Part shown: positions 1 through 64,000 of the stretch, in pieces | Layout: each line of letters starts with the position of its first letter | How positions within the stretch are numbered: position 1 is the first letter of the stretch | IMG/VR virus record: IMGVR_UViG_3300028800_000003 | Span: 1 to 64,000 of that record | Strand: one strand, 5' to 3' | Source of the DNA: a virus | DNA: 64,000 nucleotides | The notes under the pieces: generated by a model | Seen by the model: the letters and a program-made list of their open reading frames with translations, nothing else | Database searches by the model: none | Told to the model about the DNA's origin: nothing | Made by a program: the position numbers and the translations under genes

Positions 1-105
1 AGTCCCGCGATCACAGCCATGCGATTTCGCAATAGCATCGGTTTTCTCTTCAAGTGCGGGGTTGTTTATTGGTCGCAGATTGTTATAGCGATCTAAGTCT
101 ATCAT
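1..105 (-). CDS. Partial hypothetical protein, runs off the left edge
   Basis: Only the first 35 codons are in the window (MIDLDRYNNLRPINNP...). The start is supported by a strong ribosome-binding site, GGAGGAGG, just upstream on the minus strand. It is downstream of the NADAR cassette in the packaging cluster, so it may begin the next morphogenesis gene. No family can be recognised from so short a piece. Confidence 0.6.
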   Translation of the reverse strand, partial: MIDLDRYNNLRPINNPALEEKTDAIAKSHGCDRGT

Positions 106-118
106 GCATTCCTCCTCC

Positions 119-729
119 TCTGATTTCATGCTTATCCGGTTTAGACACACAGTCCTACATCTTGTGTCTGTTGGTTTTTGCGAAGTTCGGTGCGGATTTC
201 CATCCATAACTTGCCGAGCATGTTCTGGCCGTCGCGGTTCGGCCCCCATCCCCAAAAGTCGTCGCGCCAACTATCCTCGATCAACTCACGGTCGCCAGTC
301 GCAAGCAGCTTGCGGCGCACGTATTCATGCTGAGAGGCTTTTGCGCGGAGGATGTCCCGCATGACGCAAACTTTTACCGCGTCCCAATCGGGGCGCTGAA
401 TGGATTTGTGCTCTTGCGCTATTTTGAAGGCGGCATGGGCCGAAGGCGCAAACCGGATGTCGTCGGCGATTGCCGCAGCCATCGAACCAAAGGCCGGACT
501 GCGATTGCCCTCTTGGCCCGTCGCAAACCGCTCCCAATGATATGCGGCTTCGGAAGTGTCGAAGTCTCTACCGCGCCACAGCAGCCTAAAAGCCGAGAAG
601 TTCGACAAAACATAGAAATCCTGCTCGTAGAAAAAGACCTGCGCCTGAGAGTCGAGTTTGTGCGTTTCAATCAACATCTAGTAGGTCTCAGTGTTTGTGT
701 GTGGCAACCGGATAAGCATGTCTGATTTC
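119..729. mobile_element. Single-gene cassette with terminal inverted repeats and 9-bp direct repeats
   Basis: The 9-bp sequence TCTGATTTC occurs at 119-127 and again at 721-729. Directly inside lie inverted repeats: ATGCTTATCCGGTT at 128-141 and its complement at 706-719. After a 3-base mismatch the two ends match again over ACACACA, giving imperfect 24-bp ends. The only gene between them is the NADAR gene at 141-677. Terminal inverted repeats flanked by a short target duplication is the layout of a transposon-type or MITE-like insertion. No transposase is present, so movement would need one in trans. Which insertion-sequence family owns these ends is not known from the sequence alone. Confidence 0.65.
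141..677 (-). CDS. NADAR-family (YbiA-like) protein
   Basis: This 178-residue protein matches the NADAR/YbiA (DUF1768) family: it has the early 'VLSNFSAF' segment, 'SEAAYHWERF' around residues 43-52, and a C-terminal 'DDFWGWGPNRDGQNMLGKLW'-type block with the G-N-LG pattern. Family members are N-glycosidases acting on riboflavin intermediates or ADP-ribosylated targets, and some reverse DarT-type guanine ADP-ribosylation. In a phage, a role in countering host ADP-ribosylation defence is plausible but inferred. The gene fills a cassette with terminal inverted repeats (119-729), and its stop codon lies next to the left repeat. This suggests arrival as a mobile cargo gene. Confidence 0.85.
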   Translation of the reverse strand: MLIETHKLDSQAQVFFYEQDFYVLSNFSAFRLLWRGRDFDTSEAAYHWERFATGQEGNRSPAFGSMAAAIADDIRFAPSAHAAFKIAQEHKSIQRPDWDAVKVCVMRDILRAKASQHEYVRRKLLATGDRELIEDSWRDDFWGWGPNRDGQNMLGKLWMEIRTELRKNQQTQDVGLCV

Positions 730-1030
730 GTTGGTGTTTGATCGCTCTAGCGGTTATGCGGGCTCGTAGGTGGCTGCGAAGATGTCGGGCTTGCACGGAT
801 AGAATTTCGCCCTTTACGCCGCGAATGATCCAGTCACCGGGCTTGGCAATCATCACGCCTTCCAAGGTGCCGATGTGGATGTCGTTACCGAACCGCATGA
901 CGCATCCCGGAGTGTCGGGAGTCTGGTCAGCGCGAACCGCCGACTTTAGCCACTCGGGTGTGTCGAGAATTGCGCACCCATCCCACTGAACGGCTTCGAT
1001 CACGACTGGTTTCTTTCTGAATTTCGGCAT
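671..1030 (-). CDS. PGDYG-domain-like small phage protein, C terminus frameshifted
   Basis: The protein begins MPKFRKKPVVIEAVQW and has 'KPGDWIIRGVKGE', as in small phage proteins of the PGDYG type; the function of that family is unknown. After 'GVKGE' the reading frame changes. If one A is removed from GAAATTC near position 813, the sequence reads FYPCKPDIFAATYEPA and stops at 754, the usual kind of C terminus. As written, translation continues into the neighbouring cassette end and stops at 671. The extra A is either a real frameshift or a sequencing indel. The restored stop lies outside the cassette, so the insertion itself did not break the gene. Confidence 0.75.
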   Translation of the reverse strand: MPKFRKKPVVIEAVQWDGCAILDTPEWLKSAVRADQTPDTPGCVMRFGNDIHIGTLEGVMIAKPGDWIIRGVKGEILSVQARHLRSHLRARITARAIKHQRNQTCLSGCHTQTLRPTRC

Positions 1031-1033
1031 CTT

Positions 1034-1315
1034 CTACTCCGTAGCCGCCTGTCTGGCGCGAGTCAGGGTAGCGGCGCTGATTTCAGGCAGCTTGCCGTCG
1101 GCAACATCATCGATGTCGGCCAACAACTCCAGCATCATCTGTGGCGCTGGTCCGGCAGTCTGCACCGCGACAATCTTCTCGGCGAGTTGCACAAGATTGA
1201 CCGTCGGGCATTTGCCCGTCAGGACAATGCTCTCGTTGTCGCCAAGGTTGTCGATTTCGTTGCCTTGGGCCACGATCTCATTGGCGATGACTTGTGCTAG
1301 TCCATTGGCGTCCAT
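1034..1315 (-). CDS. Hypothetical protein, 93 aa
   Basis: An acidic, mostly helical-looking 93-residue protein of unknown function. Its start codon overlaps the stop of the gene upstream (TGATG junction at 1315), so the two are probably translationally coupled in the packaging operon. It ends three bases before the PGDYG-type gene. Confidence 0.65.
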   Translation of the reverse strand: MDANGLAQVIANEIVAQGNEIDNLGDNESIVLTGKCPTVNLVQLAEKIVAVQTAGPAPQMMLELLADIDDVADGKLPEISAATLTRARQAATE

Positions 1316-1590
1316 CAGCTCGGCTCCACAATCTTGCCGCCTTGCGTCAAGGGAACGCTGCCGCGAAACTTCTCGCGCCCAGACTGGCGCTGGCTCGGCT
1401 TTTGCGGCTGCGGCTGCTCGGCAACGCGATTGATGGCAGCCCAGAAGCCCGCCCCATATACCCGCTCCATGTGGCCGGCGCGGTGAAGCACCAAGTCGCC
1501 ATGGGCGGTGATCTCAACCCGGTCGGCCTCTATCTGAATCGGGCTTCGGCTATGACCATCATGGTCGGCAATCAGAACGTAGCGAGCCAT
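1315..1590 (-). CDS. Hypothetical protein, 91 aa
   Basis: A 91-residue protein starting MARYVLIADHDGHSRSPIQI, directly downstream of the large terminase and overlapping the next gene. The N-terminal part looks like a small beta domain and the C-terminal third is basic and polar. No family recognised. Confidence 0.65.
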   Translation of the reverse strand: MARYVLIADHDGHSRSPIQIEADRVEITAHGDLVLHRAGHMERVYGAGFWAAINRVAEQPQPQKPSQRQSGREKFRGSVPLTQGGKIVEPS

Positions 1591-1628
1591 TCCCTTACCC
1601 TTTCCGCATATACCCGCATGGATATAGG

Positions 1629-3320
1629 TTATGCCGCCAGAGTTGTCCAGACCGGCGCGCGCACCAAGGCGCGAAATGCCGCAGCGAGGGCATCGACCTG
1701 GTCATCGTGCTTGTGGGATTCGTCTGGCTTGAAGGCGCACAGTTCATCAATCAGGTCTTTATTCCAGTCCCCCTCGCACATGACGATGATCTTGTGCTCG
1801 AAGCCCGCCACCAGCGGCGCTGCCCGAATGGCTTTCTTGCCGTGCTCCACCTCGACCGTCACGTCATAGCCGGCGAGTTGCTTTGCCAGCGCATACGCCA
1901 CGAATTTGCCGGACCCAGGGTCTTGCGGAATGCGGATGCGGCAGCTCGGGCCGTCGATTGCCGCAATGGCAGGAAGCGTTTTCTCGATCTGCCCCGGCGA
2001 GAGGCGGTCGCGGATCACGTCGAGGATGTAATAGATGTCATGCGGGTCAACGCCCATCAGGACGCCTGCCGTATAGTCCGGGTCCTTGCCCGGCTCCGGT
2101 TCGGTCCAGGCCAAATCCCAGGCGCGCACCAGGCGCAATTTCTTCTCGGCAATGAACGCGAAGCGATCGAACACCGGCAGTTTTGCGGTGAAAAACTCGC
2201 GCTTGAACATGCCGCCTTCGGCAGCGGTCGGGTTTTGTTGATATTGCGCAGCCTTATCGTGCGATGTCATGTATTTGGTGCGCGCATCGATTGCCGCTTT
2301 CGGCCATTTCACCGGCCACAGTACGTCGCCTTCCTCGCGGCGATCCTCCCATATCTCGCCGATGCGCGGCCCGATGTCGGTGCCGAAGCTGGCATCGGTC
2401 TTGCGAATGACCGGCTTGGTCAGCAGGCTGCCGCAGTTTTTCTTTTGCCCATCGGTCTTTAGATCGCGCATGAACAGGTACGGATGCTTGCGGTCGTGCT
2501 CATACGGCAGGCAGACATGGATGCCGTCGAACTCGTGGGCGAGGATGTGCCCGATCAGGTCATTCTCTGCCGTGCGCTGCATTGACAGGATGAACAAGCC
2601 ATGGATGTCGCGCAGGCGCGATTGCATGGCGTTGTCCCAGGTGCGGAGCATCTTGACGCGATCGGCCTCATAGGAATCGGCCACCGCGTTATGCACGTCA
2701 TCGAGCCCGATGATATGCGAACCGAACCCGGTGATGCCGCCCTTGGATGACAAGGCCTGGCGCAGCCCGCCGCGGTCATTGTTGAATTCCTGCACGCCTT
2801 CCTTGATCAGCTCGAAGCGATCGGGCGCAACAGCCTTTTCGACCTGGCCTTCCGTCACGTCGCCGATATTGAACCGGGTGCGCCAGCGGTCGCGATACCA
2901 GGAGGAGCGCACCAGTTGCAGATTCTTCGCCGCGTGCTGGTAGATCAGGTCTTGGTTGTAACCCAGGAAGATCATGCGGGCGCCGGGACCGCGCCAGCTA
3001 TTCGGCCGCAGGAAGCGCTTGTTATCGGGGTGGCCTTGCTTCGGGTCCTGTGCCCACAGCCAAGCAGGAAAGAACACATTGATGCCGAGCGACTTGGCGT
3101 GGCCGGGCGGCAAGGTGAAGATGATCAGGTTGCCAAGCTGCCAATCGACTGCCGCTGTGAGGTAGTCGCACATACAGTCAATGTGCCAGTTGCCAAGGAA
3201 CTGATCAGGCTCCAGCGCCCACGGCCAGGCGGCTGCCATGAAGCTGCCCAGCGACTCCTCATACTGAAGGCGGCTGGAGCGGGCGCGTTTGTTGATCGAT
3301 TCGTCGCCGTTAAGCAGCAT
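1629..3320 (-). CDS. terL: Terminase large subunit
   Basis: This 563-residue protein is the motor and nuclease that pumps DNA into the prohead. The ATPase half has a P-loop variant PPGHAKS (residues 71-77), followed by 'MIFLGYNQDL', and a Walker B-like 'GLDDVHN' (205-211). The nuclease half begins with 'RAWDLAW' (Asp402) and ends with 'DDQVDALAAAF' (from Asp539), giving the acidic residues of the RNase H-like fold. The length is typical of phage large terminases. Its start overlaps the end of the small terminase by 11 bases. Portal and capsid genes do not follow within the window, so either they lie beyond the left edge or the order is unusual. Confidence 0.95.
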   Translation of the reverse strand: MLLNGDESINKRARSSRLQYEESLGSFMAAAWPWALEPDQFLGNWHIDCMCDYLTAAVDWQLGNLIIFTLPPGHAKSLGINVFFPAWLWAQDPKQGHPDNKRFLRPNSWRGPGARMIFLGYNQDLIYQHAAKNLQLVRSSWYRDRWRTRFNIGDVTEGQVEKAVAPDRFELIKEGVQEFNNDRGGLRQALSSKGGITGFGSHIIGLDDVHNAVADSYEADRVKMLRTWDNAMQSRLRDIHGLFILSMQRTAENDLIGHILAHEFDGIHVCLPYEHDRKHPYLFMRDLKTDGQKKNCGSLLTKPVIRKTDASFGTDIGPRIGEIWEDRREEGDVLWPVKWPKAAIDARTKYMTSHDKAAQYQQNPTAAEGGMFKREFFTAKLPVFDRFAFIAEKKLRLVRAWDLAWTEPEPGKDPDYTAGVLMGVDPHDIYYILDVIRDRLSPGQIEKTLPAIAAIDGPSCRIRIPQDPGSGKFVAYALAKQLAGYDVTVEVEHGKKAIRAAPLVAGFEHKIIVMCEGDWNKDLIDELCAFKPDESHKHDDQVDALAAAFRALVRAPVWTTLAA

Positions 3321-4371
3321 CGGCGTCGCCCTCGATTGCCGCCGGCTTGGTCGTGCCTTTGGTCTGCAATTCCTTGAAGCGCACGAAGACCGGCACCGGC
3401 AGGAACTGCACGCCGCCCACCGCGTCGACGTTATCGGCGATCGTTGCCAGTTCGGCGCGTTCGGCTTCTGTCAGTTGATCCTCGGCAATACCGTCGAAGA
3501 CGTGATCGCCAGGGCGCTCGTCCTCGATCTCCTTGGCCTGCACCGTGATCGGCCCACCACCTGGGCCGCTGACCTCGGTCTTGTTGCGGAATTCAGGATC
3601 AAGCGAGCGCAATAGGAAATGCTGATCGGCCATGCTGCCGGCCGCGGCGCGCGAGACGGTCGCGTCATAGCAGCCTTCGAGGATCGTCGCCTTGGCCTCC
3701 ACCCGCAGTTTTTGCAGTTCTGGCGAGCTATTAACCAGGCGTGAGATGGTTTCCCTGGAACACTTGACTCCATACGCATCCTCCAGCGCGCGAGCCGCTG
3801 CTGCCGGGCTGCGGGGGTTTGCCTTCACGGCTGACCAGACACGCTCGACCGTCCAGAACTTGCGCTTGCCTGGATTGCCTGGCTCTCCAGGCTTCGGCAG
3901 ATACGCGGTGCCGTCGTCCTGCTCGATCGGCTCGACATGCTCCTTGGTGTCAGGCAGCGTCGCCAGCAATTGCGTGAGCGCAAAGGTATGCGGTGCGTCA
4001 GGATGCAGGCCGAGTTTCATCCCGGCTTCGTTCATGCGCGTGATGGCTTCATTGCGCATGTTGACGTAATCGTTCCGGGTGAGGCCTGTCTTGCTCGGCA
4101 TCAACTCGGCAGCCGCTTCGCCTTGCGGCTTCAACATCGCCGGCACGTCGCGGCTATCGTATTCCTTGCCGTAGTCGGCAATCTTGCGCTCATACTTGCG
4201 CTTGTCGGAATACGCCTCGCAGTAATCGATCAGGATGTCCCGGTGCTTGCCGGCCGCGTCTACTCGATTATGATCGAGCCGCGGCCAAGTCTCGCGCCAT
4301 TTCCATGCAGCGTCGCCGTTGAAATAACTCGGCGGTTCAGGGCAATTGATTGTCAGTGCAGTGGTCGTCAT
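3310..4371 (-). CDS. terS: Terminase small subunit, extended form
   Basis: The 353-residue protein recognises phage DNA for packaging, judged by position directly before terL and by content. Residues about 130-145 contain a 'GLTRNDYVNMRNEAI'-like segment as in P27-type small terminases. A middle helix-turn-helix lies around 'SPAAAARALEDAYGVKCSRETISRLV', and a 'VSGPGGGPI' segment typical of small terminases follows. The start ATG at 4371 is preferred over an upstream one at 4410, which lies in the coding sequence of the previous gene. Small terminases are usually 150-200 residues, so this looks like a fusion of two DNA-binding parts. Confidence 0.8.
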   Translation of the reverse strand: MTTTALTINCPEPPSYFNGDAAWKWRETWPRLDHNRVDAAGKHRDILIDYCEAYSDKRKYERKIADYGKEYDSRDVPAMLKPQGEAAAELMPSKTGLTRNDYVNMRNEAITRMNEAGMKLGLHPDAPHTFALTQLLATLPDTKEHVEPIEQDDGTAYLPKPGEPGNPGKRKFWTVERVWSAVKANPRSPAAAARALEDAYGVKCSRETISRLVNSSPELQKLRVEAKATILEGCYDATVSRAAAGSMADQHFLLRSLDPEFRNKTEVSGPGGGPITVQAKEIEDERPGDHVFDGIAEDQLTEAERAELATIADNVDAVGGVQFLPVPVFVRFKELQTKGTTKPAAIEGDADAA

Positions 4372-4657
4372 TTTCCAAAAAGTCCGGTGGTGTAATTTCA
4401 AGAACGGCAAGCATTACCTCCGGCGCGGAGGACGATGGCGTTATGGTCTCGCCAGTCCTCCATTGCCGGGCCATCGCCCACGGTTCTGGCAAATAAACAA
4501 TCCGATCGGCCGCTACACGTATCCTCTCCCCAACCGGCAGACCGGTAACCGTCGAGCAATCGTAGGCGTCATTGATCGGATCGTACCCAACGATGATCAC
4601 CATCCGGCCATCCCCTTTCAGGGTGACAAGCTGACCGATCGGGTAGACCTCGTTCAT
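4337..4657 (-). CDS. Hypothetical protein, 106 aa
   Basis: The N-terminal 55 residues (YPIGQLVTLKGDG..., ending in RIVYLPEPWA) look like a small SH3/KOW-type beta barrel. The tail is polar. It overlaps the start of the small terminase by 35 bases and starts within an ATGA junction with the gene upstream. Function unknown. Confidence 0.65.
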   Translation of the reverse strand: MNEVYPIGQLVTLKGDGRMVIIVGYDPINDAYDCSTVTGLPVGERIRVAADRIVYLPEPWAMARQWRTGETITPSSSAPEVMLAVLEITPPDFLENDDHCTDNQLP

Positions 4658-4839
4658 TGCTCAATTCCTCGCGCGTGCGCGCGTAGACCGTGACTGTGCG
4701 TGACGGGCGCCCGGTGTCTCTCCCGAATGCAATCGAGTATCCGCTGTCTCAGGTGCCAGTCGGGTTCCAACCCGAACCATTTACGGCTCAAGCCATAGAG
4801 CTGCGCCCATAGCGTCATCTGGCGACGTGTCAGCATCAT
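4654..4839 (-). CDS. Hypothetical protein, 61 aa
   Basis: A small basic protein (MMLTRRQMTLWAQLYGL...) with the helical segment 'WHLRQRILDCIRERH'. An AAGGA ribosome-binding site precedes the start, and the stop overlaps the next start as ATGA. It overlaps the 3' end of the gene upstream in another frame by 59 bases, which lowers confidence. Confidence 0.5.
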   Translation of the reverse strand: MMLTRRQMTLWAQLYGLSRKWFGLEPDWHLRQRILDCIRERHRAPVTHSHGLRAHARGIEQ

Positions 4840-4945
4840 CCTTATCCCTTGCGTCGTAACCGTAGAGGCTTGCCCCGGTATTCTTTCCCTCTTGATCTGG
4901 TGGGTTTGGGAGGACGAGAGATTGATCCTTGGAACTCGCCATCAT
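4781..4945 (-). CDS. Hypothetical protein, 54 aa, with a duplicated segment
   Basis: This short polar protein starts in an ATGA junction with the gene upstream. Its segment 'QSLVLPNPPDQEGK' resembles 'RCLVLANQPNQQGK' at the end of the gene at 5299-5478. The DNA is similar over about 35 bases (4885-4920 and 5305-5337), so part of this gene looks like a copy of that 3' end. Function unknown. Confidence 0.45.
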   Translation of the reverse strand: MMASSKDQSLVLPNPPDQEGKNTGASLYGYDARDKDDADTSPDDAMGAALWLEP

Positions 4946-5133
4946 TCGTCGACTCCCCTCAACAGGTCCGCAGTGAACCCGATAGCGTTGACGGAATTGC
5001 CGGCACGCAACCGCCACGTCTTGGGTCCATCATGATTGCGGTAGCCATCTGCATATCCAGGCTTCTTCTCGCGGCGTATCGGCCTGCCACTCGGATGCTT
5101 GGTGGGAGGAGGCTTAATCGGGGTTGGTTTCAT
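4942..5133 (-). CDS. Hypothetical protein, 63 aa
   Basis: A Pro/Lys-rich, basic protein (MKPTPIKPPPTKHPSGRPIRR...). The start at 5133 is chosen because it forms an ATGA overlap with the membrane protein gene upstream; the stop overlaps the next start in the same way. Function unknown. Confidence 0.55.
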   Translation of the reverse strand: MKPTPIKPPPTKHPSGRPIRREKKPGYADGYRNHDGPKTWRLRAGNSVNAIGFTADLLRGVDE

Positions 5134-5291
5134 TTCACAAGCCACTCGGCTATGAGACCGCCGCCGACAGCGCACACACCGAGGAGACCGACGTTCACCA
5201 GCCAGAGCGGGACATCGCCATAGAGCGGCCCGAACATCAATTCGGTGACCGATGCGACCACGATGATATAGAGACCGGCGAGCGCCTGCAT
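5130..5291 (-). CDS. Small two-helix membrane protein, 53 aa
   Basis: The sequence from MQALAGLYIIVVASVTELMF contains two hydrophobic stretches (about residues 3-22 and 28-49) joined by a short polar loop, so the protein should span the membrane twice. The size and topology would suit a holin-like protein, but the lysis genes lie elsewhere in this genome, so the role is open. It starts 8 bases after the gene upstream and overlaps the next gene by ATGA. Confidence 0.6.
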   Translation of the reverse strand: MQALAGLYIIVVASVTELMFGPLYGDVPLWLVNVGLLGVCAVGGGLIAEWLVK

Positions 5292-5298
5292 GGCGGGT

Positions 5299-5478
5299 TT
5301 ATTTCCCCTGTTGATTTGGTTGGTTTGCGAGGACGAGGCAGCGATTGGAACCGTCCAGCGCCGTCGCGATCTCCTTGCACTCTTGCGCCATCGCTCTGGC
5401 TTCCTCGTCGCCAAGGCAGATCGCAGCAGCGTACAGCTTGCGGGCGTATTCGCGCAGACGTTCAGGTGTCAATCTCAT
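5299..5478 (-). CDS. Hypothetical protein, 59 aa, member of a local paralogue family
   Basis: With the ATG at 5478 this gene encodes MRLTPERLREYARKLYAAAI..., a helical protein related to the one at 6664-7017: both share the pattern LR-x3-A-x-KLY, then MA-x-EC, then A-x2-LD. The start overlaps the stop of the DUF4177-like frame (ATGA), the normal junction in this cluster. As the sequence is written, an extra A upstream joins it in frame to that gene. Confidence 0.6.
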   Translation of the reverse strand: MRLTPERLREYARKLYAAAICLGDEEARAMAQECKEIATALDGSNRCLVLANQPNQQGK

Positions 5479-5685
5479 GATCGCCGCCGTTTGAGAAAGA
5501 CATAGCCGTCTGACATGGCGACCATTTTCCCAGCCGTCCTGACCGAGTTTGTTAAGGTCTAGTTCAAATATCGACGCCGTCTCCTCAATGTTGAGGAAGC
5601 GGTGCATATGAACGACGCGATATTCCCAGCGACCGCCGCAGCCGGGACAGGTGGGCTTTGCCTTCGGCTGATCCTGATCGGTCAT
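5299..5685 (-). CDS. DUF4177-like protein, fused to the next gene by a +1 frameshift
   Basis: As written the frame encodes 128 residues. The first half has a CPGCGG zinc-type motif and then 'WEYRVV...LNKLGQDGWE', the pattern of DUF4177-like small proteins. The expected continuation, MVAMSDGYVFLKRRRS with a stop at 5475-5477, appears if one A is removed from the run at 5525-5528 (GGGAAAATG read as GGGAAATG). That stop makes a clean ATGA with the next gene at 5478. The fusion is therefore probably the result of a one-base insertion, real or from sequencing. Confidence 0.6.
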   Translation of the reverse strand: MTDQDQPKAKPTCPGCGGRWEYRVVHMHRFLNIEETASIFELDLNKLGQDGWENGRHVRRLCLSQTAAIMRLTPERLREYARKLYAAAICLGDEEARAMAQECKEIATALDGSNRCLVLANQPNQQGK

Positions 5686-6284
5686 GCCCGCAATACCTCG
5701 ACTGCCTTTTTGACATCGGCCAGCAAGACATCAGACGGCTTGCGGCGAAGATAGTCGGTCTCATTCCACCAGCGCTCTCGCAGCTTCATTGGCAGGCGGA
5801 ACCATTCTTCTGCCGTGAAGGGCCATGCGTCGTCTGCCTTCGTTTCTTTCTTCTCTGCCTTCAACGCCGGTTTGATCAGCGCATAGAGCGGGTCCATGAT
5901 CTTTTCCATCTGCATGATGCCGTCGCCGAGCACCTTTCGTTTGCGCTCGCCGGCATCAGCGTCGCCGAATGTCCAATAGCCGTAGCGGATGTCGGCCATC
6001 GCCTCGTTGAACTTGTCGACGAGGCCTTGAACCGTGGTCGGCTCTGGCTTCGGCACGCGCGGACGTACAAACTCGAACCGGCCATCGGCGAATTCATCGA
6101 GCGGCCGCACGAAATACTTACCGGTTGCGAGCGAGCGGTAGATCACCAGCGGCTTATCGCGAAAGCACGCCTCCACCCATGACGCCATGGATGAACATCG
6201 CAGACCGGCATCGATGTCGATCACCTGATACTCGGTGCCGCGCTTCTTGTGTCGCCAGCGGCTGCCAATCCCAATCTCGATCAC
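5682..6284 (-). CDS. DUF1653-like N-terminal domain protein, 200 aa
   Basis: The first 75 residues ('GSRWRHKKRGTEYQVIDIDA', then 'RDKPLVIYRSLATGKYFVRP..EFADGRFEF') follow the pattern of small DUF1653-type domains. The rest is helical and charged, with no match recognised. It overlaps both neighbours by ATGA. Function unknown; the domain type is common in phage accessory genes. Confidence 0.7.
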   Translation of the reverse strand: MIEIGIGSRWRHKKRGTEYQVIDIDAGLRCSSMASWVEACFRDKPLVIYRSLATGKYFVRPLDEFADGRFEFVRPRVPKPEPTTVQGLVDKFNEAMADIRYGYWTFGDADAGERKRKVLGDGIMQMEKIMDPLYALIKPALKAEKKETKADDAWPFTAEEWFRLPMKLRERWWNETDYLRRKPSDVLLADVKKAVEVLRA

Positions 6285-6655
6285 GCCGCACTCCTCGCCG
6301 CCATGATTGCCTCCTCGATCACGTCGATGGCCGGCAGCTTCGGCTTTTCAGGCTTCGGCAATTCGCCGGTCTGCTCGACCTTGCGCAGTTTCACCGCCGG
6401 TTCGGAGCCGGTGTACTCGATCGCATCGATACAGACGCGAATCGCCATTCCGTCGCTGCCCCACGTTTCCATATTCATGCCGGTGATCATGATGCGGCCG
6501 CCCATGAATTCGATAGGCTTCTGGAATCCCTCGGTGCCAAGGTCGTAGAGTTTCTGGGCAAGGCTCATGTCATAGACCACAAGATTCAAACGAATGCCGT
6601 TGGGCTCGGCTGGTCGCCGGACGTAATATCCATCACCGCTCCACGGAATAGGCAC
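6281..6655 (-). CDS. Hypothetical protein, 124 aa
   Basis: A 124-residue protein beginning with a GTG codon (VPIPWSGDGYYVRRP...); the ATG two bases upstream is in a different frame. A mixed beta-rich region is followed by a Lys/Pro-rich linker and a short helix. The stop overlaps the next start. No family recognised. Confidence 0.65.
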   Translation of the reverse strand: MPIPWSGDGYYVRRPAEPNGIRLNLVVYDMSLAQKLYDLGTEGFQKPIEFMGGRIMITGMNMETWGSDGMAIRVCIDAIEYTGSEPAVKLRKVEQTGELPKPEKPKLPAIDVIEEAIMAARSAA

Positions 6656-6663
6656 ATCACTCT

Positions 6664-7017
6664 CTATTCTTCAAAGCGCGCCGCGGCGTCGTTTATCTCG
6701 CCGTTGCGGTCGATCACCGATGCCAGATTGAGCACCACGGCGCCGGTGTAGCCGTCGATGCCGTCCGACTCCTCGTCCTTGATCAGATTGATGGCGACGG
6801 TGCGCAGACGACCTGAAATGCGCTTGCGCTCCTCGGTCTTCGCCATCTCGGTGCGCGGAGTGCGCGGAATTTCCATGCCGGCATCGACCTTGTCGAGTAA
6901 GGTTGCCGCATCCTCGCACTCGCGCGCCATAACTGTGGCCTCGGAGTCATGCAGGAAATACAGCTTCTGGGCGATCTGGCGCAGACGCGTCGCGTTGAGG
7001 TCCTTGAATATGCTCAC
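6664..7017 (-). CDS. Hypothetical protein, 117 aa, paralogue of 5299-5478
   Basis: The start is set at GTG 7017, which follows GGAGG and overlaps the upstream stop as GTGA; reading further upstream would run through the preceding gene. The segment 'LRQIAQKLYFLHDSEATVMA' followed by 'ECEDAATLLD' matches the small protein at 5299-5478, so the two are diverged copies. Two helical halves are visible. Function unknown. Confidence 0.65.
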   Translation of the reverse strand: MSIFKDLNATRLRQIAQKLYFLHDSEATVMARECEDAATLLDKVDAGMEIPRTPRTEMAKTEERKRISGRLRTVAINLIKDEESDGIDGYTGAVVLNLASVIDRNGEINDAAARFEE

Positions 7018-7172
7018 TGTGCCTCCTTCGTTAGTTCGGCGATGACACCTTCCAGCCTTTGTTGAATCAGGCGCTTGTGCTCCGGCTTGAATTGTGACGT
7101 GGCGGCGACATCGATCAGGCGCTCCAGCCATTTCACCGGATCAGGCCCGATGTAATCCTTTTCTCTGCTCAT
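7014..7172 (-). CDS. Hypothetical protein, 52 aa
   Basis: A small helical protein, MSREKDYIGPDPVKWLERL and onwards, sitting in an otherwise unexplained gap. It begins in an ATGA overlap and ends in a GTGA overlap with the next gene, which supports it as a real coupled gene. Function unknown. Confidence 0.6.
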   Translation of the reverse strand: MSREKDYIGPDPVKWLERLIDVAATSQFKPEHKRLIQQRLEGVIAELTKEAQ

Positions 7173-7480
7173 GCCGCCTTCTTCTTCGGCTTCGCCTTGG
7201 TCTTGCGTTTTGTCTTGGCCTTCGCCTTGCCGATGCTGCGATTGAACGTAATCACCTCGCCGGTCTTGATGTCGCCGGCCTGGAGCGGGGCGCCATCAGG
7301 ATTCACAACTTTCACACCGTTGACGACCACCGGCCCGGTGTTGCTCGGCTTGCCCGTAAAGCGGATCACCTGACCAGAAGCCGGTGGGCGCGGCGGGCGC
7401 GGCGGGCGCGGCACGCAACGATGCTTGATGCCGACCAGGATCAGCAACGCATCGCAATGTTCGCAGCGTTCCTCGTTCAT
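7169..7480 (-). CDS. Hypothetical zinc-motif protein with basic tail, 103 aa
   Basis: The N terminus has CEHC and a further Cys 12 residues later (CEHCDALLILVGIKHRC), which could bind a metal. A Pro/Arg-rich linker and a beta-like middle follow, and the tail is almost entirely Lys/Ala (KAKTKRKTKAKPKKKAA), suggesting nucleic-acid binding. ATGA overlaps join it to both neighbours. Confidence 0.65.
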   Translation of the reverse strand: MNEERCEHCDALLILVGIKHRCVPRPPRPPRPPASGQVIRFTGKPSNTGPVVVNGVKVVNPDGAPLQAGDIKTGEVITFNRSIGKAKAKTKRKTKAKPKKKAA

Positions 7481-7749
7481 GCGGCCTCCCGCGGCTTGCG
7501 TTTGCTGTCGTGCTCCGGTCCTGTGATAACGATCGCGCGGCGCTCGATACGTTGATTGAGCACGCGCTCGACTTCGGCGAGATACTTATCCACGGCGCGG
7601 TCTGCCCGGCGCCACAGGACCGGACGTTGATGCGGCGCCAGATGAAATGGATTGTCGCGCGCAAATTCAATCAATCGATTGGCGTTGCGCCACAGCACGC
7701 GCAGCGTCTCGATCTCCAGTCGCATGACCTCGCGTTGCAACGGTGTCAT
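7477..7749 (-). CDS. Hypothetical protein, 90 aa
   Basis: The start at 7749 (MTPLQREVMRLEIETLRVLW...) follows AAGGA and overlaps the upstream stop. The protein is predicted to be helical and basic. Function unknown. Confidence 0.65.
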   Translation of the reverse strand: MTPLQREVMRLEIETLRVLWRNANRLIEFARDNPFHLAPHQRPVLWRRADRAVDKYLAEVERVLNQRIERRAIVITGPEHDSKRKPREAA

Positions 7750-8009
7750 GCTGCTTCCTTTCCGCCGCGGCCGGCAACGCGCCCGTCCCCGATCTTGTCG
7801 TTGGTGCCGAGATAGGCGCCATTGTGAATCGGCCAGATCATGCCGACGTTGGCGGCCTCGACCATGATCACCGGGTCGCCGAACATGGTGCCGCAGAAAT
7901 AACCGCGCGGCAGTGCGCCAAGACGCAACGCCAGGACGCGCGAGCATTTCAGATGCAGCGGCTCTGGCGGATCGCTCGCTTCAATCACCTTGATCGGAAT
8001 GCGCGTCAT
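7746..8009 (-). CDS. Hypothetical protein, 87 aa
   Basis: The start at 8009 (MTRIPIKVIEASDPPEP...) is set by the ATGA overlap with the tiny membrane gene upstream. The central part 'FGDPVIMVEAANVGMIWPI' is hydrophobic but looks like a folded beta core rather than a membrane segment. Function unknown. Confidence 0.6.
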   Translation of the reverse strand: MTRIPIKVIEASDPPEPLHLKCSRVLALRLGALPRGYFCGTMFGDPVIMVEAANVGMIWPIHNGAYLGTNDKIGDGRVAGRGGKEAA

Positions 8010-8089
8010 CGCACCAGCCAGCCGACGATGGTGCCAATGATGAACAGCGATGATCCGGCGATGTAGAAGATGCCTGGTAGATAGTGCAT
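8006..8089 (-). CDS. Single-pass membrane microprotein, 27 aa
   Basis: MHYLPGIFYIAGSSLFIIGT and seven further residues form one hydrophobic helix. It is linked by overlapping stop/start codons to the genes on both sides, which is the main support. Function unknown. Confidence 0.5.
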   Translation of the reverse strand: MHYLPGIFYIAGSSLFIIGTIVGWLVR

Positions 8090-8400
8090 CACGGCTCCAC
8101 ATCCTCGCCAAACATTTCCTGGACGCGCGGGAAGCCATTGCACGGATGATGATCGATCAAACAACGACCTGGCCGCACGCAGACCTTGTTATGCGGCCAC
8201 GGGTTATCGCCATCGGTGGCGACGGCGCCATTGTCCGCGTACATGCGCATCGCTTCGTCGCTCCATCCAGGAGGCGCGATGTCGTCCATTAGCTTGCGGC
8301 GACGATTGGCGCTATGAACCAGCAAATACGAGCTGATCAAACAGACGATTGCACCGCCCGAGACGGCGCCGACGACAAACGCTCCATAATCGCCGATCAT
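8089..8400 (-). CDS. Hypothetical membrane-anchored protein, 103 aa
   Basis: Residues about 8-28 (FVVGAVSGGAIVCLISSYLL) form a membrane anchor, followed by a soluble tail with several Cys and His residues. The stop overlaps the microprotein start at 8089. Function unknown. Confidence 0.65.
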   Translation of the reverse strand: MIGDYGAFVVGAVSGGAIVCLISSYLLVHSANRRRKLMDDIAPPGWSDEAMRMYADNGAVATDGDNPWPHNKVCVRPGRCLIDHHPCNGFPRVQEMFGEDVEP

Positions 8401-8933
8401 AGCCGCCCCGCCAGTTCATCGATGGCGCCGGGACGATAAAATTCACCGAAGGTTTTCTTGGCAGCTATATCGTATGCGTCTCCGGCCTCGTTTACGTCGT
8501 CAAAGTATCCGAGAAAGCGTAGCTTTCCATCATGCCGCAACTGTGCGACCCATTTTCGCTTTTCCTTGTGCCAGGAGACACCCTTCCGACCAGATTTATT
8601 GTGCTTCCGCAGACGGGCATTGGCCATGTTCTGACTTTTGGTGGCCGGCCGAAGATTCTTCCAGCTAATGTCGCTTTTGTTGGTATTTTCGTGATCAACA
8701 TCACCTATCGGCCACTCACCGGTCATGTAAAAGACGGCGAGACGATGTGCGAGATACACGCGCCCATCGACCTCTATGCGCCAATAACCATCTGGATTCA
8801 GATAGCCCGCACGACTGCCGGTCAGCTTACCGCCGCGCGAAACACGCCACGTCCATTGGCCTGTGATCGCGTCATAGGCGAGCAACGAACGGAGCCGATC
8901 CAATGTCAGATCAGAGGCGTGATGCGAGTTCAT
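8397..8933 (-). CDS. HNH endonuclease with AP2 DNA-binding domain
   Basis: The 178-residue protein has an HNH_3-type core ('YLAHRLAVFYMTGEWP', then 'DVDHENTNKSDISWKNLRPA') and a C-terminal AP2 domain ('SGRKGVSWHKEKRKWVAQL', 'LGYFDDVNEAGDAYDIAAKK'). This is the usual architecture of free-standing homing endonucleases in phages. The start at 8933 follows GGAGGG and lies inside the 3' end of the gene upstream. Its last residues (DELAGRL) resemble the last residues of that gene (DELASRL), as if the insertion rebuilt the original gene end. Confidence 0.9.
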   Translation of the reverse strand: MNSHHASDLTLDRLRSLLAYDAITGQWTWRVSRGGKLTGSRAGYLNPDGYWRIEVDGRVYLAHRLAVFYMTGEWPIGDVDHENTNKSDISWKNLRPATKSQNMANARLRKHNKSGRKGVSWHKEKRKWVAQLRHDGKLRFLGYFDDVNEAGDAYDIAAKKTFGEFYRPGAIDELAGRL

Positions 8934-9483
8934 CAAGACACCCTCCGTAGTAGTCATCCCAGTTACGACACAGGCTGCCGTCTGGTTGCTGAACGGCAGG
9001 CAAACCGCCGTCTTTCAGCACCTCGCGCAACACGTTGCGAATGAACAAGCCGGTGCCGAAATGAAAGCAATACTGATCAGAGCCGATGCGAATGCCGTCG
9101 GCCTTCTGTTGCTTCCACTTCGCCGATGTCTCCGGCCAATCGACCGCCTTCGACAGCACCTCTTGCAGGTGATCGAGGCATTGCTTGCGAATCGATCCAG
9201 GCAGACGATGCCAGTTATTGATGCACCAGCGATCGAGGTCGCTCACCGGCTCAGGCTTATGCGACGCGATGATGGCCTCGATGTCGGCCGCCGAGCTTGG
9301 AAACTCCTCTGGTTCCGGTTTCTCTGGCGCCGCAATGGTGCGCACCCACTTGATGCGCTTCATGTCAACGTGACGCATGGCGCGCTGCATCGTTCCCAGA
9401 CCATATGCCAGGCCACACCCGGCGATGATCAGACCAACCGCGAGCAACAAATCGTCACGCTGCGGATGCAAAAGCAGACTCAT
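8911..9483 (-). CDS. Hypothetical membrane-anchored protein, 190 aa
   Basis: A membrane segment at about residues 13-31 (LAVGLIIAGCGLAYGLG) is followed by a 150-residue soluble domain with the pattern 'DRWCINNWHRLPGSIR' and 'DYYGGCLDELASRL' at the end. The homing-endonuclease gene begins 22 bases before its stop. No family recognised. Confidence 0.7.
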   Translation of the reverse strand: MSLLLHPQRDDLLLAVGLIIAGCGLAYGLGTMQRAMRHVDMKRIKWVRTIAAPEKPEPEEFPSSAADIEAIIASHKPEPVSDLDRWCINNWHRLPGSIRKQCLDHLQEVLSKAVDWPETSAKWKQQKADGIRIGSDQYCFHFGTGLFIRNVLREVLKDGGLPAVQQPDGSLCRNWDDYYGGCLDELASRL

Positions 9484-9784
9484 GACTCAATGCCTTTTTT
9501 GATGTGGTGGTAAACGGCTGCCAACCGTTCGCCTGGAGACGCTTCACGACATCGCGCACAGCTTCCCATTCGAGAAATGCGTAGGCGCAGACCAGCCGAA
9601 AATCTTCGCCGGCAGTAGACAGCCAGGCGCGGGCTCGATCGCGCTCCAGGATCGATTGCTTGCCGAGATTGTCAGTGGTCGCGTCGGTTATCTGCTGCGC
9701 CAATACCGCGCGCCAGAGACTGACCTCGCAACCACACCCAGTCGCCTCGATGTCAGCCGCAGCCTTCATTGTCGTCATCGTCAT
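9455..9784 (-). CDS. Hypothetical phage protein, 109 aa
   Basis: The middle ('EVSLWRAVLAQQITDA', 'RDRARAWLSTAGEDFRLVCAYA') follows the pattern of a common small phage protein found near packaging or structural genes; its function is unknown. It overlaps the next gene by 29 bases. Confidence 0.65.
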   Translation of the reverse strand: MTMTTMKAAADIEATGCGCEVSLWRAVLAQQITDATTDNLGKQSILERDRARAWLSTAGEDFRLVCAYAFLEWEAVRDVVKRLQANGWQPFTTTSKKALSHESAFASAA

Positions 9785-9809
9785 TTCCGCATCTCTCCGA
9801 TTTGAGGTG

Positions 9810-9947
9810 TCAGGGACGGCCTTGTCCGCGATACGCCTTCCAGTTTTTCCGCTTGTGCTTGCCCTTGGGCTTGTTATCGACGCCCTGCGAGGTGCGCTTG
9901 CAGACAGGGTCCTTGCGATAGACGGCGACGCCGATGGGCTTTGCCAT
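9810..9947 (-). CDS. Small very basic protein, 45 aa
   Basis: MAKPIGVAVYRKDPVCKRTS and 25 more residues, rich in Lys/Arg and glycine at the end, suggesting nucleic-acid binding. The gene has its own strong leader: ACCCCTGTCT, then CGGAG, then ATG (9951-9982 on the opposite strand). A nearly identical block is found in the candidate small RNA at 24335-24366, so this mRNA is its best-matching putative target. Confidence 0.65.
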   Translation of the reverse strand: MAKPIGVAVYRKDPVCKRTSQGVDNKPKGKHKRKNWKAYRGQGRP

Positions 9948-9948
9948 G

Positions 9949-9990
9949 GTGCTTTTTTGCTCCGTGTGTGAGAGACAGGGGTCTTGGTTT
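9949..9990 (-). promoter_or_regulatory. ACCCCTGTCT/GGAG leader of the 45-aa basic protein
   Basis: Read on the minus strand, the leader has ACAACAAAAAACCAA, then ACCCCTGTCT, then ACGGAGCAAAA and the start codon. The same order and much of the same sequence occur before the gene at 10418-10657. It is one of about ten copies of the motif in the window. Confidence 0.6.
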
Positions 9991-9998
9991 TTTGTTGT

Positions 9999-10421
9999 TT
10001 AGTAGGAAGAAAGAGCGTCGAACCGGTCAGGCGACCGCTCGAAGCGCATTTTCGTTTTCAATCCGATCTTGTCGGATGTCTCGTTGAACTTGCGACGGAC
10101 ATACTCGCCAGCATCCAGCCCGAGCCGGTTGAATTGCTTGGCCGCGCAGATGATCACGTCGGCCAGTTCCAGACCGGCGGCGTCCTTGGTGGCGCGGCTG
10201 CCGGGTAGACCGTAGGCCTCGCGTTCCAGCTTCTTGATCGTGTTGCAGACCTTGACCGTCTTGCCCAACTCGACAAGACCATCAAGAGCCTCGATCGCCT
10301 CGGCAATCTCGCCGGCCAATTCGTTGGAGTGGTATGACTGCGGCAACTCAACGCCAGCCTTGTCATCCCACTCCTTCTTGCGCTCGACCAGGGCGCGATC
10401 CAGCGCCTCGAACGTGGTCAC
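9999..10421 (-). CDS. MazG-like nucleotide pyrophosphohydrolase
   Basis: The 140-residue helical protein shows the all-alpha NTP pyrophosphatase pattern: 'SNELAGEIAEAIEALDGL' and later 'LELADVIICAAKQFNRLGLD', which supply the acidic metal-binding residues. Such enzymes hydrolyse NTPs or dNTPs to monophosphates; phage versions are thought to clean nucleotide pools or lower alarmones. Translation starts at GTG 10421, overlapping the upstream stop as GTGA. Confidence 0.8.
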   Translation of the reverse strand: MTTFEALDRALVERKKEWDDKAGVELPQSYHSNELAGEIAEAIEALDGLVELGKTVKVCNTIKKLEREAYGLPGSRATKDAAGLELADVIICAAKQFNRLGLDAGEYVRRKFNETSDKIGLKTKMRFERSPDRFDALSSY

Positions 10422-10657
10422 GAAATCAACTCGGCGAACTTGCCGGCAATGCGCTCAGCGCGCTCGGCGTGTGCGCGTGATTCACGACAGGCCTTGTCAT
10501 GGCACGCAGCGGCATAGCTGTGGCGCGCCGCCTTGCCCTTCTGGCGATCGGCCAGGTCGCGCAGGTGATCGATCACCTTGGAATGCTTATCCAACAGCGC
10601 GTCGACGCTGTGACGCCCCAGAAGGCGGTAGAACAATTCAACGAGTCGGTAGTGCAT
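10418..10657 (-). CDS. Hypothetical protein, 79 aa
   Basis: A helical, His- and Arg-rich protein (MHYRLVELFYRLLGRHSVDA...) with no recognised family. It is the first gene after a leader with ACCCCTGTCT and ACGGAGCAAA (10661-10686) and is coupled to the MazG-like gene. Confidence 0.65.
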   Translation of the reverse strand: MHYRLVELFYRLLGRHSVDALLDKHSKVIDHLRDLADRQKGKAARHSYAAACHDKACRESRAHAERAERIAGKFAELIS

Positions 10658-10700
10658 CGTATTTGCTCCGTTAGACAGACAGGGGTGGATTGGTTTTTTG
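10658..10700 (-). promoter_or_regulatory. ACCCCTGTCT/GGAG leader of the MazG operon
   Basis: On the minus strand this reads ACAACAAAAAACCAATCC, then ACCCCTGTCT, then ACGGAGCAAA before the ATG at 10657. It is a near copy of the leader at 9949-9990. Confidence 0.6.
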
Positions 10701-10712
10701 TTGTCGGTTTGT

Positions 10713-11276
10713 TCAGTCGTCGTTGTCGAATTCGGCGACGATGAACTGATGATGCGGATCGTCGAAGGCGAGCGGCAGCAGCCATTTCAGATTGCGAATG
10801 CAGTCGCGTCGCAGTCCGATTTCAGACAGATGCACCGTCGCAAATTCCTCGCCGACATCGTTGAAGCCGGAGTCGCGCGGCAGGTGATTGCATTCCGCGG
10901 CATAGCAATCGATCAGGCTGCGCGACGATGTCATCTGCGCAAAGTAGCGCCACGGCAGCATCTTGCCGTCGCCGACCTCCTCTGCCCACTCGCGGTGCAT
11001 CGCCGCCATCGGTGTTTCGTTCGGCTCAATCTTGCCGCCGATGCCGTTGAGCAGGCCGCGCTGCCACGTCGGCTTATTCTTGCGCACCAGGAGCACGCGC
11101 TCGCTCGGACGCTCCAGAAGAAAGCCGATGACGTATTGGGTTGCCTTGCTCGGCTCGCCTAGCGCGCGAAATTGCTCGACGCTCAGGACGTTGGGCGGGC
11201 CGCAATCTGTCGCGCCGACAATGCCGGCGACGACAGGGGCGCGGCGCTGCCGCCGCGCTGTAGCTGTGCGGGCCAC
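10713..11276 (-). CDS. Nudix hydrolase
   Basis: The 187-residue protein has a complete Nudix box, GGKIEPNETPMAAMHREWAE followed by EVG, around residues 78-100, embedded in the usual alpha/beta fold ('TQYVIGFLLE', 'VLLVRKNKP'). Nudix enzymes hydrolyse nucleoside diphosphates linked to another group; the exact substrate cannot be read from the sequence. The start is a GTG three bases after the gene upstream. With MazG it forms a nucleotide-cleaning pair. Confidence 0.9.
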   Translation of the reverse strand: MARTATARRQRRAPVVAGIVGATDCGPPNVLSVEQFRALGEPSKATQYVIGFLLERPSERVLLVRKNKPTWQRGLLNGIGGKIEPNETPMAAMHREWAEEVGDGKMLPWRYFAQMTSSRSLIDCYAAECNHLPRDSGFNDVGEEFATVHLSEIGLRRDCIRNLKWLLPLAFDDPHHQFIVAEFDNDD

Positions 11277-11279
11277 GAC

Positions 11280-12317
11280 TCAGACCCCGAATGCGAACTT
11301 GCCGGGCTTCGGCGTAATCTCGATCGCCAGCCAGCCGGCCGGGACGATCGTACCGTCGCCTTCCGCGTCCGCGAGACAGTGGTTGCCGTCGGCGTCCTCG
11401 AAATAAAACTGCGGGCTATCGATGGTGACGGTCTCGTCGTCGCCGGTCTCGCTGGCATAGACATAGGTCCGCATCGCCTCGTGGCTGATGTCGGTCGCGA
11501 TTTGCTCGGCCCATTGCGGAACGGTCAGCGATACGACGTTGCCATCTTCGCTTGCGTCTTCGACGTGAACGTCGGCGGGGCTCGACTGCTGCTGCTGCGG
11601 AATGTCGCCAGCAGCTTCCTCGATTTCTCCGTTACCGTCATCTGCGGCTCGATCAACGCCGAAATAATAAGCCATCGCGTCGGTCTGATCGTTCGGCGCC
11701 GGGGCGCGCTTTGCAGCCTCGGCACGATCGGCCAGGTCCCGCAAGAATTTGTCAGGCTCGAAATTGAAGATGAAGCCCGGCAATTCGCGATTGACCGCCC
11801 CGCGCGCCTCGTCGGCCGCGACGGTCTTCGCCGCGCCAGCGATCAGCGATTCGTCTGCCGGCGCTGTCTGATTCGCCTTGCGGCCGATGATCACCGCGTC
11901 ATAGGCGACCTTGATGACGACAGACAGCGGCGCGTCGTGATCCTGCTGGCGTCCAAGCAAATAATGCTCGATCAGCTCGCACATCTCGGGAAGCGTGAAC
12001 GTCGAAAGGTCCAGGGCGACGCCAGTCTGCGACGCCAACGCCCGCACGTATTCAAACTTGGTGGCATCCAAGCCGACAAGGTCGGCGCTGCGGCACAATT
12101 CGTCTTGCGTCAATCGCACCGCTTCCTCTCCAGATACGCCGCCCATCAATTTCTTGTCGGCGTTGGTCCGCGCGACGGCTTCGCGCATCAGTACGAAAAT
12201 GTCCTTGCCAGGAAGACGGTCGCGCAGCGACTCGAAATGCGCGCCGAATGTTGCCGCGTCGAGCGGATGAATTGCGAGTGCGGGAAAGGATTCTGCGGGC
12301 TGCGTTGCGCTCGACAT
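11280..12317 (-). CDS. Hypothetical protein, 345 aa
   Basis: First gene of the leftward operon. Residues 1-170 are helical with 'DLSTFTLPEMCELIEHYLLG'; the second half is acidic, with a Gln/Asp-rich linker and a C-terminal beta-like domain ending in 'GWLAIEITPKPGKFAFGV'. It does not match any family I recognise. Its position at the head of the operon points to an early or control function, but this is only inference. Confidence 0.75.
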   Translation of the reverse strand: MSSATQPAESFPALAIHPLDAATFGAHFESLRDRLPGKDIFVLMREAVARTNADKKLMGGVSGEEAVRLTQDELCRSADLVGLDATKFEYVRALASQTGVALDLSTFTLPEMCELIEHYLLGRQQDHDAPLSVVIKVAYDAVIIGRKANQTAPADESLIAGAAKTVAADEARGAVNRELPGFIFNFEPDKFLRDLADRAEAAKRAPAPNDQTDAMAYYFGVDRAADDGNGEIEEAAGDIPQQQQSSPADVHVEDASEDGNVVSLTVPQWAEQIATDISHEAMRTYVYASETGDDETVTIDSPQFYFEDADGNHCLADAEGDGTIVPAGWLAIEITPKPGKFAFGV

Positions 12318-12672
12318 GATCGAATTGGCTCCGGGTATGTGAGGATCGATGGGGCTTGGAACGCGAAACGTCTTAACGCGTTTCCGTGTATAGCCGCATA
12401 CCGCGAGTTGCCGAACGTCGTCAAGCGAATGTTTGCGGAATTCCGGAAAGTCCGGAAAATCCCGAAAAACCGTTATTTTTCAATAGGTTAACTGGACCGA
12501 AATTCGCCTTATCCCTCAATGACTTAGCCCGATGCCCCTGCGACAGCCTGTCGCACATAGACGCGGGTATTACCCTTGCATACCCTCATGCCCTAGTTTA
12601 CATATGAACTATAAGAAACGTCGAAACGAGAAACGAAACACCCCTGTCTCAAAACAAACCCGGAGATTTGGA
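12318..12672. promoter_or_regulatory. Divergent control region between leftward and rightward operons
   Basis: No gene is seen in these 355 bases. Leftward, a -35 TTGACG (12419-12424) and a weak -10 (TATGCG, 12395-12400) precede the gene at 12317. Rightward, TTGCAT (12576-12581) and TACATA (12599-12604) are 17 bases apart. Just upstream of the rightward promoter is a perfect palindrome, TGCGACAGCCTGTCGCA (12539-12555), a likely operator. The rightward leader carries ACCCCTGTCT before the first gene. Confidence 0.6.
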
Positions 12673-12903
12673 ATGTCTCGCCATCGTAAATCCAAGCGTC
12701 ACGAGTCTTCCGCAGAGGTCCATGAGACCGACGCGTCAACCGCCCGCGACGCTATCGCGATCACTATCACTTTCGCCATCATCGGGGCAATCGTGATCTC
12801 GATCGAGTTCCTGCTGCACTCCGAAAGCAACACGATCTACCACGTTGCATCCGGCGTGCTCGCTGCTCCGATCCACTTGCTGATCCGCAAAGTTATTTGC
12901 TGA
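12673..12903 (+). CDS. Small two-helix membrane protein, 76 aa
   Basis: The start at 12673 (MSRHRKSKRHESSAEV...) follows CCCGGAG. A charged N terminus is followed by two hydrophobic segments (about 28-47 and 55-72). It is the first gene of the rightward operon. Function unknown. Confidence 0.7.
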   Translation: MSRHRKSKRHESSAEVHETDASTARDAIAITITFAIIGAIVISIEFLLHSESNTIYHVASGVLAAPIHLLIRKVIC

Positions 12904-12915
12904 TCCAAAAACAAA

Positions 12916-12938
12916 GGGGCCGGGAAAAACCCGGCCCC
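12916..12938 (+). terminator. GC-rich hairpin between small genes
   Basis: GGGGCCGGG and CCCGGCCCC form a perfect 9-bp stem with an AAAAA loop. No T-run follows, so it is more likely an mRNA-stabilising or attenuating hairpin than a classic terminator. Confidence 0.5.
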
Positions 12939-12965
12939 GCCCAAAACCCCGAAAGGACTCACACA

Positions 12966-13064
12966 ATGTTAATCGCTCTGATCTGCGCCTCCACTGTCTT
13001 CTATCTCGCCATTGCTGCACTTCGCAACGTCTGGGCTCCAGTGCTCGCTACGTACAACGATTAA
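12966..13064 (+). CDS. Membrane microprotein, 32 aa
   Basis: MLIALICASTVFYLAIAALR and 12 further residues: one hydrophobic helix. It is preceded by GAAAGGACTC, a ribosome-binding sequence repeated before the next two genes, which supports it as real. Confidence 0.55.
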   Translation: MLIALICASTVFYLAIAALRNVWAPVLATYND

Positions 13065-13081
13065 CGGAAAGGACTCGAACA

Positions 13082-13216
13082 ATGAGCGTCCAAGAGAAGC
13101 GCAACGTGCTCGCCCTCGCCCGTCACTATCGCAGGGAGACCGGACTGACAATTCGCGAATGCGTGCGAATGGCCGCCGAACACGAACACCCCTACGCCGG
13201 CCAATTCTGGAACTGA
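13082..13216 (+). CDS. Hypothetical protein, 44 aa
   Basis: A small basic protein (MSVQEKRNVLALARHYRRET...) with a possible helix-turn-helix-like segment 'GLTIRECVRMAAEH'. It has the same GAAAGGACTC ribosome-binding sequence as its neighbours. Function unknown. Confidence 0.6.
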   Translation: MSVQEKRNVLALARHYRRETGLTIRECVRMAAEHEHPYAGQFWN

Positions 13217-13246
13217 CTGCAACTCTAACAGAGAAAGGACTCAACA

Positions 13247-13369
13247 ATGACGATCCCCAACTATCTCGCGTGCGTGGCCCCCGTCGAAAAGGACCGCACT
13301 GCACTTAACGACCTCGTCGCGGAATATCTCGCCCACGGCGGGCAAATAAGAAAGGAAAATTCACGATGA
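13247..13369 (+). CDS. Hypothetical protein, 40 aa
   Basis: Short protein beginning MTIPNYLACVAPVEKDRTAL. Preceded by GAAAGGACTC and overlapping the next start as ATGA. Function unknown. Confidence 0.55.
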   Translation: MTIPNYLACVAPVEKDRTALNDLVAEYLAHGGQIRKENSR

Positions 13370-13572
13370 CAATCAACGGCCGCAACATCGACATTCCCGC
13401 CGACATGCAAGTCCGCGATGACGGAATGTTCGATTACATCGAATATCGCGGAATCGAGATTCGCATGTTCGACGAATCGAACGATTTTGCAGTGGCGCTC
13501 GATCGCGACTCCGATCGCGCTGTCATTGTCGCGACACTCGACGATGCGCGCAAGCTGATCGACTCCAAATGA
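13366..13572 (+). CDS. Hypothetical protein, 68 aa
   Basis: An acidic beta-rich protein (MTINGRNIDIPADMQVRDDG...) of unknown function in the rightward operon. The ATGA overlap with the gene upstream indicates coupling. Confidence 0.65.
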   Translation: MTINGRNIDIPADMQVRDDGMFDYIEYRGIEIRMFDESNDFAVALDRDSDRAVIVATLDDARKLIDSK

Positions 13573-13580
13573 CGCCAATC

Positions 13581-13639
13581 TATGTCGCGCGTGCGACGCG
13601 ACATAAGTGGGCGACAGACCCCTATCCGAGAGGACAACA
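13581..13639 (+). promoter_or_regulatory. Hairpin plus ACCCCTATC leader
   Basis: TATGTCGCG (13581-13589) and CGCGACATA (13597-13605) form a perfect 9-bp stem with a 7-base loop. It is followed by ACCCCTATC, then GAGAGGACAACA and the ATG at 13640. The same hairpin-motif-ribosome-site order is seen before several other genes. Confidence 0.6.
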
Positions 13640-14086
13640 ATGCAACTCTTAAAAAACCACACGACACCCGACAGCGCCTACGTGGTCGACGATTACCCCT
13701 ACGGCTTCCGTCTGCGCTGCAAAATTCGCTACTGGCTCGAATTCAAGGCCGGAAAGGGATTCCGCTTTGTCAGTCAGACGACGAACCCCAAGCGGGCTGG
13801 CGAGCACTGGAACAAGCCCAAGGCGTCGACTTACTGCCGCTTCGGCGGGGCGATGTTTCTCGACGATGACGGCCACGTTCAATGGGCCGGACTGACTGAA
13901 TACAGCACCGCTGCCGAGGCGCGCAAATTTCTCGACACGTATGGCGACGCGATCCCCGAGCCGGCCGCCGGACTGACAAGAAAATGGGTCGCAGCGAAAA
14001 CCGCCTACGAGGCGAACCGCAACAAGGAGGACGCGCTGCATGTCGGCGTCACAGAGGGCGTCAAAGCATTCGCGGAGGAGCAATGA
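13640..14086 (+). CDS. Conserved phage protein of unknown function, 148 aa
   Basis: The central block 'FRLRCKIRYWLEFKAGKGFR', then 'SQTTNPKRAGEHWNKPK', is a pattern I have seen in many phage and prophage proteins without a known function. The start at 13640 is set by the leader motif. The stop overlaps the next start (ATGA). Confidence 0.75.
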   Translation: MQLLKNHTTPDSAYVVDDYPYGFRLRCKIRYWLEFKAGKGFRFVSQTTNPKRAGEHWNKPKASTYCRFGGAMFLDDDGHVQWAGLTEYSTAAEARKFLDTYGDAIPEPAAGLTRKWVAAKTAYEANRNKEDALHVGVTEGVKAFAEEQ

Positions 14087-14307
14087 GAGTAAGCGACTGG
14101 CTCAAGTTCAAAGTCGGCCACGAGGTTTGGGATCAAGCTGATCCGCGTCACGTCGGCCGCATCGATCGAATTCACTGGGGACATACCGCCGACATCACCT
14201 GGAACGAGACCGGCTGGAAATCCCTTGGCGTTCCGATCGCCGATCTTCGACGACACGACAGACAAGGCCGCGTGATTCAACAGCGGCCGGAAAGGATCAA
14301 CGTATGA
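14083..14307 (+). CDS. Hypothetical protein, 74 aa
   Basis: 'WLKFKVGHEVWDQADPRHVG' and 'GHTADITWNETGW' look like a small SH3-like beta barrel of the type found in many phage early genes. It overlaps both neighbours by ATGA. Function unknown. Confidence 0.65.
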   Translation: MRVSDWLKFKVGHEVWDQADPRHVGRIDRIHWGHTADITWNETGWKSLGVPIADLRRHDRQGRVIQQRPERINV

Positions 14308-14567
14308 GTTACATCACACTGAACACAGAACTGACAGCCGAGGGCGTCGTCTGCCGCAATGATCAGCTCGGAAAGGTCGCGACCATCCAACGCGATCTGA
14401 AAGAGGACGAGTGGTACGTCATGCCCTACGCCTTCCCGCCCTATGAGCGGCAGGCGCGGTTCAAGAGCTACAAGGCCGCGGAATTCTACGCGCTCGCCCT
14501 CGCCTACGAAATGCACGAGGAGCGTGGCGACAAGGTTCTGCCGCCGACGAAGGGAGACACGCAATGA
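14304..14567 (+). CDS. Hypothetical protein, 87 aa
   Basis: MSYITLNTELTAEGVVCRND... with a C-terminal helix ('AAEFYALALAYEMHEERG'). ATGA overlaps on both sides. Function unknown. Confidence 0.65.
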   Translation: MSYITLNTELTAEGVVCRNDQLGKVATIQRDLKEDEWYVMPYAFPPYERQARFKSYKAAEFYALALAYEMHEERGDKVLPPTKGDTQ

Positions 14568-14704
14568 AGAAAATCTACACCGAGCACGCAAACGGCCGCG
14601 ACGAATTCTGGACATACGCCGACGGCGACCGCGTCTATCTGTCTGAGAATCAGGCGGTGCGCGAAATCACGCGCGGACGCGCAAATCTTGTGGAGGTTCA
14701 GTGA
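14564..14704 (+). CDS. Hypothetical protein, 46 aa
   Basis: MKKIYTEHANGRDEFWTYAD and 26 more residues. It starts in an ATGA overlap and ends overlapping the next start, as usual in this operon. Function unknown. Confidence 0.55.
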   Translation: MKKIYTEHANGRDEFWTYADGDRVYLSENQAVREITRGRANLVEVQ

Positions 14705-15000
14705 TGACGCTACGCCCCGAGCAAATCGCCGTCCGTGATGCTTGTCACGCAGCGTATGCGGCAGATGACGCGTATGAGAAAGCGCTCAAAGCCGCCGGCT
14801 ATAAATCGCGCTGGGATTGGTCTGCACCATTCGCGGTGCGCGACCTCGCGCTAAGCGACAATGACGCGACCGGACTGACACCGCTGCAAGCGGCCTATGT
14901 CGCAAAGGTCCGCGCCGATCGTGCGTCGCATCGAGCATGGGAAAGACTGCGAGAACGACCCGAAAATAACCGCATGGAACACTTGAATAACCGCGGTTAG
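14704..15000 (+). CDS. Hypothetical protein, 98 aa
   Basis: A helical protein (MTLRPEQIAVRDACHAAYAA...). Its last codons overlap the promoter and operator of the next transcript (14967-15012), so the operon probably ends here while a new transcription unit starts. Function unknown. Confidence 0.65.
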   Translation: MTLRPEQIAVRDACHAAYAADDAYEKALKAAGYKSRWDWSAPFAVRDLALSDNDATGLTPLQAAYVAKVRADRASHRAWERLRERPENNRMEHLNNRG

Positions 15001-15012
15001 TTCACATATAGA
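14967..15012 (+). promoter_or_regulatory. Promoter with TAACCGCGGTTA operator in the spacer
   Basis: TTGAAT (14983-14988) and ATATAG (15006-15011) are 17 bases apart. The spacer contains the perfect 12-bp palindrome TAACCGCGGTTA (14988-14999), and another TAACCGC lies at 14967-14973. A protein bound there would block RNA polymerase. The same operator type occurs at about ten other sites in the window. Confidence 0.7.
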
Positions 15013-15017
15013 CTACA

Positions 15018-15145
15018 GACAAACGGAGTCATCCAGAAGCGAGGCCTGTGCCCTTTGGGTTCCAGTCCTCTCCCATCCGCAGAAGCGGTTGGGGTTTGTT
15101 GTCCGCTTCTGCCCGCATGGGCCTCGCTCCTCGATGACTCCGAAA
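15018..15145 (+). ncRNA. Highly structured leader RNA upstream of the AAA ATPase gene
   Basis: Three long perfect stems nest in about 120 bases: 15024-15033 pairs with 15133-15142 (10 bp), 15038-15046 with 15120-15128 (9 bp), and 15079-15088 with 15103-15112 (10 bp, 14-base loop). The RNA would start near 15018, right at the first stem, from the promoter just upstream. It ends next to ACCCCTATC (15145-15153) and 24 bases before the ATG at 15167. It may be a regulatory leader or be processed into a free small RNA. No known riboswitch class is recognised. Confidence 0.65.
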
Positions 15146-15166
15146 CCCCTATCGAAAAGAGACAAG

Positions 15167-16807
15167 ATGACTGACACAAACATCAAGACCAAGAGTCAAC
15201 AGATTGCCGACGACGTGATGGCACTGTTGCGCGCTCGCAATCCGCTGCTGTGGATTGTGACGAATGAGGAAGCCCGCGCCGAGCGCTTTCTTGCCGAGGC
15301 CGCGACTACGGCAGGCTATGAGCCGCGCACCTGGGACGCCGCGCAAGGCGTCGCCGATATGACCGGCAAGGTGCAGAGCAACATCGGCGGAACCGATATT
15401 GGCGACACGCTGAACGCAATTAAGGAACGCGCCGAAACCGGCAACGAGCGTGGCGCGTGGATCATGCGCGATCTTCCGCCGTGGATCACCGGCCCAATCG
15501 GCATCATAACGTCGCGACAGTTGCGCAATCTCGCGCGTCTGTTGCCCCGCGTGCCGACGCCGCGCGCGCAAGCAATCATCATCATCACGCCGTCATCGGA
15601 AATTCCGCCCGAGTTGCAAGGCCACGCAACCGTCATCGAATGGCCGATGCCTGATCGAAACGAAATTGCCTCGATCCTCGACGCTGCCATCAAGGTGTTG
15701 CCGGAGTATGAGGTTGGCGAAGACGGCAAGCCCGACAAGTCGAAACCGCTGCGCGCGAAGGCTGCGCCAAACGGTACGCGTGACGCCGCGATTGACGCCG
15801 CTGTCGGACTGTCCGGCGAGGAAGCTGCCGCGTGCTACGCGCGCTCGCTTGTGCAGAAACGCCTGATCGATCCTGCCATCGTCGCCAACGAGAAGAAACG
15901 AGTCGTGGCCCGCGAAGGCGTGCTTGAATGGTACGATCCGATCGCTGGCGGGCTCGAAGCCGTAGGCGGCCTCGACGTGCTGAAATCGTGGCTGATCGCA
16001 CGCAAGGGCGCATACAGCGCAAAGGCGCGCGAATACGGCCTGCCCGCCCCGAAGGGCATCATGCTGGTCGGCGTGTCCGGCTGCGGCAAGTCGCTGACTG
16101 CCAAGGCCATATCGACCGCGTGGGGCATTCCGCTGTTGCGCCTCGATCTGGGCGCACTCAAAGGCGCGCTTGTCGGCAAGAGCGAAGAAAACTTGCGCAA
16201 GGCGCTGGCCGTCATTGAAGCGATCGGCCGTTGCGTCGTCTGGATCGATGAAATCGAGAAGGGCATGCAAGGCGCAACGTCTGGATCAATCGACGGCGGC
16301 GTGTCTGCTGACCAGCTCGGCACAATCCTGAACTGGATGCAAGAGCGCAAAGGCGAGGCGTTCATGATCGCCACCGCCAACGACATCAGCAACTTGCCGC
16401 CAGAATTGCTGCGCAAAGGCCGCTTCGACGAAATATTTTTCGTCGACCTGCCAAATCCAGAGGAACGCGTGGCCGTGCTGGAGGCCGCGTTGCGTCAATA
16501 CGGGCGCGGCGACGCCAAGATCAACAAGCGGAAAGTTGCCGACGCTTGCGACAAGTTCACTGGCGCTGAAATCGCTGCGATCGTTCCCGATGCGTTGTTC
16601 AAAGGCTTCGCCGATGGCGCGCGTCAAATCACAACGGACGATCTGATCGCCGCCGCCAAGGACGTTGTGCCGTTGAGCAAGACGGCCGGCGAGAAGATCG
16701 AAAAGCTGCGCAAGTGGGCCAGCGACAAAGCGCGCTTTGCGACTGGACCCTTGACGAAGAAATCCCAGGGAGCGGTGCAAACCGAAGGCCGCGTTCTGGA
16801 CCTGTAA
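15167..16807 (+). CDS. Ycf46-like AAA+ ATPase
   Basis: The 546-residue protein has an N-terminal inactive ATPase-like half ('LLRARNPLLWIVTNEEARAE') and a C-terminal AAA+ module. Walker A is GVSGCGKS (302-309), Walker B is WIDE (359-362), and the arginine-finger region is RKGRFDE (416-422). This order matches the Ycf46/FtsH-type family (COG0464). The ATG at 15167 is preferred because it follows the structured leader and a purine-rich ribosome-binding site; the frame is open further upstream only by chance. It probably works with the following gene, which is 26 bases away. Function in phage biology is unknown. Confidence 0.85.
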   Translation: MTDTNIKTKSQQIADDVMALLRARNPLLWIVTNEEARAERFLAEAATTAGYEPRTWDAAQGVADMTGKVQSNIGGTDIGDTLNAIKERAETGNERGAWIMRDLPPWITGPIGIITSRQLRNLARLLPRVPTPRAQAIIIITPSSEIPPELQGHATVIEWPMPDRNEIASILDAAIKVLPEYEVGEDGKPDKSKPLRAKAAPNGTRDAAIDAAVGLSGEEAAACYARSLVQKRLIDPAIVANEKKRVVAREGVLEWYDPIAGGLEAVGGLDVLKSWLIARKGAYSAKAREYGLPAPKGIMLVGVSGCGKSLTAKAISTAWGIPLLRLDLGALKGALVGKSEENLRKALAVIEAIGRCVVWIDEIEKGMQGATSGSIDGGVSADQLGTILNWMQERKGEAFMIATANDISNLPPELLRKGRFDEIFFVDLPNPEERVAVLEAALRQYGRGDAKINKRKVADACDKFTGAEIAAIVPDALFKGFADGARQITTDDLIAAAKDVVPLSKTAGEKIEKLRKWASDKARFATGPLTKKSQGAVQTEGRVLDL

Positions 16808-16833
16808 GAAACGAAGAAAGGAAAACGAACCCC

Positions 16834-17694
16834 ATGTCTCTCAAAACATCTACCTTAGTTCCCGGCTTGCTTGTCAGTCTGAAAACGAAAGTGACTGGCA
16901 ATGTCACCTACAAGAAAACTGTTATCGAGGAACCTCACCTGGAGGGCGAGACTCAAAAGGCCAAGTGGGAAACCGAGCGCACAACCATCGACCCCGGCGA
17001 ACACGAACTTGCCGGACAGGTGCGTGGCCGTTGCAGTTCTCTGATCAGGGGCATCTGTGCCAAGTCTGACTTTGGTCTGCTCTGCCCCGAGGCGAAGGCC
17101 CGCGATCTGGAGAAAGCCGTTGCCGAGGCGCGCCGACTCGCCGCCGCGTTCAATGCCGACGCCAAGGTCACCGAGGTTGAGGTCTACGTCGTGACCGGAC
17201 GCATTGCGCCAGACGACGTTGAGGCCGTGCGCGCGATCAACAGCGAGGTCCGCGACCTGCTGGAAGAAATGAAAGCGGGCTTGAAAAAGTTCGACGTTGA
17301 CGCGGTGCGCGCTGCCGCCAACAAGGCGAATAAGATCGAGACAATGCTGTCAGCGGAAGCTGCCGGCCGATTGAAACTCGCCGTCAAATCCGTGCGCGGC
17401 GCTGCTCGCAAGATCGTCAAGGCCGGCGAGGTTGCGTCAACGGAGATGAACGAACTCGCAATCCGCGCTCTGACCGAAGCCAGCCGCACGTTTATCGACC
17501 TGGACGTGCCGCAGACCGAAATCGACGTGCCCGAAGAAGAAGGCCGCGCGATCGATCTGCTGCCGCTGTCTGAAACCACGGTCACGGCCCCGGACGAAAG
17601 CGTCCCTGCGTTTGAACTGGATTCGCCCGCACGCGAGTCCAGTGACGACGCCGCGGAAGCCGAAGCGCTCGCAGTCGAGGGAGGGCAGCGCTGA
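16834..17694 (+). CDS. Conserved partner of the AAA ATPase, 286 aa
   Basis: The protein starts MSLKTSTLVPGLLVSLKTKV and contains 'AKWETERTTIDPGEHELA', 'GLLCPEAKARDLEKAV' and a long helical second half with 'GRIAPDDVEAVRAINSEVRD'. I have seen this arrangement, next to a Ycf46-like ATPase, in other phages and prophages, but no function is established. The C-terminal 60 residues are acidic. The spacing suggests co-transcription with the ATPase. Confidence 0.75.
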   Translation: MSLKTSTLVPGLLVSLKTKVTGNVTYKKTVIEEPHLEGETQKAKWETERTTIDPGEHELAGQVRGRCSSLIRGICAKSDFGLLCPEAKARDLEKAVAEARRLAAAFNADAKVTEVEVYVVTGRIAPDDVEAVRAINSEVRDLLEEMKAGLKKFDVDAVRAAANKANKIETMLSAEAAGRLKLAVKSVRGAARKIVKAGEVASTEMNELAIRALTEASRTFIDLDVPQTEIDVPEEEGRAIDLLPLSETTVTAPDESVPAFELDSPARESSDDAAEAEALAVEGGQR

Positions 17695-17840
17695 TGGGAT
17701 ACCCGTGGCCCTACGAGGACGACATTGTCCATAACGGCGAGTGGCGCTGTCCCGGCTGCAATTCGATCATGCCGGAAGACTGGGACACTTGCGACAACTG
17801 CGGCGCCGATCAAGACGGCAACGTGAGAGAGGATGACTGA
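17694..17840 (+). CDS. Zinc-ribbon microprotein, 48 aa
   Basis: Two CxxC pairs (CPGC at 19-22 and CDNC at 33-36) in a 48-residue acidic protein make a zinc ribbon. The start overlaps the stop of the gene upstream. Function unknown; such proteins often bind nucleic acid or protein partners. Confidence 0.65.
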   Translation: MGYPWPYEDDIVHNGEWRCPGCNSIMPEDWDTCDNCGADQDGNVREDD

Positions 17841-17842
17841 CC

Positions 17843-18184
17843 ATGCCTTGTGACACTTATCGCCTGCCACGGCAGACATTCGTCGAACGCAAGACAGAAA
17901 TCCGCAAGGCGATCGAACGCCTGGAAAAGCGACTGGCCAGTGGCGAAGTCAAACCCGTCGTTGGTCCGCAAGGCGCTGTCTCGTTCAAAAACTGGAACGA
18001 GCCAGATCGGTCTCGCGTCACTGATGCTTGTGCGTTCCGGCGCATCATGGCCGGCAATTCCGCGATGGCAAAACTCGCCATTCAACGCGCGGAAACACTC
18101 GCCGGCCGCACGGTCGACAAGCAAGTCGTCGCCCAGGGCATCCATTCGCATGACGGAGGCGCCACTTGGCATTCCAAGGGCTAA
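17843..18184 (+). CDS. Conserved phage protein, 113 aa
   Basis: MPCDTYRLPRQTFVERKTEI... with 'VGPQGAVSFKNW' and a C terminus 'GIHSHDGGATWHSKG'. This pattern is common in phages and in plasmids of Proteobacteria; function unknown. The His-rich end could bind metal. Confidence 0.7.
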   Translation: MPCDTYRLPRQTFVERKTEIRKAIERLEKRLASGEVKPVVGPQGAVSFKNWNEPDRSRVTDACAFRRIMAGNSAMAKLAIQRAETLAGRTVDKQVVAQGIHSHDGGATWHSKG

Positions 18185-18212
18185 CCATCGGCATCGAAAA
18201 AGAGGAGAAAAA

Positions 18213-18641
18213 ATGACAGACGCAGAACAAACACTCCGCGATCTATGGACCGCGAAAGGCGTGCCGGAAGCGCGGCAGGACGAGATGATCGCCGAGATTG
18301 AAGCCAAGGCTCAACCCGGCGCCAAGGTCGGCCCGTTCACGCTCGGATCATTGCCGGTGGTTGACGGCGATGGCGGCAGCATTGACGTGTACGGCTACGC
18401 CGCCACTGCCGAGGAGGCATTGCAAATCGCCCGCAACGCTTTCGCTGATCCCGTCGCGCGCGTCGAGGAATGCGGCCCAATCACGCTGCGCGATGGCACG
18501 CAAGTCGCCAAAGCGTGGCTCGCCATCACGGCCTATTGCGCTGCGCGAAAGTCTCTGGAGCAAGCCATCGAACTGGTCGGCACGACCTGCGTCGCCGAAA
18601 TGATCGGCGACTACAGCTACGAGCCGCCAGAAGACAACTGA
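18213..18641 (+). CDS. Hypothetical protein, 142 aa
   Basis: An acidic alpha/beta protein (MTDAEQTLRDLWTAKGVPEA...) after a GAGGAG ribosome-binding site. No family recognised. Confidence 0.7.
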   Translation: MTDAEQTLRDLWTAKGVPEARQDEMIAEIEAKAQPGAKVGPFTLGSLPVVDGDGGSIDVYGYAATAEEALQIARNAFADPVARVEECGPITLRDGTQVAKAWLAITAYCAARKSLEQAIELVGTTCVAEMIGDYSYEPPEDN

Positions 18642-18657
18642 ATGCAGGAGCCGGCAA

Positions 18658-18732
18658 TGTCCCCCGGCATAGTCGCTCAAGGGACAATGAAAGACGAGCG
18701 ACGCAATGCAAACCCAGGAGGAAGCGAATGAC
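18658..18732 (+). CDS. Possible short leader peptide, 24 aa
   Basis: A small frame, MSPGIVAQGTMKDERRNANP and four more residues, follows a GGAG at suitable distance. It lies in a 200-base gap in front of a long hairpin. Evidence is weak; it could be a leader peptide or chance. Confidence 0.3.
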
Positions 18733-18774
18733 GAAATAGCATCCGCCTTTGAATAACAGATGACTTTTGAACGG

Positions 18775-18809
18775 GTGCGACCCCGGATGAACCTGCACCG
18801 GGGTCGCAC
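18775..18809 (+). other. Perfect 12-bp hairpin
   Basis: GTGCGACCCCGG (18775-18786) and CCGGGGTCGCAC (18798-18809) form a perfect 12-bp stem around an 11-base loop. There is no T-run, so it is not a typical terminator. It lies 34 bases before the gene at 18843 and could control read-through or mRNA stability. Confidence 0.6.
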
Positions 18810-18842
18810 TCAAACAAACAACGAGAGGACAAAGCGACTGCA

Positions 18843-19073
18843 ATGAGAGTTATGGAATCCCTATTCGGATGTCGCGCGCCGAAGCGCGACACGAAGGAAC
18901 AACTATTCAGGCCGCTCACCTGGAGACGCAGCACCTATAACAGTGTGCTTGCCGTGTTGGGCTGCGTCATCGTCACCGACAGCATCATTCAGGCATTCGG
19001 CCTGATGCTGATCGTCGAGTCGCTGCTGGTGACAATCGAGGGCTGCTGGCCGGAAGGCGCAGACGCGTCATGA
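18843..19073 (+). CDS. Small membrane protein, 76 aa
   Basis: MRVMESLFGCRAPKRDTKEQ... with hydrophobic segments around 32-48 and 52-64. It is preceded by GAGAGGAC. The stop overlaps the next start. Function unknown. Confidence 0.6.
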   Translation: MRVMESLFGCRAPKRDTKEQLFRPLTWRRSTYNSVLAVLGCVIVTDSIIQAFGLMLIVESLLVTIEGCWPEGADAS

Positions 19074-19300
19074 AATCAAAAGCCAGACGAATGTATGCGG
19101 TCTCATGCGACGATGTCGGCCTGATCGGCGGCACCCTCGGCTACAACCGCAAGGAAGCTATCTCGCACTTTTTCGGTGGCGGCGTGCTGCCGGGCGAATG
19201 GGAGAAACACAAGAGACAAGGCTATCGCACCGTCTGCGCGCTGGTCGAGGTCGAGCACCCGCGCCTCGGTCGATACCGAACAACGAAGAAACGACGATAA
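19070..19300 (+). CDS. Hypothetical protein, 76 aa
   Basis: A basic small alpha/beta-looking protein (MKSKARRMYAVSCDDVGLIG...) ending in RTTKKRR. ATGA overlap with the gene upstream. Function unknown. Confidence 0.65.
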   Translation: MKSKARRMYAVSCDDVGLIGGTLGYNRKEAISHFFGGGVLPGEWEKHKRQGYRTVCALVEVEHPRLGRYRTTKKRR

Positions 19301-19315
19301 GAAAGGAAAACCCAA

Positions 19316-19768
19316 ATGCCGAAATTCACATTCGATGCGCAGCTAACGGCTGCCTTCACGATCGACGCGCCGACGCGCGAACAAGCTGAACAGATTCTGA
19401 CGACGACGCTCAATTGCGCCAACGTCAATTGCGGCGCGTTGCCAGACGGCGATCCACTCCTGGGCGAAGCAACATTGAACGAGCCCGAAAGGAATCTGCG
19501 ACTCGCCATGATCGACGGCGAGGATTTTGAGCCGCCACTCGGCGAGGAGATTATCAATTGCGCCATCGATCATGGCGCTGTCTTTCACCAGCCGCGCGAC
19601 TGTCAGTCGTTCTGGCATGTCTATGACGACAACGAAGAAATGTGGCGCGTCGATGCCAGCGACCGCTGTCGGACCAAAGCGCAAGCCGCCCTGATCTATT
19701 GTCAGAACGAGGGCTGCGACGACCTCGACTGGCCGGATGATGCCTTCGATCAATTGGAGGCGCAGTGA
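19316..19768 (+). CDS. Hypothetical acidic protein, 150 aa
   Basis: The first part 'FTFDAQLTAAFTIDAPTREQ' with 'AEQILTTTLNCANVN' resembles small domains repeated in phage proteins; the rest is strongly acidic with several Cys. An AAGGAAAA ribosome-binding site precedes it. Function unknown; an acidic DNA-mimic role cannot be excluded. Confidence 0.65.
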   Translation: MPKFTFDAQLTAAFTIDAPTREQAEQILTTTLNCANVNCGALPDGDPLLGEATLNEPERNLRLAMIDGEDFEPPLGEEIINCAIDHGAVFHQPRDCQSFWHVYDDNEEMWRVDASDRCRTKAQAALIYCQNEGCDDLDWPDDAFDQLEAQ

Positions 19769-19813
19769 CAGCATATAGAACGCTTGTTCGAGCAACAGAC
19801 AGAGCAACAGACA

Positions 19814-20194
19814 ATGACTGAACTCTTAACGGCGGCTAAGAGCGCCCGCTTGATGCTCTATGCATGGAAAGCGTCACGACAAGACGCTGGATTGCCAGAC
19901 AATCATAGGGAACTGAACGAAACAATAGCTGACCTAGAACGCGCTATTGCAGCAGCAAATGAGGAACGCACAATGACCTCCGTTTCCGACGCAATGCTGC
20001 AACTACGAATCGAGGAACTGGAACGTGCTGGCTGCATGGTCGAACGCCAGCTTCGTAAGTTCCTGGCAGGAGCACTGTGCGCACAATGTGGCGAACCGCT
20101 CGGCGAAGATGGCGAGATCGTCATGGATGATGACGACCGCACCGTCCACAAGAACTGCTTGCCACAAGACGGCGAGGACCATGATGCGCTTTAG
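19814..20194 (+). CDS. Hypothetical protein with CxxC/HxxxC motif, 126 aa
   Basis: The ATG at 19814 is chosen over a TTG at 19784. A helical N-terminal two-thirds is followed by CAQCGEPLGEDGEIVMDDDD and then VHKNC, a likely treble-clef metal site. Function unknown. Confidence 0.6.
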   Translation: MTELLTAAKSARLMLYAWKASRQDAGLPDNHRELNETIADLERAIAAANEERTMTSVSDAMLQLRIEELERAGCMVERQLRKFLAGALCAQCGEPLGEDGEIVMDDDDRTVHKNCLPQDGEDHDAL

Positions 20195-20384
20195 AGGCTT
20201 TCACCTGCAAGTCGTCAACGGCCTACGCCGATCATGGCGGCTTGATTATATCGCTCGCGCTCGCCCGCGTCACAGTCTCTACCCGCCAGCGCCAGTGCGG
20301 TTTTCGTGGGGCGCATTCTACCCCTGGAACAAAAAACCGAAACGAAAGACCCCTATCAGCAACAATGAAAAAACGCGACGTTAA
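20181..20384 (+). CDS. Hypothetical basic protein, 67 aa
   Basis: A basic, aromatic-rich protein (MMRFRGFHLQVVNGLRRSWR...) that follows GGCGAGGACC, overlaps the gene upstream by 14 bases, and overlaps the start of the methylase-like gene by 20 bases. It fills a gap that would otherwise be empty. Function unknown. Confidence 0.5.
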   Translation: MMRFRGFHLQVVNGLRRSWRLDYIARARPRHSLYPPAPVRFSWGAFYPWNKKPKRKTPISNNEKTRR

Positions 20385-21186
20385 ACTCAACACTGACACT
20401 CACCGCGAGGCCTTCAACCAATTCGCTGACGCTTTCCGCAACATCCAGTCGCGCGAACACTGGCGCGATAGCGAGATCATGCGTCACTGGCTTGATGCTG
20501 GATTCCGCGCCATCCGCGGCCGGCTCATGATCGGCAAACCGTTCGAGGAGAACGAAGCCGAATACATGCGCATCGTCAAGAAATGCCAGAAGCCGAAAGA
20601 GACCATGCACGATCTGTCGGTCATGCTCGGCTGCGCTGCGATGGCACTCGACAAGGAACCGATCGACTTTATTGGTCCGGTGTTCGAGGCCCTGGTAGCA
20701 TCGTCCGAGCTGGGCCAGTTTTTCACGCCGAGCACGCTATCGCGTATGATGGCGGAAATGACGATCGGCAGCGCCGACGATCTGAAAGCGATGATCGGCG
20801 ATAAGGGCTACATCAGCCTGAACGAACCGGCCTGCGGCGTCGGCGGCATGATCCTCGCTGCCAATCAGGTCTTACGGGAGCGTGGCGTCGACGTGCCGCG
20901 CCAGTCGCACTGGGTTGCCGTTGATGTCGATTTCACCGCCATGTGTGGCGCGTACATTCAATGCGCGCTGACAGACGCGTCCGCCGTCATCATTCATGGT
21001 AACTCGCTGTCGCTTCAAGAGTGGGTGACGACCGCTACGCCGGCTGCGCTGCTGTACCCGAAGAAACAACAAATGACGCCAGTCGGGTCACCGCCAGTCG
21101 CGCCGGAGACGAACGCGTCCGAGCCGGCAGTGTCCACGCCAGAGCCTGCAACAGACAAGCGCGGTCAATTCTCTTTCACTTTTTAA
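20365..21186 (+). CDS. HsdM-like N6-adenine methylase-fold protein lacking the catalytic motif
   Basis: The 273-residue protein has the signature of type I modification subunits: 'SSELGQFFTPSTLSRMMAEM', then an S-adenosylmethionine motif I 'NEPACGVGGMILAA', and 'VAVDVDFTAMCGAYIQCAL' and 'IHGNSLSL'. The expected catalytic NPPF/NPPY motif does not follow; the sequence turns into 'TPAALLYPKKQQ' and a polar tail. It may bind cofactor or DNA without methylating, or be a truncated relative used against host restriction. The start follows a leader with ACCCCTATC. Confidence 0.75.
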   Translation: MKKRDVKLNTDTHREAFNQFADAFRNIQSREHWRDSEIMRHWLDAGFRAIRGRLMIGKPFEENEAEYMRIVKKCQKPKETMHDLSVMLGCAAMALDKEPIDFIGPVFEALVASSELGQFFTPSTLSRMMAEMTIGSADDLKAMIGDKGYISLNEPACGVGGMILAANQVLRERGVDVPRQSHWVAVDVDFTAMCGAYIQCALTDASAVIIHGNSLSLQEWVTTATPAALLYPKKQQMTPVGSPPVAPETNASEPAVSTPEPATDKRGQFSFTF

Positions 21187-21229
21187 CCGCGTTCAACCTT
21201 GAACTTACCCGCATCCGTTCACATATAAC
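21184..21229 (+). promoter_or_regulatory. Promoter with TAACCGC site
   Basis: TTGAAC (21199-21204) and ATATAA (21223-21228) are 18 bases apart, and GTTCACATATA matches the -10 region of the promoter at 14983. A TAACCGC operator half-site (21184-21190) overlaps the stop codon of the gene upstream. It should drive the operon from 21270. Confidence 0.6.
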
Positions 21230-21269
21230 CCGTATCAGACAAATCAATCCGAAAAGGACCCAACGAACA

Positions 21270-21656
21270 ATGACAATGCCGACCCGTGAAGACACACAAA
21301 TCGCCGTCGACCTCGGTCGCAAGTTGCGCGACGACATCAATGACGCCTTCCTGCGCACCGCCGAATTGGCGCCGGGCATACTGCCATCGCTGGCGCACAG
21401 CGCATCTGCAACAGGGACTGCCATTCTCGCCAGAGTGCTCGACCTCGGAAACGAGAACGTTCAGGACGAAAATAGCCCGACCAAGGCAGCATTCGTGCTG
21501 GCATCGCTGATGCTGGTTCACTACGGGCTCGGCGCCGAAAGCGATCCGCTCACGCCGGCAATCGAAGACCTGAAAAAGTATATGCCGGATGCGAAATTCA
21601 ATCGCGAGAGATTCGGTGTTGCTTCCGCCACTGAAATCCTCGCCACCCATCACTAA
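21270..21656 (+). CDS. Hypothetical protein, 128 aa
   Basis: A helical protein (MTMPTREDTQIAVDLGRKLR...) following AAAAGGA. Its middle helices ('SASATGTAILARVLDLG') resemble in character those of the gene at 21794. No family recognised. Confidence 0.65.
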   Translation: MTMPTREDTQIAVDLGRKLRDDINDAFLRTAELAPGILPSLAHSASATGTAILARVLDLGNENVQDENSPTKAAFVLASLMLVHYGLGAESDPLTPAIEDLKKYMPDAKFNRERFGVASATEILATHH

Positions 21657-21669
21657 GGAAATTCCTGTG

Positions 21670-21765
21670 ATGACCAAATATCTGGCCGCATGGGTCATCG
21701 CAACCGGACTTGCGGTGCTGATTGCCCCCTATCTCTACGCCGCAGCCGATCTGATCGGCCGGTGA
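21670..21765 (+). CDS. Membrane microprotein, 31 aa
   Basis: MTKYLAAWVIATGLAVLIAP and 11 further residues form a single hydrophobic helix. It sits between two genes with normal spacing. Function unknown. Confidence 0.5.
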   Translation: MTKYLAAWVIATGLAVLIAPYLYAAADLIGR

Positions 21766-21793
21766 ACCCCTCAAAACGAAGAAAGGAAAATCA

Positions 21794-22396
21794 ATGTCAC
21801 AGACAGAAGATCAGACACACGAAGCCATCGTCGCCGAACTTGCCAAACAACATCCAAAGCTGCCCGAGCTGGTCGATCATTTCCAGCAAGAGCAGCGGCG
21901 AATCGTTCTCGACTATGTCGGCGCCTGCGAGAGTGCCGGAGTCGACAAGTTTGCGCTGTCATCGGGATTGCTCACTGCCATCATGAGCACTGCCGCTGGC
22001 ATGATGGGAGACACCACCATTACGCCAGAGACTGCTGGCGATATGTTCAAGCGTGCGGTTGCCAAGGCGAAAGGCATCAATGATGTCCCGGCTGTCGGCA
22101 CCGCAACAATGGAGACGCTGTCAAATGAATTCTGCGGACGACTCCAGTCGGCTATGAGAGAATTCAAGACTGGCGCCAGAGCCGCGGGCATCTCGTTTGA
22201 CGAGGTCATGATTTCCGTCGGCGCCACTTTGATGGCTGCCGCTTGTCGCTTCCTCGCTCATTTCACGACGATGACGCCGGAGAATGCTTCCGCCAAGATG
22301 GTGGAGATGATCACGATGATGCGCAGCGACAATCCCAATGCTGCCAATCAGAAAAAAGACGGCCCGATGTTTGTGATGGAGCCCGCGTCTGCATGA
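21794..22396 (+). CDS. Hypothetical protein, 200 aa
   Basis: An all-helical protein (MSQTEDQTHEAIVAELAKQH...) with hydrophobic helices in the middle (MSTAAGMMGDTTITPETAGD) and near the end. It follows CGAAGAAAGGA and is coupled to the next gene by ATGA. Function unknown. Confidence 0.65.
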   Translation: MSQTEDQTHEAIVAELAKQHPKLPELVDHFQQEQRRIVLDYVGACESAGVDKFALSSGLLTAIMSTAAGMMGDTTITPETAGDMFKRAVAKAKGINDVPAVGTATMETLSNEFCGRLQSAMREFKTGARAAGISFDEVMISVGATLMAAACRFLAHFTTMTPENASAKMVEMITMMRSDNPNAANQKKDGPMFVMEPASA

Positions 22397-22587
22397 AGCC
22401 AGGAACGCCAGTCACATATCGGCCGCGCTATCTTGACTTTGACGTAAGCGCCGTCGTGCGTCGCCAACATCGCGACGGCACCGTCACTGTCGAAGCGCGG
22501 CACGTTCTCGACGAACACGGCAAGCCCGATAGCGGATACCTCGGCTATCGATACCGAACACCAAGGGAGACGTTGAAACAGCAATGA
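22393..22587 (+). CDS. Hypothetical protein, 64 aa
   Basis: MKPGTPVTYRPRYLDFDVSA... reads as a small SH3/KOW-like beta barrel. ATGA overlaps on both sides. Function unknown. Confidence 0.6.
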   Translation: MKPGTPVTYRPRYLDFDVSAVVRRQHRDGTVTVEARHVLDEHGKPDSGYLGYRYRTPRETLKQQ

Positions 22588-22667
22588 CCGACACGACTGG
22601 ATTCATGACACTGGAACAAGCCACGACAGGCAGATGCAATTCCTGCCCGGCGAGATTGTCACCGTGA
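22584..22667 (+). CDS. Possible microprotein, 27 aa
   Basis: A short frame MTDTTGFMTLEQATTGRCNS plus seven residues, starting in an ATGA overlap. The next gene starts inside it. It may serve only to couple translation. Confidence 0.35.
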   Translation: MTDTTGFMTLEQATTGRCNSCPARLSP

Positions 22668-22792
22668 CGCATATCGACACGTTTGCGCCACCGCAGAATT
22701 TCGCCATCACCATCGTCGCTGAAAACGGCGTCGTCAACGTGTTCGACGAGTCTGACTTTGGCGGACTCTATCCGTTCGAGAGGGTCGCGTGA
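22634..22792 (+). CDS. Hypothetical protein, 52 aa
   Basis: MQFLPGEIVTVTHIDTFAPP and 32 more residues: a small beta-rich protein like the KOW-type proteins nearby. The stop overlaps the GTG start of the next gene (GTGA), which supports it. Function unknown. Confidence 0.6.
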   Translation: MQFLPGEIVTVTHIDTFAPPQNFAITIVAENGVVNVFDESDFGGLYPFERVA

Positions 22793-23271
22793 GACAGAAA
22801 AAGAAAGTCACCGTCACTCGCGGCTGTCTCACCGGCGAAGGTGCAACCAAGACGCTGGCCAAGGCTGACCTGGAGCAACAGATCAACAAGGCCGTCGCCT
22901 TCAACAACCCGCACATTGAGTGCTGGCTTGGTCACGTCATCGTGGTGACGCCAACCGCCAGAGGTTGGGAGACATTCACGATACGCCCCGACCAGATCAA
23001 CAGCGACGCGCAAGCATCGTGCTGCACCTTTGTCGGCTGGGAGGAGGATCGCAACAAGATCGTCGATCGCGCGCGGCTCAACGTCGCCATGTCGTCCTGG
23101 GATCAAAGCGTGGTCGACGATGAATACGTCGAGATGGCGCGCCTGACAAAGGAAGCCAAAAGCGACCTCGCCTCGTGGATCAAATTCCAGCGTCGCTATC
23201 AGGCCGCGAAGATCGCCGGCAAGACCGATGCCGAGGCGTTCGACATCGCCAACGGAAGGGTCGCCGCATGA
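22789..23271 (+). CDS. Hypothetical protein, 160 aa
   Basis: Starts at GTG 22789 (VRQKKKVTVTRGCLTGEGAT...). An N-terminal alpha/beta part is followed by a helical, charged half. No family recognised. Confidence 0.65.
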   Translation: MRQKKKVTVTRGCLTGEGATKTLAKADLEQQINKAVAFNNPHIECWLGHVIVVTPTARGWETFTIRPDQINSDAQASCCTFVGWEEDRNKIVDRARLNVAMSSWDQSVVDDEYVEMARLTKEAKSDLASWIKFQRRYQAAKIAGKTDAEAFDIANGRVAA

Positions 23272-23465
23272 CCGTCAACGTCGAAAGATATGCGCGACAT
23301 GGAATGTCTGGAAGGCACTACATCAACACAACGACCGGCCAGGAGTATTGGATACTCAATGGCGTCGCCAAGTTGATCGGCGGTCCAAGCTATATACCGC
23401 GCAAAGGCACCGCGCTCGCCTGCCTGGAAACCGTCAAATCTTTCAAGTCAGAAGGAAAGCAATGA
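23268..23465 (+). CDS. Hypothetical protein, 65 aa
   Basis: MTVNVERYARHGMSGRHYIN... small basic protein, with ATGA overlaps to both neighbours. Function unknown. Confidence 0.6.
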   Translation: MTVNVERYARHGMSGRHYINTTTGQEYWILNGVAKLIGGPSYIPRKGTALACLETVKSFKSEGKQ

Positions 23466-23758
23466 AAAAGAAAAATCATCACCGCGCCCGGCCGATGCCG
23501 GCCGAAGCGCTGCGGGAGTGGCGCGAGAAAATGCAGCTCACGCAGACCAACGCCGCGGCTCTGCTCGGCATGTCCAAGGTCGCACTAAGCCGCGCCGAGC
23601 ACAATGGCGCCCCGCTCTACATCGCCTATGCCTGCGCAGCGCTCGCCGACGGATCGAAGCCGTGGGGCATCAGAAAGGATGCGTTGCATCAATATCGGAG
23701 CGAACGCAAGATCGATGGCCGTCACGTTGAACTGAAAGCGCTGGAGGCAGCGGCATGA
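23462..23758 (+). CDS. XRE-type helix-turn-helix protein, 98 aa
   Basis: Residues about 15-60 ('EALREWREKMQLTQTNAAAL' and 'LGMSKVALSRAEHNG') form a Cro/C1-type helix-turn-helix with the LTQ and SKVALSR helices. It is likely a DNA-binding regulator such as a Cro-like or antitoxin-like protein, though it is far from the repressor. ATGA overlaps on both sides. Confidence 0.75.
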   Translation: MKKKNHHRARPMPAEALREWREKMQLTQTNAAALLGMSKVALSRAEHNGAPLYIAYACAALADGSKPWGIRKDALHQYRSERKIDGRHVELKALEAAA

Positions 23759-23853
23759 ACTGGAAACTCGGCGATACCGTTCTCGATAAGGAACACAACG
23801 TCACCGGCACGATTGTCGGACTCCATAAGACATACGCCTGGATGCCAACATGA
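23755..23853 (+). CDS. Microprotein, 32 aa
   Basis: MNWKLGDTVLDKEHNVTGTI and 12 more residues, resembling the first strands of the KOW-like proteins in this operon. It overlaps both neighbours by ATGA. Possibly a truncated copy of such a domain. Confidence 0.45.
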   Translation: MNWKLGDTVLDKEHNVTGTIVGLHKTYAWMPT

Positions 23854-23933
23854 CTGACTTTGAACGTGGCTTTATTTGGGGCTGCACATTGACCGGGGTG
23901 GCGATGATTATGCTGTATTGCCTCAATGTTTGA
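23850..23933 (+). CDS. Membrane microprotein, 27 aa
   Basis: MTDFERGFIWGCTLTGVAMI and seven residues: one hydrophobic helix. Overlapping start and stop codons tie it to both neighbours. Function unknown. Confidence 0.5.
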   Translation: MTDFERGFIWGCTLTGVAMIMLYCLNV

Positions 23934-24279
23934 CCTGAAACGTCCATGCGTTAACTGTCCGTTCCGCAAAGGCCAGGGCGAGCGCTTCCGGCTTCCCAGG
24001 CTGCGCCTGCGCGAAATCAAGCGCGGGCCAGCCTTCCAGTGCCACAAGACCGTCGACTACAGCGACGGCGACTCCGATGGCCAGCCAGGGGATCGGCCGC
24101 AGCAGTGCGCCGGCCTGATGGCCGTGCTGCATCGTGAGAACGAGCACAATCAGATCATGCAGGTCGCGGAACGGATCGGCGGCATCACCTTCGACAATAT
24201 AGACCCAGATCAGGAAGCCTACGCCTCTTGGAATGACGTGTTATGCGCTCATGGCGCGATCGATGATGATGCAGATTAG
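23926..24279 (+). CDS. Cysteine-rich conserved phage protein, 117 aa
   Basis: The N-terminal 'RPCVNCPFRK' and later 'FQCHKTVDY' and 'QCAGLMAVLHRENEH' give a Cys/His set typical of small metal-binding phage proteins in the DUF6283 style. Function unknown. It is the last gene of the rightward operon. Confidence 0.7.
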   Translation: MFDLKRPCVNCPFRKGQGERFRLPRLRLREIKRGPAFQCHKTVDYSDGDSDGQPGDRPQQCAGLMAVLHRENEHNQIMQVAERIGGITFDNIDPDQEAYASWNDVLCAHGAIDDDAD

Positions 24280-24282
24280 GGG

Positions 24283-24411
24283 TTGTACCTGATCGAATTT
24301 TGGCGTATATGAGGCGTCTACCTCGTACCCGGATGCTTTTGCTCCGTGTGAGAGATAGGGGTTAACTTTAAGCGCGGCGGCCTTCCGGCTCGCCGCGTCT
24401 TTTTTTACGCC
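24283..24411 (+). ncRNA. Candidate trans-acting small RNA
   Basis: A promoter-like pair, TTGTAC (24283-24288) and TATATG (24306-24311) 17 bases apart, would start a transcript near 24318. A terminator ends it at about 24406. Nothing in the transcript looks like a gene. It contains GCTTTTGCTCCGTGTGAGAG followed by ATAGGGGTTAAC, the complement of the ACCCCTRTCT-plus-CGGAG leaders found before many phage genes. The match to the leader at 9951-9982 is almost complete. Such an RNA of about 90 bases could pair with the ribosome-binding sites of those mRNAs. Alternatively the block is a relic leader on the minus strand that has lost its gene. Confidence 0.5.
24373..24406 (+). terminator. Rho-independent terminator
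   Basis: CGCGGCG (24373-24379) and CGCCGCG (24391-24397) form a 7-bp stem around an 11-base loop, followed by TCTTTTTTT. It works only for plus-strand transcription, since no T-run follows on the other strand. Confidence 0.8.
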
Positions 24412-25013
24412 GCCACCAGGACCCGGCGCCGCGCGGTCTGTTTCGGCATCATGAATTTTACCTTAGTCCAGATCACCTCGCATTGCAGACCCTTGCGATC
24501 GAGGACACGGCGCTTGGACAGATGCAGAGCCCGTGCCACACGCTGCGCCGAGCGCCCTTGCCCGAGCATATAGATCAGCTTCCAATCGCGCACCTTGATC
24601 GCCTCCGTCCTGCCTACCAGACACTCCTTGAATACCCGCGTGATGGTATCCATCAGCTTTTGTTCCTCCGGCGTCGCGTCGCGGCGAATACCGTACACGA
24701 CATCGGCAGGCTCGCCGGCTGCGATCTCCGCGGCGCGCTGCTTTTCTATTTCGTACAGCATCTCCTCGATTGTCTTGTAGCCCCAGGCGGCGAGGTCTTG
24801 CTGTGTCACGCCGTGAGCCATGTTGGCCAGTGGAGAACTGTTCGGCGCGATCGGAAAACCGCGCACCCGCATCCGACGTTCGATGTCGGCAGCGTTTTTG
24901 ATGACTTCGAAGACGATTTCCCCGCCGGTCACCTTGCGATTTTTCCAGAGCGCGTATCGGGCACTGGCCAAAGCCTGCCCGATCGCCTGCTGATCATCTT
25001 CATTCCAGGTCAT
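24405..25013 (-). CDS. Conserved phage protein with C-terminal helix-turn-helix, 202 aa
   Basis: The start at 25013 is the first ATG (MTWNEDDQQAIGQALASARY...) after the SSB gene. The part 'ALWKNRKVTGGEIVFEVIKN' and 'ADIERRMRVRGFPI' recurs in phage replication clusters. Near the end, 'RSAQRVARALHLSKRRVLDR' looks like a helix-turn-helix. Probably a DNA-binding protein of the replication module; exact role unknown. Confidence 0.65.
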   Translation of the reverse strand: MTWNEDDQQAIGQALASARYALWKNRKVTGGEIVFEVIKNAADIERRMRVRGFPIAPNSSPLANMAHGVTQQDLAAWGYKTIEEMLYEIEKQRAAEIAAGEPADVVYGIRRDATPEEQKLMDTITRVFKECLVGRTEAIKVRDWKLIYMLGQGRSAQRVARALHLSKRRVLDRKGLQCEVIWTKVKFMMPKQTARRRVLVAA

Positions 25014-25023
25014 TGCCAAAACC

Positions 25024-25509
25024 TCAGAACGGAATTTCGTCGTCGATCGGCGGCGCCGATTGGCGCTGCTGCCGGGCTTGCGCGCTCGGGCCAGGCGAAC
25101 CAAAATCATCGCCGCCAGATTGTTGCTCCTGGTCGCCACCGTTGCTGTTGCTGTTGCTGTTGTTGCCAATCAGCGTGATGGAGCCGTCGTAGGCCTGCAA
25201 CACCACCTCGGTCGAGTAGCGATCCGTGCCGCTCTGATCCTGCCACTTGCGCGTTTGCAGTTTGCCCTCGATGTAGACCTGCGAGCCTTTTTTCAGATAC
25301 CGCTCGACGATCTTGCACAGACCTTCATTGAAGATCACGACGCGGTGCCACTCGACCTTCTCGCGACGCTCACCGCTTTGCTTGTCCTTCCAGGTGTCAG
25401 AGGTAGCGATACGCAGATTGGCGATCGGTCGACCGTCTTGCGTGCGACGAATCTCAGGATCGGCGCCGAGGCGACCGAGCAGAATGACTTTGTTGACCGA
25501 ACCGGCCAT
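25024..25509 (-). CDS. ssb: Single-stranded DNA-binding protein
   Basis: The 161-residue protein has the OB-fold of bacterial SSB ('[20 protein letters not shown]', '[20 protein letters not shown]', '[17 protein letters not shown]'), a Gln/Asn-rich linker and the acidic tip DDEIPF that recruits partner proteins. It coats single-stranded DNA during phage replication and recombination. The linker contains an NSNSNS run made by a GTT/GCT hexanucleotide repeat (about 25141-25165). A leader with ACCCCTAC and ACGGAGCAAA precedes it, although the gene directly follows the helicase gene. Confidence 0.97.
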
Positions 25510-25540
25510 GGTGTTTGCTCCGTTGTGTGTAGGGGTTATG
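25508..25540 (-). promoter_or_regulatory. ACCCCTAC/GGAG leader of ssb
   Basis: On the minus strand this reads ATAACCCCTACACACAACGG then AGCAAACACC before the ATG at 25509. It fits the leader family and overlaps the end of the helicase gene. The GGAGCAAA part is complementary to the candidate small RNA. Confidence 0.55.
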
Positions 25541-27101
25541 CCGCTTGTTTTTCACGCTGGGCGTCGGTGCGGCGTTTCGACTTTGCCCATGCAATGTTTC
25601 GTGACGTAATCCAGGATGAAGTTTCTACGCTGATCTGATCCGCAGGCGCAACATTTTTTGTCACTGGCCACACACCGAATTTCTCGCGGTATTTGTTCAG
25701 CGCCCAGCCTTCCTTGTAGCCCTTGTCGAGCGCGTATCGTTTCAATTCACCGAGGACGACATTCTTTTCCTCCAGCGTATATGTGCGTCCGTCTTTCTTC
25801 GCCTGTTTCAGCTCCTCCAGCTTGCCGGACTTGACCTCGACGCCTTCGAGTGGGCCAATGCGTTCGGCAACGAAGCCGCAGGCCGGACACTTTGCCATTC
25901 TGGCACGTTTAAGGAACCCGCACTGCGGGCACTCCTTCGGCAGCCGGACCTGAATGTCTTCGCTCGCGGTCTCCTTGGTCTTGCCATCGTTCAACTTATT
26001 GTGGCTGGCATCGATGTCGGTGACGAAGCCGAGACGCAAGTGATTGTCGCTGTGATCAAGAATCAAGCAATGGTCCTTGCCATCGGCGGTGCGCAGACCG
26101 CGACCGACGATCTGCACGAATAACATTTCCGACTTGGTCGGGCGCGCCAGAACGATGCAGCGGACATCCCAGTCGACGCCAGTGGTAAGCGTACCGACGT
26201 TGACCACTACCTCGATCGAGCGGTCACGAAATCCGTTCTCGATTTGCTGGCGTTCCTCGCGCGGGGTACTGGCGTCCTGATAGGCCGCATTCACGCCTGC
26301 CGCGGTGAATTGTTCCTGCAACAGCTTGGCGTGATCGCAATCTACCGCAAACACCAGCGTCGGCCGCCGCTCTGCCTTCTCTAGCCAGGTCTTGACGATG
26401 TCGGCGACCAAGAACTTGTTGCTCATGCGCGCCGACAGGTCGGACTCGTTGTAGTCTCCGGCCACGATTCGCACGCCGGTTAGATCGGGATGGCTCGGTG
26501 CGAATACCTTGAAATCGGACAGGCGCCCTTTGTCGATCAGTTCTTGCGTCGTGATCGGACGCACGAAGCCTGGGAAAAATGCCCCTAGCCCTTTCGTCCA
26601 TGGCGTCGCCGACAGGCCGATGAACGGCACCTTCTGCCACTCCGGTCGCGTCAACCAATCCTCGTAAAAACGGAACCATTTATGCACCTCGTCGATGATG
26701 ACGAGGTCGGCCTCTGGAACCCGCGGGCGACGCTGCAATGTCTGCACGCTGGCGACCTGTACCGGCCGGCTCCAATCGGTCATTTCGTGATTGGCCTGGA
26801 TCACGCCAACATCGCGAATGCCGTCCTCATAAAAGCGCCGCACTGTCTGATCGACCAGGCTGATCGCCGGAACGGTGAAGATCAGGCGCTTGTTGTTGTC
26901 GAGCACGTTGTTGACCAGTTGCGCCGACAGCACGGTCTTGCCGTAGCCGGTCGGTGCCTGCATGACGACGCGCGGCAGGTTGCGTTGTGCTTCGGCCATA
27001 TTGCCGCGTGCTTCTGCCTCACGCCGGTTCTGATTGAGGCGCGCCAGCTCCCATCGCAAACCGTCAATACCGTTTACCTGATCGTCACGCAGCTCGCGCA
27101 T
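25536..27101 (-). CDS. SF2 DNA helicase with C-terminal zinc motif
   Basis: All main superfamily 2 motifs are present in the 521 residues: motif I APTGYGKT (49-56), motif II DEVH (137-140), motif III SATP (164-167) and motif [10 protein letters not shown] (330-337). A CPQC/CPAC zinc motif lies at 391-408. It probably unwinds DNA at the replication fork. The ATG at 27101 is preferred over a GTG at 27113 because it follows GAGGTGAGGGAG. It overlaps the primase gene by 17 bases. Confidence 0.93.
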
Positions 27102-28104
27102 TGACTCCCTCACCTCGCAACATTGTCAGTCCGTGGCAGAACGCGCGCGCTTCGCTACGCATCACCAGCCAAACATCGTTCCAATCGTCTCCAGTATTCG
27201 ACGGAATGCGCACCTCGACAGTGAGGTCTCGCTTTTTCAGGTCGTCTGTCGACAGATGCCGAGCGAGCATGAAAGCTGCGCTCTGGCCGACAAAGTTGGA
27301 GTCGTTATCGCCGAACACGATGACGCGCTTGACGCCGGCCGGTGGCTGCCAAGCCTGCAAGCCGACCTCGTTGATCGCTGGCCACACCGGAATGCGATAG
27401 ATCAGCGACGCCGCACGCGCGGTCTCGATGCCTTCGGCAACGCCAATGGTCTCGGCAACGCCACCCAGGCGCACCGCAGCTCCTTTCGGAAACGGGCCAG
27501 GCATCAGCTTGCGACACGGATCGACGTTCGCCTTGCGGCCGTCTGCGGTCAGGAACGTCCGGTGAATTGTCGTCGGCGTGCCGTTCACGTCGCGCACCAT
27601 GGCGATCATGCCGTGGTGTTCCGACCGCGCGCCGGTGCGAGGGTCCTTGTGATACATCGCCGGCACGTAGCGCAGGTCAGGGTCGATCCAATTCAGACCG
27701 CCCCGCATCTCAAAATAGAGCGCTACAGGATCGTTTTTCTCGACTGGCCGCCCACTCGCCCACAGACGATTGCAAGCGGCCTTGTGGTCGATTTTACGGG
27801 CCGGCTTTTTCGCGGGCGCGTCCTTCGGCAAGTTCCCGATGATCTCGTCGACACGTTTGCACGCTTCGGCAAAATCCCAGCCGCGGAACTTGGCGATCAG
27901 ATTGATGCCCTTGCCGGCGCCGCACTGCCGGCAGATGTAGTCGCCGTCACCATGCCGATCGTCATAGGTGAATCGATCGCGGCCCCCGCACAACGGACAC
28001 GGCTGCGCTTTGCCATTAAGGATCGACAGAGGAAGGTCGAGGGCGGGCAGGATTTCCGCCCAGCGCCCGTGCGAGGCTTCGATGGTGTTGGTGTTACGAG
28101 TCAC
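27085..28104 (-). CDS. DNA primase with zinc ribbon and Toprim domain
   Basis: The 339-residue protein has an N-terminal zinc ribbon, CPLC (36-39) and CRQC (58-61), of the Prim_Zn_Ribbon type. The later part 'ETIGVAEGIETARAASLIY' and 'VKRVIVFGDNDSNFVGQSAA' is a Toprim_3-like catalytic core with the conserved Glu and DxD-like pair. It makes RNA primers at the fork, next to the helicase and SSB genes. Its start overlaps the stop of the replication protein upstream. Confidence 0.92.
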   Translation of the reverse strand: MTRNTNTIEASHGRWAEILPALDLPLSILNGKAQPCPLCGGRDRFTYDDRHGDGDYICRQCGAGKGINLIAKFRGWDFAEACKRVDEIIGNLPKDAPAKKPARKIDHKAACNRLWASGRPVEKNDPVALYFEMRGGLNWIDPDLRYVPAMYHKDPRTGARSEHHGMIAMVRDVNGTPTTIHRTFLTADGRKANVDPCRKLMPGPFPKGAAVRLGGVAETIGVAEGIETARAASLIYRIPVWPAINEVGLQAWQPPAGVKRVIVFGDNDSNFVGQSAAFMLARHLSTDDLKKRDLTVEVRIPSNTGDDWNDVWLVMRSEARAFCHGLTMLRGEGVNARAA

Positions 28105-28583
28105 TTAAACACCTCCTCCTCGTCTTGAATCCCCTTCCTTTCCCCTTCCCTTCCCTTCCCTTCCCCTTTACGAGAAAGGGAACGCGTGGTTGACGCGTCG
28201 GCCACGCGTGCGGCACGCGTAGAAATGCTGTCTTCATGGGGTGAAGGCAGCTTGCTTGGCGATTCGCGATTGTTGATGACCTGATGATCATGCCAGGTCG
28301 GGATGAAGCCGTAATCCTCGCCGTCGAACGCGTACTTGACGACAAAGCCACGCGTGGCCAACGCGTCGAGCACGCGTGAAAAATCGATGTCGTCGTATGG
28401 CAGGCAGTAGGTTTTCAATGTGCGCGGCCGCCAACAGAAACGACCTTCGCGATCCACCACGGTGAACAGCGCGATGAAGGCAAGCCGTAGCGGCAAGCCA
28501 GTTTCTTTCTCGGCGTCAAACAGCTTCTCGTGCTTGAACAGGCCGGGTTTTACGGTACGGATGCGGGGCTCTTGCATCGGCAT
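28101..28583 (-). CDS. Phage replication initiation-like protein
   Basis: The first 110 residues (RIRTVKPGLFKHEKLFDAEK, then LPLRLAFIALFTVVDREGRF) match a widespread phage protein associated with replication, with a winged-helix-like N terminus ('FSRVLDALATRGFVV', 'INNRESPSKLP'). The C-terminal 50 residues are low in complexity (GEGKGREGERKG). The gene body contains two arrays of ACGCGT at exact 11-bp steps and a G-rich run, so the origin of replication is probably inside it, as in the lambda O gene. The protein would then bind its own gene. This last step is inference. Confidence 0.75.
   Translation of the reverse strand: MPMQEPRIRTVKPGLFKHEKLFDAEKETGLPLRLAFIALFTVVDREGRFCWRPRTLKTYCLPYDDIDFSRVLDALATRGFVVKYAFDGEDYGFIPTWHDHQVINNRESPSKLPSPHEDSISTRAARVADASTTRSLSRKGEGKGREGERKGIQDEEEVFK
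28131..28166 (-). repeat. Homopurine tract with G-quadruplex pattern
   Basis: The minus strand has at least four GGG runs separated by AA over 36 bases, with no pyrimidine. This can form a G-quadruplex or triplex. It lies in the 3' end of the replication protein gene, next to the ACGCGT array. Confidence 0.7.
28182..28377. repeat. ACGCGT iterons at 11-bp spacing, candidate replication origin
   Basis: ACGCGT starts at 28182, 28193, 28204 and 28215, each 11 bp apart. A second array starts at 28328, 28350, 28361 and 28372, also in 11-bp steps, with a degenerate copy (ACGACA) at 28339. The step is not a multiple of three, so the coding frame cannot explain it. Sites on the same face of the helix are typical of iterons bound by a replication initiator. 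The 113 bases between the arrays are less GC-rich and could be the melting region. Confidence 0.65.
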
Positions 28584-28586
28584 TTA

Positions 28587-29108
28587 TTATGCGCCCTCCT
28601 GCCGCACTCGAATTTCCGCCAGACAGATTTTCTCAAACTCGCGGAACGCGAATTGCGCGCCGCCGCGGCCGCACGCTGACTTGGCAGCACCATTCACGAA
28701 ATCGAAGCCCAACTTTTTTATGAAACGCTGGATCAGTTTCATGTTGACGCTGGCCATGCTGATACCTGGCGCTTGGTCCTTAAACACCAGGACGATGTCA
28801 TCGATCTGGACTTTCAACAGGTCGGCTCTGGCCTTCCGTCTGGTCTCTTGGGCTTGTCTGGCAGAATGCCTCTTGGCGGCTCTGAAAAAATCGTCCACGC
28901 CGACGCCGAAACCGAAACCGGTAAACGCAAACGGATCGACCTCGGTCACATGGACCTTGATGGTCGGTGATTGACCGCCGGTGCGCACCAGTTCGGCGAT
29001 GTCGTGCAGCCCGACCTTTTTCAACATGCGGGCAGCATTCAGCACCTCGCCGTCATGGTCAGACGACAACATCAGGATCAGCTTTGCAGCTCGTTCTCGA
29101 TCGATCAT
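28587..29108 (-). CDS. Hypothetical protein of the replication cluster, 173 aa
   Basis: The N terminus 'AAKLILMLSSDHDGEVLNAA' with 'RMLKKVGLHDIAELV' is the pattern seen in DUF2786-like phage proteins, followed by a helical basic half. Function unknown. Confidence 0.65.
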   Translation of the reverse strand: MIDRERAAKLILMLSSDHDGEVLNAARMLKKVGLHDIAELVRTGGQSPTIKVHVTEVDPFAFTGFGFGVGVDDFFRAAKRHSARQAQETRRKARADLLKVQIDDIVLVFKDQAPGISMASVNMKLIQRFIKKLGFDFVNGAAKSACGRGGAQFAFREFEKICLAEIRVRQEGA

Positions 29109-29755
29109 GCCGCCTCCAGGAGTGGCACGGCGAACTTGTCGACCTCATTGCCCCAACAATCCCAGCCGAAACGACGCTCCCGAGCGAATAGCTCGACGCG
29201 CGGGCCTGGACAGAAACGTTCGATGCGAGCGAAGGCTTCGTCTGGCTTACGCGAATGCTCGCGTCGAGGTGCGAGGATAACCTCATGCACGTCGCGAGCC
29301 AGCCGCTGCGGCGCACCTGTGCGGAATAACAAACAATCTTCCGCATTTTTGCGAGTGCCGTATCCCATTCCGGTGGTTAGCAACTCGCCGTCGGCGATCT
29401 CGCTGTAATCGAAAACGCATGCCTCCAAATGCTTTTTCAGTTTCATCCAGACGAACGCACGACCGGAATAGCGAGCGCCCCAGGCATTGGCGATCTCGTC
29501 CGGGCGACGGACTGTCTTCGATTTGCCGTTGCGGTACAGCTTCGGCGATGTCACCCAGAGGAATATCCAGGCGCCGTCAGGATGCAGCAAATCAGCAACC
29601 GGCAACGCCGCGATGTCAGCGTCAGTCATTCGCTTGTAATGCTGCGGGCGTCCTTTGGTGCCGGCTATGAACCGCGTCGGCGGATCGAGCAACACACAAC
29701 GATAGGCGTTGCGTCGCAGTCCAGCGAACGCATGACCAGGAGGGAGTGTTGTCAT
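29105..29755 (-). CDS. MT-A70-like adenine methyltransferase
   Basis: The protein has the MT-A70 layout: 'YRCVLLDPPTRF' near residues 18-29, 'HYKRMTDADIAALPV', 'GAWIFLWVTSPKL', 'KNAEDCLLFRTGAPQ', 'RREHSRKPDE' and 'VELFARERRFGWDCWGNE'. The family methylates adenine N6. The catalytic DPPW is DPPT here; phage relatives with a changed fourth residue exist, so activity is likely but not certain. It could protect phage DNA or mark the origin. Confidence 0.85.
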   Translation of the reverse strand: MTTLPPGHAFAGLRRNAYRCVLLDPPTRFIAGTKGRPQHYKRMTDADIAALPVADLLHPDGAWIFLWVTSPKLYRNGKSKTVRRPDEIANAWGARYSGRAFVWMKLKKHLEACVFDYSEIADGELLTTGMGYGTRKNAEDCLLFRTGAPQRLARDVHEVILAPRREHSRKPDEAFARIERFCPGPRVELFARERRFGWDCWGNEVDKFAVPLLEAA

Positions 29756-30075
29756 GCGAATGCTTCGGCTTCTTCTGTGACGCCAGCGGCAACCCGCAAT
29801 TTATCGATAGCGTCGAGTCCAGCGGTAGTGGCGCGCCACACCTGCACGCGCACGCGGCCAGATTTTTTCATCCCGATAGGCTCGACAAAACCCAGTCGCC
29901 ACAGCTCACAACGGCGCGCACTGACAGTCTTGCGCTTCATTCTGTATTGATCGCAGATGTCTCCATCCGACAATTGCTCGCCATCGGCGAAAGCCAGCAT
30001 CACGGCCTTGCGTCCAGGCCCCCACGCTTCCTTATTGTCGGCATAGAATTTCGATGCAGTGATTAGCTCGCTCAT
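29752..30075 (-). CDS. Winged-helix DNA-binding protein, 107 aa
   Basis: 'LSDGDICDQYRMKRKTVSAR' followed by 'RCELWRLGFVEPIG' and a beta wing 'GRVRVQVWRATTAGLDAI' is a winged helix of the MarR or replication-protein type. It is coupled by ATGA overlaps within the replication operon. The precise target is unknown. Confidence 0.7.
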   Translation of the reverse strand: MSELITASKFYADNKEAWGPGRKAVMLAFADGEQLSDGDICDQYRMKRKTVSARRCELWRLGFVEPIGMKKSGRVRVQVWRATTAGLDAIDKLRVAAGVTEEAEAFA

Positions 30076-30446
30076 TGCTGCTGGCCTTCGTTACGTTGGT
30101 CCTCTCCAAACAATTCGCGCTCCCAGCCGCCGCCGTTTTTCTTGGCGCGCACCTTTATGGCGATGAAGCGGAATGGGTAAAGCGAAGCCGCGACCTTGAT
30201 CTTGACGCGCGCGTCGTCTTCCCAGAAGCCTTTCACCTCGTGACATTCCAGCACACCATCGGATGCCATGACGGCAAAGTCAGGCGTGTAGAATGTGTTG
30301 TCAGCGAGCCGCAGTTTGATGCCTTCAAACTTGTGCCAGAGCACGCGGCCGGCATACGTCTCGGCTTTCAGATGGGCGTCATACGCCGTTTCTGTTTTGT
30401 TCATTTGCCCAGCCGGAAGCCGGCCGAGTGCGAAGCGTTTGAACAT
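30072..30446 (-). CDS. DUF1064-family nuclease
   Basis: 'KTETAYDAHLKAETYAGRVL', 'FEGIKLRLADNTFYTPDFAV' and 'LECHEVKGFWEDDARVKIKV' form the DUF1064 pattern, with E-x(n)-PDF and ExK as in PD-(D/E)xK nucleases. Such phage enzymes are thought to resolve branched DNA or cut Holliday junctions. 124 residues, normal for the family. Confidence 0.85.
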   Translation of the reverse strand: MFKRFALGRLPAGQMNKTETAYDAHLKAETYAGRVLWHKFEGIKLRLADNTFYTPDFAVMASDGVLECHEVKGFWEDDARVKIKVAASLYPFRFIAIKVRAKKNGGGWERELFGEDQRNEGQQQ

Positions 30447-30473
30447 CAGCGATTTCTCTTGTGATTGATCAGG

Positions 30474-31040
30474 TCAGACCAATTCCATCTCGAATGGTTC
30501 TGGGAAATTTTTTGGAATCGGCGTCACGTTATTGCGAGAAATCTTTGCGCGTGGACGATGTCCGACGCCAAGGCGAGTTTGGCGATTGCGATGAATTGGA
30601 TGTTTCTTCGCAGTGCCCTCGGCAACGCGCTCAAAATGACGATCGCGCGCAACCTTGTTGCGGGTACGACGGCCAATCACAGTCTCGCTTGGCGACGGCG
30701 CGCGCAAAATAAGCATCTGAGATTTGAGCGCTTTGTTCTGGTCAAAAGAATCACGCACATGACCGGCTTGACCAGAAACAATGAAATGAACCGCATGCGC
30801 TGGCTTTAGGTCGGTGGCGGCGAAAACAACGTAAGCATCGCGACCGGAGCCGACATATGCCTCAATGACCTTATCGTCGCGCTTCAACCCCAAGGCTTCA
30901 ATGCAACGATACGGGTCGGCGATGACGGCGCGTTTCTGGTCCGTGCGATACGCCTTAAAGGCGGTGTTGTAGGTTGCCTCCTCCAATGGGTAGACAGTGC
31001 CATCCTGCCCTGTGTAGGTAAGTGCCTTCGGTTTAGTCAT
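30474..31040 (-). CDS. Hypothetical protein, 188 aa
   Basis: Starts MTKPKALTYTGQDGTVYPLE at 31040 after GAGGAGC. The first 110 residues look like a compact alpha/beta domain; the last 60 are very basic (RRTRNKVARDRHFERV and onwards), suggesting nucleic-acid binding. No family recognised. Confidence 0.65.
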   Translation of the reverse strand: MTKPKALTYTGQDGTVYPLEEATYNTAFKAYRTDQKRAVIADPYRCIEALGLKRDDKVIEAYVGSGRDAYVVFAATDLKPAHAVHFIVSGQAGHVRDSFDQNKALKSQMLILRAPSPSETVIGRRTRNKVARDRHFERVAEGTAKKHPIHRNRQTRLGVGHRPRAKISRNNVTPIPKNFPEPFEMELV

Positions 31041-31079
31041 AGTGCTCCTCATGAGGATTCGGGGTTTTGCAGTTTTTTT

Positions 31080-31586
31080 TCAGCGATCATCTAACTTTTG
31101 GGCCAACTGCATGAGCCCGTCGGCAACAAGCATAAGCGCATCGTGCATCATTTCTTTTGCCTCTGTGCTTGTGTTGTTAGATGAAATCCACTCGTCGAGT
31201 TTTTTCTCGAATTTGTTGTAGAACGTCATCAGTTCACGTTGATGTTCGTTGGCGACTTTGCGTTGTTCGTCGCTTTTTGATTCTGGCTTTGGATTTGGCT
31301 TCTGTGGCAATCTGCGCGTCCTGCCGTCCTTGCCGGTGCGCTTCGCAACTGCCCCATTTGGGGCAGTTGAATTACGGACGCGGCGCACGGTCTCACGACC
31401 GACGCCGATCTCCGCAGCGATAACGCGATCAGACTTTTTCGGACTATCCGCGTCCGCGATTGCCTTGGCGGCAAGATCACGGGGGCGCACATACTCCACA
31501 CCACAATTGCATCCTGCACGGGCCTCGGCGCGACATTCCGGGCAGATCATTCCGACAATGGAGCCCTGATAGCGCAGAGACATCAC
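31080..31586 (-). CDS. Helix-turn-helix protein with zinc motif, 168 aa
   Basis: An N-terminal CPEC...CNC motif (residues about 15-28) is followed by 'KKSDRVIAAEIGVGRETVRR', a helix-turn-helix of the ParB/sigma type, a basic linker and a C-terminal coiled coil. Probably DNA-binding. It overlaps the kinase gene upstream by four bases. Confidence 0.7.
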   Translation of the reverse strand: MMSLRYQGSIVGMICPECRAEARAGCNCGVEYVRPRDLAAKAIADADSPKKSDRVIAAEIGVGRETVRRVRNSTAPNGAVAKRTGKDGRTRRLPQKPNPKPESKSDEQRKVANEHQRELMTFYNKFEKKLDEWISSNNTSTEAKEMMHDALMLVADGLMQLAQKLDDR

Positions 31587-32143
31587 GCCGCCTCCGCAAG
31601 CACAGCCTCGCGCATCACGCGATCGACCTGGCTGAACAAACGATTCAGATTGCCGTCGTTGCTGATCAGCAAGTCGAACGGCAGGTCATAAGATTCGGAT
31701 GGATGTTGGCCGACGTTCAAGGCGTTGCCCGGCCGGACGATCTTGAAGATGACGCCGCCGACATCGCGGATCGCCTCGACCTCGTGCGGGAAGCGAACAT
31801 CCTCGGTGACAAGGCAGACGTGCGCCGGGCGATTGCGGGCACGATCGAGCCAGATGTTTGACCACAGCTTGACGCCGATCAGGTTGCGCCACTCGGTGCC
31901 GAGTGTCTGCATGGCGTAGCGCGGGGTCTTGCCGCACAGCAGATCGCAGGAAACCTCTTTCAGGTCGCCTTCGATATGTCGGTCGGTGAGCCCGATCGCC
32001 CGCAGCATGTCCTTGAGCGGGCCGGACATGCGCTGGCGCCGAAATTGATATTGATCCACGAGATACGACGCGACGGTCGACTTGCCGCAACCGGCGCGAC
32101 CTGTCAGACCGATGACGCGAATAGGGGTTGATGCGGCGAACAT
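31583..32143 (-). CDS. Deoxynucleoside monophosphate kinase-like protein
   Basis: The P-loop GRAGCGKST lies at residues 15-23, followed by 'RRQRMSGPLKDMLRAIG', 'TLGTEWRNLI', 'CLVTEDVRFPHEVEAI' and 'DLLISNDGNLNRL'. This is the pattern of phage dNMP kinases, which raise dNDP levels for DNA synthesis. 186 residues. It is the first gene of the leftward replication operon. Confidence 0.9.
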   Translation of the reverse strand: MFAASTPIRVIGLTGRAGCGKSTVASYLVDQYQFRRQRMSGPLKDMLRAIGLTDRHIEGDLKEVSCDLLCGKTPRYAMQTLGTEWRNLIGVKLWSNIWLDRARNRPAHVCLVTEDVRFPHEVEAIRDVGGVIFKIVRPGNALNVGQHPSESYDLPFDLLISNDGNLNRLFSQVDRVMREAVLAEAA

Positions 32144-32611
32144 GCGCCACGCCTCCGTGCTGTCCGCAACTTGTCGTTTTGTGCTGCGGTTATTGAGATA
32201 AGGGGTTGATTTATCTTGATTTTTTGATTTTCGGCGTCGATTTTAGGACTGTTAATCCTCCTCAAAAGTTGTTTGTTCCTGGGCGTCTGCCTTAGTTTCG
32301 GCGCATCCTGCGATCAGCCTTTTCCGCAGTGGTGGAAGGGGTTCCCAGATAGCCGCAGTGCCTCCCGCGGATGCCGGATAACCTCTTGCGACATTGACAT
32401 TGAAGCCATTCGGCTTAGGTTCCGTCATTAAGTCGCCGCATTGATCGGCGGCGAATCAGGTGGTGGCCGTCTGGCGGCCGGATCGAAATAAGCGCAACGG
32501 TTGTCGGACTGGGGTTGACTCAGGTCTCATAACCGCAATGATGCGGTTAGGTGCGGAATGGTGTCAAGCGAAATTTTGTGTCCTGTCGTAGATCAGCATC
32601 GGGGGGTGCCA
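32144..32611. promoter_or_regulatory. Immunity/control region between replication operon and repressor
   Basis: No convincing gene in about 470 bases. A GCGGTTA site (32186-32192) lies in the leader of the leftward operon next to an ACCCCTTATC sequence. Near the repressor gene, TAACCGCA and TGCGGTTA form a perfect inverted repeat with a 4-base spacer (32530-32549), directly after TTGACT (32516-32521). These look like operator and promoter of the repressor. A second promoter-like pair is TTGACA (32394-32399) with TAGGTT. The region 32220-32380 is AT-richer and shows nothing else clear. Confidence 0.6.
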
Positions 32612-33439
32612 ATGAAAAAAGTGAAAATCGTAAAAATGGTGCGTAAGCGTAAACAGTTTTTCCTGAGCGACCTGCTTGCAACGTATCAGGTCGATCCTTC
32701 ACTGAGACCGGATCACATCAAGAATATCCTGTCGCGCATCTATCATCAGGCTAACGTGCTCGGCATCGACAGCGAGCGCGCCATCTCGAATATGGCAACC
32801 GGATCGCCTGACACTGTGCGATCGATGCGGCGGCAATACGAAACCGGCAAACAGCACAGTGCTGACACATCGACATTGCAGCAACTCGCCGTGCCGCTGC
32901 GCGTCAACGTGAAATGGCTGCAATTCGGCATGGGACCGCGCGAAGCATCCGCGGAACATTCGACGGCATCATCGCCCATGCGCACCATTCCGCGAGGCCA
33001 TATCGCAGACGGCGTGCCTGCGCTCCAGGTGCGCGGCACTGTCGTCGTCGACGGCTGGTTTGGTGAAGGCGCCGGCCAGGTTGCCGCCGGCAACGCACCG
33101 CCACCTGATCCGGCGTTCGCACCGAGCGCACAATTCGCGCTCCTGGTCGGCGACGATTCGGTGAATCGCTTTGCGCAATCCGGCGACTATCTGATTGCCA
33201 TTGATCCCAGCGTGGTCAAGGTCGAGCCGGCCGAACATCTCGTTGTCGTCTCGCGCATGATGAAGGACACCAACTTGCGCGAACTGACAGTGCGACGCGC
33301 GACGCCCAATGGAACTGATCTGGTGCTGCGTTACGAGTCGAACGAGATGCGGTTCAAGGAGAAGCCGGAACCGCATATCAGCGAGCCCGGCATCAGCATC
33401 GTCGGCGTGGTGATTGCGGTCTACCGCCGCGTTGCCTGA
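32612..33439 (+). CDS. S24-type phage repressor (CI-like)
   Basis: The ATG at 32612 follows GGGGGGTG; an in-frame ATG at 32558 is possible. Residues about 50-110 carry a C1-type helix-turn-helix ('ISNMATGSPDTVRSMRRQYE', 'STLQQLAVPLRVNVKWLQFG'), as in repressors of alphaproteobacterial prophages. The C-terminal half is LexA/S24-like: 'VGDDSVNRFAQSGDYLIAID' holds the serine (Ser183). The lysine expected in 'TVKR' is arginine (TVRR, Arg228), so self-cleavage may be weak or absent. It probably binds the TAACCGC sites found at many phage promoters. Confidence 0.8.
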   Translation: MKKVKIVKMVRKRKQFFLSDLLATYQVDPSLRPDHIKNILSRIYHQANVLGIDSERAISNMATGSPDTVRSMRRQYETGKQHSADTSTLQQLAVPLRVNVKWLQFGMGPREASAEHSTASSPMRTIPRGHIADGVPALQVRGTVVVDGWFGEGAGQVAAGNAPPPDPAFAPSAQFALLVGDDSVNRFAQSGDYLIAIDPSVVKVEPAEHLVVVSRMMKDTNLRELTVRRATPNGTDLVLRYESNEMRFKEKPEPHISEPGISIVGVVIAVYRRVA

Positions 33440-33517
33440 TTTACGATCTTCGCCTTTGGTTTCATCCTGTGACAATCCGCCGCAAGGTTACGTGCGTCAT
33501 CTGACACGGTTATAGTG

Positions 33518-33546
33518 TTGCCGGTTCCAGTGTCACGGCGTATGTT
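33518..33546 (+). promoter_or_regulatory. Promoter of the gene at 33601
   Basis: TTGCCG (33518-33523) and TATGTT (33541-33546) are 17 bases apart. The sequence TGACAC ... GTGTCA forms an inverted repeat over this promoter. Moderate match to sigma-70 type promoters. Confidence 0.45.
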
Positions 33547-33600
33547 TCAACTTGAACACCTTGTTTCGGAAAATTAACCACGAATTCCAAGAGGCCTGGA

Positions 33601-34029
33601 ATGTCTACGTTGCGTCATGGCGATGCCATTGTCGTCACTCGCCCCATTGTGCTGCCATATGCGTCAATAGCGCGCGGTGAACGCGCTCACGTCGTCGACA
33701 TCGACCCGGAAAACGGAGGCGTTGTCGCGCAACTCGATCGCCCACATCCCGATCTGGTTCCTAACCGCAACATGATCTTCATTGCCCCGGACAGTGAGGA
33801 TGTCGCCCGCCTCGTTCCGGCCCGCACGCGCTATCTCACCATCGGCACAATGGCCGCTTGTGTCGCGCTCTTTTCCTGCCTGACCGTCTTCGAGAACATA
33901 AAGCCGGCCGCAGCCGGCGCTGCCGATCTTGCCACCAAGGCGTGCGCGGTCGACCCTCTCCACCTCGCCAACCTACCCATCACCGCAACGGTTAATGACA
34001 TCGACCAGGGCGGGGCTGACCCCGACTGA
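33601..34029 (+). CDS. Hypothetical membrane protein, 142 aa
   Basis: The N-terminal 65 residues ('GDAIVVTRPIVLPYASIARG') look like a KOW/SH3-type barrel. A membrane segment ('LTIGTMAACVALFSCLTVF') follows at about 78-97, then a short outside tail. It stands alone next to the repressor and may be expressed in the lysogen. Function unknown. Confidence 0.7.
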   Translation: MSTLRHGDAIVVTRPIVLPYASIARGERAHVVDIDPENGGVVAQLDRPHPDLVPNRNMIFIAPDSEDVARLVPARTRYLTIGTMAACVALFSCLTVFENIKPAAAGAADLATKACAVDPLHLANLPITATVNDIDQGGADPD

Positions 34030-34037
34030 ACTTTATT

Positions 34038-34097
34038 TAACCGCGGTTATTGACGGTTAGCCGAGAAGGGCTCATATAAGTCCCGAACCATTCGGGA
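34038..34097 (+). promoter_or_regulatory. Promoter and TAACCGCGGTTA operator of the recombination operon
   Basis: The 12-bp palindrome TAACCGCGGTTA (34038-34049) abuts the -35 TTGACG (34050-34055). A -10 such as CATATA or TATAAG lies at 34073-34080. A hairpin TCCCGAA/TTCGGGA (34081-34097) would be at the 5' end of the mRNA. This should be the main rightward promoter, controlled by the repressor. Confidence 0.7.
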
Positions 34098-34103
34098 TTT
34101 GAT

Positions 34104-34460
34104 GTGCCTTTCTTCGCGCCAGCACGAGTCCGTCGCAGCCGCATCATCGCCACGGCATCGAGCCCGCTTGTCCTGTCTATCGGACTGAGCGCGGATTTGA
34201 CTGTCAGGTTGAACGCGGCGTCAGGCCGCGTCGTGCTTGCTGGCTTTGATCGCAATGTGTTGCGGCTGCGGCGTGCCCGCAGCAATGACACGGCGATCCT
34301 GCGCACATTCCAAATCACCAAGGAACGCTACGGCCTCAACGTGCGGTGCATGGCGCTGCCGCGCGGCGTCGTCGTGCCAGAGGGACGCCTGATGTTGGCG
34401 CACCGCTGGCACGGCGATGTTTTGCTGATCGATCTGACACGTATTCAAGGATCACCGTGA
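34104..34460 (+). CDS. Hypothetical protein, 118 aa
   Basis: Starts at GTG 34104 (VPFFAPARVRRSRIIATASS...); an ATG two bases upstream is in a frame that soon stops. Basic protein with a possible helix-turn-helix-like middle. First gene of the rightward operon, followed by Gp157. Function unknown. Confidence 0.55.
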   Translation: MPFFAPARVRRSRIIATASSPLVLSIGLSADLTVRLNAASGRVVLAGFDRNVLRLRRARSNDTAILRTFQITKERYGLNVRCMALPRGVVVPEGRLMLAHRWHGDVLLIDLTRIQGSP

Positions 34461-35176
34461 TGAATGAACGTCCAGACCAATTGCATATGGCGGTTGAAGC
34501 CGCGCGCACCCTCCGCGGCGAGATCGCGAAGCTGATCGTTGCTGACAAGGTCGAAGCCGGCGAGATCGGCCCCGAAGACGCGCAAACTATCCAAGACACC
34601 TTCGACGGCGAAACCACGCTGGAGATCGAACTGGCGCGTGCAATCGAGGCCGAAGACGACGACACAATCCTGGTCACCGGCATCACCACGCGCATCAACG
34701 AACTGACAAACCGGCGCGACCGCATCAAAAAGCGCATCGCCGCACGCCGCGGCCTGATCGAACAGGCGATGACGGTTGCCGAATGGCCGAAGCATGAAAC
34801 GCCGCTCGGCACGTTGTCGATGGCAAAATCCCCAGACACCGTTGAGGTCGACGACGAGGCGTCGATCCCGTCGCAATTCTGGAAGCCGGCCGATCCGGTG
34901 CTCGACCGAAAAGGTCTCGGCGATTCGCTCAAGACTTTTCACAAGTCGGTGCAACACGCCAGTGGCATCAAGGATGTTGGCGAGCGCGCCAGCGCCTTGC
35001 TCGATCTGGCGCGGCTACTGCCGCAACAGCATCAGGACATCGTCACGAAGGCGCAAGGCATCAATGATCATGCCGAGCGCGCCGATGCACTGGCCTCGAT
35101 CCTCAACCGATGCTCGCCGGTTCAGGGCGCCCACCTCGATCTTGGCGGCAAGCATCTCGTTATTCGCCGCAAATAA
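34460..35176 (+). CDS. Gp157-like protein
   Basis: The helical N-terminal 140 residues, with 'TLEIELARAIEAEDDDTILV', 'RINELTNRRDRIKKRIAARR' and 'HETPLGTLSMAKS', match the siphovirus Gp157 family, which is often encoded beside single-strand annealing proteins. The last 60 residues are an additional helical part. It probably assists recombination by the following Bet protein. Confidence 0.8.
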   Translation: MNERPDQLHMAVEAARTLRGEIAKLIVADKVEAGEIGPEDAQTIQDTFDGETTLEIELARAIEAEDDDTILVTGITTRINELTNRRDRIKKRIAARRGLIEQAMTVAEWPKHETPLGTLSMAKSPDTVEVDDEASIPSQFWKPADPVLDRKGLGDSLKTFHKSVQHASGIKDVGERASALLDLARLLPQQHQDIVTKAQGINDHAERADALASILNRCSPVQGAHLDLGGKHLVIRRK

Positions 35177-35219
35177 AAGCTGTTCGAGCGTAGCAAATAA
35201 ACCAGCGTAGGAAATAAAA

Positions 35220-36158
35220 ATGAACGCACTGACCAAGATCGAGACCGGCACCGCAATCGCGACCTGGACTCCGCGGCAGCTCGAAACCATCAAACGCACC
35301 GTCGCCCGCGACACCAGTGACGACGAATTCAACCTGTTCATCGAATACGCCAAGGTGAAAGGCCTCGACCCGTTTTCGCGGCAGGTCATCGCGATCATCT
35401 TTAACAAGGACAAGCCTGAAAAACGGCAGATGACCATCATCACCACGCAAGAGGGCTTGCGGGTGATGGCGGCGCGCTGCGGCGACTACCGCCCGGCCGA
35501 GGAGGAACCGGCCTATGAGTATGGCGCTGAGAAGACAGGGACCAATCCGCTCGGTCTCGTCAAATGCACCGTGAAACTGTGGAAGCAAGACCCGCGCACC
35601 AATCAATGGTTCCCGGTCAGCGGCACGGCGTATTGGGACGAACACGCTCCGATCAAGGAGGAGTGGGCCTGGAACGAACAGGCCAACAAACGCAAGCCGA
35701 CCGGCAAGCTGATCGTCGAAGACAACTGGAGAAAGATGGGCCGCTTGATGCTGGCGAAATGCGCCACCACGCAAGCGCTCCGCGCCGGCTGGCCGGCGAC
35801 GTTCTCCGGTGTGTACGGCGAGGAGGAAATGGATCGCGCCATCACCGACGATCGCACCGCTTCCGAAATCGTCGCGATGGAAGCCGAGGTTCGGCGCGCC
35901 AAGGCCATCGGCATGTCCGACGATGAATATCCCTTCGTCGACGACCAGGGCAACATGCACTTCATCCCCGCCGGCGAATACGGCGATCGACTTATCGAGG
36001 AAGCGCGCGCCTACAAGACGGCAGAGCCGTTGCAGGCGATGATCGTGCGCAACCGCGAGGGCTTCAATCGCTTCTGGGCGAAGCACAAGTCCGACGCCCT
36101 TGAGGTCAAGCGCTCGCTGGAAGGCATTGGCGAGAAGCTGTCCAAGGTGGCGGCGTGA
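35220..36158 (+). CDS. bet: Single-strand annealing protein Bet/RecT family
   Basis: The 312-residue protein matches the RecT/Bet family: 'RDTSDDEFNLFIEYAKVKGL', 'DPFSRQVIAIIFNKDKPEKR', 'MTIITTQEGLRVMAARCGDY' and 'NWRKMGRLMLAKCATTQALR' as in lambda Bet. It anneals complementary single strands during phage recombination. A partner 5'-3' exonuclease is not obvious nearby; the DEDD exonucleases at 43327 and 51458 have the opposite polarity. Confidence 0.95.
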   Translation: MNALTKIETGTAIATWTPRQLETIKRTVARDTSDDEFNLFIEYAKVKGLDPFSRQVIAIIFNKDKPEKRQMTIITTQEGLRVMAARCGDYRPAEEEPAYEYGAEKTGTNPLGLVKCTVKLWKQDPRTNQWFPVSGTAYWDEHAPIKEEWAWNEQANKRKPTGKLIVEDNWRKMGRLMLAKCATTQALRAGWPATFSGVYGEEEMDRAITDDRTASEIVAMEAEVRRAKAIGMSDDEYPFVDDQGNMHFIPAGEYGDRLIEEARAYKTAEPLQAMIVRNREGFNRFWAKHKSDALEVKRSLEGIGEKLSKVAA

Positions 36159-36159
36159 T

Positions 36160-36333
36160 ATGCCCGACACCGATCTGAAACGCCGCCAGGAGGCGGGCGC
36201 GAGATTCGAGCAAAAGATGCTCGACTTTCTGCTGCAATACAACCCGACGCACGACCTGAAAGTGATCGACGTGATTGCCATCGCGTCGGCTGCCCGGCGA
36301 CTCGCCTTTGAAGAATTCTCCGAGGGTCGCTGA
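36160..36333 (+). CDS. Hypothetical protein, 57 aa
   Basis: A helical small protein (MPDTDLKRRQEAGARFEQKM...). It begins two bases after the bet stop. Function unknown. Confidence 0.55.
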   Translation: MPDTDLKRRQEAGARFEQKMLDFLLQYNPTHDLKVIDVIAIASAARRLAFEEFSEGR

Positions 36334-36582
36334 ATGTTTGTCGATCTGGACAAGAGAACCCAGCACGCCGCACAACTAAAACGCGGCCTGGAACGTCTCG
36401 GGCCGAATTTCGTCGCCACCATCTGTTATTGGTGTGACGGTACGACGACTCACAATTTCGAGCACTGCCATGTTTGCGGCGCCGGCAAGTTCTACGGCAC
36501 GTCGCTCGGCCTCCTGATCAACAATAAGCCAGCGCCTGACAGCGTCGTCAATCAGGTGCTTGTCGCAGGCGAGGCCGCATGA
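36334..36582 (+). CDS. Zinc-motif protein, 82 aa
   Basis: CYWC (31-34) and CHVC (45-48) make a zinc finger in the middle ('ATICYWCDGTTTHNFEHCHV'). The gene directly follows the one upstream. Function unknown; nucleic-acid binding is likely. Confidence 0.6.
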   Translation: MFVDLDKRTQHAAQLKRGLERLGPNFVATICYWCDGTTTHNFEHCHVCGAGKFYGTSLGLLINNKPAPDSVVNQVLVAGEAA

Positions 36583-36777
36583 ATGTGCCAGGGCAGCCTT
36601 TTTCATAAATGGTCGGACTGGATTTACCCGCCGAGCAACGCGACTGAGGCCATCGACAAATTCGGCATGGCCATCGCGCCTATCGAGTCGAAGCTGTTTG
36701 ATCGGTGGATCGAAAAGGTCCGCATTTGCTGCAAGTGCAGCAACGTTCAGGTTCGATACATCCCGGACGGTCACTGA
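36583..36777 (+). CDS. Hypothetical protein with CxxC pairs, 64 aa
   Basis: MCQGSLFHKWSDWIYPPSNA... with CCKC near the C terminus. This looks like the small phage/prophage zinc proteins starting 'CxGxLFHKWxxW'. The stop overlaps the RNA ligase start (ATGA). Confidence 0.6.
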   Translation: MCQGSLFHKWSDWIYPPSNATEAIDKFGMAIAPIESKLFDRWIEKVRICCKCSNVQVRYIPDGH

Positions 36778-37469
36778 TGAAGCCACTCGGCCGCAAAAAC
36801 TACGGCTCGATTGCGCATCTACCATGTAGTCGCATGGGGCCGGCAGACCATGCGTGTCACGCCGGTCAAGCACGTATCGCCACCGAGAAGGCGCGCGATC
36901 GACACGACCTGATCATCGTAACCGAGAAGCTGGACGGCTCCAACGTCGGCATCGCAAACGTCGACGGCGTGATCTACGCAATCGGGCGCGCCGGTCACCT
37001 TGCGCAAACGTCGCCGTATGAACAGCATCAACTATTCGCGGACTGGGTAAGGCAAGACGAGCAGCGCTGGCGCGATGCGCTGCCCGCCGGCTGCCGGCTG
37101 GTCGGGGAATGGCTCGCGCAGGCTCACGGCACGCGCTACAGCCTGCCGCGAGGCCCATTCGTGGCATTCGATTTGATGTACGGCGATACCCGCACATCCT
37201 TCTCCAGTCTCCGCGCTCATTGCCAGACATTCGGCATTCCGATGCCGAAGCTGCTCCATCTCGGAGGTCCGCTTTCCGTCGAGGCAGCAATGGCGCTGCA
37301 CGGATGCGGCGACCACGGCTGTCTCGATGAACCGGAAGGCGCGGTCTGGCGCGTCGAGCGCCGCGGCGAATTCGATTTCATGTGCAAGTGGGTGCGCCCC
37401 GATAAGGTCGACGGCAAATTTCTGCCGGAGATTTCCGGTGGCGCGCCAATCTGGAATTGGCGACCATGA
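36777..37469 (+). CDS. RNA ligase (Rnl2-like nucleotidyltransferase)
   Basis: The 230-residue protein has the ligase motifs in order: motif I 'EKLDGSN' with the nucleotide-accepting Lys51, motif III 'FVAFDLMYG' (128-136), motif IV 'EGAVWRVE' (187-194) and motif V 'FMCKWVRPDK' (201-210). This fits the RNA_ligase family of T4 Rnl2 relatives, which seal nicks in RNA with ATP. In phages it typically repairs tRNAs or other RNAs cut by host defence nucleases. It overlaps both neighbours by ATGA. Confidence 0.9.
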   Translation: MKPLGRKNYGSIAHLPCSRMGPADHACHAGQARIATEKARDRHDLIIVTEKLDGSNVGIANVDGVIYAIGRAGHLAQTSPYEQHQLFADWVRQDEQRWRDALPAGCRLVGEWLAQAHGTRYSLPRGPFVAFDLMYGDTRTSFSSLRAHCQTFGIPMPKLLHLGGPLSVEAAMALHGCGDHGCLDEPEGAVWRVERRGEFDFMCKWVRPDKVDGKFLPEISGGAPIWNWRP

Positions 37470-38200
37470 CTAAAAAGGGCTCTGAATTCCCGCCGCTCCT
37501 GATGGAGCGCGTCGCCAGGAAAATCGGCAACCAGACCTTCATCGGCTGGGTGCCGGCCGACCCAGTAAGCGCCGAGCGCATTTCCGAGCGCTACCGCGTC
37601 GGCGCCCAAGTCAATTTCACCACCTGGGAGGCGCGCGATCCGCGCAAGCTGCGCCTCTACTGGGCAATCCTGCAAGAGTGCGTCGCCAACGGCGAGAAAT
37701 ACGGCCGCGCCGAAGACCTGCACAACGCAGTCAAGATCGCGCTCGGCTATAAGCGCGAAATCCGCCTGCTCAATGTCGGCGAAACGTCATCGCTATTGAT
37801 GTCGCTTGGCGTCGTGCTCAACAAGATTCGCATGGTCTCGGAGAACAGCGACACCATTTTCGGCAAGCTGATCCGACCGTTGGTGAAACAGGCTTTCGAG
37901 ATCGCCGAGAAGGTCGGCGGCACGGTGAGCGACACCATCATCCTGCCGGGCTCGATCGCACTCGACAAGATGGACGAAGGCGAGTTCCGCATTTTCTTCG
38001 ACCGCGCAATGAACGAATTGCGTCGGGCTGGCTATCCCATCGATGAAATCATGGAAGCCAGCAAACAAAAACTCGCCCGAACTCGGGCGAGACAGACCCC
38101 TCCCCTCAATTACGGAGACAGCAACTATGGGCGAAGCCAAACGCCGCCGCGAGAAGATCGCGGAGTTAAAGACCCAGTCAGTAAAGAAGCAGCGGCATAA
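37466..38200 (+). CDS. NinB/DUF1367-like recombination-associated protein, 244 aa
   Basis: 'RDPRKLRLYWAILQECVANG', 'DLHNAVKIALGYKREI' and 'DEGEFRIFFDRAMNELRRAG' follow the pattern of phage NinB/DUF1367-type proteins that accompany recombination functions. The last 50 residues are polar and share DNA with the leader of the next gene, including an 8-bp hairpin. The assignment is by pattern and position, so moderate. Confidence 0.65.
   Translation: MTKKGSEFPPLLMERVARKIGNQTFIGWVPADPVSAERISERYRVGAQVNFTTWEARDPRKLRLYWAILQECVANGEKYGRAEDLHNAVKIALGYKREIRLLNVGETSSLLMSLGVVLNKIRMVSENSDTIFGKLIRPLVKQAFEIAEKVGGTVSDTIILPGSIALDKMDEGEFRIFFDRAMNELRRAGYPIDEIMEASKQKLARTRARQTPPLNYGDSNYGRSQTPPREDRGVKDPVSKEAAA
38072..38126 (+). 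promoter_or_regulatory. Hairpin plus ACCCCT leader inside the 3' end of the gene upstream
   Basis: CTCGCCCG (38072-38079) and CGGGCGAG (38084-38091) form an 8-bp stem with a 4-base loop, followed by GACAGACCCCTC, then ACGGAG and the ATG at 38127. Same order as the leader at 13581-13639, although here it is within coding sequence. Confidence 0.55.
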
Positions 38201-39059
38201 ACTGCGGCTGATGCCGGTCACGACACAGACCCAGCATCACTTCAAGAATCTGGCCGCCCGCAGCGAGGCGGATTTGAATGCCGGCCTGCCAGAGCGTTCC
38301 GCGTTCGCCTCACGCATCGAATATCGTCGCGCGCTGCATCTCTTTAATCCGGCCGTCGGCGCCGATCCGAAGCTGACCAAACAGATTCCAATCAAGGTCC
38401 GCGCTCATGCGTGGCATCCGCGTCCGCTCGACAAGCCGCCAGGCGCGATCCAACCGCTCGTCCTCGTTCCCGGCCGCAAGCTCGATCCCGATGAGCGGGT
38501 CATTCATCTCCAGGCCGTTGCCGGGTTTGCCTCTGCCGATCCGAAGCGACACCAGCAGGCGCATAATAAGATGCTCCGCATGTTGGACGTGCCGTGCGGC
38601 TTTCGCACGCCGTCTGCCAAGGCGAAGAACTGGCGCAGCACGTCGCTGATCGAACAGGCCTCGATCCGCGCCGGTCTCGCACCGGAGCGCGCGTTTGAAC
38701 CGTCGGCACGCGGTTTGAAAAAGCAGGAAGCCACACAACAGACCAAGGCGCTGATCCACCTGGAACGCCTGATGCGTGACAACGAAGCCCGCGCCATCCA
38801 GGCGCGCAATGATGATCAGAAAGCCAAGTGGTTTGTCGGCAAGGTCATGGCCGCCATGGAGGGCAGCATTAGCCATGAGTGGCTGGAGTCGATCGTGCCT
38901 GAGAAACTGACAGCATTCTACACCCGCCGCTTCAAATACATGAACGCTCCGCGTCGCGCGCGTTACGAATTGTTGCTTGCCGATGCCAAGGCGCGCCAGC
39001 GCGGCGAAAATCTCGACGGTTCGCCGCGGCGCGAGACGATCATGCGGGAAGCTGCGTGA
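38127..39059 (+). CDS. Hypothetical protein, 310 aa
   Basis: MGEAKRRREKIAELKTQSVK... The start is set by the ACCCCT/ACGGAG leader. The protein is basic and helical with no catalytic pattern I recognise. The segment 'RGLKKQEATQQTKALIHLER' may form a coiled coil. Function unknown. Confidence 0.65.
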   Translation: MGEAKRRREKIAELKTQSVKKQRHKLRLMPVTTQTQHHFKNLAARSEADLNAGLPERSAFASRIEYRRALHLFNPAVGADPKLTKQIPIKVRAHAWHPRPLDKPPGAIQPLVLVPGRKLDPDERVIHLQAVAGFASADPKRHQQAHNKMLRMLDVPCGFRTPSAKAKNWRSTSLIEQASIRAGLAPERAFEPSARGLKKQEATQQTKALIHLERLMRDNEARAIQARNDDQKAKWFVGKVMAAMEGSISHEWLESIVPEKLTAFYTRRFKYMNAPRRARYELLLADAKARQRGENLDGSPRRETIMREAA

Positions 39060-39286
39060 CCACGTTCATCACCATTAATAAGCACGTCATTGCGGCCAAT
39101 GCCAAGCATGGCCGTAATGACCCGCCGATCCGCGTCGCCAAGAGCAAAAACGGCAAGGCCGTCTATGCCCGCGGCGTGAAGATCAACGGACCCTCCGAGC
39201 TGATAAGCGGCGACGGCAAACCGGTCCTGAAATGCGGAGCGCGCATTGCGCTTGTTACCGACGCCGATGTCGAGGTGATCGCGTGA
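39056..39286 (+). CDS. Hypothetical protein, 76 aa
   Basis: Starts at GTG in a GTGA overlap (VTTFITINKHVIAANAKHGR...). Beta-rich basic protein resembling small phage proteins found beside HNH endonucleases. Function unknown. Confidence 0.65.
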   Translation: MTTFITINKHVIAANAKHGRNDPPIRVAKSKNGKAVYARGVKINGPSELISGDGKPVLKCGARIALVTDADVEVIA

Positions 39287-39645
39287 GAACGATCATCCTC
39301 GGCAATAACGGCCGCTACGAAACGCAAGTGTCTGACGAGGACTATGCGTACCTCGTCCAGTGGCGATGGCAATACAAGCTGTCATCTAAAAGGTATCAAG
39401 GCAGCGCCGACAAGGGCGTCTACGCAAAGCGCACGACGACGGTCAACGGCCGCAAGATCACGTTGCTGATGTCGCATGTGATCCTGGAGCGCATGGGCAA
39501 GCCGCGCCCAGGACCCGATTACGATGCCGACCACGGCGACGATCATTCGCTCAACAATCAGCGCCACAATCTCGGCTGGGTTCACAAGACGCCCAACAGA
39601 GGCAAGGCCTCCAACCGCTCCTGCTACTACGCGGAGGCGGCATGA
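39283..39645 (+). CDS. HNH endonuclease, 120 aa
   Basis: 'SHVILERMGKPRPGPDYDAD' followed by 'HGDDHSLNNQRHNLGWV' is an HNH_3-type active site (the DxDH and N-N-H pattern). It starts at GTG 39283 in a GTGA overlap. Either a homing-type nuclease or a domesticated operon member. Confidence 0.8.
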   Translation: MRTIILGNNGRYETQVSDEDYAYLVQWRWQYKLSSKRYQGSADKGVYAKRTTTVNGRKITLLMSHVILERMGKPRPGPDYDADHGDDHSLNNQRHNLGWVHKTPNRGKASNRSCYYAEAA

Positions 39646-39821
39646 CGATCGTGAACCCACTCGACATACAATGCGCTCACCGAGCACACATCAACGATAG
39701 TGTCCAGTGCGACGGAAAAATCTATCAGATCGTAGGAGTTCTACAATACCCAGACTTTCTGGCCGTCGAATGGCCATGGTGGAGATATGCGTTTCGGTTC
39801 TTGCGAAAGGTTCTCCGGTGA
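39642..39821 (+). CDS. Hypothetical protein, 59 aa
   Basis: MTIVNPLDIQCAHRAHINDS and onward, ending in a basic aromatic stretch (WPWWRYAFRFLRKVLR) that could associate with membranes. It starts in an ATGA overlap and ends in a GTGA overlap, filling a gap between two nuclease genes. Function unknown. Confidence 0.55.
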   Translation: MTIVNPLDIQCAHRAHINDSVQCDGKIYQIVGVLQYPDFLAVEWPWWRYAFRFLRKVLR

Positions 39822-40357
39822 TTCTGAAACCTGGAACCTTCAACGTCAATGAGTACCGCAAGGCAATTCCTGTGTGGGTGAAGCTGCAAGCGTTGATCAA
39901 TTCAATCATTCAGCGCGGCGAACTGCCGCTGAATGATGGCAAGCCGCTCGATGCCCGCGATCTGCAATTCGATCACTGCCCAGCCCTGGTTGATCGGCCA
40001 TACGATACCGTGGCTGGCGATTTCATTCCACAGCAGAACGACCCCGAATTCATCGTCCCGTTGCGCAAGCGCACGCATCTGCAAAAGACAACAGGCCGCA
40101 AGGAGGATGCCGAGCGGACAGTGACGACGCGCGGCAGCGATGTCGGCGAAGCGGCGCGCACGCGGCACATTCAGGACAGCGAGACCATCCACCAGGCGAA
40201 GATGTTGCACCGCGTGGACCCGGATGCGGCACGGCGTCTGCTCGGCAGCGTGCGGCAGAAGACCCGCCTGCGGCCGAAACGCAAGATCGCCAGCCGCGGC
40301 TTCGGCAATCAACATCGTCCCATGCAATCGAGGAAGCGCAACCGTGGCCGGAGTTAG
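39818..40357 (+). CDS. HNH-like nuclease, 179 aa
   Basis: With the GTG at 39818 the protein begins VILKPGTFNVNEYRKAIPVW. 'DARDLQFDHCPALVDRPYD', then 'NDPEFIVPLRKRTHLQKTTG', gives a D-H ... H ... H pattern like the HNH proteins common in phages of Rhizobiales. The tail is very basic. It forms a group with the HNH gene upstream. Confidence 0.7.
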   Translation: MILKPGTFNVNEYRKAIPVWVKLQALINSIIQRGELPLNDGKPLDARDLQFDHCPALVDRPYDTVAGDFIPQQNDPEFIVPLRKRTHLQKTTGRKEDAERTVTTRGSDVGEAARTRHIQDSETIHQAKMLHRVDPDAARRLLGSVRQKTRLRPKRKIASRGFGNQHRPMQSRKRNRGRS

Positions 40358-40580
40358 GAACAATCCATGTGTCGAGGCGATCGTTAAGACGCTGCTCGAT
40401 GCCGGCATAAGGCCCGAGGCGCCAGAGGTCACGAAGGGCTGCCACGTCAGGGTGCGCTGGCAGGCGAACGGCAACAAGCGCCAGTATCACACAGGGGCCT
40501 CGCCATCCGACTGGCGAGCCCCGAGGAAGGCGGCATCAGACGTGCGCCGCATGTTGCGCGAAGACGGCTTAGCTCTATAA
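40344..40580 (+). CDS. Hypothetical protein, 78 aa
   Basis: GTG start after GAGGAAGC (VAGVRNNPCVEAIVKTLLDA...). 'VTKGCHVRVRWQANGNKRQY' resembles small RNA- or DNA-binding beta domains. Overlaps the gene upstream by 14 bases. Confidence 0.6.
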   Translation: MAGVRNNPCVEAIVKTLLDAGIRPEAPEVTKGCHVRVRWQANGNKRQYHTGASPSDWRAPRKAASDVRRMLREDGLAL

Positions 40581-40583
40581 AAA

Positions 40584-40640
40584 TAACCGGTTATATCTCT
40601 TGACAACCCGCATGTATAACCGCATCTGAGAACCGCGGCA
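40584..40640 (+). promoter_or_regulatory. Promoter region with TAACCGC operators
   Basis: TAACCGGTTA (40584-40593, palindromic), TTGACA (40600-40605) and TAACCGC (40617-40623), plus AACCGCGG (40631-40638), lie in front of the gene at 40663. The -10 is not clear: CATCTG is at the right distance but poor. The density of operator-like sites suggests tight control. Confidence 0.55.
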
Positions 40641-40662
40641 ATAAACATCGGAGTCAGCCAAG

Positions 40663-41196
40663 ATGAGCCTCACAGAAAATACCGAGCCACGTCGTCGTCG
40701 CCAAAGCCGCCGACGTAACCCAGAGACGCTTGGGGAGTTGCTGGTTTCGCTTCATCAACAATATCCGCGAGCGACCGAGACCGAACTAAAATCCATGCTC
40801 CGCGAGAATGGCAAGGAACGTCCGCAACTGGTCGACGAAGCCTTGGATTTCTGGTCGTCGCTCAATTACCGCAAGCTGATCGTCGCTCCCAATCCTGCCG
40901 GTCAGACATCGCGACCGCAACCGCGAGAGAACATCGAGGGCAGCGCCCAGGCTGCGCGCGTCACCATCCAAACGATTTTCGATACTTTCATGATCGGCGG
41001 CAAGCCGGTCGGCGAATACACGACGCAAGAAGCCATCGGCGTCGGACGCACAAACATCCGCCATGGCTACATTCTTCTGCGCATGGCGCGCGTCGTCGCC
41101 AACCCCGATCCGAATGCCAAGCTGCGCAACATCGTGAAGCTCAACGAAGCGCAGCGCATCATCAAACAAGCGATCGAGGAATCGAATGTCGCGTAA
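40663..41196 (+). CDS. Hypothetical protein, 177 aa
   Basis: A basic N terminus (PRRRRQSRRRNPETLGELLV) is followed by a helical region with 'TTQEAIGVGRTNIRHGYILL', which may be a helix-turn-helix. Possibly a regulator. No family recognised. Confidence 0.65.
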   Translation: MSLTENTEPRRRRQSRRRNPETLGELLVSLHQQYPRATETELKSMLRENGKERPQLVDEALDFWSSLNYRKLIVAPNPAGQTSRPQPRENIEGSAQAARVTIQTIFDTFMIGGKPVGEYTTQEAIGVGRTNIRHGYILLRMARVVANPDPNAKLRNIVKLNEAQRIIKQAIEESNVA

Positions 41197-42394
41197 GCCA
41201 ACGAAATTGCGAGCGTGCGGTCACCCTGTGTCTTCCCGAAAGAGGCCAAAATCGTCGTCCCGCGCGCTCGCATCCAAAACCGCCTCCGATGACCATTTCA
41301 GGATTGCCCGAAAGGCCGACAACACCCTGTCTTCGGGGGCGGCCACCATTGCAGATGTCGATGATCATGGTTTTATTGTCGCATGCGACCAATCCCAATG
41401 TATCTCAACATCTGCATCCAATTCCGCAGACGATGATCGGTCAATCCGTGCCAATCATGGCCAGCCACAATTTATCTCGTCTGCGGACCTCAAGAAGCGC
41501 ATTGGCGTCATTCATGCGCATTGGCGCAATGCGGTGTTCGCTCGCAAGCAACGCATCCGCATCGGCAACACACTGAGTGCTTTCCTGCGAACTCAACTCG
41601 GCTGGTCGCTCGATAAGAGCGAGAAAGAACGCGAGAAGATCGCGAAACAAGCCGCAAAAATGATCGCCGATGGCGGTGGCGAATGGGCAGAATTTGTTGT
41701 CTCGACAGAGATTTCCATGGCTCCTTGGCAGGACATCGAGTCTCGCCATATCAAGGCGATGGAGAAAATAGCCATCGAATTTCCGGTCTGGTGCGATTTC
41801 GGCAAGCCGGTTCGAGGATTCGGATTGGCATCCTTTGCCAAGATTGTCGCTATGGCCGGCGATCTGTCGCAGTATCCGACGGTCGGCCACTTGCAGAAAC
41901 GTCTTGGAATATCCGTTGTTGACGGTGTCCGTCAGGGCAACCCAGGGAAAGGCGCGACCGCCGACGATTGGATTCGCCATGGCTACAAGCGAACCAACCG
42001 CGCGGAAATCTGGCAGATCGGGGCATCGTTGATAAAGGCTCAGGTCCGCGCTCAGAAGGACGCTGACGGCAAGAAATGCGGCGACAGTCTCGCCGTCGGC
42101 CGTTATGGCGCGATCTATCTGGGTCGCAAGAAACATGAACTGGCGCGGGGCCTCACCCTAAAGCACGCCGACAATCGCGCCAAGCGATACATGGAGAAGT
42201 GTCTGATTCGTGATCTATGGGCGGCATGGCGTCAAGTCATGTCGCTCGGCGCCTTGGTTGATCAGAATGCCAGTGTCGAACAGACCAGTGTTAATTTATC
42301 ACCCAAGGCGCACCCTATTACAGATTTCTATGATCATGGAGAGCGCATCCGAAAGGATCATGGATTACTGTGCGCGTCATACCCCAACGGCTAG
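41186..42394 (+). CDS. Conserved phage protein with IS110-transposase-like HhH region, 402 aa
   Basis: The central part 'GKPVRGFGLASFAKIVAMAG', 'DLSQYPTVGHLQKRLGISVV' and 'GVRQGNPGKGATADDWIRHG' looks like the helix-hairpin-helix half of IS110/IS116-type transposases, and similar proteins are common in phages. No intact transposase catalytic part is seen. The first 100 residues are low in complexity and vary in codon character. Function unknown. Confidence 0.65.
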   Translation: MSRKPTKLRACGHPVSSRKRPKSSSRALASKTASDDHFRIARKADNTLSSGAATIADVDDHGFIVACDQSQCISTSASNSADDDRSIRANHGQPQFISSADLKKRIGVIHAHWRNAVFARKQRIRIGNTLSAFLRTQLGWSLDKSEKEREKIAKQAAKMIADGGGEWAEFVVSTEISMAPWQDIESRHIKAMEKIAIEFPVWCDFGKPVRGFGLASFAKIVAMAGDLSQYPTVGHLQKRLGISVVDGVRQGNPGKGATADDWIRHGYKRTNRAEIWQIGASLIKAQVRAQKDADGKKCGDSLAVGRYGAIYLGRKKHELARGLTLKHADNRAKRYMEKCLIRDLWAAWRQVMSLGALVDQNASVEQTSVNLSPKAHPITDFYDHGERIRKDHGLLCASYPNG

Positions 42395-42397
42395 AGG

Positions 42398-42949
42398 TCA
42401 CGACGGCGGTAGCGCCGGTTCGCACACTCGCGAGAAGATATAGCGAAGCGAACGGACCAACGACCTTTCATCAGAATCTGGAATCGGTACTGTCACCAAA
42501 TCCTGATGACATTCCTGATGACCAAAGATGAAATCACAGACTGTGTCAGGATAGAAGCCTTTGACGACGATCCGCATTGGGCGCACTTGAAAGTCCTGCG
42601 TCAGATGGTCGAAGGCAATCGTTGATATTGGGTTGCCCGGTAATTCTCCGTGATACGGCCGCAGCCGATAGGTGCATGGCGTATTCTCGACGTGCTCAAT
42701 GAGCCAGTCGAATTTCTTCTCTGGGCACGAATGAGCATAGCAGCTTGCCACCCCGGTGACTCTTGCGCCGTCGAGCGGCTTTGCAGAGCTTGATGCAGTA
42801 AATGTGTCGAGACGACTGAGCGGCGCATAACTGCGAATGAAGACATTCGCAATCGCTTCAATTCCCGCATCTTCTGAGGGAATTGCCGGCGGCGACCAGC
42901 CGCCCAAGGTTGCGGTGAGTGAAATTATTGCCCATTGCCAGAAGCGCAT
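42398..42949 (-). CDS. Predicted secreted protein, lone minus-strand gene
   Basis: The N terminus MRFWQWAIISLTATLGGWSP looks like a signal peptide, and four to six Cys residues in the mature part suggest a periplasmic or outer protein. It is the only minus-strand gene within a long plus-strand operon and has its own promoter, the usual signs of a lysogenic conversion (moron) gene. No family recognised. Confidence 0.65.
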   Translation of the reverse strand: MRFWQWAIISLTATLGGWSPPAIPSEDAGIEAIANVFIRSYAPLSRLDTFTASSSAKPLDGARVTGVASCYAHSCPEKKFDWLIEHVENTPCTYRLRPYHGELPGNPISTIAFDHLTQDFQVRPMRIVVKGFYPDTVCDFIFGHQECHQDLVTVPIPDSDERSLVRSLRYIFSRVCEPALPPS

Positions 42950-43326
42950 GAGTTTCCTGTCTCATTCCGCCCTACCCAGATCATAGTCAGTCAACGGCAA
43001 TCAGCGCAACCGCCTGATCTGCGCGGTTAAATACCCCTTGCAAACCGCACGTGACGCGGTTATATACGGGTGGCAGTTAGTGGGGATCGACGAGGCGGGC
43101 GGCTCATTGGAGGCAGTGGCCGCCCGCCAAATCGGTTCCCGAAACGAAAACGCGCCCCAGATCGCTACGGCGGGAGAGCACTCACCGGCTCTAACTCAAA
43201 GCCCGTCGTGCGGTTTGAGACACCCAAAATTGGGCGCGTTTGGCCACCGGACATAAGTCGCCGCGGTTTTGTGGAACCGTCTCGCTTCCGGTGGCCCCCA
43301 CCAATTCAAAAGGGGCGTGCCGCGCG
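42950..43326. promoter_or_regulatory. Divergent promoters, paired operators and long structured leader
   Basis: Leftward, GCGCAA and ATCATA (43004-43009 and 42980-42985; read as TTGCGC and TATGAT, 18 apart) drive the secreted-protein gene. Rightward, TTGCAA (43038-43043) and TATATA (43061-43066) are 17 apart. Two inverted AACCGC/GCGGTT pairs lie at 43008-43028 and 43043-43061, the second overlapping the rightward promoter. The rightward mRNA then has about 255 untranslated bases with a 10-bp stem (43094-43103 with 43119-43128) and a 9-bp stem (43242-43250 with 43288-43296). No gene is convincing inside. Confidence 0.65.
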
Positions 43327-44319
43327 ATGCTGTTTACGGTTATCGATACCGAAACAACCGGGACCAATCCCGAGAACGATGCCCTGATCGACATCGCCGC
43401 CATCGATGTCGAAAATGGCATTGTCAGCGACAAGCCGCGCATTTCTTTCATCAAGCCGCCGATCCCGATCCCGCCAGAAGCGTCGGCCGTGCATCACATT
43501 GTTGATGCCGATGTGGCGCAGGCGCCGCCAGCACGCGAGGCCGTGCCGCTGGTGCTGATACCGGATCGGCCGGCGATCTACGTCGCGCACAAGGCAGACT
43601 TTGAGTACGGCTTCCTGAAAAGCTACTTGCCGGCCGGCTCCACTTGGCTCTGCACCTGGAGGGCGGCTTTGCGCGTCTACCCGAACGCGCCGAATCACAA
43701 ACTCCAGACGCTCCGTTATTTCCTCAACCTGCCAGTCGATCGCGCCATCGCCGACTATGCGCACCGCGCGATGCCGGATGCCTACGTGGCCGCCTATTTG
43801 TTACTCGACCTGCTGACCAAGGCGTCTGTCGAAGACATGCTCGCCTGGACGCGCGAGCCCCCGCGCCTGCCGTTTTGCCCGCTCAATCCGCACCGCGGCA
43901 AGCCCTGGTCTCAGGTGCCCGTCGATTTCCTGATGTGGATCGTCGGCCTGGAGAAACAAAAAGACCGGGACATGGACCCGGACATCATCTGGAACGCGCG
44001 GCTGGAATTGGACCGCCTCGCCATGGCGCAACGCGCGGCGAAGCAAACCGAACGCGACGCCAAAAACGAACTGATCGAAACGGAACGCGAGGCCTACGCC
44101 AAGCTGTTCAAGCAAATTCTCGCCAATCCAGACACCCAGCCGAAGACGGTTGCGGACCTGGAGAACTGGTGGAAGGGCGAGGCCGAGAGCCGCACCAAGT
44201 GGAACATCATCAAAGGCGACCCGCTCTATAGCGAGCTGGCGAAAGCCTGCGCCGACTACAAGAAAACCATCGTTCAACAACAACCGGCAGCGCAGACCAA
44301 TGAGCAAGTCGCAGCATAG
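43327..44319 (+). CDS. DEDD 3'-5' exonuclease with C-terminal DUF3820-like domain
   Basis: ExoI 'VIDTETTG' (4-11), ExoII 'YVAHKADFEYGFL' and ExoIII 'HRAMPDAYVAAYLL' mark a DnaQ-type exonuclease in the first 180 residues. The segment 'GKPWSQVPVDFLMWIVGLEK' is like the DUF3820 domain often fused to such enzymes. It degrades DNA or RNA from 3' ends. The start at 43327 follows a long structured leader and the ribosome-binding site AAGGGG. Confidence 0.88.
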   Translation: MLFTVIDTETTGTNPENDALIDIAAIDVENGIVSDKPRISFIKPPIPIPPEASAVHHIVDADVAQAPPAREAVPLVLIPDRPAIYVAHKADFEYGFLKSYLPAGSTWLCTWRAALRVYPNAPNHKLQTLRYFLNLPVDRAIADYAHRAMPDAYVAAYLLLDLLTKASVEDMLAWTREPPRLPFCPLNPHRGKPWSQVPVDFLMWIVGLEKQKDRDMDPDIIWNARLELDRLAMAQRAAKQTERDAKNELIETEREAYAKLFKQILANPDTQPKTVADLENWWKGEAESRTKWNIIKGDPLYSELAKACADYKKTIVQQQPAAQTNEQVAA

Positions 44320-44524
44320 CACAGTCGATCAACCACATTTTGTTTGGTGGCGCGGCACTGGCGGAAAGCCGGAACCGCAGAAATGGCAAGGCCTCGACTA
44401 CGGAATCTCCAATTGGAAATTTCCCTACGTCATCGCCGCCTATCCGCTGACGCCTGACGAATCCAAACAGTCGTTGGCTTCGCTGGCGGTTCGCTATCCA
44501 CAACCTGTGAGTGAAAAGCAATGA
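44300..44524 (+). CDS. Hypothetical protein, 74 aa
   Basis: MSKSQHSTVDQPHFVWWRGT... with several Trp/Tyr residues. Overlaps the exonuclease gene by 20 bases and the ProQ gene by ATGA. Function unknown. Confidence 0.6.
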   Translation: MSKSQHSTVDQPHFVWWRGTGGKPEPQKWQGLDYGISNWKFPYVIAAYPLTPDESKQSLASLAVRYPQPVSEKQ

Positions 44525-44865
44525 ACCCGGTTCGCGATATTTTGCACCAAAGATTCCCGCACTGCTTTGCTGATCGTGGCCAGCCAAAGCGTCCGCTCGC
44601 CATCGGCATCAAGGCTGAGATCGTGAGCCGATGCCCCGATCTGCGCGGCTTCATCGACGCGGCGCTCCGCGATTACACGGGCGGCCCAACTTATCACAAC
44701 GCCTGCTTCATTGGCGCACCGCGCATCAATCTCGATGGCGAGATCGCCGGTCAGGTAACGCCGAAGCACTCCGCGCATCACGCGCGCCGTCTGCACCACC
44801 TGCAACAGAAATGGAAACGCGAGGATGCCAAACGATCTGCCGATCCTGCTTGTCCATCTGTTTGA
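44521..44865 (+). CDS. ProQ/FinO-domain RNA chaperone
   Basis: The 114-residue protein is essentially one ProQ/FinO domain: 'HQRFPHCFADRGQPKRPLAI' followed by 'GIKAEIVSRCPDL', then 'RDYTGGPTYHNACFIGAPRI' and 'DGEIAGQVTPKHSAHHARRL'. Such proteins bind structured RNA 3' ends and help small or antisense RNAs pair with mRNAs. A phage-encoded copy could act with the candidate small RNA at 24283-24411 and the structured leaders of this phage. That link is inference. Confidence 0.88.
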   Translation: MNPVRDILHQRFPHCFADRGQPKRPLAIGIKAEIVSRCPDLRGFIDAALRDYTGGPTYHNACFIGAPRINLDGEIAGQVTPKHSAHHARRLHHLQQKWKREDAKRSADPACPSV

Positions 44866-45007
44866 TGCTGAAACAGGCGAGGTCAAGTGGCGTCCCAAGG
44901 CCGGCGGACGATGGAAGAACGCCAAGAGTGTTTACGACGCCTGCCAACAAGCCGACGCCGTGATGTCTGAACCCCGAGAAATCGAATACGTCGAAAGGAT
45001 GAAATAA
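44825..45007 (+). CDS. Hypothetical protein, 60 aa
   Basis: MPNDLPILLVHLFDAETGEV... It overlaps the end of the ProQ gene by 41 bases in another frame. Function unknown. Confidence 0.5.
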   Translation: MPNDLPILLVHLFDAETGEVKWRPKAGGRWKNAKSVYDACQQADAVMSEPREIEYVERMK

Positions 45008-45013
45008 GCTGCT

Positions 45014-46996
45014 ATGACCACCGTTGTTACGAATAACGATTACACTGGCCAGCCCTGGGACGGTTTGTTGTCCGGTACGCAATGGGCTACCGACAATCTC
45101 ACTTTCAGTTTCCCGACCGATGCCGCCGATTACGATTTCGGGTACATCCAAGGGGCAGGCGCTCCATCGGATAATTTCCAGCCGCTTAGTGCAGCCGAGC
45201 AAACCGCGGTGCTCAATGTCCTGAACGACTATGCCGCGGTCAGCAATCTGACGTTTACTCAGATCACCGAAACCACCGACACGCATGCCAACCTGCGCGA
45301 GGCGCAGTCGTCGGATGCCGGCGCCGCAATGACATTCGCGCCAAACTCGCAGTTCAATGATTATCCGTTGAGCGCGGACTCCTGGTACGAGCCGACTGGT
45401 TTCAGCGACTATGGGGCTTTGGTTTCTGATCCTGTGCTCGGCGGCTACGGCTATCTCGCCTTCACACACGAAATCGGCATTGCGCTCGGGCTCAATGACG
45501 ACGTGCAGGGCAATGACCTGCCGGCGTCCATGGATGCGATGCAGAATTCCGTGGAGTCGTATCGCTCCTATATCGGCGGCCCCACCGATCAGGGTTGGAG
45601 CAACGCAACGTGGGGGTATGCCACGTCGCCGATGCAGGATGACATCGCGGCCATCCAGCAGATGTACGGTGCGAATTTCAGCGGCATCGGAACGTCGGTC
45701 ACGTATTCCTGGAATCAAAACACCGGCGAGGAATCGATCAACGGCGTCGGCCAAGGCGTGCCGGGCGGTAATGCGATCTTCTCCACCGTCTGGGATCAAG
45801 GCGCCACCACGACCTACGACCTATCGAACTATTCGACCAACGAGGTTGTCGATCTGCTGCCGGGAGCGTGGAGCACGTTCGATACGGCGCAGCTCGCCAA
45901 TCTCGGCAACGGCAATGTGGCTCCCGGCAACGTCGCCAACGCCCTTGAATATGATGGCAACACCTCGTCCGACGTGACGCATGTCATCGGCGGCTCTGGC
46001 CATAACCTCATCATCGGCAACAATGCCGGCGATACGATCTACGGCGGCTCGAACGGCGGCAACATCATCGTGGCCGGAGCAGGCAGCAACACGATCGACG
46101 GCGGCGCTGGCGGCGACAACACCTTGGTCCTCCCCGGCAGCTTCATCGATTACCAGATATCCGACTCAAACGGCGTTCTCCAAATCGGCTCGAACCAAGT
46201 CACCGACGTGCAGGACATCCAGTTCGGTGCCGAGACGGTCAGCGCCCATGACATCGTCAATGCAGTCAGCGTGCAAGGCGGGACGATGGATGCCGGCTTC
46301 GGCAACTTCTCCGGCGTCGCTGGCGAGAATGGCGACATGCTGCTGCGCAACGGCGCTGGCGTGCTCACAATCTACGACGTGAGCAACAACACCGTGACCG
46401 GCTCATCCAACGTCGGGCAAATCGGCTTCAACATGCAGGTGCTCGGCTACGGAGATTTCTCCGGCCGCTCCGGCGAGACCGATATGCTGATGCAGGATAC
46501 CGGCAGCGGCGCCATGGAGGTCTACGACTTCACCGACAACACCCTCACTGGCTACGCCTCGATGGGGCAGGTCGGCACAGAGTGGAAAGTCCTCGGCTTC
46601 GGTGACTTCTCCAGCAATCCCGGCGAGACCGATATGCTGATGCAGGATAGCAACAACGGTGCCTTGGAATATTACGACATCGCCGGCAACACGATCACTG
46701 CTGCCGGCGGGATGGGACAAGTCGGCCTGGAATGGTCGCTGGTCGGGTTCAGCCCCGTCAACGGCGGCACGACCGACATGCTCATGACCGATAAGTCCAC
46801 CGGCGCCATGGAGATGTATGGCATCGCCAACAACACCATCGTATCGGCGCAACCGTGGTTCGGTCAGGAGGGCGATCAACTGGTACAGGCGATGGCAGCA
46901 TTTGCCGCGCCAAGCGGCCCGGCCTTGTCCAATCCGACCCACGACCCTGTCATCCAGCAACAGCCGGCGCCATTCGCTGTAGGCAAGGCGATCTGA
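45014..46996 (+). CDS. Serralysin-like protein with degenerate zinc site and RTX/FG-GAP-like repeats
   Basis: The first 215 residues resemble the M10 serralysin protease domain, ending in 'DDIAAIQQMYGANF'. The zinc signature HExxHxxGxxH is HEIGIALGLND (152-162): only the first His and Glu are left, the other two ligands being Ile156 and Asp162. The Met-turn SVMSY is SVESY (179-183). Then come an RTX-like region ('GGSGHNLIIGNNAGDTIYGG') and three repeats of the 'GDFSGRSGETDMLMQDTGSG' type. The protein is therefore probably not a protease but may bind or be displayed. There is no signal peptide; serralysins leave by type I secretion. Likely taken from a host gene. Confidence 0.85.
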   Translation: MTTVVTNNDYTGQPWDGLLSGTQWATDNLTFSFPTDAADYDFGYIQGAGAPSDNFQPLSAAEQTAVLNVLNDYAAVSNLTFTQITETTDTHANLREAQSSDAGAAMTFAPNSQFNDYPLSADSWYEPTGFSDYGALVSDPVLGGYGYLAFTHEIGIALGLNDDVQGNDLPASMDAMQNSVESYRSYIGGPTDQGWSNATWGYATSPMQDDIAAIQQMYGANFSGIGTSVTYSWNQNTGEESINGVGQGVPGGNAIFSTVWDQGATTTYDLSNYSTNEVVDLLPGAWSTFDTAQLANLGNGNVAPGNVANALEYDGNTSSDVTHVIGGSGHNLIIGNNAGDTIYGGSNGGNIIVAGAGSNTIDGGAGGDNTLVLPGSFIDYQISDSNGVLQIGSNQVTDVQDIQFGAETVSAHDIVNAVSVQGGTMDAGFGNFSGVAGENGDMLLRNGAGVLTIYDVSNNTVTGSSNVGQIGFNMQVLGYGDFSGRSGETDMLMQDTGSGAMEVYDFTDNTLTGYASMGQVGTEWKVLGFGDFSSNPGETDMLMQDSNNGALEYYDIAGNTITAAGGMGQVGLEWSLVGFSPVNGGTTDMLMTDKSTGAMEMYGIANNTIVSAQPWFGQEGDQLVQAMAAFAAPSGPALSNPTHDPVIQQQPAPFAVGKAI

Positions 46997-47556
46997 TGCT
47001 CGCTCCAGCGCACGACCCCGGCGGCAAGGTCGCAACGCCGCTGCCGGAGGGCATGTTGGGCGACGCCGAGTTCTACGGCCCGCGTGGTGAACGCCGGCTG
47101 TGGCTGCGGCGCTCGTGGATCAAGCCCGGCGAGCAGCGCCGCACGATCATGTTCACGGGCATGAATCCCTCGACAGCAAGCCATGAGGTCAACGATCCGA
47201 CCGTCACGCGCGAGGTGAATTTCTCGATGGCGTGGGGCTTCAACGATTATATCAAGACCAATGTGATGGATTTCCGCGCCACCTATCCGAAGGATTTGCT
47301 GGCACCCGGCGTCATCCCGTGCAGTGAGCGCAATCTTAAAACGATCCTGCACTATGCGCGCTACGCCGAGAAGATCGTCCTGTGTTACGGCGCTCCGAAG
47401 CACAAGTCGCTGGAACGCTACGGCAAGGACGTGACGCAAGCGCTTCTGGACGCCGGCCATTTCGAGAAGATGTTTTGCTTCGGCCTGACGAAGAATGGAT
47501 TCCCGGTCCACCCACTCTACCTGCCAAAGACCGCAACGCTGGTGCCATTCCAATGA
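46996..47556 (+). CDS. DUF1643-family protein
   Basis: 'MFTGMNPSTASHEVNDPTVT', 'REVNFSMAWGFNDYIKTNVM' and 'DFRATYPKDLLAPGV' match the DUF1643 family, found in phages and bacteria, function unknown. 186 residues. The start overlaps the stop of the serralysin-like gene. Confidence 0.88.
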   Translation: MLAPAHDPGGKVATPLPEGMLGDAEFYGPRGERRLWLRRSWIKPGEQRRTIMFTGMNPSTASHEVNDPTVTREVNFSMAWGFNDYIKTNVMDFRATYPKDLLAPGVIPCSERNLKTILHYARYAEKIVLCYGAPKHKSLERYGKDVTQALLDAGHFEKMFCFGLTKNGFPVHPLYLPKTATLVPFQ

Positions 47557-47747
47557 TTGTCGTGAACGTCATCTATTTGCTCGCCGGCATCGCGATCACT
47601 CTCGTCATTGTCGGGGCCTACATCCTATCGCGTCGTGATCTTGAGCTGGGAGCCTTGTTCGGCATCATCCCATTACAAATCGGTGTCGGAGTCGGGTTTA
47701 TCGCATTCATCCTATTCGCCATCAATCACATCAGGTTAGCGATATGA
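47553..47747 (+). CDS. Small membrane protein, 64 aa
   Basis: Two hydrophobic helices (about residues 2-25 and 36-57; MIVVNVIYLLAGIAITLVIV at the start). ATGA overlaps on both sides. Function unknown. Confidence 0.6.
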   Translation: MIVVNVIYLLAGIAITLVIVGAYILSRRDLELGALFGIIPLQIGVGVGFIAFILFAINHIRLAI

Positions 47748-48265
47748 CCGAGCAACCCGACGAACTGGAAACGATGCGCTTCATCTACAACGCGCACAAA
47801 AACCAAGTCGACAAAGGCGGCATGCAATACTGGCTGCATCCGGTCTGTGTGCGTGCGCGTCTGGAGAACCCGACCGAGACCGAAATCCTGGTCGCGCTGC
47901 TGCATGACGTGATCGAGGATACCAAATACACGACAGAGCACCTGCTGGCGATGGGCTACAGCAAGGAGGTCGTCGACGCCGTCAAGATCGTGTCGCGACC
48001 TGGAGAACGATGTCGCCTTGGCAGCAATTGTCATTGTCAAGGCGGCACGACTTGTCACCATTTCGGCAGGATCACCTATCGCGACTGGATTCGCCAGATC
48101 GCCGCCAGCGGCAACAAGGCCGCCATCAAGGTCAAGCTGGCCGACAGCGAAGAAAACAGCCGCGAGGATCGGGTTGCGCGGATGCCAGAGAATGAGCGCG
48201 GGCTTGCCGAACGCTATCGCTGGGCGATCCCGATCTTGAAAGAAGCGCTGGAGAAGGCGCAATGA
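47744..48265 (+). CDS. HD-domain hydrolase of RelA/SpoT type, with Cys/His-rich insertion
   Basis: 'MQYWLHPVCVRARLENPTET', 'EILVALLHDVIEDTKYT' (the HD pair) and 'NKAAIKVKLADSEENSRED' are the pattern of RelA/SpoT HD domains and of small alarmone hydrolases. Full-length synthetase parts are missing, so hydrolysis of ppGpp or a similar nucleotide is the likely role. Between 'SRPGE' and 'ITYRDWI' there is an unusual 20-residue insertion, RCRLGSNCHCQGGTTCHHFG, which could bind a metal. Phages may use such an enzyme to block the stringent response. Confidence 0.8.
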   Translation: MTEQPDELETMRFIYNAHKNQVDKGGMQYWLHPVCVRARLENPTETEILVALLHDVIEDTKYTTEHLLAMGYSKEVVDAVKIVSRPGERCRLGSNCHCQGGTTCHHFGRITYRDWIRQIAASGNKAAIKVKLADSEENSREDRVARMPENERGLAERYRWAIPILKEALEKAQ

Positions 48266-48345
48266 GCGGATTGATCGCGTTTGCAATCGTCATCGGTGGT
48301 GTTGCGTGGTTGCTGTATCAGGTCTTCATAAAGGAAATGCAATGA
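48262..48345 (+). CDS. Membrane microprotein, 27 aa
   Basis: MSGLIAFAIVIGGVAWLLYQ and seven residues: one hydrophobic helix, coupled by ATGA to both neighbours. Function unknown. Confidence 0.5.
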   Translation: MSGLIAFAIVIGGVAWLLYQVFIKEMQ

Positions 48346-48470
48346 GAACTATCTGGGTGCTGCTTCGGGTCTCATACGAGATCGGCGATTGGAGCCTGAT
48401 CGGCGGCTATCTCTGGAATCAGATCATCATGCGCAGAAAGCCGGATATCAAAACGGACTACTTTCAATGA
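48342..48470 (+). CDS. Hypothetical protein, 42 aa
   Basis: MRTIWVLLRVSYEIGDWSLI and 22 further residues. ATGA overlaps on both sides. Function unknown. Confidence 0.5.
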   Translation: MRTIWVLLRVSYEIGDWSLIGGYLWNQIIMRRKPDIKTDYFQ

Positions 48471-48592
48471 GGCAGCCCAAGGCCGCCACAATCAGATTTC
48501 GCGGAACCATCGTGGTATCGAAGGAAACAAGCGTGGTTTCTGAGCTGGTGGTTTTATTCATCTCCATATCGATTCACGGTGATGGGGATTGA
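48467..48592 (+). CDS. Hypothetical protein, 41 aa
   Basis: MRQPKAATIRFRGTIVVSKE and 21 more residues, starting in an ATGA overlap. Function unknown. Confidence 0.45.
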   Translation: MRQPKAATIRFRGTIVVSKETSVVSELVVLFISISIHGDGD

Positions 48593-48626
48593 GTTTCTGT
48601 GGCGGCTGAACTGAGGAAATAAAAAA

Positions 48627-50069
48627 ATGCGACAGCCGAGCGTCTACGAGCAACGCGCCCGCGAACTGTGTGCTGCCGACGGCATCGATCCTGAAAGCCG
48701 CGTGCCGTATCCCGGCAAGCCGAGCCGAACGATGCCGGCATGGGTGCCGTACAAGATCAAGGCAGAGCAGGAAGAACTGGCGAGCATCGCCGCTTCGGCG
48801 CTGCCGCTGCGCGGTCCCGACATGCTACCTCACATCAACCTGCGACCTGAAAATCAGATTGAGACAGACAATCTCAACGCCGTCGCCAAGACCATGATCG
48901 AGATCATGCGTCTGCCGACCATCGTCGACGGCGCGATCATGCCTGACGCCTGTCCGGTCGGGAAGGGCGAGATTCCTGTGGGCGGCGTCGTCGCTACCAA
49001 GGAAGCCATTCACCCTGGATTCCATTCGGCCGACATCTGCTGCTCGATGGCAGTGTCGATCTTCTCTACACCGGCAGATCGCGGTCCTGGCAAGGAAATC
49101 CTCGACGCCGGCATGAAGATCAGCCATTTCGGCGGCGGTGGCCGTCCGCATAGCCACGACATGCAGTGCTCGAATTCTCTGCTCGCCGAGTTCGAGAGCA
49201 ATCGCTTTCTGTCCAACATGATCGAGATGGCGCGCAAGCATTTCGGCACGCAAGGCGACGGCAATCATTTCTTCTATGTCGGCCGCGTTGCCTCGACGGG
49301 CCAGACAGCACTGGTGACACATCACGGCTCCCGCGCTCCTGGCGCGACGCTCTACAAGCTGGGCATGGACGTTGCAGAGGATTGGCGGCGCAAGTTGTGC
49401 CCGGAGGCGCCGAAGCAAGCCGCCTGGATTCCCAGTGAGACACGCGACGGCGAGGAATACTGGAAGGCGCTCCAGATCATCCGCACCTGGACGAAGAAGA
49501 ACCATTTCGCGATCCACGACGCGGTCTCCAAGCATCTCGGCTTGAGAGTCGTTGATCGCTTCTGGAACGAGCACAACTTCGTGTTCCGGAAGCCGGATGG
49601 TCTTTTCTACCACGCCAAGGGCGCGACTCCGGCCTTTCCGTATTGGGCCGCTGACGTATCAGACCACCTGACGCTGATCCCGCTCAACATGGCACAGCCG
49701 ATTCTGATCGCCAGTGGACTCAACGCGCCGCACGCGCTCGGCTTCGCCCCGCACGGCGCCGGCCGCAATATGAGTCGCACGGCGTATGAGCGGTCACTTG
49801 GCGAGATGGCGGTGAACGCCGACCATTTCGTCAAGTCACAGACGCCTGGATTGGACGTGCGCTTCTTCTGCGGCGTCCCTGACCTGTCGGAGTTGCCCGG
49901 CGCCTACAAGAACGCCGACGCGGTGCGTGCGCAGATTGATGAATTCGGTCTCGCCGAGATCGTCGATACCATCGAGCCGATCGGAACCATCATGGCAGGG
50001 GATTGGCAGGCCGACATGCCGTGGCGGAAGAAACGCCAGAAAAAGGTCGCGGAGGCCACCGCACAGTGA
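48627..50069 (+). CDS. rtcB: RtcB-family RNA ligase
   Basis: The 480-residue protein carries the RtcB signature blocks: 'GFHSADICCSM' with the metal-binding Cys (138/139), 'GTQGDGNHF' (207-215), 'HHGSR' (232-236), 'KGATPA' (331-336) and 'HGAGRNMSR' with the likely guanylated His376. RtcB joins RNA 2',3'-cyclic phosphate or 3'-phosphate ends to 5'-OH ends using GTP and manganese. That chemistry repairs tRNAs cut by ribonuclease toxins. The ribosome-binding site is GAGGAAATAAAA. With the Rnl2-like enzyme the phage has both kinds of RNA sealing. Confidence 0.93.
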   Translation: MRQPSVYEQRARELCAADGIDPESRVPYPGKPSRTMPAWVPYKIKAEQEELASIAASALPLRGPDMLPHINLRPENQIETDNLNAVAKTMIEIMRLPTIVDGAIMPDACPVGKGEIPVGGVVATKEAIHPGFHSADICCSMAVSIFSTPADRGPGKEILDAGMKISHFGGGGRPHSHDMQCSNSLLAEFESNRFLSNMIEMARKHFGTQGDGNHFFYVGRVASTGQTALVTHHGSRAPGATLYKLGMDVAEDWRRKLCPEAPKQAAWIPSETRDGEEYWKALQIIRTWTKKNHFAIHDAVSKHLGLRVVDRFWNEHNFVFRKPDGLFYHAKGATPAFPYWAADVSDHLTLIPLNMAQPILIASGLNAPHALGFAPHGAGRNMSRTAYERSLGEMAVNADHFVKSQTPGLDVRFFCGVPDLSELPGAYKNADAVRAQIDEFGLAEIVDTIEPIGTIMAGDWQADMPWRKKRQKKVAEATAQ

Positions 50070-50161
50070 TCGCTGTCGTCATCACATTCATTTTCGGAGC
50101 GGTCGCGTTCTACATGGCGATACGACCTGGGAAGCAAGCTCAACGAGGGACCAACTCATGA
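50066..50161 (+). CDS. Membrane microprotein, 31 aa
   Basis: GTG start overlapping the rtcB stop; VIAVVITFIFGAVAFYMAIR and 11 residues, a single hydrophobic helix. Its stop overlaps the next start. Function unknown. Confidence 0.5.
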   Translation: MIAVVITFIFGAVAFYMAIRPGKQAQRGTNS

Positions 50162-50319
50162 TTCGCAAGCGTCGCTGGAAAGAGTCGCGCCGCGTCGGCG
50201 CCCAAGCAATCATCTGGGCGATGGAAGGCTGGTATCTGTTCGGTCTCATCCCGCTCTACGTGCGCGACATCGAACCGCGCGGCGTCTACGGCTACGTCGG
50301 AGATCAACCAAATGGCTGA
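50158..50319 (+). CDS. Hypothetical protein, 53 aa
   Basis: MIRKRRWKESRRVGAQAIIW... basic N terminus followed by a hydrophobic stretch (about 20-35). Possibly membrane-associated. ATGA overlap with the gene upstream. Confidence 0.55.
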   Translation: MIRKRRWKESRRVGAQAIIWAMEGWYLFGLIPLYVRDIEPRGVYGYVGDQPNG

Positions 50320-50488
50320 CAAGGAATTCACCGTCACGGGCCGCTTCGTTATGCACGGTACGGCCACGGTGCGAGCGCAAAATCTGAGTGAGGCGCGCGA
50401 TAAATTCAACAACGGTGATTTTGATCGCGATCCAGGCGCTGAGTGCGTCGACTGGCAAGCTGAGAAGGTCGAAGAAAACGATGGGTAA
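50312..50488 (+). CDS. Hypothetical protein, 58 aa
   Basis: MADKEFTVTGRFVMHGTATV and 38 further residues; the pattern 'GTATVRAQNLSEARDKFNNG' resembles a small repeated beta-alpha domain seen in many phage early proteins. Overlaps both neighbours by eight bases. Confidence 0.55.
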   Translation: MADKEFTVTGRFVMHGTATVRAQNLSEARDKFNNGDFDRDPGAECVDWQAEKVEENDG

Positions 50489-50882
50489 AGTGATTCCGTG
50501 GGCAAAAGAACAGATAGACTATCTGAAAGAGCGCAAGGCGGCCGGCGACAGTCCTACCATCATCGGTCGAGCCCTCGGCAGGAGTCGCAACTCAGTCATG
50601 GGCAAGTCCGTCAGACTTGGCCTTGGAGCCTGGGATAGCGATTGCACTATGGAACGCGACGGGTACGGCCATTTCAAATCGCTGCCGCCAGTCGCGCAGA
50701 CAAGCGCGCAACGAAAACGCGCCGCCGACGCCCGCGAAGCGCAAGCCAACATCGTTAAAGAGCGGCGCAATAAATACGCTCTAACCATAAAGCGCACCCA
50801 TTCTTACCAATCCAAGGAAGACTTACGCCGGATGTTTGAGCGGGCGTGGGTCAACACCGCCAAAACCGGAGCGGCAGCATGA
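50481..50882 (+). CDS. GcrA-like regulator, 133 aa
   Basis: The first 50 residues, 'IPWAKEQIDYLKERKAAGDS' then 'PTIIGRALGRSRNSVMGKSV' and 'RLGL', match the N-terminal DNA-binding domain of GcrA, the alphaproteobacterial cell-cycle regulator that works with sigma-70 at methylated GANTC promoters. The C-terminal part is basic and different from GcrA. A phage copy could steer host transcription or read methylation state. It supports an alphaproteobacterial host. Confidence 0.75.
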   Translation: MGKVIPWAKEQIDYLKERKAAGDSPTIIGRALGRSRNSVMGKSVRLGLGAWDSDCTMERDGYGHFKSLPPVAQTSAQRKRAADAREAQANIVKERRNKYALTIKRTHSYQSKEDLRRMFERAWVNTAKTGAAA

Positions 50883-51457
50883 TCAAGCGTCTCGGCAATT
50901 GGTTCAAATCGCGTCGCGCGCTTCTCGACGAACTGAATGAGGAGCGCCAGATCGCGCATTACTTTAGCGCGATCGTCAAAAAGGATTTCGACAACGTTCC
51001 GTTGGTCGATCAGAGTCTTGGCGAGGATGGTCTGAGAATGGCGTTCAAGTCGCCAGGTTTTGCCGGGCTGCTCGCCGCATTCATGGCGCAGTCGCTCAAA
51101 TCGTGTGGCGCCAAGGCTTACGTCGAGATGCGAGCAATCCATCCCGATTACGGATCGATGATCTTCTCTGTCAGGCGTGAAGCTGGCGAGACGCCGGCCG
51201 AAAAAGCACATCGGATGGAGGAACGCGTCACCGAACTGGAACGCTCTTTCGATTTGCGCTGGAAGGCCGATCAGCGTGCCATCAAGCGCTGGCAGGCTGC
51301 GCATCCTGGCAATGATCTGATCTGGCCGGATCATGCCGACCTGTGCGTCTGGCTGATGGAGCAACTTGAACAACGCCAAGCCGCACTCATCGAGATCGCC
51401 GAGCACGATCCCAAATCGCCAGCCGCTGCCATCGTGCGTCACGTCAATGGTGGATGA
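50879..51457 (+). CDS. Hypothetical protein, 192 aa
   Basis: MIKRLGNWFKSRRALLDELN... with 'SPGFAGLLAAFMAQSLKSCG', 'YVEMRAIHPDYGSMIFSVRR' and a C-terminal helical half. ATGA overlap with the GcrA-like gene. No family recognised. Confidence 0.65.
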   Translation: MIKRLGNWFKSRRALLDELNEERQIAHYFSAIVKKDFDNVPLVDQSLGEDGLRMAFKSPGFAGLLAAFMAQSLKSCGAKAYVEMRAIHPDYGSMIFSVRREAGETPAEKAHRMEERVTELERSFDLRWKADQRAIKRWQAAHPGNDLIWPDHADLCVWLMEQLEQRQAALIEIAEHDPKSPAAAIVRHVNGG

Positions 51458-52171
51458 ATGCGGGAGATTATTCTCGACACAGAAACGACCGGATTCGATC
51501 CTGCCGAAGGACACAGGATCGTCGAGATCGGCTGTGTCGAACTGATCGACAGGAGGCACACCGGCAAGACGTGGCATGTCTATCTGAATCCAGAACGTAC
51601 CATGCCGAAAGATGCCGAGGCGGTGCATGGCTTGACCGAGGAATTTCTCGCCGACAAGCCGGTATTTGCTGCTGTCGCTGCCGATCTTCTGGCATTCATC
51701 GGCAATTCCCAGATGGTGGCGCACAACGCGCCATTCGATCTGGCTTTCCTCAACGCCGAACTGGAACGCTCCGGCCAATTGCCGCTGGAGCACGATCGCA
51801 TCACCGATACGCTGGAGCTGGCGCGCGAAAAGCTGCCAGGCTCGCCGAATACGCTCGATGCACTATGCAGGCGCTTTGACATCAACACCACGCGCCGCGG
51901 TAAGCACGGCGCATTGATCGATGCCGATCTGCTGGCGCAGGTCTACATCGAACTGGTTGTCGAACGTTCACCCGAGTTTGATTTCAGCGCACACCGCGAA
52001 GCGCCGGTCCTTGCCTTGCCGGGCAAACGCATTCGACCGCTTCCGCTGGCGCCGCGGCTGACAGAGGCCGACATTGCTGCACACCGCGCATTCGTTGCGG
52101 CTGCTGTGACGGCGCCAATCTGGGACGACTATTGGCTGGAGGTTAACGACGTGAAGGAACAAGCAGCATGA
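51458..52171 (+). CDS. dnaQ: DNA polymerase III epsilon-like 3'-5' exonuclease
   Basis: The 237 residues closely follow bacterial DnaQ: ExoI 'EIILDTETTGFDPAEGHRIV', ExoII 'MVAHNAPFDLAFLNAELERS', ExoIII 'RRGKHGALIDADLLAQVYIE'. It would proofread or degrade DNA from the 3' end. A second DEDD exonuclease is encoded at 43327. High similarity in layout to the host enzyme suggests acquisition from a bacterial genome. Confidence 0.93.
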   Translation: MREIILDTETTGFDPAEGHRIVEIGCVELIDRRHTGKTWHVYLNPERTMPKDAEAVHGLTEEFLADKPVFAAVAADLLAFIGNSQMVAHNAPFDLAFLNAELERSGQLPLEHDRITDTLELAREKLPGSPNTLDALCRRFDINTTRRGKHGALIDADLLAQVYIELVVERSPEFDFSAHREAPVLALPGKRIRPLPLAPRLTEADIAAHRAFVAAAVTAPIWDDYWLEVNDVKEQAA

Positions 52172-52515
52172 AACTGTCCGACTGCCTACTGAGCGCCGCC
52201 ATTCTGTTGATGTCGGCTGGAATTGCTCTGATCATCGTATGGCCGCGCCCGGTCAAGGTCATCAAGGAGCCGCCACAGATCATTCGCGTCGAGGTCCCGG
52301 TGCCGGCGCCGGCCACGCCACCGGCGGTGAAGCCGCCGACTCCGGCCATTGTTCCAATGCCAGAGCCGCGCCCGCAGCATCGTTTCTTTCCGCATCGGCG
52401 GATCGTCCGGCGTCCGCATCATCAGCATCGCTTTCATCGGCGGCCGATTCATATGGCCCAGCCAGCGCCAGCGCCGGGATGCTTTTTCATATTCTGCGGA
52501 GACCAAAATACATGA
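52168..52515 (+). CDS. Membrane-anchored Pro/His-rich protein, 115 aa
   Basis: An N-terminal membrane segment (about 7-25) is followed by a long stretch rich in Pro, His and Arg (EVPVPAPATPPAVKPPTPAI and 'PHHQHRFHRRP'), which would lie in the periplasm. Spanin-like in layout but far from the endolysin. Function unknown. Confidence 0.6.
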   Translation: MKLSDCLLSAAILLMSAGIALIIVWPRPVKVIKEPPQIIRVEVPVPAPATPPAVKPPTPAIVPMPEPRPQHRFFPHRRIVRRPHHQHRFHRRPIHMAQPAPAPGCFFIFCGDQNT

Positions 52516-52925
52516 GAATTCTGGTTTGCGGTGGTCGCCACTACGCCGATTGCGTGTTGCTATGGAAAACACTTGACGGTTATCTGAAACGCGCTTGGGA
52601 CGAAGCGCAGCGCTTGATCATCATCGAGGGCGGTTGCGAAACCGGCGCCGATTTTCTCGCGCGCGAATGGGCTCGCAAATATCCAAATCGAGTTGAATTG
52701 ATCGACGAACCGGCGAAATGGAGCGACCTGACCCAGCCTGGCGCCGTGATCCGCAAGCGCCGGGATGGCACCGAATACGATGCCAAGGCAGGTCCGCGCC
52801 GCAATCGCAAGATGCTGAAATATCGGCCGCATAAGGTGCTCGCCTTCCCTGGGGGCAAAGGCACCAACAGCATGTGCGAACTTGCGCGCGAGGCCGGCAT
52901 CGAGGTCGAGAAGATCGGATGGTGA
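52512..52925 (+). CDS. DUF2493/SLOG-family protein
   Basis: 'MRILVCGGRHYADCVLLWKT', 'LIIIEGGCETGADFLAREWA' and 'RPHKVLAFPGGKGTNSMCEL' show the Rossmann-like SLOG fold of the DUF2493 (YspA) family, thought to bind nucleotides or nucleotide-derived ligands. Many phages encode one. 137 residues, normal size. Confidence 0.85.
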   Translation: MRILVCGGRHYADCVLLWKTLDGYLKRAWDEAQRLIIIEGGCETGADFLAREWARKYPNRVELIDEPAKWSDLTQPGAVIRKRRDGTEYDAKAGPRRNRKMLKYRPHKVLAFPGGKGTNSMCELAREAGIEVEKIGW

Positions 52926-53137
52926 TCTTTCTGGTCAAGCGTGAGCCACGACAACATGCCGAGATTTACGAAATGCTCAAACGATCGATCGGAGAGGTCG
53001 CGGCCACGCGGTGGATGTTCAAGAGCAATTTCTGGCTTGGCGGCTGTTCGCCGGTCGAAGCAATACGTGCCGGACACTATCTCGACGTGAAGGAGATCGC
53101 GCAGCAGCGGGCAGAGGAAGAAGAATCGGCGACATGA
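52919..53137 (+). CDS. DUF2384-like small protein, 72 aa
   Basis: 'VAATRWMFKSNFWLGGCSPV' followed by 'EAIRAGHYLDVKEIAQQ' matches the C-terminal motif (W-x-N-x-x-LGG-x-x-P-x-E) of MbcA/Xre-type antitoxins (DUF2384). The helix-turn-helix part is missing. It may be a stand-alone version; no toxin gene is adjacent. Confidence 0.65.
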   Translation: MVIFLVKREPRQHAEIYEMLKRSIGEVAATRWMFKSNFWLGGCSPVEAIRAGHYLDVKEIAQQRAEEEESAT

Positions 53138-53607
53138 GCGATGCAATCGACGATGCGCTCCTGGCGATGCAAAACGCCATCGGCATCGAACGCAAGGACG
53201 ACAAACCAGAAAGCGACTTCCAACGCGGTGTCGCTCGTGCTGCCGGCCCTCCAGGTGCTGCCGGAGCCAGCGGCGGATTTGTTCCTGGGGCAACCGGTAT
53301 GATGTATCCCGGTCCGATCGGTGCGACTGGCATAACCTTCCGAGTTGGCGTTGTGCCAAAGACTGCGGCGCCGAAAGTCGAATCTGAGTTCCCGCAAGAG
53401 AAATACGTTTGCGTTGGCGGCGCCGCTGATGGCTTTCCCCTTGCATACGACTCTTTCAAGGATCGCACTGACATCTTTATCAAGGGCGCCACCTATACGC
53501 GTCGCAAGCTGTCGGTCGACGGAAACACCATCGCCGTCTTCGGTCACTACGCCATGTCTGATCTGGAGGTGATGCTGGCTTTGTTGGACGGGTATCGGCG
53601 GCAATGA
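53134..53607 (+). CDS. Small protein with collagen-like stretch, 157 aa
   Basis: Residues about 30-65 contain Gly-x-y repeats (GPPGAAGASGGFVPGATG and 'GPIGATG'), followed by a beta-rich domain. Such stretches occur in phage fibres, but this gene lies in the recombination operon next to the excisionase. Function unknown. Confidence 0.6.
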   Translation: MSDAIDDALLAMQNAIGIERKDDKPESDFQRGVARAAGPPGAAGASGGFVPGATGMMYPGPIGATGITFRVGVVPKTAAPKVESEFPQEKYVCVGGAADGFPLAYDSFKDRTDIFIKGATYTRRKLSVDGNTIAVFGHYAMSDLEVMLALLDGYRRQ

Positions 53608-53999
53608 GTGAATTGTTTTCATTGGAGGAAGCCGCGCGGCGACTCTGCAAGACTAAGACATGGCTGGCGGAATGGCTACGCCACCATCCTGTGGATGACA
53701 ACGGTGATCCATTCTATACTCCGGTTGGTCGCACCAAAATCCTCGACGATCGCGATGTGAATCGCATCAGAGACAAGTTGCGTGAGGAAGAACGATGCCG
53801 CTTAAACTCCAGCCCCCGCGTCAAGGCACGACGGCGAGCTACTATGTCCGCGGATCATACCTCGGCGTCTTTGTGGATCGAAGCACGAAGACTGCTGACC
53901 GAAGGCTCGCCGAGAAAATCCGCAAGCAATGGGAACGCGAGATCGAGGATGGCATCTTCGCCCAGCCCGGCGAAGCAACATTCCTCTCGGCAGCGGTAA
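53604..53999 (+). CDS. Excisionase-like helix-turn-helix protein
   Basis: Residues 1-65 ('LFSLEEAARRLCKTKTWLAE' and 'GRTKILDDRDVNRIRDKLRE') form an AlpA/Xis-type winged helix-turn-helix. Position directly before the integrase gene supports a directionality factor. The frame stays open 205 bases into the integrase gene; the extra 66 residues have a low-complexity Ser/Arg composition, so a stop codon may have been lost. The functional part is probably the first 65 residues. Confidence 0.7.
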   Translation: MSELFSLEEAARRLCKTKTWLAEWLRHHPVDDNGDPFYTPVGRTKILDDRDVNRIRDKLREEERCRLNSSPRVKARRRATMSADHTSASLWIEARRLLTEGSPRKSASNGNARSRMASSPSPAKQHSSRQR

Positions 54000-54862
54000 G
54001 CTACATGGCGCATGGCGGCGAGCGCCGGCCAATCCAGAAGCTGCTCGACCATTTCAAGGAGAAGCCTCTCCGGCAGATCGACCAGAAGGCAATCGATGAT
54101 GCCGCCATCGCCTTGTTCCCTGACGCCGCGCCAGCGACGCGCAACCGCGAGGTCTACACGCCAGTCAGTGCCGTTTTGAAGCACGCCGGCATCACCACGC
54201 CACTGCGGCGCCCAAAGGGCTCGCGCGGCCGCGTGATCCGCAAATGGCTGTGGCCCGAGGAGGCTTGGCGCGTAATCGATGCCGCCTATCGGATCGAGCC
54301 GGAGATAGGCTTGCTCTGCGTCATGCTGCTATTCGACGGTCTGCGCATCACCGAGCAACTAGCGATGCGATGCAATGACGTGCGGCTCGATGAAGGCTTC
54401 GCCTTCGTGCCGGACTCCAAGAACGGCGAGCCGCAGCCCATCGAATTAACCGCCTATGCGATCGAGAAGCTACGTGAGCATCCGCGCGGCCTTGACCGCG
54501 GCAGCGAACGCCTATTCCGGTTCCACAAGGGCGGCGGTCTCGATTTCAAGTTGATCCAGGCCTGCTGCCTGGCATCCGGCGTCGAGGTGCCGAAGCGCGT
54601 TAAACGCGGCTCCAAGTGGCCAGAACTGCCTGCCTATGAGTTTGAATGGGTAAGCTGGCATTCCTTCCGCCGAACCTACGCGACGTGGATGCGGCGCTAC
54701 GGTGGGCTCGACGACAAGGACTTGCGCGACACCGGCCGATGGAAGACGGTGGAGTCCGCATCGCGTTATGCGCAAACGGTTACGAGTGAGGCTGCCCGCA
54801 AGGTTCACCTGCTACCCGTGCCCGGTCGTGTGCTGCCGATGGCAAAAGATGACGTTGTGTGA
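53795..54862 (+). CDS. int: Tyrosine integrase
   Basis: The 355-residue recombinase has an N-terminal arm-binding part ('ASYYVRGSYLGVFVDRSTKT'), a core-binding domain, and a catalytic domain with Arg184 (GLRITE), His289-x-x-Arg292 (WHSFRR) and nucleophile Tyr325 (SRYAQ). It integrates the phage at attP, whose core is 60 bases downstream. Codon use and layout resemble integrases of Bradyrhizobium prophages. Confidence 0.95.
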   Translation: MPLKLQPPRQGTTASYYVRGSYLGVFVDRSTKTADRRLAEKIRKQWEREIEDGIFAQPGEATFLSAAVSYMAHGGERRPIQKLLDHFKEKPLRQIDQKAIDDAAIALFPDAAPATRNREVYTPVSAVLKHAGITTPLRRPKGSRGRVIRKWLWPEEAWRVIDAAYRIEPEIGLLCVMLLFDGLRITEQLAMRCNDVRLDEGFAFVPDSKNGEPQPIELTAYAIEKLREHPRGLDRGSERLFRFHKGGGLDFKLIQACCLASGVEVPKRVKRGSKWPELPAYEFEWVSWHSFRRTYATWMRRYGGLDDKDLRDTGRWKTVESASRYAQTVTSEAARKVHLLPVPGRVLPMAKDDVV

Positions 54863-55080
54863 ACGGCGTGTGAAATCGACTTTCAGGTCGATAAGTTATT
54901 GATTTTGTTGGGTGGGTGTCGCCCTTCACACGGGAGAGGTCGTAGGTTCAATCCCTACAGCGCCCACCAGCTAAGCTCTGATTTCACTTACCTTTTTCCA
55001 TTTGGCGAAATTTCTCAGAATCAGCTTCGATCAGAACGGATCATGAAAACTCAGGCTAGACCTGTGTGAAATCCGTGTGA
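54857..55080 (+). other. attP: attP: tRNA-Val 3' core with paired GTGTGA arm sites
   Basis: The core at 54921-54969 is the 3' half of a tRNA: anticodon loop TTCACAC (anticodon CAC, valine), T-arm GTAGGTTCAATCCCTAC, acceptor end GCGCCCA and CCA. The 5' half is absent, so it is not a gene but the stretch copied from the host tRNA. GTGTGA occurs in two pairs, 54857 and 54868 to the left and 55064 and 55075 to the right, each pair 11 bp apart, with GTGTGAAATC identical at 54868 and 55064. These are good candidates for integrase arm-type sites. Confidence 0.8.
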
Positions 55081-55111
55081 TTTGATCACCATCCGTTCAC
55101 GCAGAAATCGC

Positions 55112-55201
55112 TTGACGCCGTCTCGCCGTGCCGTGTAGGACGCGGTTTAACGCGGAAATAACCGCGTCGTAACCGTAACCCCCGCTCGACACGGAGCCAT
55201 C
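55112..55201 (+). promoter_or_regulatory. Promoter and operator of the rlpA-like gene
   Basis: TTGACG (55112-55117) and TAGGAC (55136-55141) are 18 bases apart. ACGCGGTT (55140-55147) and AACCGCGT (55160-55167) form an inverted repeat over the start of transcription, a variant of the TAACCGC operator. The leader ends in ACGGAGCC before the ATG at 55202. Confidence 0.6.
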
Positions 55202-55531
55202 ATGAAGAAGCTGACTGTAGCAGCCACAGCGCTGCTGGCAATGCTCACGGTGACGCCTGCCCTGGCGCAGACCGGAATTGCCTCGATCTATGACCGTGGC
55301 CCAACGGCATCAGGCATCCATTTCAACCCGCGGGCGTTCACCGCGGCGTCGAAGACACTGCCGCTCGGCTCCTATGCCCGCGTCACCAATCTGCACAACG
55401 GCCGCTCTGTCGTCGTGCGGATTATCGATCGCGGCCCTTATATGCGGGGTCGGATCATCGATCTGACGCCGGCCGCGGCGCGCGCCATCGGCAACAGCGG
55501 CCTCGCCCATGTCAGCGTGGAGGCGCTGTAA
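55202..55531 (+). CDS. RlpA-like double-psi beta-barrel protein
   Basis: A clear signal peptide (MKKLTVAATALLAMLTVTPA) is followed by an RlpA-type domain: 'GIASIYDRGPTASGIHFNPR', 'SKTLPLGSYARVTNLHNGRS', 'VRIIDRGPYMRGRIIDLTPA'. RlpA proteins are cell-wall lytic transglycosylases or peptidoglycan binders. At 109 residues it is the minimal domain. Position next to attP and a repressor-type operator suggest a lysogenic conversion gene or a lysis helper. Confidence 0.88.
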   Translation: MKKLTVAATALLAMLTVTPALAQTGIASIYDRGPTASGIHFNPRAFTAASKTLPLGSYARVTNLHNGRSVVVRIIDRGPYMRGRIIDLTPAAARAIGNSGLAHVSVEAL

Positions 55532-56067
55532 TGAAGCGTCTCGCCCTCGCCTTGGCGGCGTCTGTCGCGTTCTATGCGTCACCCGCCCTCGCCCATCCGC
55601 ATTACCATTCCCACCATCACCGCTACGAGCACGTCTGGCGACACAGAGCCGCGCGCTGGCGCGGTTTCAGCCGACCCTGGGGTAACGACGACGGCAAAGT
55701 CTGGGGCCGCCACGACGCGGCTGGCTGGGGCGGCCGACGCGGGTATATCGGAGGGGGCAACGACGCCCGCGCTCGCGCGCAAGGTTTGCCGGACTGCGGC
55801 GCCTACATGGCCGACCTGTTCGGCTTTGTCGGCAAGGTGGGCCGGGAACTGTGGGTCGCCGCCAACTGGGCGCACATGGGCCACGCCACCGAGCCGCATC
55901 CGGGCGCAGTCGCGGTCTGGCGGCATCACGTCGTCAAGATCGTCGGCGGACAGGACGGCCATGACCGCTGGCTGGTGCAGGACAATCACGGCCGCGGCGG
56001 CAGCCACACCTATTACCGCTCGCTGCATGGCGTCATCGCCATCCGCGACATCGGCGGCACGGGCTGA
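55531..56067 (+). CDS. Secreted CHAP-like protein, 178 aa
   Basis: Signal peptide (MKRLALALAASVAFYASPAL) followed by a His-rich linker and a domain with 'GLPDCGAYMADLFGFVGKVG', 'HPGAVAVWRHHVVKIVGGQD' and a Trp-rich end. The D-C-G and GAVAVW-x-HH patterns are like those of CHAP/TIGR02594-type proteins acting on or binding the cell wall. It overlaps the rlpA-like gene by one base. Confidence 0.7.
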   Translation: MKRLALALAASVAFYASPALAHPHYHSHHHRYEHVWRHRAARWRGFSRPWGNDDGKVWGRHDAAGWGGRRGYIGGGNDARARAQGLPDCGAYMADLFGFVGKVGRELWVAANWAHMGHATEPHPGAVAVWRHHVVKIVGGQDGHDRWLVQDNHGRGGSHTYYRSLHGVIAIRDIGGTG

Positions 56068-56071
56068 ACAA

Positions 56072-56227
56072 ATGAAGCGGTTCGGCATGACCGTCGTTCA
56101 GCTCGTCTCGCATCTGATCGAGCACGGCTATCCCGCCGACTTTGCCAGAACCTACGCGCGCAACTGGCACGAGTCTTTCATCAACACGCGTCTGCCGGCG
56201 CCAGGGCTCCTCAAGAGACTCCCATGA
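56072..56227 (+). CDS. Hypothetical protein, 51 aa
   Basis: MKRFGMTVVQLVSHLIEHGY and 31 further residues; the segment 'HGYPADFARTYARNWHESFI' is helical. ATGA overlap with the next gene. Function unknown. Confidence 0.55.
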   Translation: MKRFGMTVVQLVSHLIEHGYPADFARTYARNWHESFINTRLPAPGLLKRLP

Positions 56228-56424
56228 ACCGCAAACCAATCTATCACGAGACCAACCCGCGTTTCCGAGTCATCTCTGTGCCAAACGGTCAATGGCAGGC
56301 GCAACGTCGCCTCGACGTTCCGTCATCGAATACGGTGGACCCGTGGGCCAACATCGGCGGCCCTGATCCGATCGATGTCGCGCAGGCGCGGATGCAGGCT
56401 GCGGCCGAGACGAAGAAAAAATGA
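56224..56424 (+). CDS. Hypothetical protein, 66 aa
   Basis: MNRKPIYHETNPRFRVISVP... a polar small protein, overlapping both neighbours by ATGA. Function unknown. Confidence 0.6.
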   Translation: MNRKPIYHETNPRFRVISVPNGQWQAQRRLDVPSSNTVDPWANIGGPDPIDVAQARMQAAAETKKK

Positions 56425-56753
56425 CCCGCCGCACGACCGAACGTCTGATCGATCTCCTGGAGACCGTCAACGCCACGGCGATCGACAACGACGGCGGCAA
56501 GCCCGGTGAATTTCTCGCCGCGCTCTGCCGCGAGGCAGCGCAGCGTCTGCGCGATCTGCAAAAAGGGCAACGTTTCACGACGGCGCAAGACCGGCACGTT
56601 GCCGAACTTGCTGCTCACGTCGAGGAATTGGGTCCGCCGCTGCGTAGCTTCGACGACACATTCAGCGCGACGACCGTCATCATGGACAAATTCTTCCCGC
56701 GCCGCAACGACGATGGCATGCCGATCATCAACGAAGGCGATCACGGCTGTTGA
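56421..56753 (+). CDS. Hypothetical protein, 110 aa
   Basis: MTRRTTERLIDLLETVNATA... a helical acidic protein, last gene of this small operon. Function unknown. Confidence 0.65.
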   Translation: MTRRTTERLIDLLETVNATAIDNDGGKPGEFLAALCREAAQRLRDLQKGQRFTTAQDRHVAELAAHVEELGPPLRSFDDTFSATTVIMDKFFPRRNDDGMPIINEGDHGC

Positions 56754-57190
56754 TCTACGGAAGGTAGCATAGACCAGGTTTTAATGCAGGTGCAGTGTAT
56801 TCCAGTAGGCGAGTGTTTGCCGTCAGCATAGCGGGCATTCTGTAAAGCGGGACGCCGCGAGCCGAAAAGTAAGCTGCACGTCGAAGAATGGTTCAAGCCC
56901 ATTCCCTTCCACCGAACAAAAAAGAGCCGCCCCAGGGAATCCCCGAGGCGGCTTTTTTGTCAGATTGTCGCACCCGAAAAGCGCGATGAATTGCGAACTT
57001 GTTGCCGCCGACTTTATTTGCTCGACCAGAGAAACACGCATGACATCGTGTCAAGGTTTTGCGATCTGATAACGGTTGCTGCGATGTCACGCGGACTTGC
57101 GCGCCGAAAACCGACCCGTTTCGCCAATTCCAGATAGTGCGATGATTATATTAGCAGCATCAACCCCTATCAAAGGAGCAAACAAACAAG
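56754..57190. other. Intergenic region with bidirectional terminator
   Basis: No gene is convincing in these 437 bases. It holds a two-way terminator (56928-56958) and, at the right end, the promoter and leader of the gene at 57191: TATATT (57147-57152) with no good -35, then ACCCCTATC and GGAGCAAACAAACAAG. Confidence 0.6.
56928..56958. terminator. Bidirectional Rho-independent terminator
   Basis: AGCCGCC (56935-56941) and GGCGGCT (56947-56953) make a 7-bp stem, flanked by an A-run on the left and TTTTTT on the right, so it can stop transcription on both strands. Confidence 0.8.
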
Positions 57191-57892
57191 ATGCTGCACG
57201 ATCCTATCGTCGACGTGACTCACACGGTCTATTGCGGGCCGAAAGCGATTGCAATTCTGACCGGCGTTCCGGTGTCACGCATAGAGAAGATGTTGCGGCG
57301 CTGCCGTTCCGACAAGGGACGCGATAGCCGCGGCAGAAAGATACCGATCCGCGGCACATATAGTAGCCAAGTAGTCAAGGTCTTGCGCCGGCTCGGATGC
57401 AAGGTGGAGGAGATAAGTCACTGCGAGCCGACGTTGGGCCGCTTCATCACCGACACCAATACATTCAAGGCGCCATGTCTGGTGATGACGCGGAATCATT
57501 TCACGGTGACATTCGATGGCAAGTGTTACGATCACTACGCCGGCAAGCCGACGGTGCGCGTGGTGAGAGGATGGCGAGTAGAAGCCCCGGCGACGCCGAA
57601 ATTCACCTGCGGAGCACCGGCACCAGCGAGGAAGCCTAAGCCCGCGCGTGATCTGCGGGCCGAGCGCCACGCCAAGGTGATGGCCAGGATCAAGAGACTG
57701 GAGACCAAGATTAAGCGCGCCACCACGGCGCTGAAAAAGGCCCAACGACAGGCGCGCTACTATCAGCGCGTCAGTCGCAGCCCCGACCAATCAGACCGTA
57801 GTCAACCTCGCTCGGATCGGAATACACCTCCCAGTGCCGCCATCCTTTCGGGCACCAGAATCCCCAGTCACGAGTCTTCGGTCCCAGCATGA
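57191..57892 (+). CDS. Papain-like-fold phage protein with coiled-coil tail, 233 aa
   Basis: 'THTVYCGPKAIAILTGVPVS' near the N terminus and 'CLVMTRNHFTVTFDGKCYDH' around residue 96 place a Cys, a His and an Asp as in C39/papain-like cysteine proteases. This protein type is frequent in phages, function unknown. The second half is a basic coiled coil. The last 40 residues are read antisense to the cupin gene on the other strand (overlap 122 bases) and look random, so an earlier stop may have been lost. Leader: ACCCCTATC and AAAGGAGCAAA. Confidence 0.7.
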   Translation: MLHDPIVDVTHTVYCGPKAIAILTGVPVSRIEKMLRRCRSDKGRDSRGRKIPIRGTYSSQVVKVLRRLGCKVEEISHCEPTLGRFITDTNTFKAPCLVMTRNHFTVTFDGKCYDHYAGKPTVRVVRGWRVEAPATPKFTCGAPAPARKPKPARDLRAERHAKVMARIKRLETKIKRATTALKKAQRQARYYQRVSRSPDQSDRSQPRSDRNTPPSAAILSGTRIPSHESSVPA

Positions 57893-58289
57893 ACAGCGTG
57901 AGCGCTGTCGGCGTCACCAGCTCGATGCGATGCGAGAATTTGGCCGATCGGAAGACGACATCACCGGCGCGGATCATCCGCACGCTGTGTTGCTCCTTGT
58001 CGCGCGGATCGAAGCCGTTCTGCGCATAGACCTCGCGGTAGACGCCGTCGAGAATCAGCGACATCGAGGCTCGCGGATGATCGTGCAAGGCGCGATCATC
58101 GTCGTCATTCTTGAACAGATGGATATAGGCGTTGGGCAATAGCTTCGCCCGCGGCATCGTGATCCAACGCAGCATGTAGGGAGCTTCGCGTGGCCCGATG
58201 ATGTTGTCAGGCTCACGCGATTCGATGACACGCATGGCGCGCTTGCGGATTGGATCGAACACCGCCTTCGGCAGATGAACGATCGGCAT
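57771..58289 (-). CDS. Cupin-fold protein, 172 aa
   Basis: 'DRALHDHPRASMSLILDGVY', 'IRAGDVVFRSAKFSHRIELV' and 'LGPKTRDWGFWCPKGWRHW' form a cupin barrel with the two His/Asp motifs. Common in phages near tail or lysis genes; a sugar- or metal-binding role is possible. Convergent overlap with the gene at 57191. Confidence 0.8.
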   Translation of the reverse strand: MPIVHLPKAVFDPIRKRAMRVIESREPDNIIGPREAPYMLRWITMPRAKLLPNAYIHLFKNDDDDRALHDHPRASMSLILDGVYREVYAQNGFDPRDKEQHSVRMIRAGDVVFRSAKFSHRIELVTPTALTLFMLGPKTRDWGFWCPKGWRHWEVYSDPSEVDYGLIGRGCD

Positions 58290-58795
58290 CAGGCGGCCTC
58301 CAGATAGTCGGCCGCAACACGTAGGATAGACGGATCGTCCTTGGCGTGACCGAGAATGGCATTACAGTTATGGCAAAGCAAACCGCGCACAGCCTTTGTC
58401 TTGTGGCAGTGATCAACGAAAAGACTGATGTGCTTTGAATTACCGATAGGCGATGGACAGATGGCGCAGTGGCCGCCCTGCTTTTTCAAAAGCGCCTGAT
58501 AGTCTTCGATGGTGAGGCCGTATCTCGCCAAATTACCCGACCGGACAAGCGCCGGATTGGCGGCATACCGCTTGCGCATGTATGAGGCATGCTGAGCCAG
58601 TTGTTCTGGCGTTCGCTTCGCCTTCTTCACCGCAGGATTGCGCTCGACGTATGAACGTCGACACTCGCGCGAACATTCGACGCACTGGCGACTTTGAACG
58701 AAGCGAGCTGCAAGATGGCCTTGTAGGCATGGCCGCCCCGTGCAGTATTGCTTCAAGCCGCGTGACAATGCGTCCTTGCGGGACACAACATTCAT
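58289..58795 (-). CDS. Recombination endonuclease VII-like protein
   Basis: An N-terminal Cys motif ('RPCLQGHLAARFVQSRQCVE') is followed by the endonuclease VII core: 'YGLTIEDYQALLKKQGGHCA', 'FVDHCHKTKAVRGLLCHNCN' and 'AILGHAKDDPSIL'. T4 endonuclease VII resolves branched DNA before packaging; small HNH relatives like this may also be homing-type. Start at 58795 is the first ATG after the gene upstream. Confidence 0.88.
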   Translation of the reverse strand: MNVVSRKDALSRGLKQYCTGRPCLQGHLAARFVQSRQCVECSRECRRSYVERNPAVKKAKRTPEQLAQHASYMRKRYAANPALVRSGNLARYGLTIEDYQALLKKQGGHCAICPSPIGNSKHISLFVDHCHKTKAVRGLLCHNCNAILGHAKDDPSILRVAADYLEAA

Positions 58796-58796
58796 C

Positions 58797-60071
58797 CTAC
58801 GCTGCCTCTTTGAACTCGGTGGCTTTGCGGGCCGCCGACGGGATGTTGATGCGGAGACGGCCAATCTCCCCTTCCTCGCGGTGAATTGTGATCGATGAAA
58901 GCGATTTTCCAGATGTGTAGCCAGACGCCTCGTGATGCGCGTCATTGGCCGCGAGCGTCTGGAACGACTCGACCCGCACGTCACCGATCTCCTTTACGGA
59001 CTCGTGGTGAATGTGCCCGAAATAGAAATAGTGATAGGCAGTGGAGCCCCAATCTTCGCGAGCACGCACCGCCATCGCCATCGCCATATCCTGCGGTTTG
59101 CAGCGGTAGCCATGCGTGGCGCCGATCAGTGTGTTGCCGAACCGATGGAAAAAGAATTCGGACGGCGAGCCCCACACCTTGACGCGCGGATTGTTGGCGT
59201 AGGCTTCGATCAGCGCGACATCGAGGGCGATGCTGGAATGCGGGTCGTGGTTGCCGGGAATGTTCACGACCAGCACGTCATGATGCTTCTGGAGCGCCAG
59301 ATCGACGATGTTCTTCATCAACTGGACGCCGGCCACCAAAATCTTTCGATAGCGGCTATCGACATCGAGCTTATTCTTGTGGCCTGGAGTGAGGTTGGTG
59401 CTGTCGTCTGTGTGCTGCCAGTCGCCGAGGTTGAGAACGATGGCCTGACGGCTATGTGGAGCCTGGGAGACCATACGGCTGGCGCACGCCATGAGGCGCT
59501 GTTTGCCGATCTCCAGGTCGTAGGGTTCGCCAGTTTCCTTGCCCCAAGCGAGCAAGCCATTGTGCTGGTCGGCAATCGGGTACACCGAGAGCAGGTCAAC
59601 ATCAGTCAGGTGTGGCGGATGGATTAATGGAACCGGGGCGATTTCGTCCTTAAAGACCTCCTTGATGGCCTCTACCAGGAAACGATTCTCATCGTCCTTG
59701 GTCCGAATCCAGGCCTGTTTGAGAATGCCCTCCGGCGTGATGTGGTAGGTGCCCTTGCCGAGCACCTTGCCCTTGGGCATCTCGAAGACAACGCCCTCGC
59801 CTTCGTCCGGCGAATTGATCTGGGATACCGTTTGCGCCGTGACGTTGCCGCTGCCGTCGGTCGTGGTCGAGGTCTTGTTGATGACGAAGCCGGGCAGCAC
59901 CGGTTTGAAGCCAAGCAGTCCGCGTTCGGCCGCGGCGTACAGTCGGCGCCGGAAGCTGGTCTTGGCCATGTTGTTGAGGGAGCGGGCAGCCGCGGCCTTG
60001 TTCTGGCCGTTTGCCTCGTAAGCGGCGGCGACGGCTTTAAGGTCGTCGTCGGAAAAGGATTCACCTTGCAA
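58797..60071 (-). CDS. Metallophosphoesterase with N-terminal helix-turn-helix
   Basis: The first 60 residues ('DDLKAVAAAYEANGQNKAAA' and 'ARSLNNMAKTSFRRRLYAA') look like a helix-turn-helix. The main part has calcineurin-like motifs: 'YPIADQHNG', 'LNLGDWQH', 'VNIPGNHDPHS', 'GATHGY' and 'YFGHIHHES'. It should cleave phosphodiesters, perhaps in DNA or nucleotides. A TTG at 60071 is chosen as start because it follows ACCCCTATCT and CGGAG; the earlier GTG in the same frame lies upstream of that leader. Confidence 0.8.
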   Translation of the reverse strand: MQGESFSDDDLKAVAAAYEANGQNKAAAARSLNNMAKTSFRRRLYAAAERGLLGFKPVLPGFVINKTSTTTDGSGNVTAQTVSQINSPDEGEGVVFEMPKGKVLGKGTYHITPEGILKQAWIRTKDDENRFLVEAIKEVFKDEIAPVPLIHPPHLTDVDLLSVYPIADQHNGLLAWGKETGEPYDLEIGKQRLMACASRMVSQAPHSRQAIVLNLGDWQHTDDSTNLTPGHKNKLDVDSRYRKILVAGVQLMKNIVDLALQKHHDVLVVNIPGNHDPHSSIALDVALIEAYANNPRVKVWGSPSEFFFHRFGNTLIGATHGYRCKPQDMAMAMAVRAREDWGSTAYHYFYFGHIHHESVKEIGDVRVESFQTLAANDAHHEASGYTSGKSLSSITIHREEGEIGRLRINIPSAARKATEFKEAA

Positions 60072-60156
60072 TGGCTTAACTCCGTGGGGGCAGATAGGGG
60101 TCGCGGGTATTTTCTGTTTGACCCGCACATAACCGCATGATAGCCGTTCCCGTCAA
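60072..60156 (-). promoter_or_regulatory. Promoter, TAACCGC site and ACCCCTATCT leader
   Basis: On the minus strand, TTGACG (60151-60156) is followed 18 bases later by TTATGT; a TAACCGC site (60130-60136) lies over the -10. The mRNA start has a hairpin (GCGGGT with ACCCGC), then ACCCCTATCT and CACGGAG before the TTG. All elements of the phage leader family are present. Confidence 0.65.
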
Positions 60157-60162
60157 GCGATT

Positions 60163-60510
60163 TTAATTCAGGGTGTCATCCTTTCTGACGCGGTGGATCA
60201 GCTCGCCGAATAGCTGCTGGATCGACACCGTCATCTGGCTCATTTCCTTGCTGATCTGAGCCATGATCTGGTTGAGAGATTCGGTGAGGCGCTTCTCGAC
60301 CTCCTGCACCGCTTTGATGGTGGCATAGCTTTGCGCCACCTCGATGCGGTGATCTTGAATTGAGGAACGCAGTTCGTTGATGGCGGTGGCCTGCTGGCTC
60401 TGTTGGCGGATCACATAGCCAACGATGGCGAGAGCGATCATGCCGCCAACGCCAATGAGCGAGCCGAATTCAGTCCAGGTGACGGAGGAGGGGTCAAGCA
60501 TCTTGGTCAT
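60163..60510 (-). CDS. Membrane protein with coiled coil, possible holin or spanin component
   Basis: Beginning MTKMLDPSSVTWTEFGSLIG (ATG at 60510 or 60501), it has one membrane segment (about 18-38) and a coiled-coil C-terminal domain of about 70 residues. It is immediately downstream of the endolysin, where holin or spanin genes are common, so a lysis role is likely but not shown. Confidence 0.65.
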   Translation of the reverse strand: MTKMLDPSSVTWTEFGSLIGVGGMIALAIVGYVIRQQSQQATAINELRSSIQDHRIEVAQSYATIKAVQEVEKRLTESLNQIMAQISKEMSQMTVSIQQLFGELIHRVRKDDTLN

Positions 60511-60606
60511 CCAAACAAATAAAAAAATTGATCGTTGGCGGCGCCCGTTGCCAGGCTGCCGCCGACGACCGTCCCCGCGGCGGATCACGCCACGCAAATT
60601 AAAAGA

Positions 60607-61485
60607 TTACGCTGCCAGTCCGTAGCGCGGCTTGTAGGAATCAAGCCGCGGCACCAAGGTCTCGCCTCCTGATGGCGCTTCCTGTTTGGCACTGAAATTC
60701 GCCTGATAGCGACGACGCGCGCTGTAGACACAGAATCCGATTGCACCGGCTGCGACCACGCCGGCAGCAACAGCCGCAATGGGCGACACCCCGCCGTGAA
60801 CCGAAATGGCGTCTGCCGTAGCGACCAGAATACCTGAGCCGATGGCACCGTCATGACCAGGAGGCGGAAGGATGCCCTTGCCGCGAGGTGCGGCCGCGGT
60901 CGGCGGCGTAAAGGCACGGAACGGCATCGTAGGCACAGGCGCATTGCGCTTGGCGGCCCCAGCCAATTCCAGCGAGAACGATCGCACCTCCTTGACGCGC
61001 GTTGTCCAACCGGCGCCGAATTCGCGCCAGGTGTTGAGACCGCGCAGGAAATGGATGCGCTCGTTGTTGATGGCGTTGACCATCTGGAACGGATCGCGCT
61101 TGGCCAGCGCATCGAGCACGTCTGGCGTAATGCGCCAGGTGTCGTCTGTCATGCCAAGGACGCGCCGCAAGGTCTTGCCAGAACGTCCGATGCCGCTGTT
61201 GAGTCCATAATCAAACACGGTGTCGTCGACACCTGCCGGCAACGCATCGCAATCGAGAATGTCCCAGTATTTGAACTTGATCACTTTCTCCGCAAACGCC
61301 ATCGGCATCGCGCGCATATCATGCACGCTCGGATTGGCAACCCAGCCGAGTTCCTTACCATAGCGTCGCGCATCGGCGATCGTGATGCCGTAGTTGGTAG
61401 GGCCGCCCGGATCGCGAGGGTTGTTGGTGAAGCCGCCTTCGTGAACAAGCGCGCGGGATTCGCACGCGGCGTAATCATTCAGCAT
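60607..61485 (-). CDS. Endolysin, GH108 muramidase with C-terminal membrane segment
   Basis: 'ALVHEGGFTNNPRDPGGPTN' followed by YGIT is the GH108 signature with catalytic Glu16. A peptidoglycan-binding (PG_binding_3-like) domain follows to about residue 170. Near the C terminus, 'SPIAAVAAGVVAAGAIGFCV' is a membrane anchor, which is unusual for this family and may hold the enzyme at the inner membrane until lysis. 292 residues. A TTGACC promoter and GCGGTTA operator precede it. Confidence 0.93.
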   Translation of the reverse strand: MLNDYAACESRALVHEGGFTNNPRDPGGPTNYGITIADARRYGKELGWVANPSVHDMRAMPMAFAEKVIKFKYWDILDCDALPAGVDDTVFDYGLNSGIGRSGKTLRRVLGMTDDTWRITPDVLDALAKRDPFQMVNAINNERIHFLRGLNTWREFGAGWTTRVKEVRSFSLELAGAAKRNAPVPTMPFRAFTPPTAAAPRGKGILPPPGHDGAIGSGILVATADAISVHGGVSPIAAVAAGVVAAGAIGFCVYSARRRYQANFSAKQEAPSGGETLVPRLDSYKPRYGLAA

Positions 61486-61511
61486 GACAAAGGTCCCTTC
61501 GACAATACGGG

Positions 61512-61540
61512 TATTGCGCGGTTAACGCGCGAATGGTCAA
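61512..61540 (-). promoter_or_regulatory. Promoter of the endolysin gene with GCGGTTA site
   Basis: On the minus strand, TTGACC (61535-61540) and GCAATA (61512-61517) are 17 bases apart, and a GCGGTTA operator (61518-61524) fills the spacer. The -35 overlaps the stop codon of the glycosyltransferase gene. Confidence 0.6.
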
Positions 61541-62658
61541 GCGGCCATTGGATAGTTCCGCTTCAACCAGTCGAGATCGGTTCGATCAGATCGCGGGGTG
61601 TACCAGCGCTTTCCGGTCTGAGCATCAGCCACGGATTGGAAATACTCCTCGTACATCGCGCCAACGCGCTCCAAGGAGAAATTCGACGCCGCCCAGTCGC
61701 GACAAGCGCGCCGATCAATCTTATGGATGTTCTGCGCCGCCCAGACGAATTGCTCGAATGTTCGACACCGATAGCCGGTCACGCCATGCAACACGTTCTC
61801 GGCGAATGCGCCCCAATCGGTGGTGATCACCGGAGTTCCAGACAGCATCGCCTCGACCGAAACGCCGCAGAACGGCTCGACGAACATCGACGGCGTCAAC
61901 ACGGCGCGCGCGTTCGATAGAATCTCGCGGCGCTTCTCGACGCCAACGAATCCGACCAATTGCGCCGGCGCATGGGCATTGTTCACTGTGCCAGGTCCAG
62001 CCATGACCAGTGGCAACCCGACTTCCTTGGCGATCTGCATGGCGATGTAGTCGCCCTTGCCTTCGCCGCCGATCGAACGCACGCCGAGGAACGCAAGGTA
62101 TCCGCCTGGATTATCGTTGAAGGTGAAATCGGCGAGGTCGTAATAGTTCGGGATCACCGCATCGTACCACCAGGCATTCCCTTGCGCGGTGCCAACGCCC
62201 TGCGTGCCGCGATAGGCGTGCAGCAGCGCGTAGGACTCAAACACCTTGTAGGGCGCAAAGTATCCGCCCGGATAGCCGATGCCGGACTCGACCACGATCA
62301 GGCCTGGACACTCATCAGCAATCGACTTGTGCGAGGCCCAGGCGCACAACAAGAAATCGCCCGGCTGTTTTCGCGCGTTGATTGCCTCGACGGTGTTGTG
62401 GTGAAAATTGCCATAGACGGCGCTGTTCACGTCGAACTTGCCGGAGGTCTCCGGTGGCCCGATGTCGGCCGCATCAGTCACCGTGACATGCTCGGTGCAG
62501 ACCACATCCGATAGCTCATTGCCATAATGGATGACCTTGTGGCCACGCTCGGTCAACATCTTGCAAAGGTTGAGAACCTTCTGGGTGAATGCGCAGCACA
62601 GATAGTCCTTGTTGGTCGCGGTGTGCGGAATTCCTGGAATGTGAAACGTAAAAGACAT
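61537..62658 (-). CDS. Glycosyltransferase, GT4-like
   Basis: The 373-residue protein shows the two-domain GT-B layout. The C-terminal nucleotide-sugar region has 'LVGFVGVEKRREILSNARAV' and then 'PSMFVEPFCGVSVEAMLSGT' and 'PVITTDWGAF', the E-x7-E-like donor-binding motif. It could modify phage DNA, a fibre, or host surface polysaccharide; its place right after the tail fibre suggests one of the last two. Ribosome-binding site AGGAG. Confidence 0.88.
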   Translation of the reverse strand: MSFTFHIPGIPHTATNKDYLCCAFTQKVLNLCKMLTERGHKVIHYGNELSDVVCTEHVTVTDAADIGPPETSGKFDVNSAVYGNFHHNTVEAINARKQPGDFLLCAWASHKSIADECPGLIVVESGIGYPGGYFAPYKVFESYALLHAYRGTQGVGTAQGNAWWYDAVIPNYYDLADFTFNDNPGGYLAFLGVRSIGGEGKGDYIAMQIAKEVGLPLVMAGPGTVNNAHAPAQLVGFVGVEKRREILSNARAVLTPSMFVEPFCGVSVEAMLSGTPVITTDWGAFAENVLHGVTGYRCRTFEQFVWAAQNIHKIDRRACRDWAASNFSLERVGAMYEEYFQSVADAQTGKRWYTPRSDRTDLDWLKRNYPMAA

Positions 62659-62677
62659 GACCTCGAAATTACTCCTG

Positions 62678-62706
62678 AAAAATAAAAGGCTGCCCGAAGG
62701 GCAGCC
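62678..62706 (-). terminator. Rho-independent terminator after the tail fibre gene
   Basis: Read on the minus strand: GGCTGCCC, loop TTC, GGGCAGCC, then TTTTATTTTT. It separates the tail fibre transcript from the glycosyltransferase gene. Confidence 0.85.
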
Positions 62707-62736
62707 AGACGTTTTGCAAAAAGAAGAACGTCGTCA

Positions 62737-64000
62737 TTATCCTCTAGTTACGCCCTGCAAGCCGGCATTGTTAAGGGTCAATGTCCCGCTGCCGCTCACA
62801 GCGCCTCCGATGGCTCCATAACTGTTGAGTCCTTCGGGAGGCTGATACCAGGCGACAATGTTCAACGGAGAAAAAGCTGCGCCTGCTGGATTGGTTCCCG
62901 GACCATACACGTAGTTTGATCCGCTCAGAGAAGTCGTGCCATCCACGCCTATAGCGTAGTAAGCATAACTTCCCGTAGTCTCACCTTGACCATTCAAGCT
63001 GACATCAACTGTTTCATCCCCCCAACACAATATGTAGATCAAGTTGGAGCTAAGCGATACAATGCTGGGGCTGGTTGTGTTGACGTTTCCGATGCCTTGA
63101 ACGCAGATTTTCTTCCGTCGATTAAACCAAGACAGAAGACCAATCATATTTGCGCCACTGTCAACAAACGCGTTGCCGCTAACATAGACCATGCCGACCA
63201 CAGTGTCGTTTGGTTGCGGCACGGTCCCACCGGAGTTCCAAATAACCTCGGTGCCAATATTGCCAGTCGTTGTGTCAGGCCCGTGACTGTACCATCCAGC
63301 GGCAATGGCTTCCCAATATTTCAAGATGCCGGCAGACGACACGCTAACCAGATACGTTGTGTTGTTGGCTAGAGTCTGTCCTGCTGTGCCGTTCACGGTC
63401 ACACCAGAAATGCCGGCAGAAATTCCTGCCGCTGGTATCTGATAGACAGAGCCGTTAATTCTCACGACGTTGCCATTGTAAGGAATAAATCTGATGGTCG
63501 TTGAATTAACGTAGATCAATCTTCCGCAAGCAAAGGACGGACCTGCTGCGCCAGTAGCGCCGACCGCGCCGGTCAAACCTGTTGCGCCAGTTGCACCAAG
63601 AGTTCCGGTTGGACCCGTTGCGCCCTGTGATCCAGTGGCGCCAGTCGCACCCTGTCCTCCTGTGACTCCTGTTGATCCGGTCGCACCTTGGCCACCTGTG
63701 ACGCCAGTGGCTCCGGTCGAACCCTGTGCGCCAGATAAACCGGTCGCACCTGTCGCGCCAGGAAAGATAAAGGAGAAAAGACATAGGTCGTTATTCTGGA
63801 ATCCTCCACTCAATGCATCCGAGTGGAAAACGACAGGAACAGAAACCCATCCTGAGTTACCGGTTGGCGATCCAGAAACGCTAAATGTAGCCGCATTTGT
63901 GGATTGGGTAAGGTCTCCGATTTCAATCGCCGTTCCTGTTGTGAGAAGCAATAGTGCGCTTGCCCACAACGTGCCCCCATAAAGTGCGGAGCTGAAAGCA
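62737..64000 (-). CDS. Collagen-like tail fibre protein, partial (5' end beyond the right edge)
   Basis: The frame is open through the window edge, so the N terminus is missing. About 80 residues of Gly-x-y repeats rich in GATG, GSTG and GPTG (63510-63760) form a collagen-like shaft. A beta-rich C-terminal part of about 250 residues ends in '[20 protein letters not shown]'. This is typical of phage tail fibres that recognise the host surface. Tail genes should continue to the right. Confidence 0.85.

Follow-up and report, generated by a model that had tools for sequence, protein, structure and literature searches.

A start-associated leader element in a large phage genome and an inverted orphan copy in a terminator-linked hairpin, a candidate antisense RNA

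The locus described here lies between two convergent operons of a virus genome. The window, by which the whole analysed stretch of 64,000 nucleotides is meant, covers positions 1 to 64,000 of the IMG/VR record IMGVR_UViG_3300028800_000003, which holds 119,739 bases in total. A direct repeat of ~26 bases is common to both ends of the record, which fits a circular or terminally redundant genome. Profile matches were obtained for a terminase, a DNA polymerase exonuclease subunit, a primase, a helicase, a single-stranded DNA-binding protein (SSB), an integrase, a repressor-type regulator and an RtcB-type ligase. From these matches the record is read as a large temperate phage. The collections searched held no isolate or near relative of this phage, and the genome contigs searched for relatives yielded nothing useful. 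The closest records by terminase are 35–40% identical. Gene starts were assigned throughout with a simple scoring script and not with a standard gene finder.

The plus-strand gene at 23926-24279 and the minus-strand gene ending at 24405 are separated by a non-coding region, as the first-pass annotation had described. The plus strand of a block in this region (24313-24406) is the reverse complement of a leader that is repeated in the phage genome, and a strong intrinsic terminator, a GC-rich hairpin followed by a T7 tail, stands at its end (Table 1). The block is an inverted orphan copy of the leader within an imperfect hairpin; a terminator follows, and the whole lies where a plus-strand operon ends. 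A promoter had also been proposed in front of it (TTGTAC-17-TATATG, 24283-24311). This part of the earlier description did not hold, since the pair scores 7/12, a promoter scanner calls none, and 24–26% of random windows do equally well. No Rfam family was found above its gathering threshold in the window; the closest match near the block reached 14.8 bits against a cut-off of 41. Homologues of the block were absent from the 199 loci fetched (2.76 Mb). A second anti-leader near-copy, AGATTAGGGGTTGTAC, was seen at 24274-24288, over the stop codon of the 23926 gene and ~75 bases before the main one.

Table 1. Positions in the window of the orphan block, the leaders and the associated genes
Feature	Position	Strand	Basis
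SL1, imperfect hairpin with 1x1 mismatches every 3–4 bp and a UUUU loop; anti-leader as 3' arm	24313..24363	+	
Anti-SD/spacer box TTTGCTCCG, complement of leader CGGAGCAAA	24338..24346	+	sequence, duplex prediction
Anti-leader box AGATAGGGGT, complement of ACCCCTATCT	24353..24362	+	sequence
SL2, intrinsic terminator hairpin with T7 tail	24372..24406	+	sequence and fold
Orphan leader ACCCCTATCTCTCACACGGAGCAAAAGCA, no start codon behind	24335..24362	-	26/28 bases as in the 9947 leader
Leader of 9947 gene	9948..9982	-	
Leader of 10657 gene	10658..10686	-	
Leader of 12673 gene	12640..12672	+	
Leader of 13640 gene	13618..13639	+	
Leader of 15167 AAA ATPase gene	15145..15166	+	
Leader of 20365 N6-methylase-like gene	20349..20364	+	
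Looser leader ACCCCTACACACAACGGAGC of SSB gene; overlaps helicase stop codon	25510..25536	-	
Looser leader ACCCCTCCCC...ACGGAG, hairpin directly 5'	38096..38126	+	
Looser leader ACCCCCGC...ACGGAGC, DPBB-domain gene, hairpin directly 5'	55178..55201	+	
Leader of 57191 gene	57163..57190	+	
Leader of 60071 DNA repair exonuclease gene (TTG start)	60072..60101	-	
ProQ/FinO-family protein, 114 aa	44521..44865	+	PF04352, 67.8 bits
Upstream gene, 117 aa; block would fall in its 3' UTR	23926..24279	+	
Convergent gene, end of primase-helicase-SSB operon; start uncertain, up to 25169	24405..25013	-	

The repeated leader of this phage has the form ACCCCTRTC...CGGAGCAAA, with ACCCCTRTC or a close variant directly 5' of the Shine-Dalgarno sequence (SD). 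Over the 119,739 bases of the genome, gene-sense ACCCCTRTC occurs in nine strict copies, all of them between 9.9 and 60.1 kb. Eight of the nine stand 16–35 bases 5' of a gene start, mostly with an SD behind them, and fall in a zone of -14 to -44 that makes up 2.5% of the genome (p = 1.3e-12). These eight precede the starts at 9947, 10657, 12673, 13640, 15167, 20365, 57191 and 60071. The ninth, at 24362 on the minus strand, is the only strict copy without a gene. Looser leaders were found before SSB (25509), 38127 and 55202, and weaker ones before 21270 and 21794. The first-pass annotation had listed all of the strict leaders except 12673; its list also lacked the looser leaders at 38127 and 55202 (as well as the weaker ones), and the 25509 leader that it gave as ACCCCTRTCT reads ACCCCTACAC. 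The phage carries a start-associated leader element on about ten to a dozen genes, several of them with functions in replication or DNA metabolism, and the leader family itself can be regarded as solid.

The genes behind the leaders come from unrelated, mainly non-structural families, including an AAA ATPase, a methylase, SSB and an exonuclease. The leader was absent from the 16 SSB homologues inspected in other phages. The variety of gene families together with these SSB homologues indicates that the element belongs to the phage and not to the genes. Several leaders are internal to operons, and that of SSB shares bases with the helicase stop codon; the element therefore most likely acts at the level of RNA or translation and not as a promoter. 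Viral contigs scanned for the exact leader contained none. That the motif pairs with helix 45 of the 16S rRNA was considered and set aside by reasoning, because motif and SD do not follow each other in the order that pairing of both at once would need.

Other repeated sequences were noticed in the same record. A second leader family lies beyond the window at 118817-119650 of the record, where near-identical copies of GCGACCTGTAGCAAAATCAAGGAGGGAGGAAG precede small genes at 119046 and 119590 and a diverged copy precedes 118817. A T-rich leader like GGCGCCTTTTTCATTTTCC, of a class that differs from the C-rich one, is found just before the SD at starts 71257, 78774, 86699 and 89725. On the minus strand, 32480-32570 and 60071-60180 both carry TTGAC and TGCGGTTATG near repressor-type and exonuclease genes, possibly as a promoter or operator pair.

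Two terminase relatives of the phage have leaders of their own. In IMGVR_UViG_3300045257_000499 (G002) the leader is CCCTACCA, and 14/14 copies precede starts. In IMGVR_UViG_3300049905_000040 (G003) the leader is CCCCTGCCA, with 18 copies, most of them before starts (8/18 by the start predictor, more by eye); at least two copies, at 22249 and 2065, have no clear SD and start behind them. Both leaders lie directly 5' of the SD and are homogenised within each phage, and the 7-mers with the strongest enrichment before starts in these phages fall within the motif. The core common to the three phages is CCC(C)TRYC. A consensus that differs between phages and is homogeneous within each is expected if the copies are prevented from diverging by a trans factor or a strong common constraint. 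In another record, IMGVR_UViG_3300036829_000172, many genes are preceded by a palindrome resembling GTTCATTTTTTGAAC and then a ACCCCnnCACGAGAGA leader; this looks like a further start-associated repeat system.

Neither relative has an anti-leader together with a terminator. An apparent anti-leader RNA at 35814 in G002 was rejected, being the antisense of a variant leader. No ProQ match was found in G002, G003 or six other records tested, records that may be fragments, which suggests that ProQ is not a general requirement of the leaders. The presence of leaders in these two relatives, which have no comparable RNA and no ProQ, counts against an antisense RNA. The leader could instead be a binding site for a protein, such as a phage RNA-binding protein or a host translation factor (e.g., ribosomal protein S1), or it could enhance translation as an unstructured C-rich stretch. 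The orphan would then be a decoy or a chance hairpin and would have no antisense role. The motif stands directly 5' of the SD, as this proposal would have it, and real leaders are unstructured (-2 to -7 kcal/mol, whereas the orphan's minus strand reaches -17.6). The sharing of a core by three phages that do not share a ProQ or an anti-leader RNA also points to a common host partner or an effect on the ribosome. We nevertheless consider a purely protein-binding or enhancer role improbable: beyond the terminase and the neighbouring gene at 3310-4371, no candidate protein is common to the three phages (tblastn, E 1e-5), and the terminator-linked hairpin of the orphan is left unexplained.

The sequence directly 5' of the leaders was also compared with controls. 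Hairpins at this position have lower z values than controls in this phage (p = 0.015) and in G002 (p = 0.019), but not in G003 (p = 0.13); as a general feature of leaders this is a trend only. Opposite-strand terminators were considered as a general feature and dropped, with 2/48 leaders against 2/290 controls (p = 0.10, not significant). An A-run and a hairpin stand directly 5' of two leaders, at 38076-38126 in the window and at ~5438-5500 on the minus strand of G002, where they would terminate RNA antisense to the leader.

At the block itself, AGATAGGGGT is present exactly, as had been reported. With up to one mismatch it has 10 matches in the window against 0.87 expected, and 10 was reached in 0/100 shuffles. 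The 28-base match to the leader of the 9947 gene, described earlier as nearly perfect, was recovered at 9955-9982 when the phage's own genome was searched (89% identity, E = 3e-4). The minus strand of the block holds a complete leader, with SD and spacer and without a start codon. A relic origin had been mentioned in the first-pass annotation and had not been weighed. In such a history, the primase-helicase-SSB-24405 operon once ran on and the leader of its next gene remains at 24362, while the lost gene was replaced by the convergent plus-strand module. The terminator would simply belong to the plus operon, and the plus-strand anti-leader would be functionless. This is a serious possibility, which we place somewhat below an even chance. 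An orphan copy of the leader accounts for most of the sequence, a point against an antisense RNA. It explains why the minus strand keeps the SD CGGAG and the spacer GCAAAAGCA nearly as at 9947, not all of which an antisense RNA needs. It also fits the order of stop, hairpin and leader, which recurs at 38127, at 55202 and at several leaders of G002 and G003. The copies in G003 that have no clear SD and start are a parallel case, and a terminator between convergent operons is expected anyway. However, no remnant of a minus-strand gene is recognisable; the frame that was examined opens with ATC, which is not a start codon, and is antisense to the 23926 gene. The sequence downstream of a relic leader should also be random, yet here it folds on the leader.

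In the predicted fold, the RNA of the whole block forms two hairpins (z -3.8), of which SL1 reaches -21.9 kcal/mol. The 5' arm was swapped for 20,000 random genome segments with the anti-leader arm kept fixed, and 0.3% folded as well; on either strand, the natural arm beats 99.7% of random segments. The p value of 0.003 for the hairpin is moderate and optimistic, because the fold was already known when the hairpin was tested. Of all the results, only this fold-back beyond random would not be expected from a simple relic.

Pairing between the block RNA and the start regions of the phage was then predicted. The sequence itself gives two pairing boxes: UUUGCUCCG, for the SD and spacer CGGAGCAAA, and AGAUAGGGGU, for ACCCCURUCU. 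When intramolecular structure was taken into account, the best 5 of 193 start regions by net energy all belong to leader genes (Mann-Whitney p = 4e-7), namely 9947 (-27.5 kcal/mol), 10657 (-20.6), 60071 (-15.5), SSB at 25509 (-15.4) and 20365 (-12.2). This agrees with the pairing proposed in the first-pass annotation. Plain duplex energies, calculated without structure, did not separate leader genes from other start regions (p = 0.50). Strong pairing is expected of any inverted copy of the leader, so that these energies speak for feasibility and not for function.

The preferred reading, by a narrow margin over the relic, is that the block yields an antisense RNA, most likely as a 3'-UTR product of the plus operon, with a probability of about 0.4. 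The two hairpins, the U7 terminator, the 5' arm (p = 0.003), the pairing with leaders and the FinO-family gene make a short RNA credible; the dedicated promoter adds nothing to this. An RNA of ~90 nt with two hairpins would arise by read-through of the plus operon and not from a dedicated promoter. The U4 loop of SL1 and the UUUGCUCCG box may first pair with the A-rich spacer and the SD of the leaders (CGGAGCAAA), after which the arm of SL1 would open and AGAUAGGGGU could pair with ACCCCURUC. The ribosome-binding site would be covered, and translation of several phage genes would be lowered. The ProQ/FinO protein of the phage, whose gene is present as had been claimed, may stabilise the RNA.

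Such an action would resemble that of FinP or of the c4 RNA of phage P1, with the difference that many leaders would be targeted in trans. Both FinP and phage c4 RNA are established examples of antisense RNAs that block ribosome-binding sites (PMC9977716, PMC12197685). The ProQ/FinO family binds intrinsic terminators whose hairpins carry 3' tails, and pairing of FinP with the ribosome-binding site of traJ is assisted by FinO (PMC9977716). As with FinP and FinO of F-like plasmids, an antisense RNA that blocks ribosome-binding sites and offers its terminator to a FinO/ProQ protein is proposed here, and a FinO-family protein is encoded on the same element. FinP, however, is encoded in cis opposite a single target, traJ, whereas the candidate RNA would act in trans on many leaders. 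The c4 RNA of phages P1 and P7 likewise blocks a ribosome-binding site through complementary stretches, as is proposed here, but it is a different RNA that acts on the ant mRNA, and the window has no Rfam match to a known phage RNA. The full version of the model, in which one FinP-like RNA and the ProQ/FinO protein of the phage pair in trans with the leaders and set the translation of ~10 genes together, is rather unlikely at present.

The leader family has a known counterpart in the start-associated sequences (SAS) of cluster K mycobacteriophages, which have the consensus GGGATAGGAGCCC (Pope et al., 2011, PMC3203893). Both are short, asymmetric, many-copy motifs at the starts of non-structural genes of unrelated families, and both can overlap the stop codon of the previous gene. 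Single SAS sites in the opposite orientation and away from gene starts have been described in Anaya, Adephagia, Angelica and CrimD (PMC3203893); the phage studied here is like cluster K1 phages in having one opposite-orientation copy that is not at a gene start. In contrast, the SD is part of the cluster K SAS, which hardly varies among the cluster K phages examined, whereas the leader here is C-rich, lies 5' of the SD and varies in consensus between related phages. With ACCCCTRTC placed 5' of a separate SD, the element works like an SAS without being a cluster K SAS proper.

The opposite-orientation site of Adephagia was found to supply the 10-nt loop, CCUCCUAUCC, of a long hairpin; the surrounding non-coding region has homologues in 177 phage records. 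This unannotated structured region of cluster K (JF704105.1, ~58540-58800) has several hairpins and an invariant TAGACT, and one of its loops is the exact complement of the SAS core in K1-like phages. The region is conserved across 16 phages, and outside K1-like phages the loop changes to CCCTCCTTCC, CTTCCCTTCC and TTCTCCCTTCC. Covariation in cluster K fails: the loop drifts in DarthP, Unicorn, Shandong1 and Amgine, but their SAS is still GGGATAGGAGCCC. The parallel with cluster K is suggestive and does not extend to covariation.

The role of SAS in phages was open in 2011, and experimental verification was still called for in 2025 (PMC3203893, PMC12699233). A shared leader, an inverted copy in an RNA-like context and a ProQ protein of the phage's own together provide a concrete, testable RNA-based hypothesis for this role. 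Regardless of the RNA, the leader consensus changes in concert across a genome. The lineage-specific C-rich leaders of three related phages extend such systems beyond the actinobacterial phages in which they have been found described. If the full antisense model proves true, the shared leader would join its genes into a translational regulon that spans the phage.

Follow-up and report, generated by a model that had tools for sequence, protein, structure and literature searches.

The window analysed in the present study is a 64,000-nucleotide stretch (positions 1 to 64,000) of a 119.7-kb virus record from IMG/VR. On its minus strand, a replication initiator gene is followed downstream by genes for a primase, an SF2 helicase, and a single-strand DNA-binding protein (Table 1). 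The stop codon of the initiator gene overlaps the GTG start of the primase gene (GTGA). Two arrays of the hexamer ACGCGT and a polypurine tract lie within the initiator gene.

Table 1. Features of the replication locus (positions in the window)
Feature	Position	Strand	Basis or details
Single-strand DNA-binding protein (SSB)	25024-25509	-	Profile matches
DEAD/ResIII (SF2) helicase	25536-27113	-	Profile matches; same operon as initiator
Primase, zinc-ribbon/Toprim	27085-28104	-	Matches only the first half of phrog_510
Replication initiator gene, 160 aa	28101-28583	-	PHROG replication-initiation matches and AlphaFold2
Polypurine tract, 40 nt, putative unwinding element	28130-28169	-	(A)GGGAA repeats; uninterrupted pyrimidine run on + strand
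Iteron array II	28182-28220	-	Four ACGCGT, exact 11-bp steps; gene nt 364-402, linker-coding DNA
Iteron array I	28328-28377	-	ACGCGT at 28372, 28361, 28350, and 28328, degenerate ACGACA at 28339; 11-bp pitch

The initiator protein matched four PHROG families annotated as replication initiation (phrog_16167, 1408, 17247, and 2149; E 2.6e-36 to 1e-16). The match to phrog_16167 (E 2.6e-36) covered residues 7-129 of the protein and positions 3-121 of the 315-position profile. The annotation of these families covers the protein only, with no iterons or origin attached. No Pfam match was obtained even at E up to 1, nor was any NCBIfam match, and a sequence search of solved structures did not identify a relative. 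A Foldseek search of the PDB had no match at E up to 0.001; the matches listed comprised only generic winged helices and no phage or plasmid initiator. AlphaFold2, run with 63 relatives, predicted a winged helix with confidence (for residues 11-110, block means were mostly 91-98), placing helices at 53-60 and 68-77 and strands at 82-86 and 89-93, and a disordered tail at residues 121-160 (block means 52-60). The predicted layout is a winged-helix DNA-binding domain at approximately residues 7-110 and a disordered linker, without a C-terminal domain. Initiators of the PHROG 16167 type are two-part proteins of about 300 aa; the window protein shares their N-terminal DNA-binding domain, as judged from the profile match, but at 160 aa does not share their C-terminal domain. 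Since most relatives are longer (median of about 280 aa from the domain start), the window protein has lost the usual C-terminal domain. It is among the shortest initiators of its family.

The replication module of the window is also unusual in combining this short initiator with a primase that matches half of phrog_510 and in the absence of a detectable DnaB or IstB/DnaC-type gene; DnaB_C, IstB, and Phg_2220_C were not found anywhere in the 119.7-kb record. In several relatives, a gene for a P-like loader, a DnaC-like/AAA ATPase, or DnaB follows the initiator gene.

A sequence-only reading of this DNA had listed eight ACGCGT sites (28182, 28193, 28204, 28215, 28328, 28350, 28361, and 28372), and all were confirmed. 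ACGACA at 28339 was also verified by direct inspection. The 64-kb window contains 21 ACGCGT, against 30.4 +/- 5.4 expected from dinucleotide shuffles, and eight of these 21 are packed into 196 bp. The pattern ACGCGT-N5-ACGCGT occurs five times per strand in the 119.7-kb record, always in the two arrays, and the reversed control pattern does not occur in the whole record. The initiator gene holds eight sites, five pairs at 11 bp, and three triples. In 5,000 synonymous-codon shuffles, which preserve the protein and its codon usage, the means were 1.19 sites, 0.06 pairs, and 0.00 triples, and the maxima were 5, 2, and 1, respectively. The phased pattern is far beyond chance. The earlier argument that the protein sequence cannot cause this spacing was borne out, as synonymous shuffles almost never reproduced it.

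Outside the arrays, ACGCGT is scarce in the window (13 sites versus approximately 30 expected from dinucleotide shuffles). Possible reasons are that extra sites would titrate the initiator or expose the DNA to restriction, as ACGCGT is the MluI site.

Relatives were collected by searching annotated phages, IMG/VR, and GTDB genomes at the protein level, which yielded several hundred loci; their hosts included Alpha-, Beta-, and Gammaproteobacteria, Acidobacteria, and others. A scan of viral contigs with the single protein gave no matches, and alignments were needed. The 183 non-redundant homologs found by protein contained 727 ACGCGT, 373 pairs at 11 bp, and 145 triples, whereas synonymous shuffles of the same genes gave 105 sites, 3.45 pairs (maximum 11), and 0.15 triples. 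In the non-redundant set, distances between ACGCGT pairs up to 60 bp peaked at 11 (461), 22 (234), 33 (64), and 44 bp (38). When the window gene was included (184 genes), both arrays were present in 100 genes, only array II in 29, only array I in 6, and neither in 49. The sequence-only reading had held that its interpretation would fail if relatives kept the protein and lost the phasing. Relatives at about 40-75% protein identity mostly retained the 11-bp phase, and where the word differed, both arrays had changed together. The position skipped in array I (28339 in the window) was never ACGCGT in the 116 relatives with this array and was usually NNTCGT on the coding strand, which covers TGTCGT, the complement of ACGACA. 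The skipped position is thus also a family trait.

We also examined the spacing between arrays I and II, which formed clusters at 157-159, 167-170, and 178-183. The best period (11.5-11.75) was broad and phylogeny was not removed; therefore, a preferred spacing was rejected and we make no claim of a helical phase between the arrays. Two homologs are encoded on circular replicons, a 46.6-kb replicon of Bradyrhizobium (L352, NZ_CP094518.1) and a 54.2-kb replicon of Endozoicomonas (L353, NZ_CP103299.1), which carry repressor-like and phage-type genes and are apparently phage-plasmids. NZ_CP081787, considered as a small E. coli plasmid and natural minimal replicon, turned out to be a lambdoid fragment, linear and 6.2 kb long, and was rejected as evidence.

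The sites of array I fall in three different reading frames, in the codons for S69-R70-V71, D73-A74-L75, T77-R78, and Y84-A85-F86. In the AlphaFold2 model, these residues make up the helix at 68-77, which occupies the recognition position of the winged helix, together with a portion of the first wing strand. Array I was located at the same codon positions in the 116 non-redundant relatives. In genes with array I, R70, A74, T77, and R78 were present in 99, 99, 91, and 89%, respectively, versus 10, 18, 10, and 26% in genes of the same word without array I. We note that the two groups of genes also differ by descent. The residues that tracked the word in genes both with and without array I were 45, 46, 48, 51, and partly 102. 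The simplest reading is that the DNA site dictates the residues encoded by array I.

A repetitive short peptide or a codon bias may also generate ACGCGT as a by-product of coding. The peptides SRV, DAL, and TR do recur at the array positions, and conservation of the protein could keep part of array I. However, the 11-bp step spreads the sites over all three frames, the shuffles described above almost never gave the pattern, and the Leu of D-A-L was encoded by TTG or TTA (TTR) in 107/119, versus 25% elsewhere in the same genes. We also scanned IMG/VR DNA for three ACGCGT at 11-bp steps, ignoring the protein, and obtained at least 120 loci; the array was within the ORF of this initiator in 104 of 120 contigs among the matches listed. 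The same scan at 12-bp steps, an informative control in that this spacing is divisible by 3 and could arise from a peptide repeat, returned 24 contigs, none with the array in an initiator (0/24). The shuffles and this control refute a coding artefact for the family of the window initiator, and we leave this explanation virtually no probability.

Homologs without ACGCGT revealed other words. Mycobacterium phage Fishburne has TCGCGA, and a Desulfuromonadales locus has GGGAAGC; in each case the word occurred in both arrays and at the same positions as the ACGCGT arrays of relatives. DNA scans placed the TCGCGA array inside the initiator ORF in 103/120 contigs and the GGGAAGC array in 14/26 loci. 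When array II held at least three phased copies, array I was ACGCGT in 57 and TCGCGA in none of the 80 genes with ACGCGT in array II, while it was TCGCGA in 36 and ACGCGT in none of the 62 genes with TCGCGA in array II; mismatched words were thus observed in 0/142 genes. The pattern scans enrich the samples for ACGCGT, TCGCGA, and GGGAAGC; however, they do not force arrays I and II to agree, and the set found by protein alone also showed this agreement. In a tree built from 240 DNA-binding domains, word changes numbered 3, versus 78-92 (about 83) for shuffled labels, and this result held with the columns of array I removed.

The possibility that the arrays bind a factor other than the initiator, such as a partition protein, a host regulator, or a methylase, needs to be considered, because phased short palindromes also occur at centromeres and operators, and some relatives reside on circular plasmid-like replicons. 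However, the word follows the DNA-binding domain of the initiator, it is common to hosts of several phyla, and the arrays lie in the initiator ORF in the large majority of contigs in the ACGCGT and TCGCGA scans. We consider the involvement of another factor extremely unlikely.

Further variants were noted. Four loci from the Bordetella, Escherichia, and related group (L006, L009, L158, and L168) carry GTGCAAG/CATGCAAG-like repeats near 11-bp steps at about gene nt 310-360, followed by CTGATTC repeats and not by a purine tract, and represent a further dialect. Two other initiator genes (L394 and L395) each contain three TCGCGA arrays (about gene nt 368-390, 449-482, and 541-563), which suggests array duplication. 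Four IMG/VR contigs (L313:11193, L265:19, L254:8000, and L328:1418) have 11-bp ACGCGT arrays without a match to the initiator profile, and TCCTGTCCTG pyrimidine tracts adjoin the arrays in L313 and L265. These arrays possibly belong to another initiator family with a similar origin.

The polypurine tract of the window begins 12 bp beyond array II. An equivalent tract was present in 129 relatives, with a median length of 42 nt and a median start 24 nt after array II. Its units are mostly GGGAA and GGAAA; the tract matches itself at a period near 5.25 nt, and all three frames contain GGGAA. A purine run was on the coding strand in 210 of 305 non-redundant genes and a pyrimidine run in only one; some of the other genes had GATTC repeats in its place. 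The 11-bp position just downstream of array II started with ACGC in 85 of 143 genes, and the position just before it ended with GCGT in 2. Array II accordingly fades into half-sites towards the tract, which gives the array a direction. Since the tract is G-rich and not AT-rich, easy melting is not obvious.

We concluded, with a probability of roughly 0.9, that the ACGCGT arrays are a phage replication origin located within the gene for the initiator that binds it; binding and initiation are inferred. The earlier interpretation of the arrays as iterons in an initiator gene is supported, in that they behave as cognate iterons of this initiator. That reading had overlooked the polypurine tract and the placement of array I in codons for a predicted DNA-binding helix. 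Computation established the arrays, their phasing, location, and conservation, the co-variation of the two arrays, their co-inheritance with the DNA-binding domain, the tract, and the gene neighbourhood. That the initiator binds these sites and that replication starts there are inferences whose support is limited to co-variation and co-inheritance. Also inferred are the opening of the tract, the loading of the helicase, and whatever part array I plays.

We propose that the winged-helix domain binds ACGCGT iterons one DNA turn (11 bp) apart. Initiator molecules would occupy array II, adjacent to the tract, and array I, which lies about 157 bp upstream, and would stack along a single face of the helix. 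Once assembled on array II, they may stress the adjoining (GGGAA)n tract until it opens, and the replicative helicase and primase would then be loaded at the opened tract. Array I probably stabilises the complex through looping or cooperative wrapping, or controls it through titration or autorepression. The opening of the tract by an R-loop is an attractive though untested idea, given the stable hybrid expected of a purine-rich transcript. The helicase-loading route of the window phage is the least certain, since its initiator has no C-terminal domain and no DnaB/IstB-type gene was found in the record.

A more extended version of this reading may be envisioned, and we regard the arguments for and against it as evenly balanced. 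Selection on the DNA site would have dictated the protein at the recognition-helix codons that hold array I, from which it follows that the initiator and its site form one inseparable, co-transferred unit. Both arrays would have exchanged their word together approximately 3 times (ACGCGT, TCGCGA, and GGGAAGC), with the 11-bp pitch and, in most genes, the (GGGAA)n tract on the coding strand being kept, and the tract may open via a transcription-made R-loop or a G-quadruplex.

Initiators often autoregulate, and the arrays may instead be operators through which the initiator shuts down transcription of its own gene or blocks RNA polymerase, with replication starting elsewhere. Binding by the encoded protein would explain the co-variation and location of the arrays equally well, and array I is well upstream of the tract. 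However, both arrays are within the coding region, and the layout of an array followed by a tract fits phage origins in initiator genes, such as those of lambda and SPP1 oriL (PMC6316719). We consider operators in place of an origin very unlikely, although autoregulatory binding of the arrays is not excluded. The sequence-only reading had proposed cumulative GC skew as a means to locate the origin. The curve continues to fall beyond 28 kb and does not turn until about 47 kb, and the linear record may be a fragment; GC skew was rejected as an origin marker because it does not turn at 28 kb. Since it was of no help, use of the 28.1-28.4 kb site as an origin is inferred and not measured. Binding, footprint, replication, or marker-frequency data on the family of the window initiator were not found in the open-access literature, nor was an earlier description of ACGCGT iterons in initiator genes (subscription journals were outside the scope of the search).

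The origin reading provides a concrete and testable origin for a large phage family of Pseudomonadota, Acidobacteria, and Actinobacteria, whose initiator records, where examined, carry no origin annotation. Hundreds of distantly related viruses share the layout, some with a different word in both arrays. The DNA signature, a hexamer at 11-bp steps with a purine tract, may be used to find origins in viral dark matter, and the natural series of matched protein-site pairs offers a route to how an initiator reads its site. If binding is as inferred, the family also illustrates clearly how a regulatory DNA element can be imposed on codons for the very domain expected to read it.

The RepA_N initiator Rep of pSK41 has a winged-helix N-terminal domain that binds Rep boxes central in rep, and its ori encodes the linker domain (PMC5703833). 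The window family likewise has a predicted winged-helix N-terminal domain and repeats inside the initiator gene. However, the C-terminal domain of pSK41 Rep binds DnaG, and the window protein has no such domain. A RepA_N domain was not identified in the window protein by Pfam at E up to 1, and the RepA_N structures 4pt7 and 5kbj gave middling VIA-align Z scores (5.8 and 5.7), values that many unrelated winged helices also reach. In SPP1 oriL, direct repeats in gene 38 lie beside an unwinding element (DUE), followed by the genes for the loader gp39 and the helicase gp40 (PMC6316719). The window family shares with oriL the placement of repeats inside the initiator gene and beside an unwinding element, which is putative in the window family; SPP1 differs in that its element is AT-rich and in having a second, distant origin, oriR.

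The likeness to lambda O put forward in the sequence-only reading stands for the layout, iterons within an initiator gene. No sequence homology to lambda O was detected, and hhalign of the window family against a lambda O/P22 profile (thin, two sequences) gave a probability of 0.1. The likeness is therefore one of layout and not of family. In lambda, and also in P22 gene 18, the origin lies inside the initiator gene, in the linker just past the N-terminal DNA-binding domain, as inferred here; the lambda iterons occupy gene nt 349-433 and array II nt 364-402. Like the palindromic ACGCGT, each lambda iteron is an inverted repeat (PMC7466680). Lambda has an A-rich purine tract on the coding strand after its iterons, where the window family has the (GGGAA)n tract, and lambda replication requires transcription through the origin (PMC3985674). 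The lambda O-P gene order is matched in relatives with a loader gene after the initiator. The four iterons of lambda are 18-19 bp long and follow each other at 20-, 24-, and 23-bp steps, whereas the window family has 6-bp palindromes every 11 bp and a second array in the codons of the DNA-binding domain. Two features expected of a lambda-type origin, sites in the initiator gene after the DNA-binding domain and an asymmetric tract adjoining the iterons, are both present. The best reading, with binding and initiation inferred, is a lambda-type origin of new geometry, in which the palindromic iterons are one turn apart, a second array lies on the recognition-helix codons, and the adjoining tract is (GGGAA)n.
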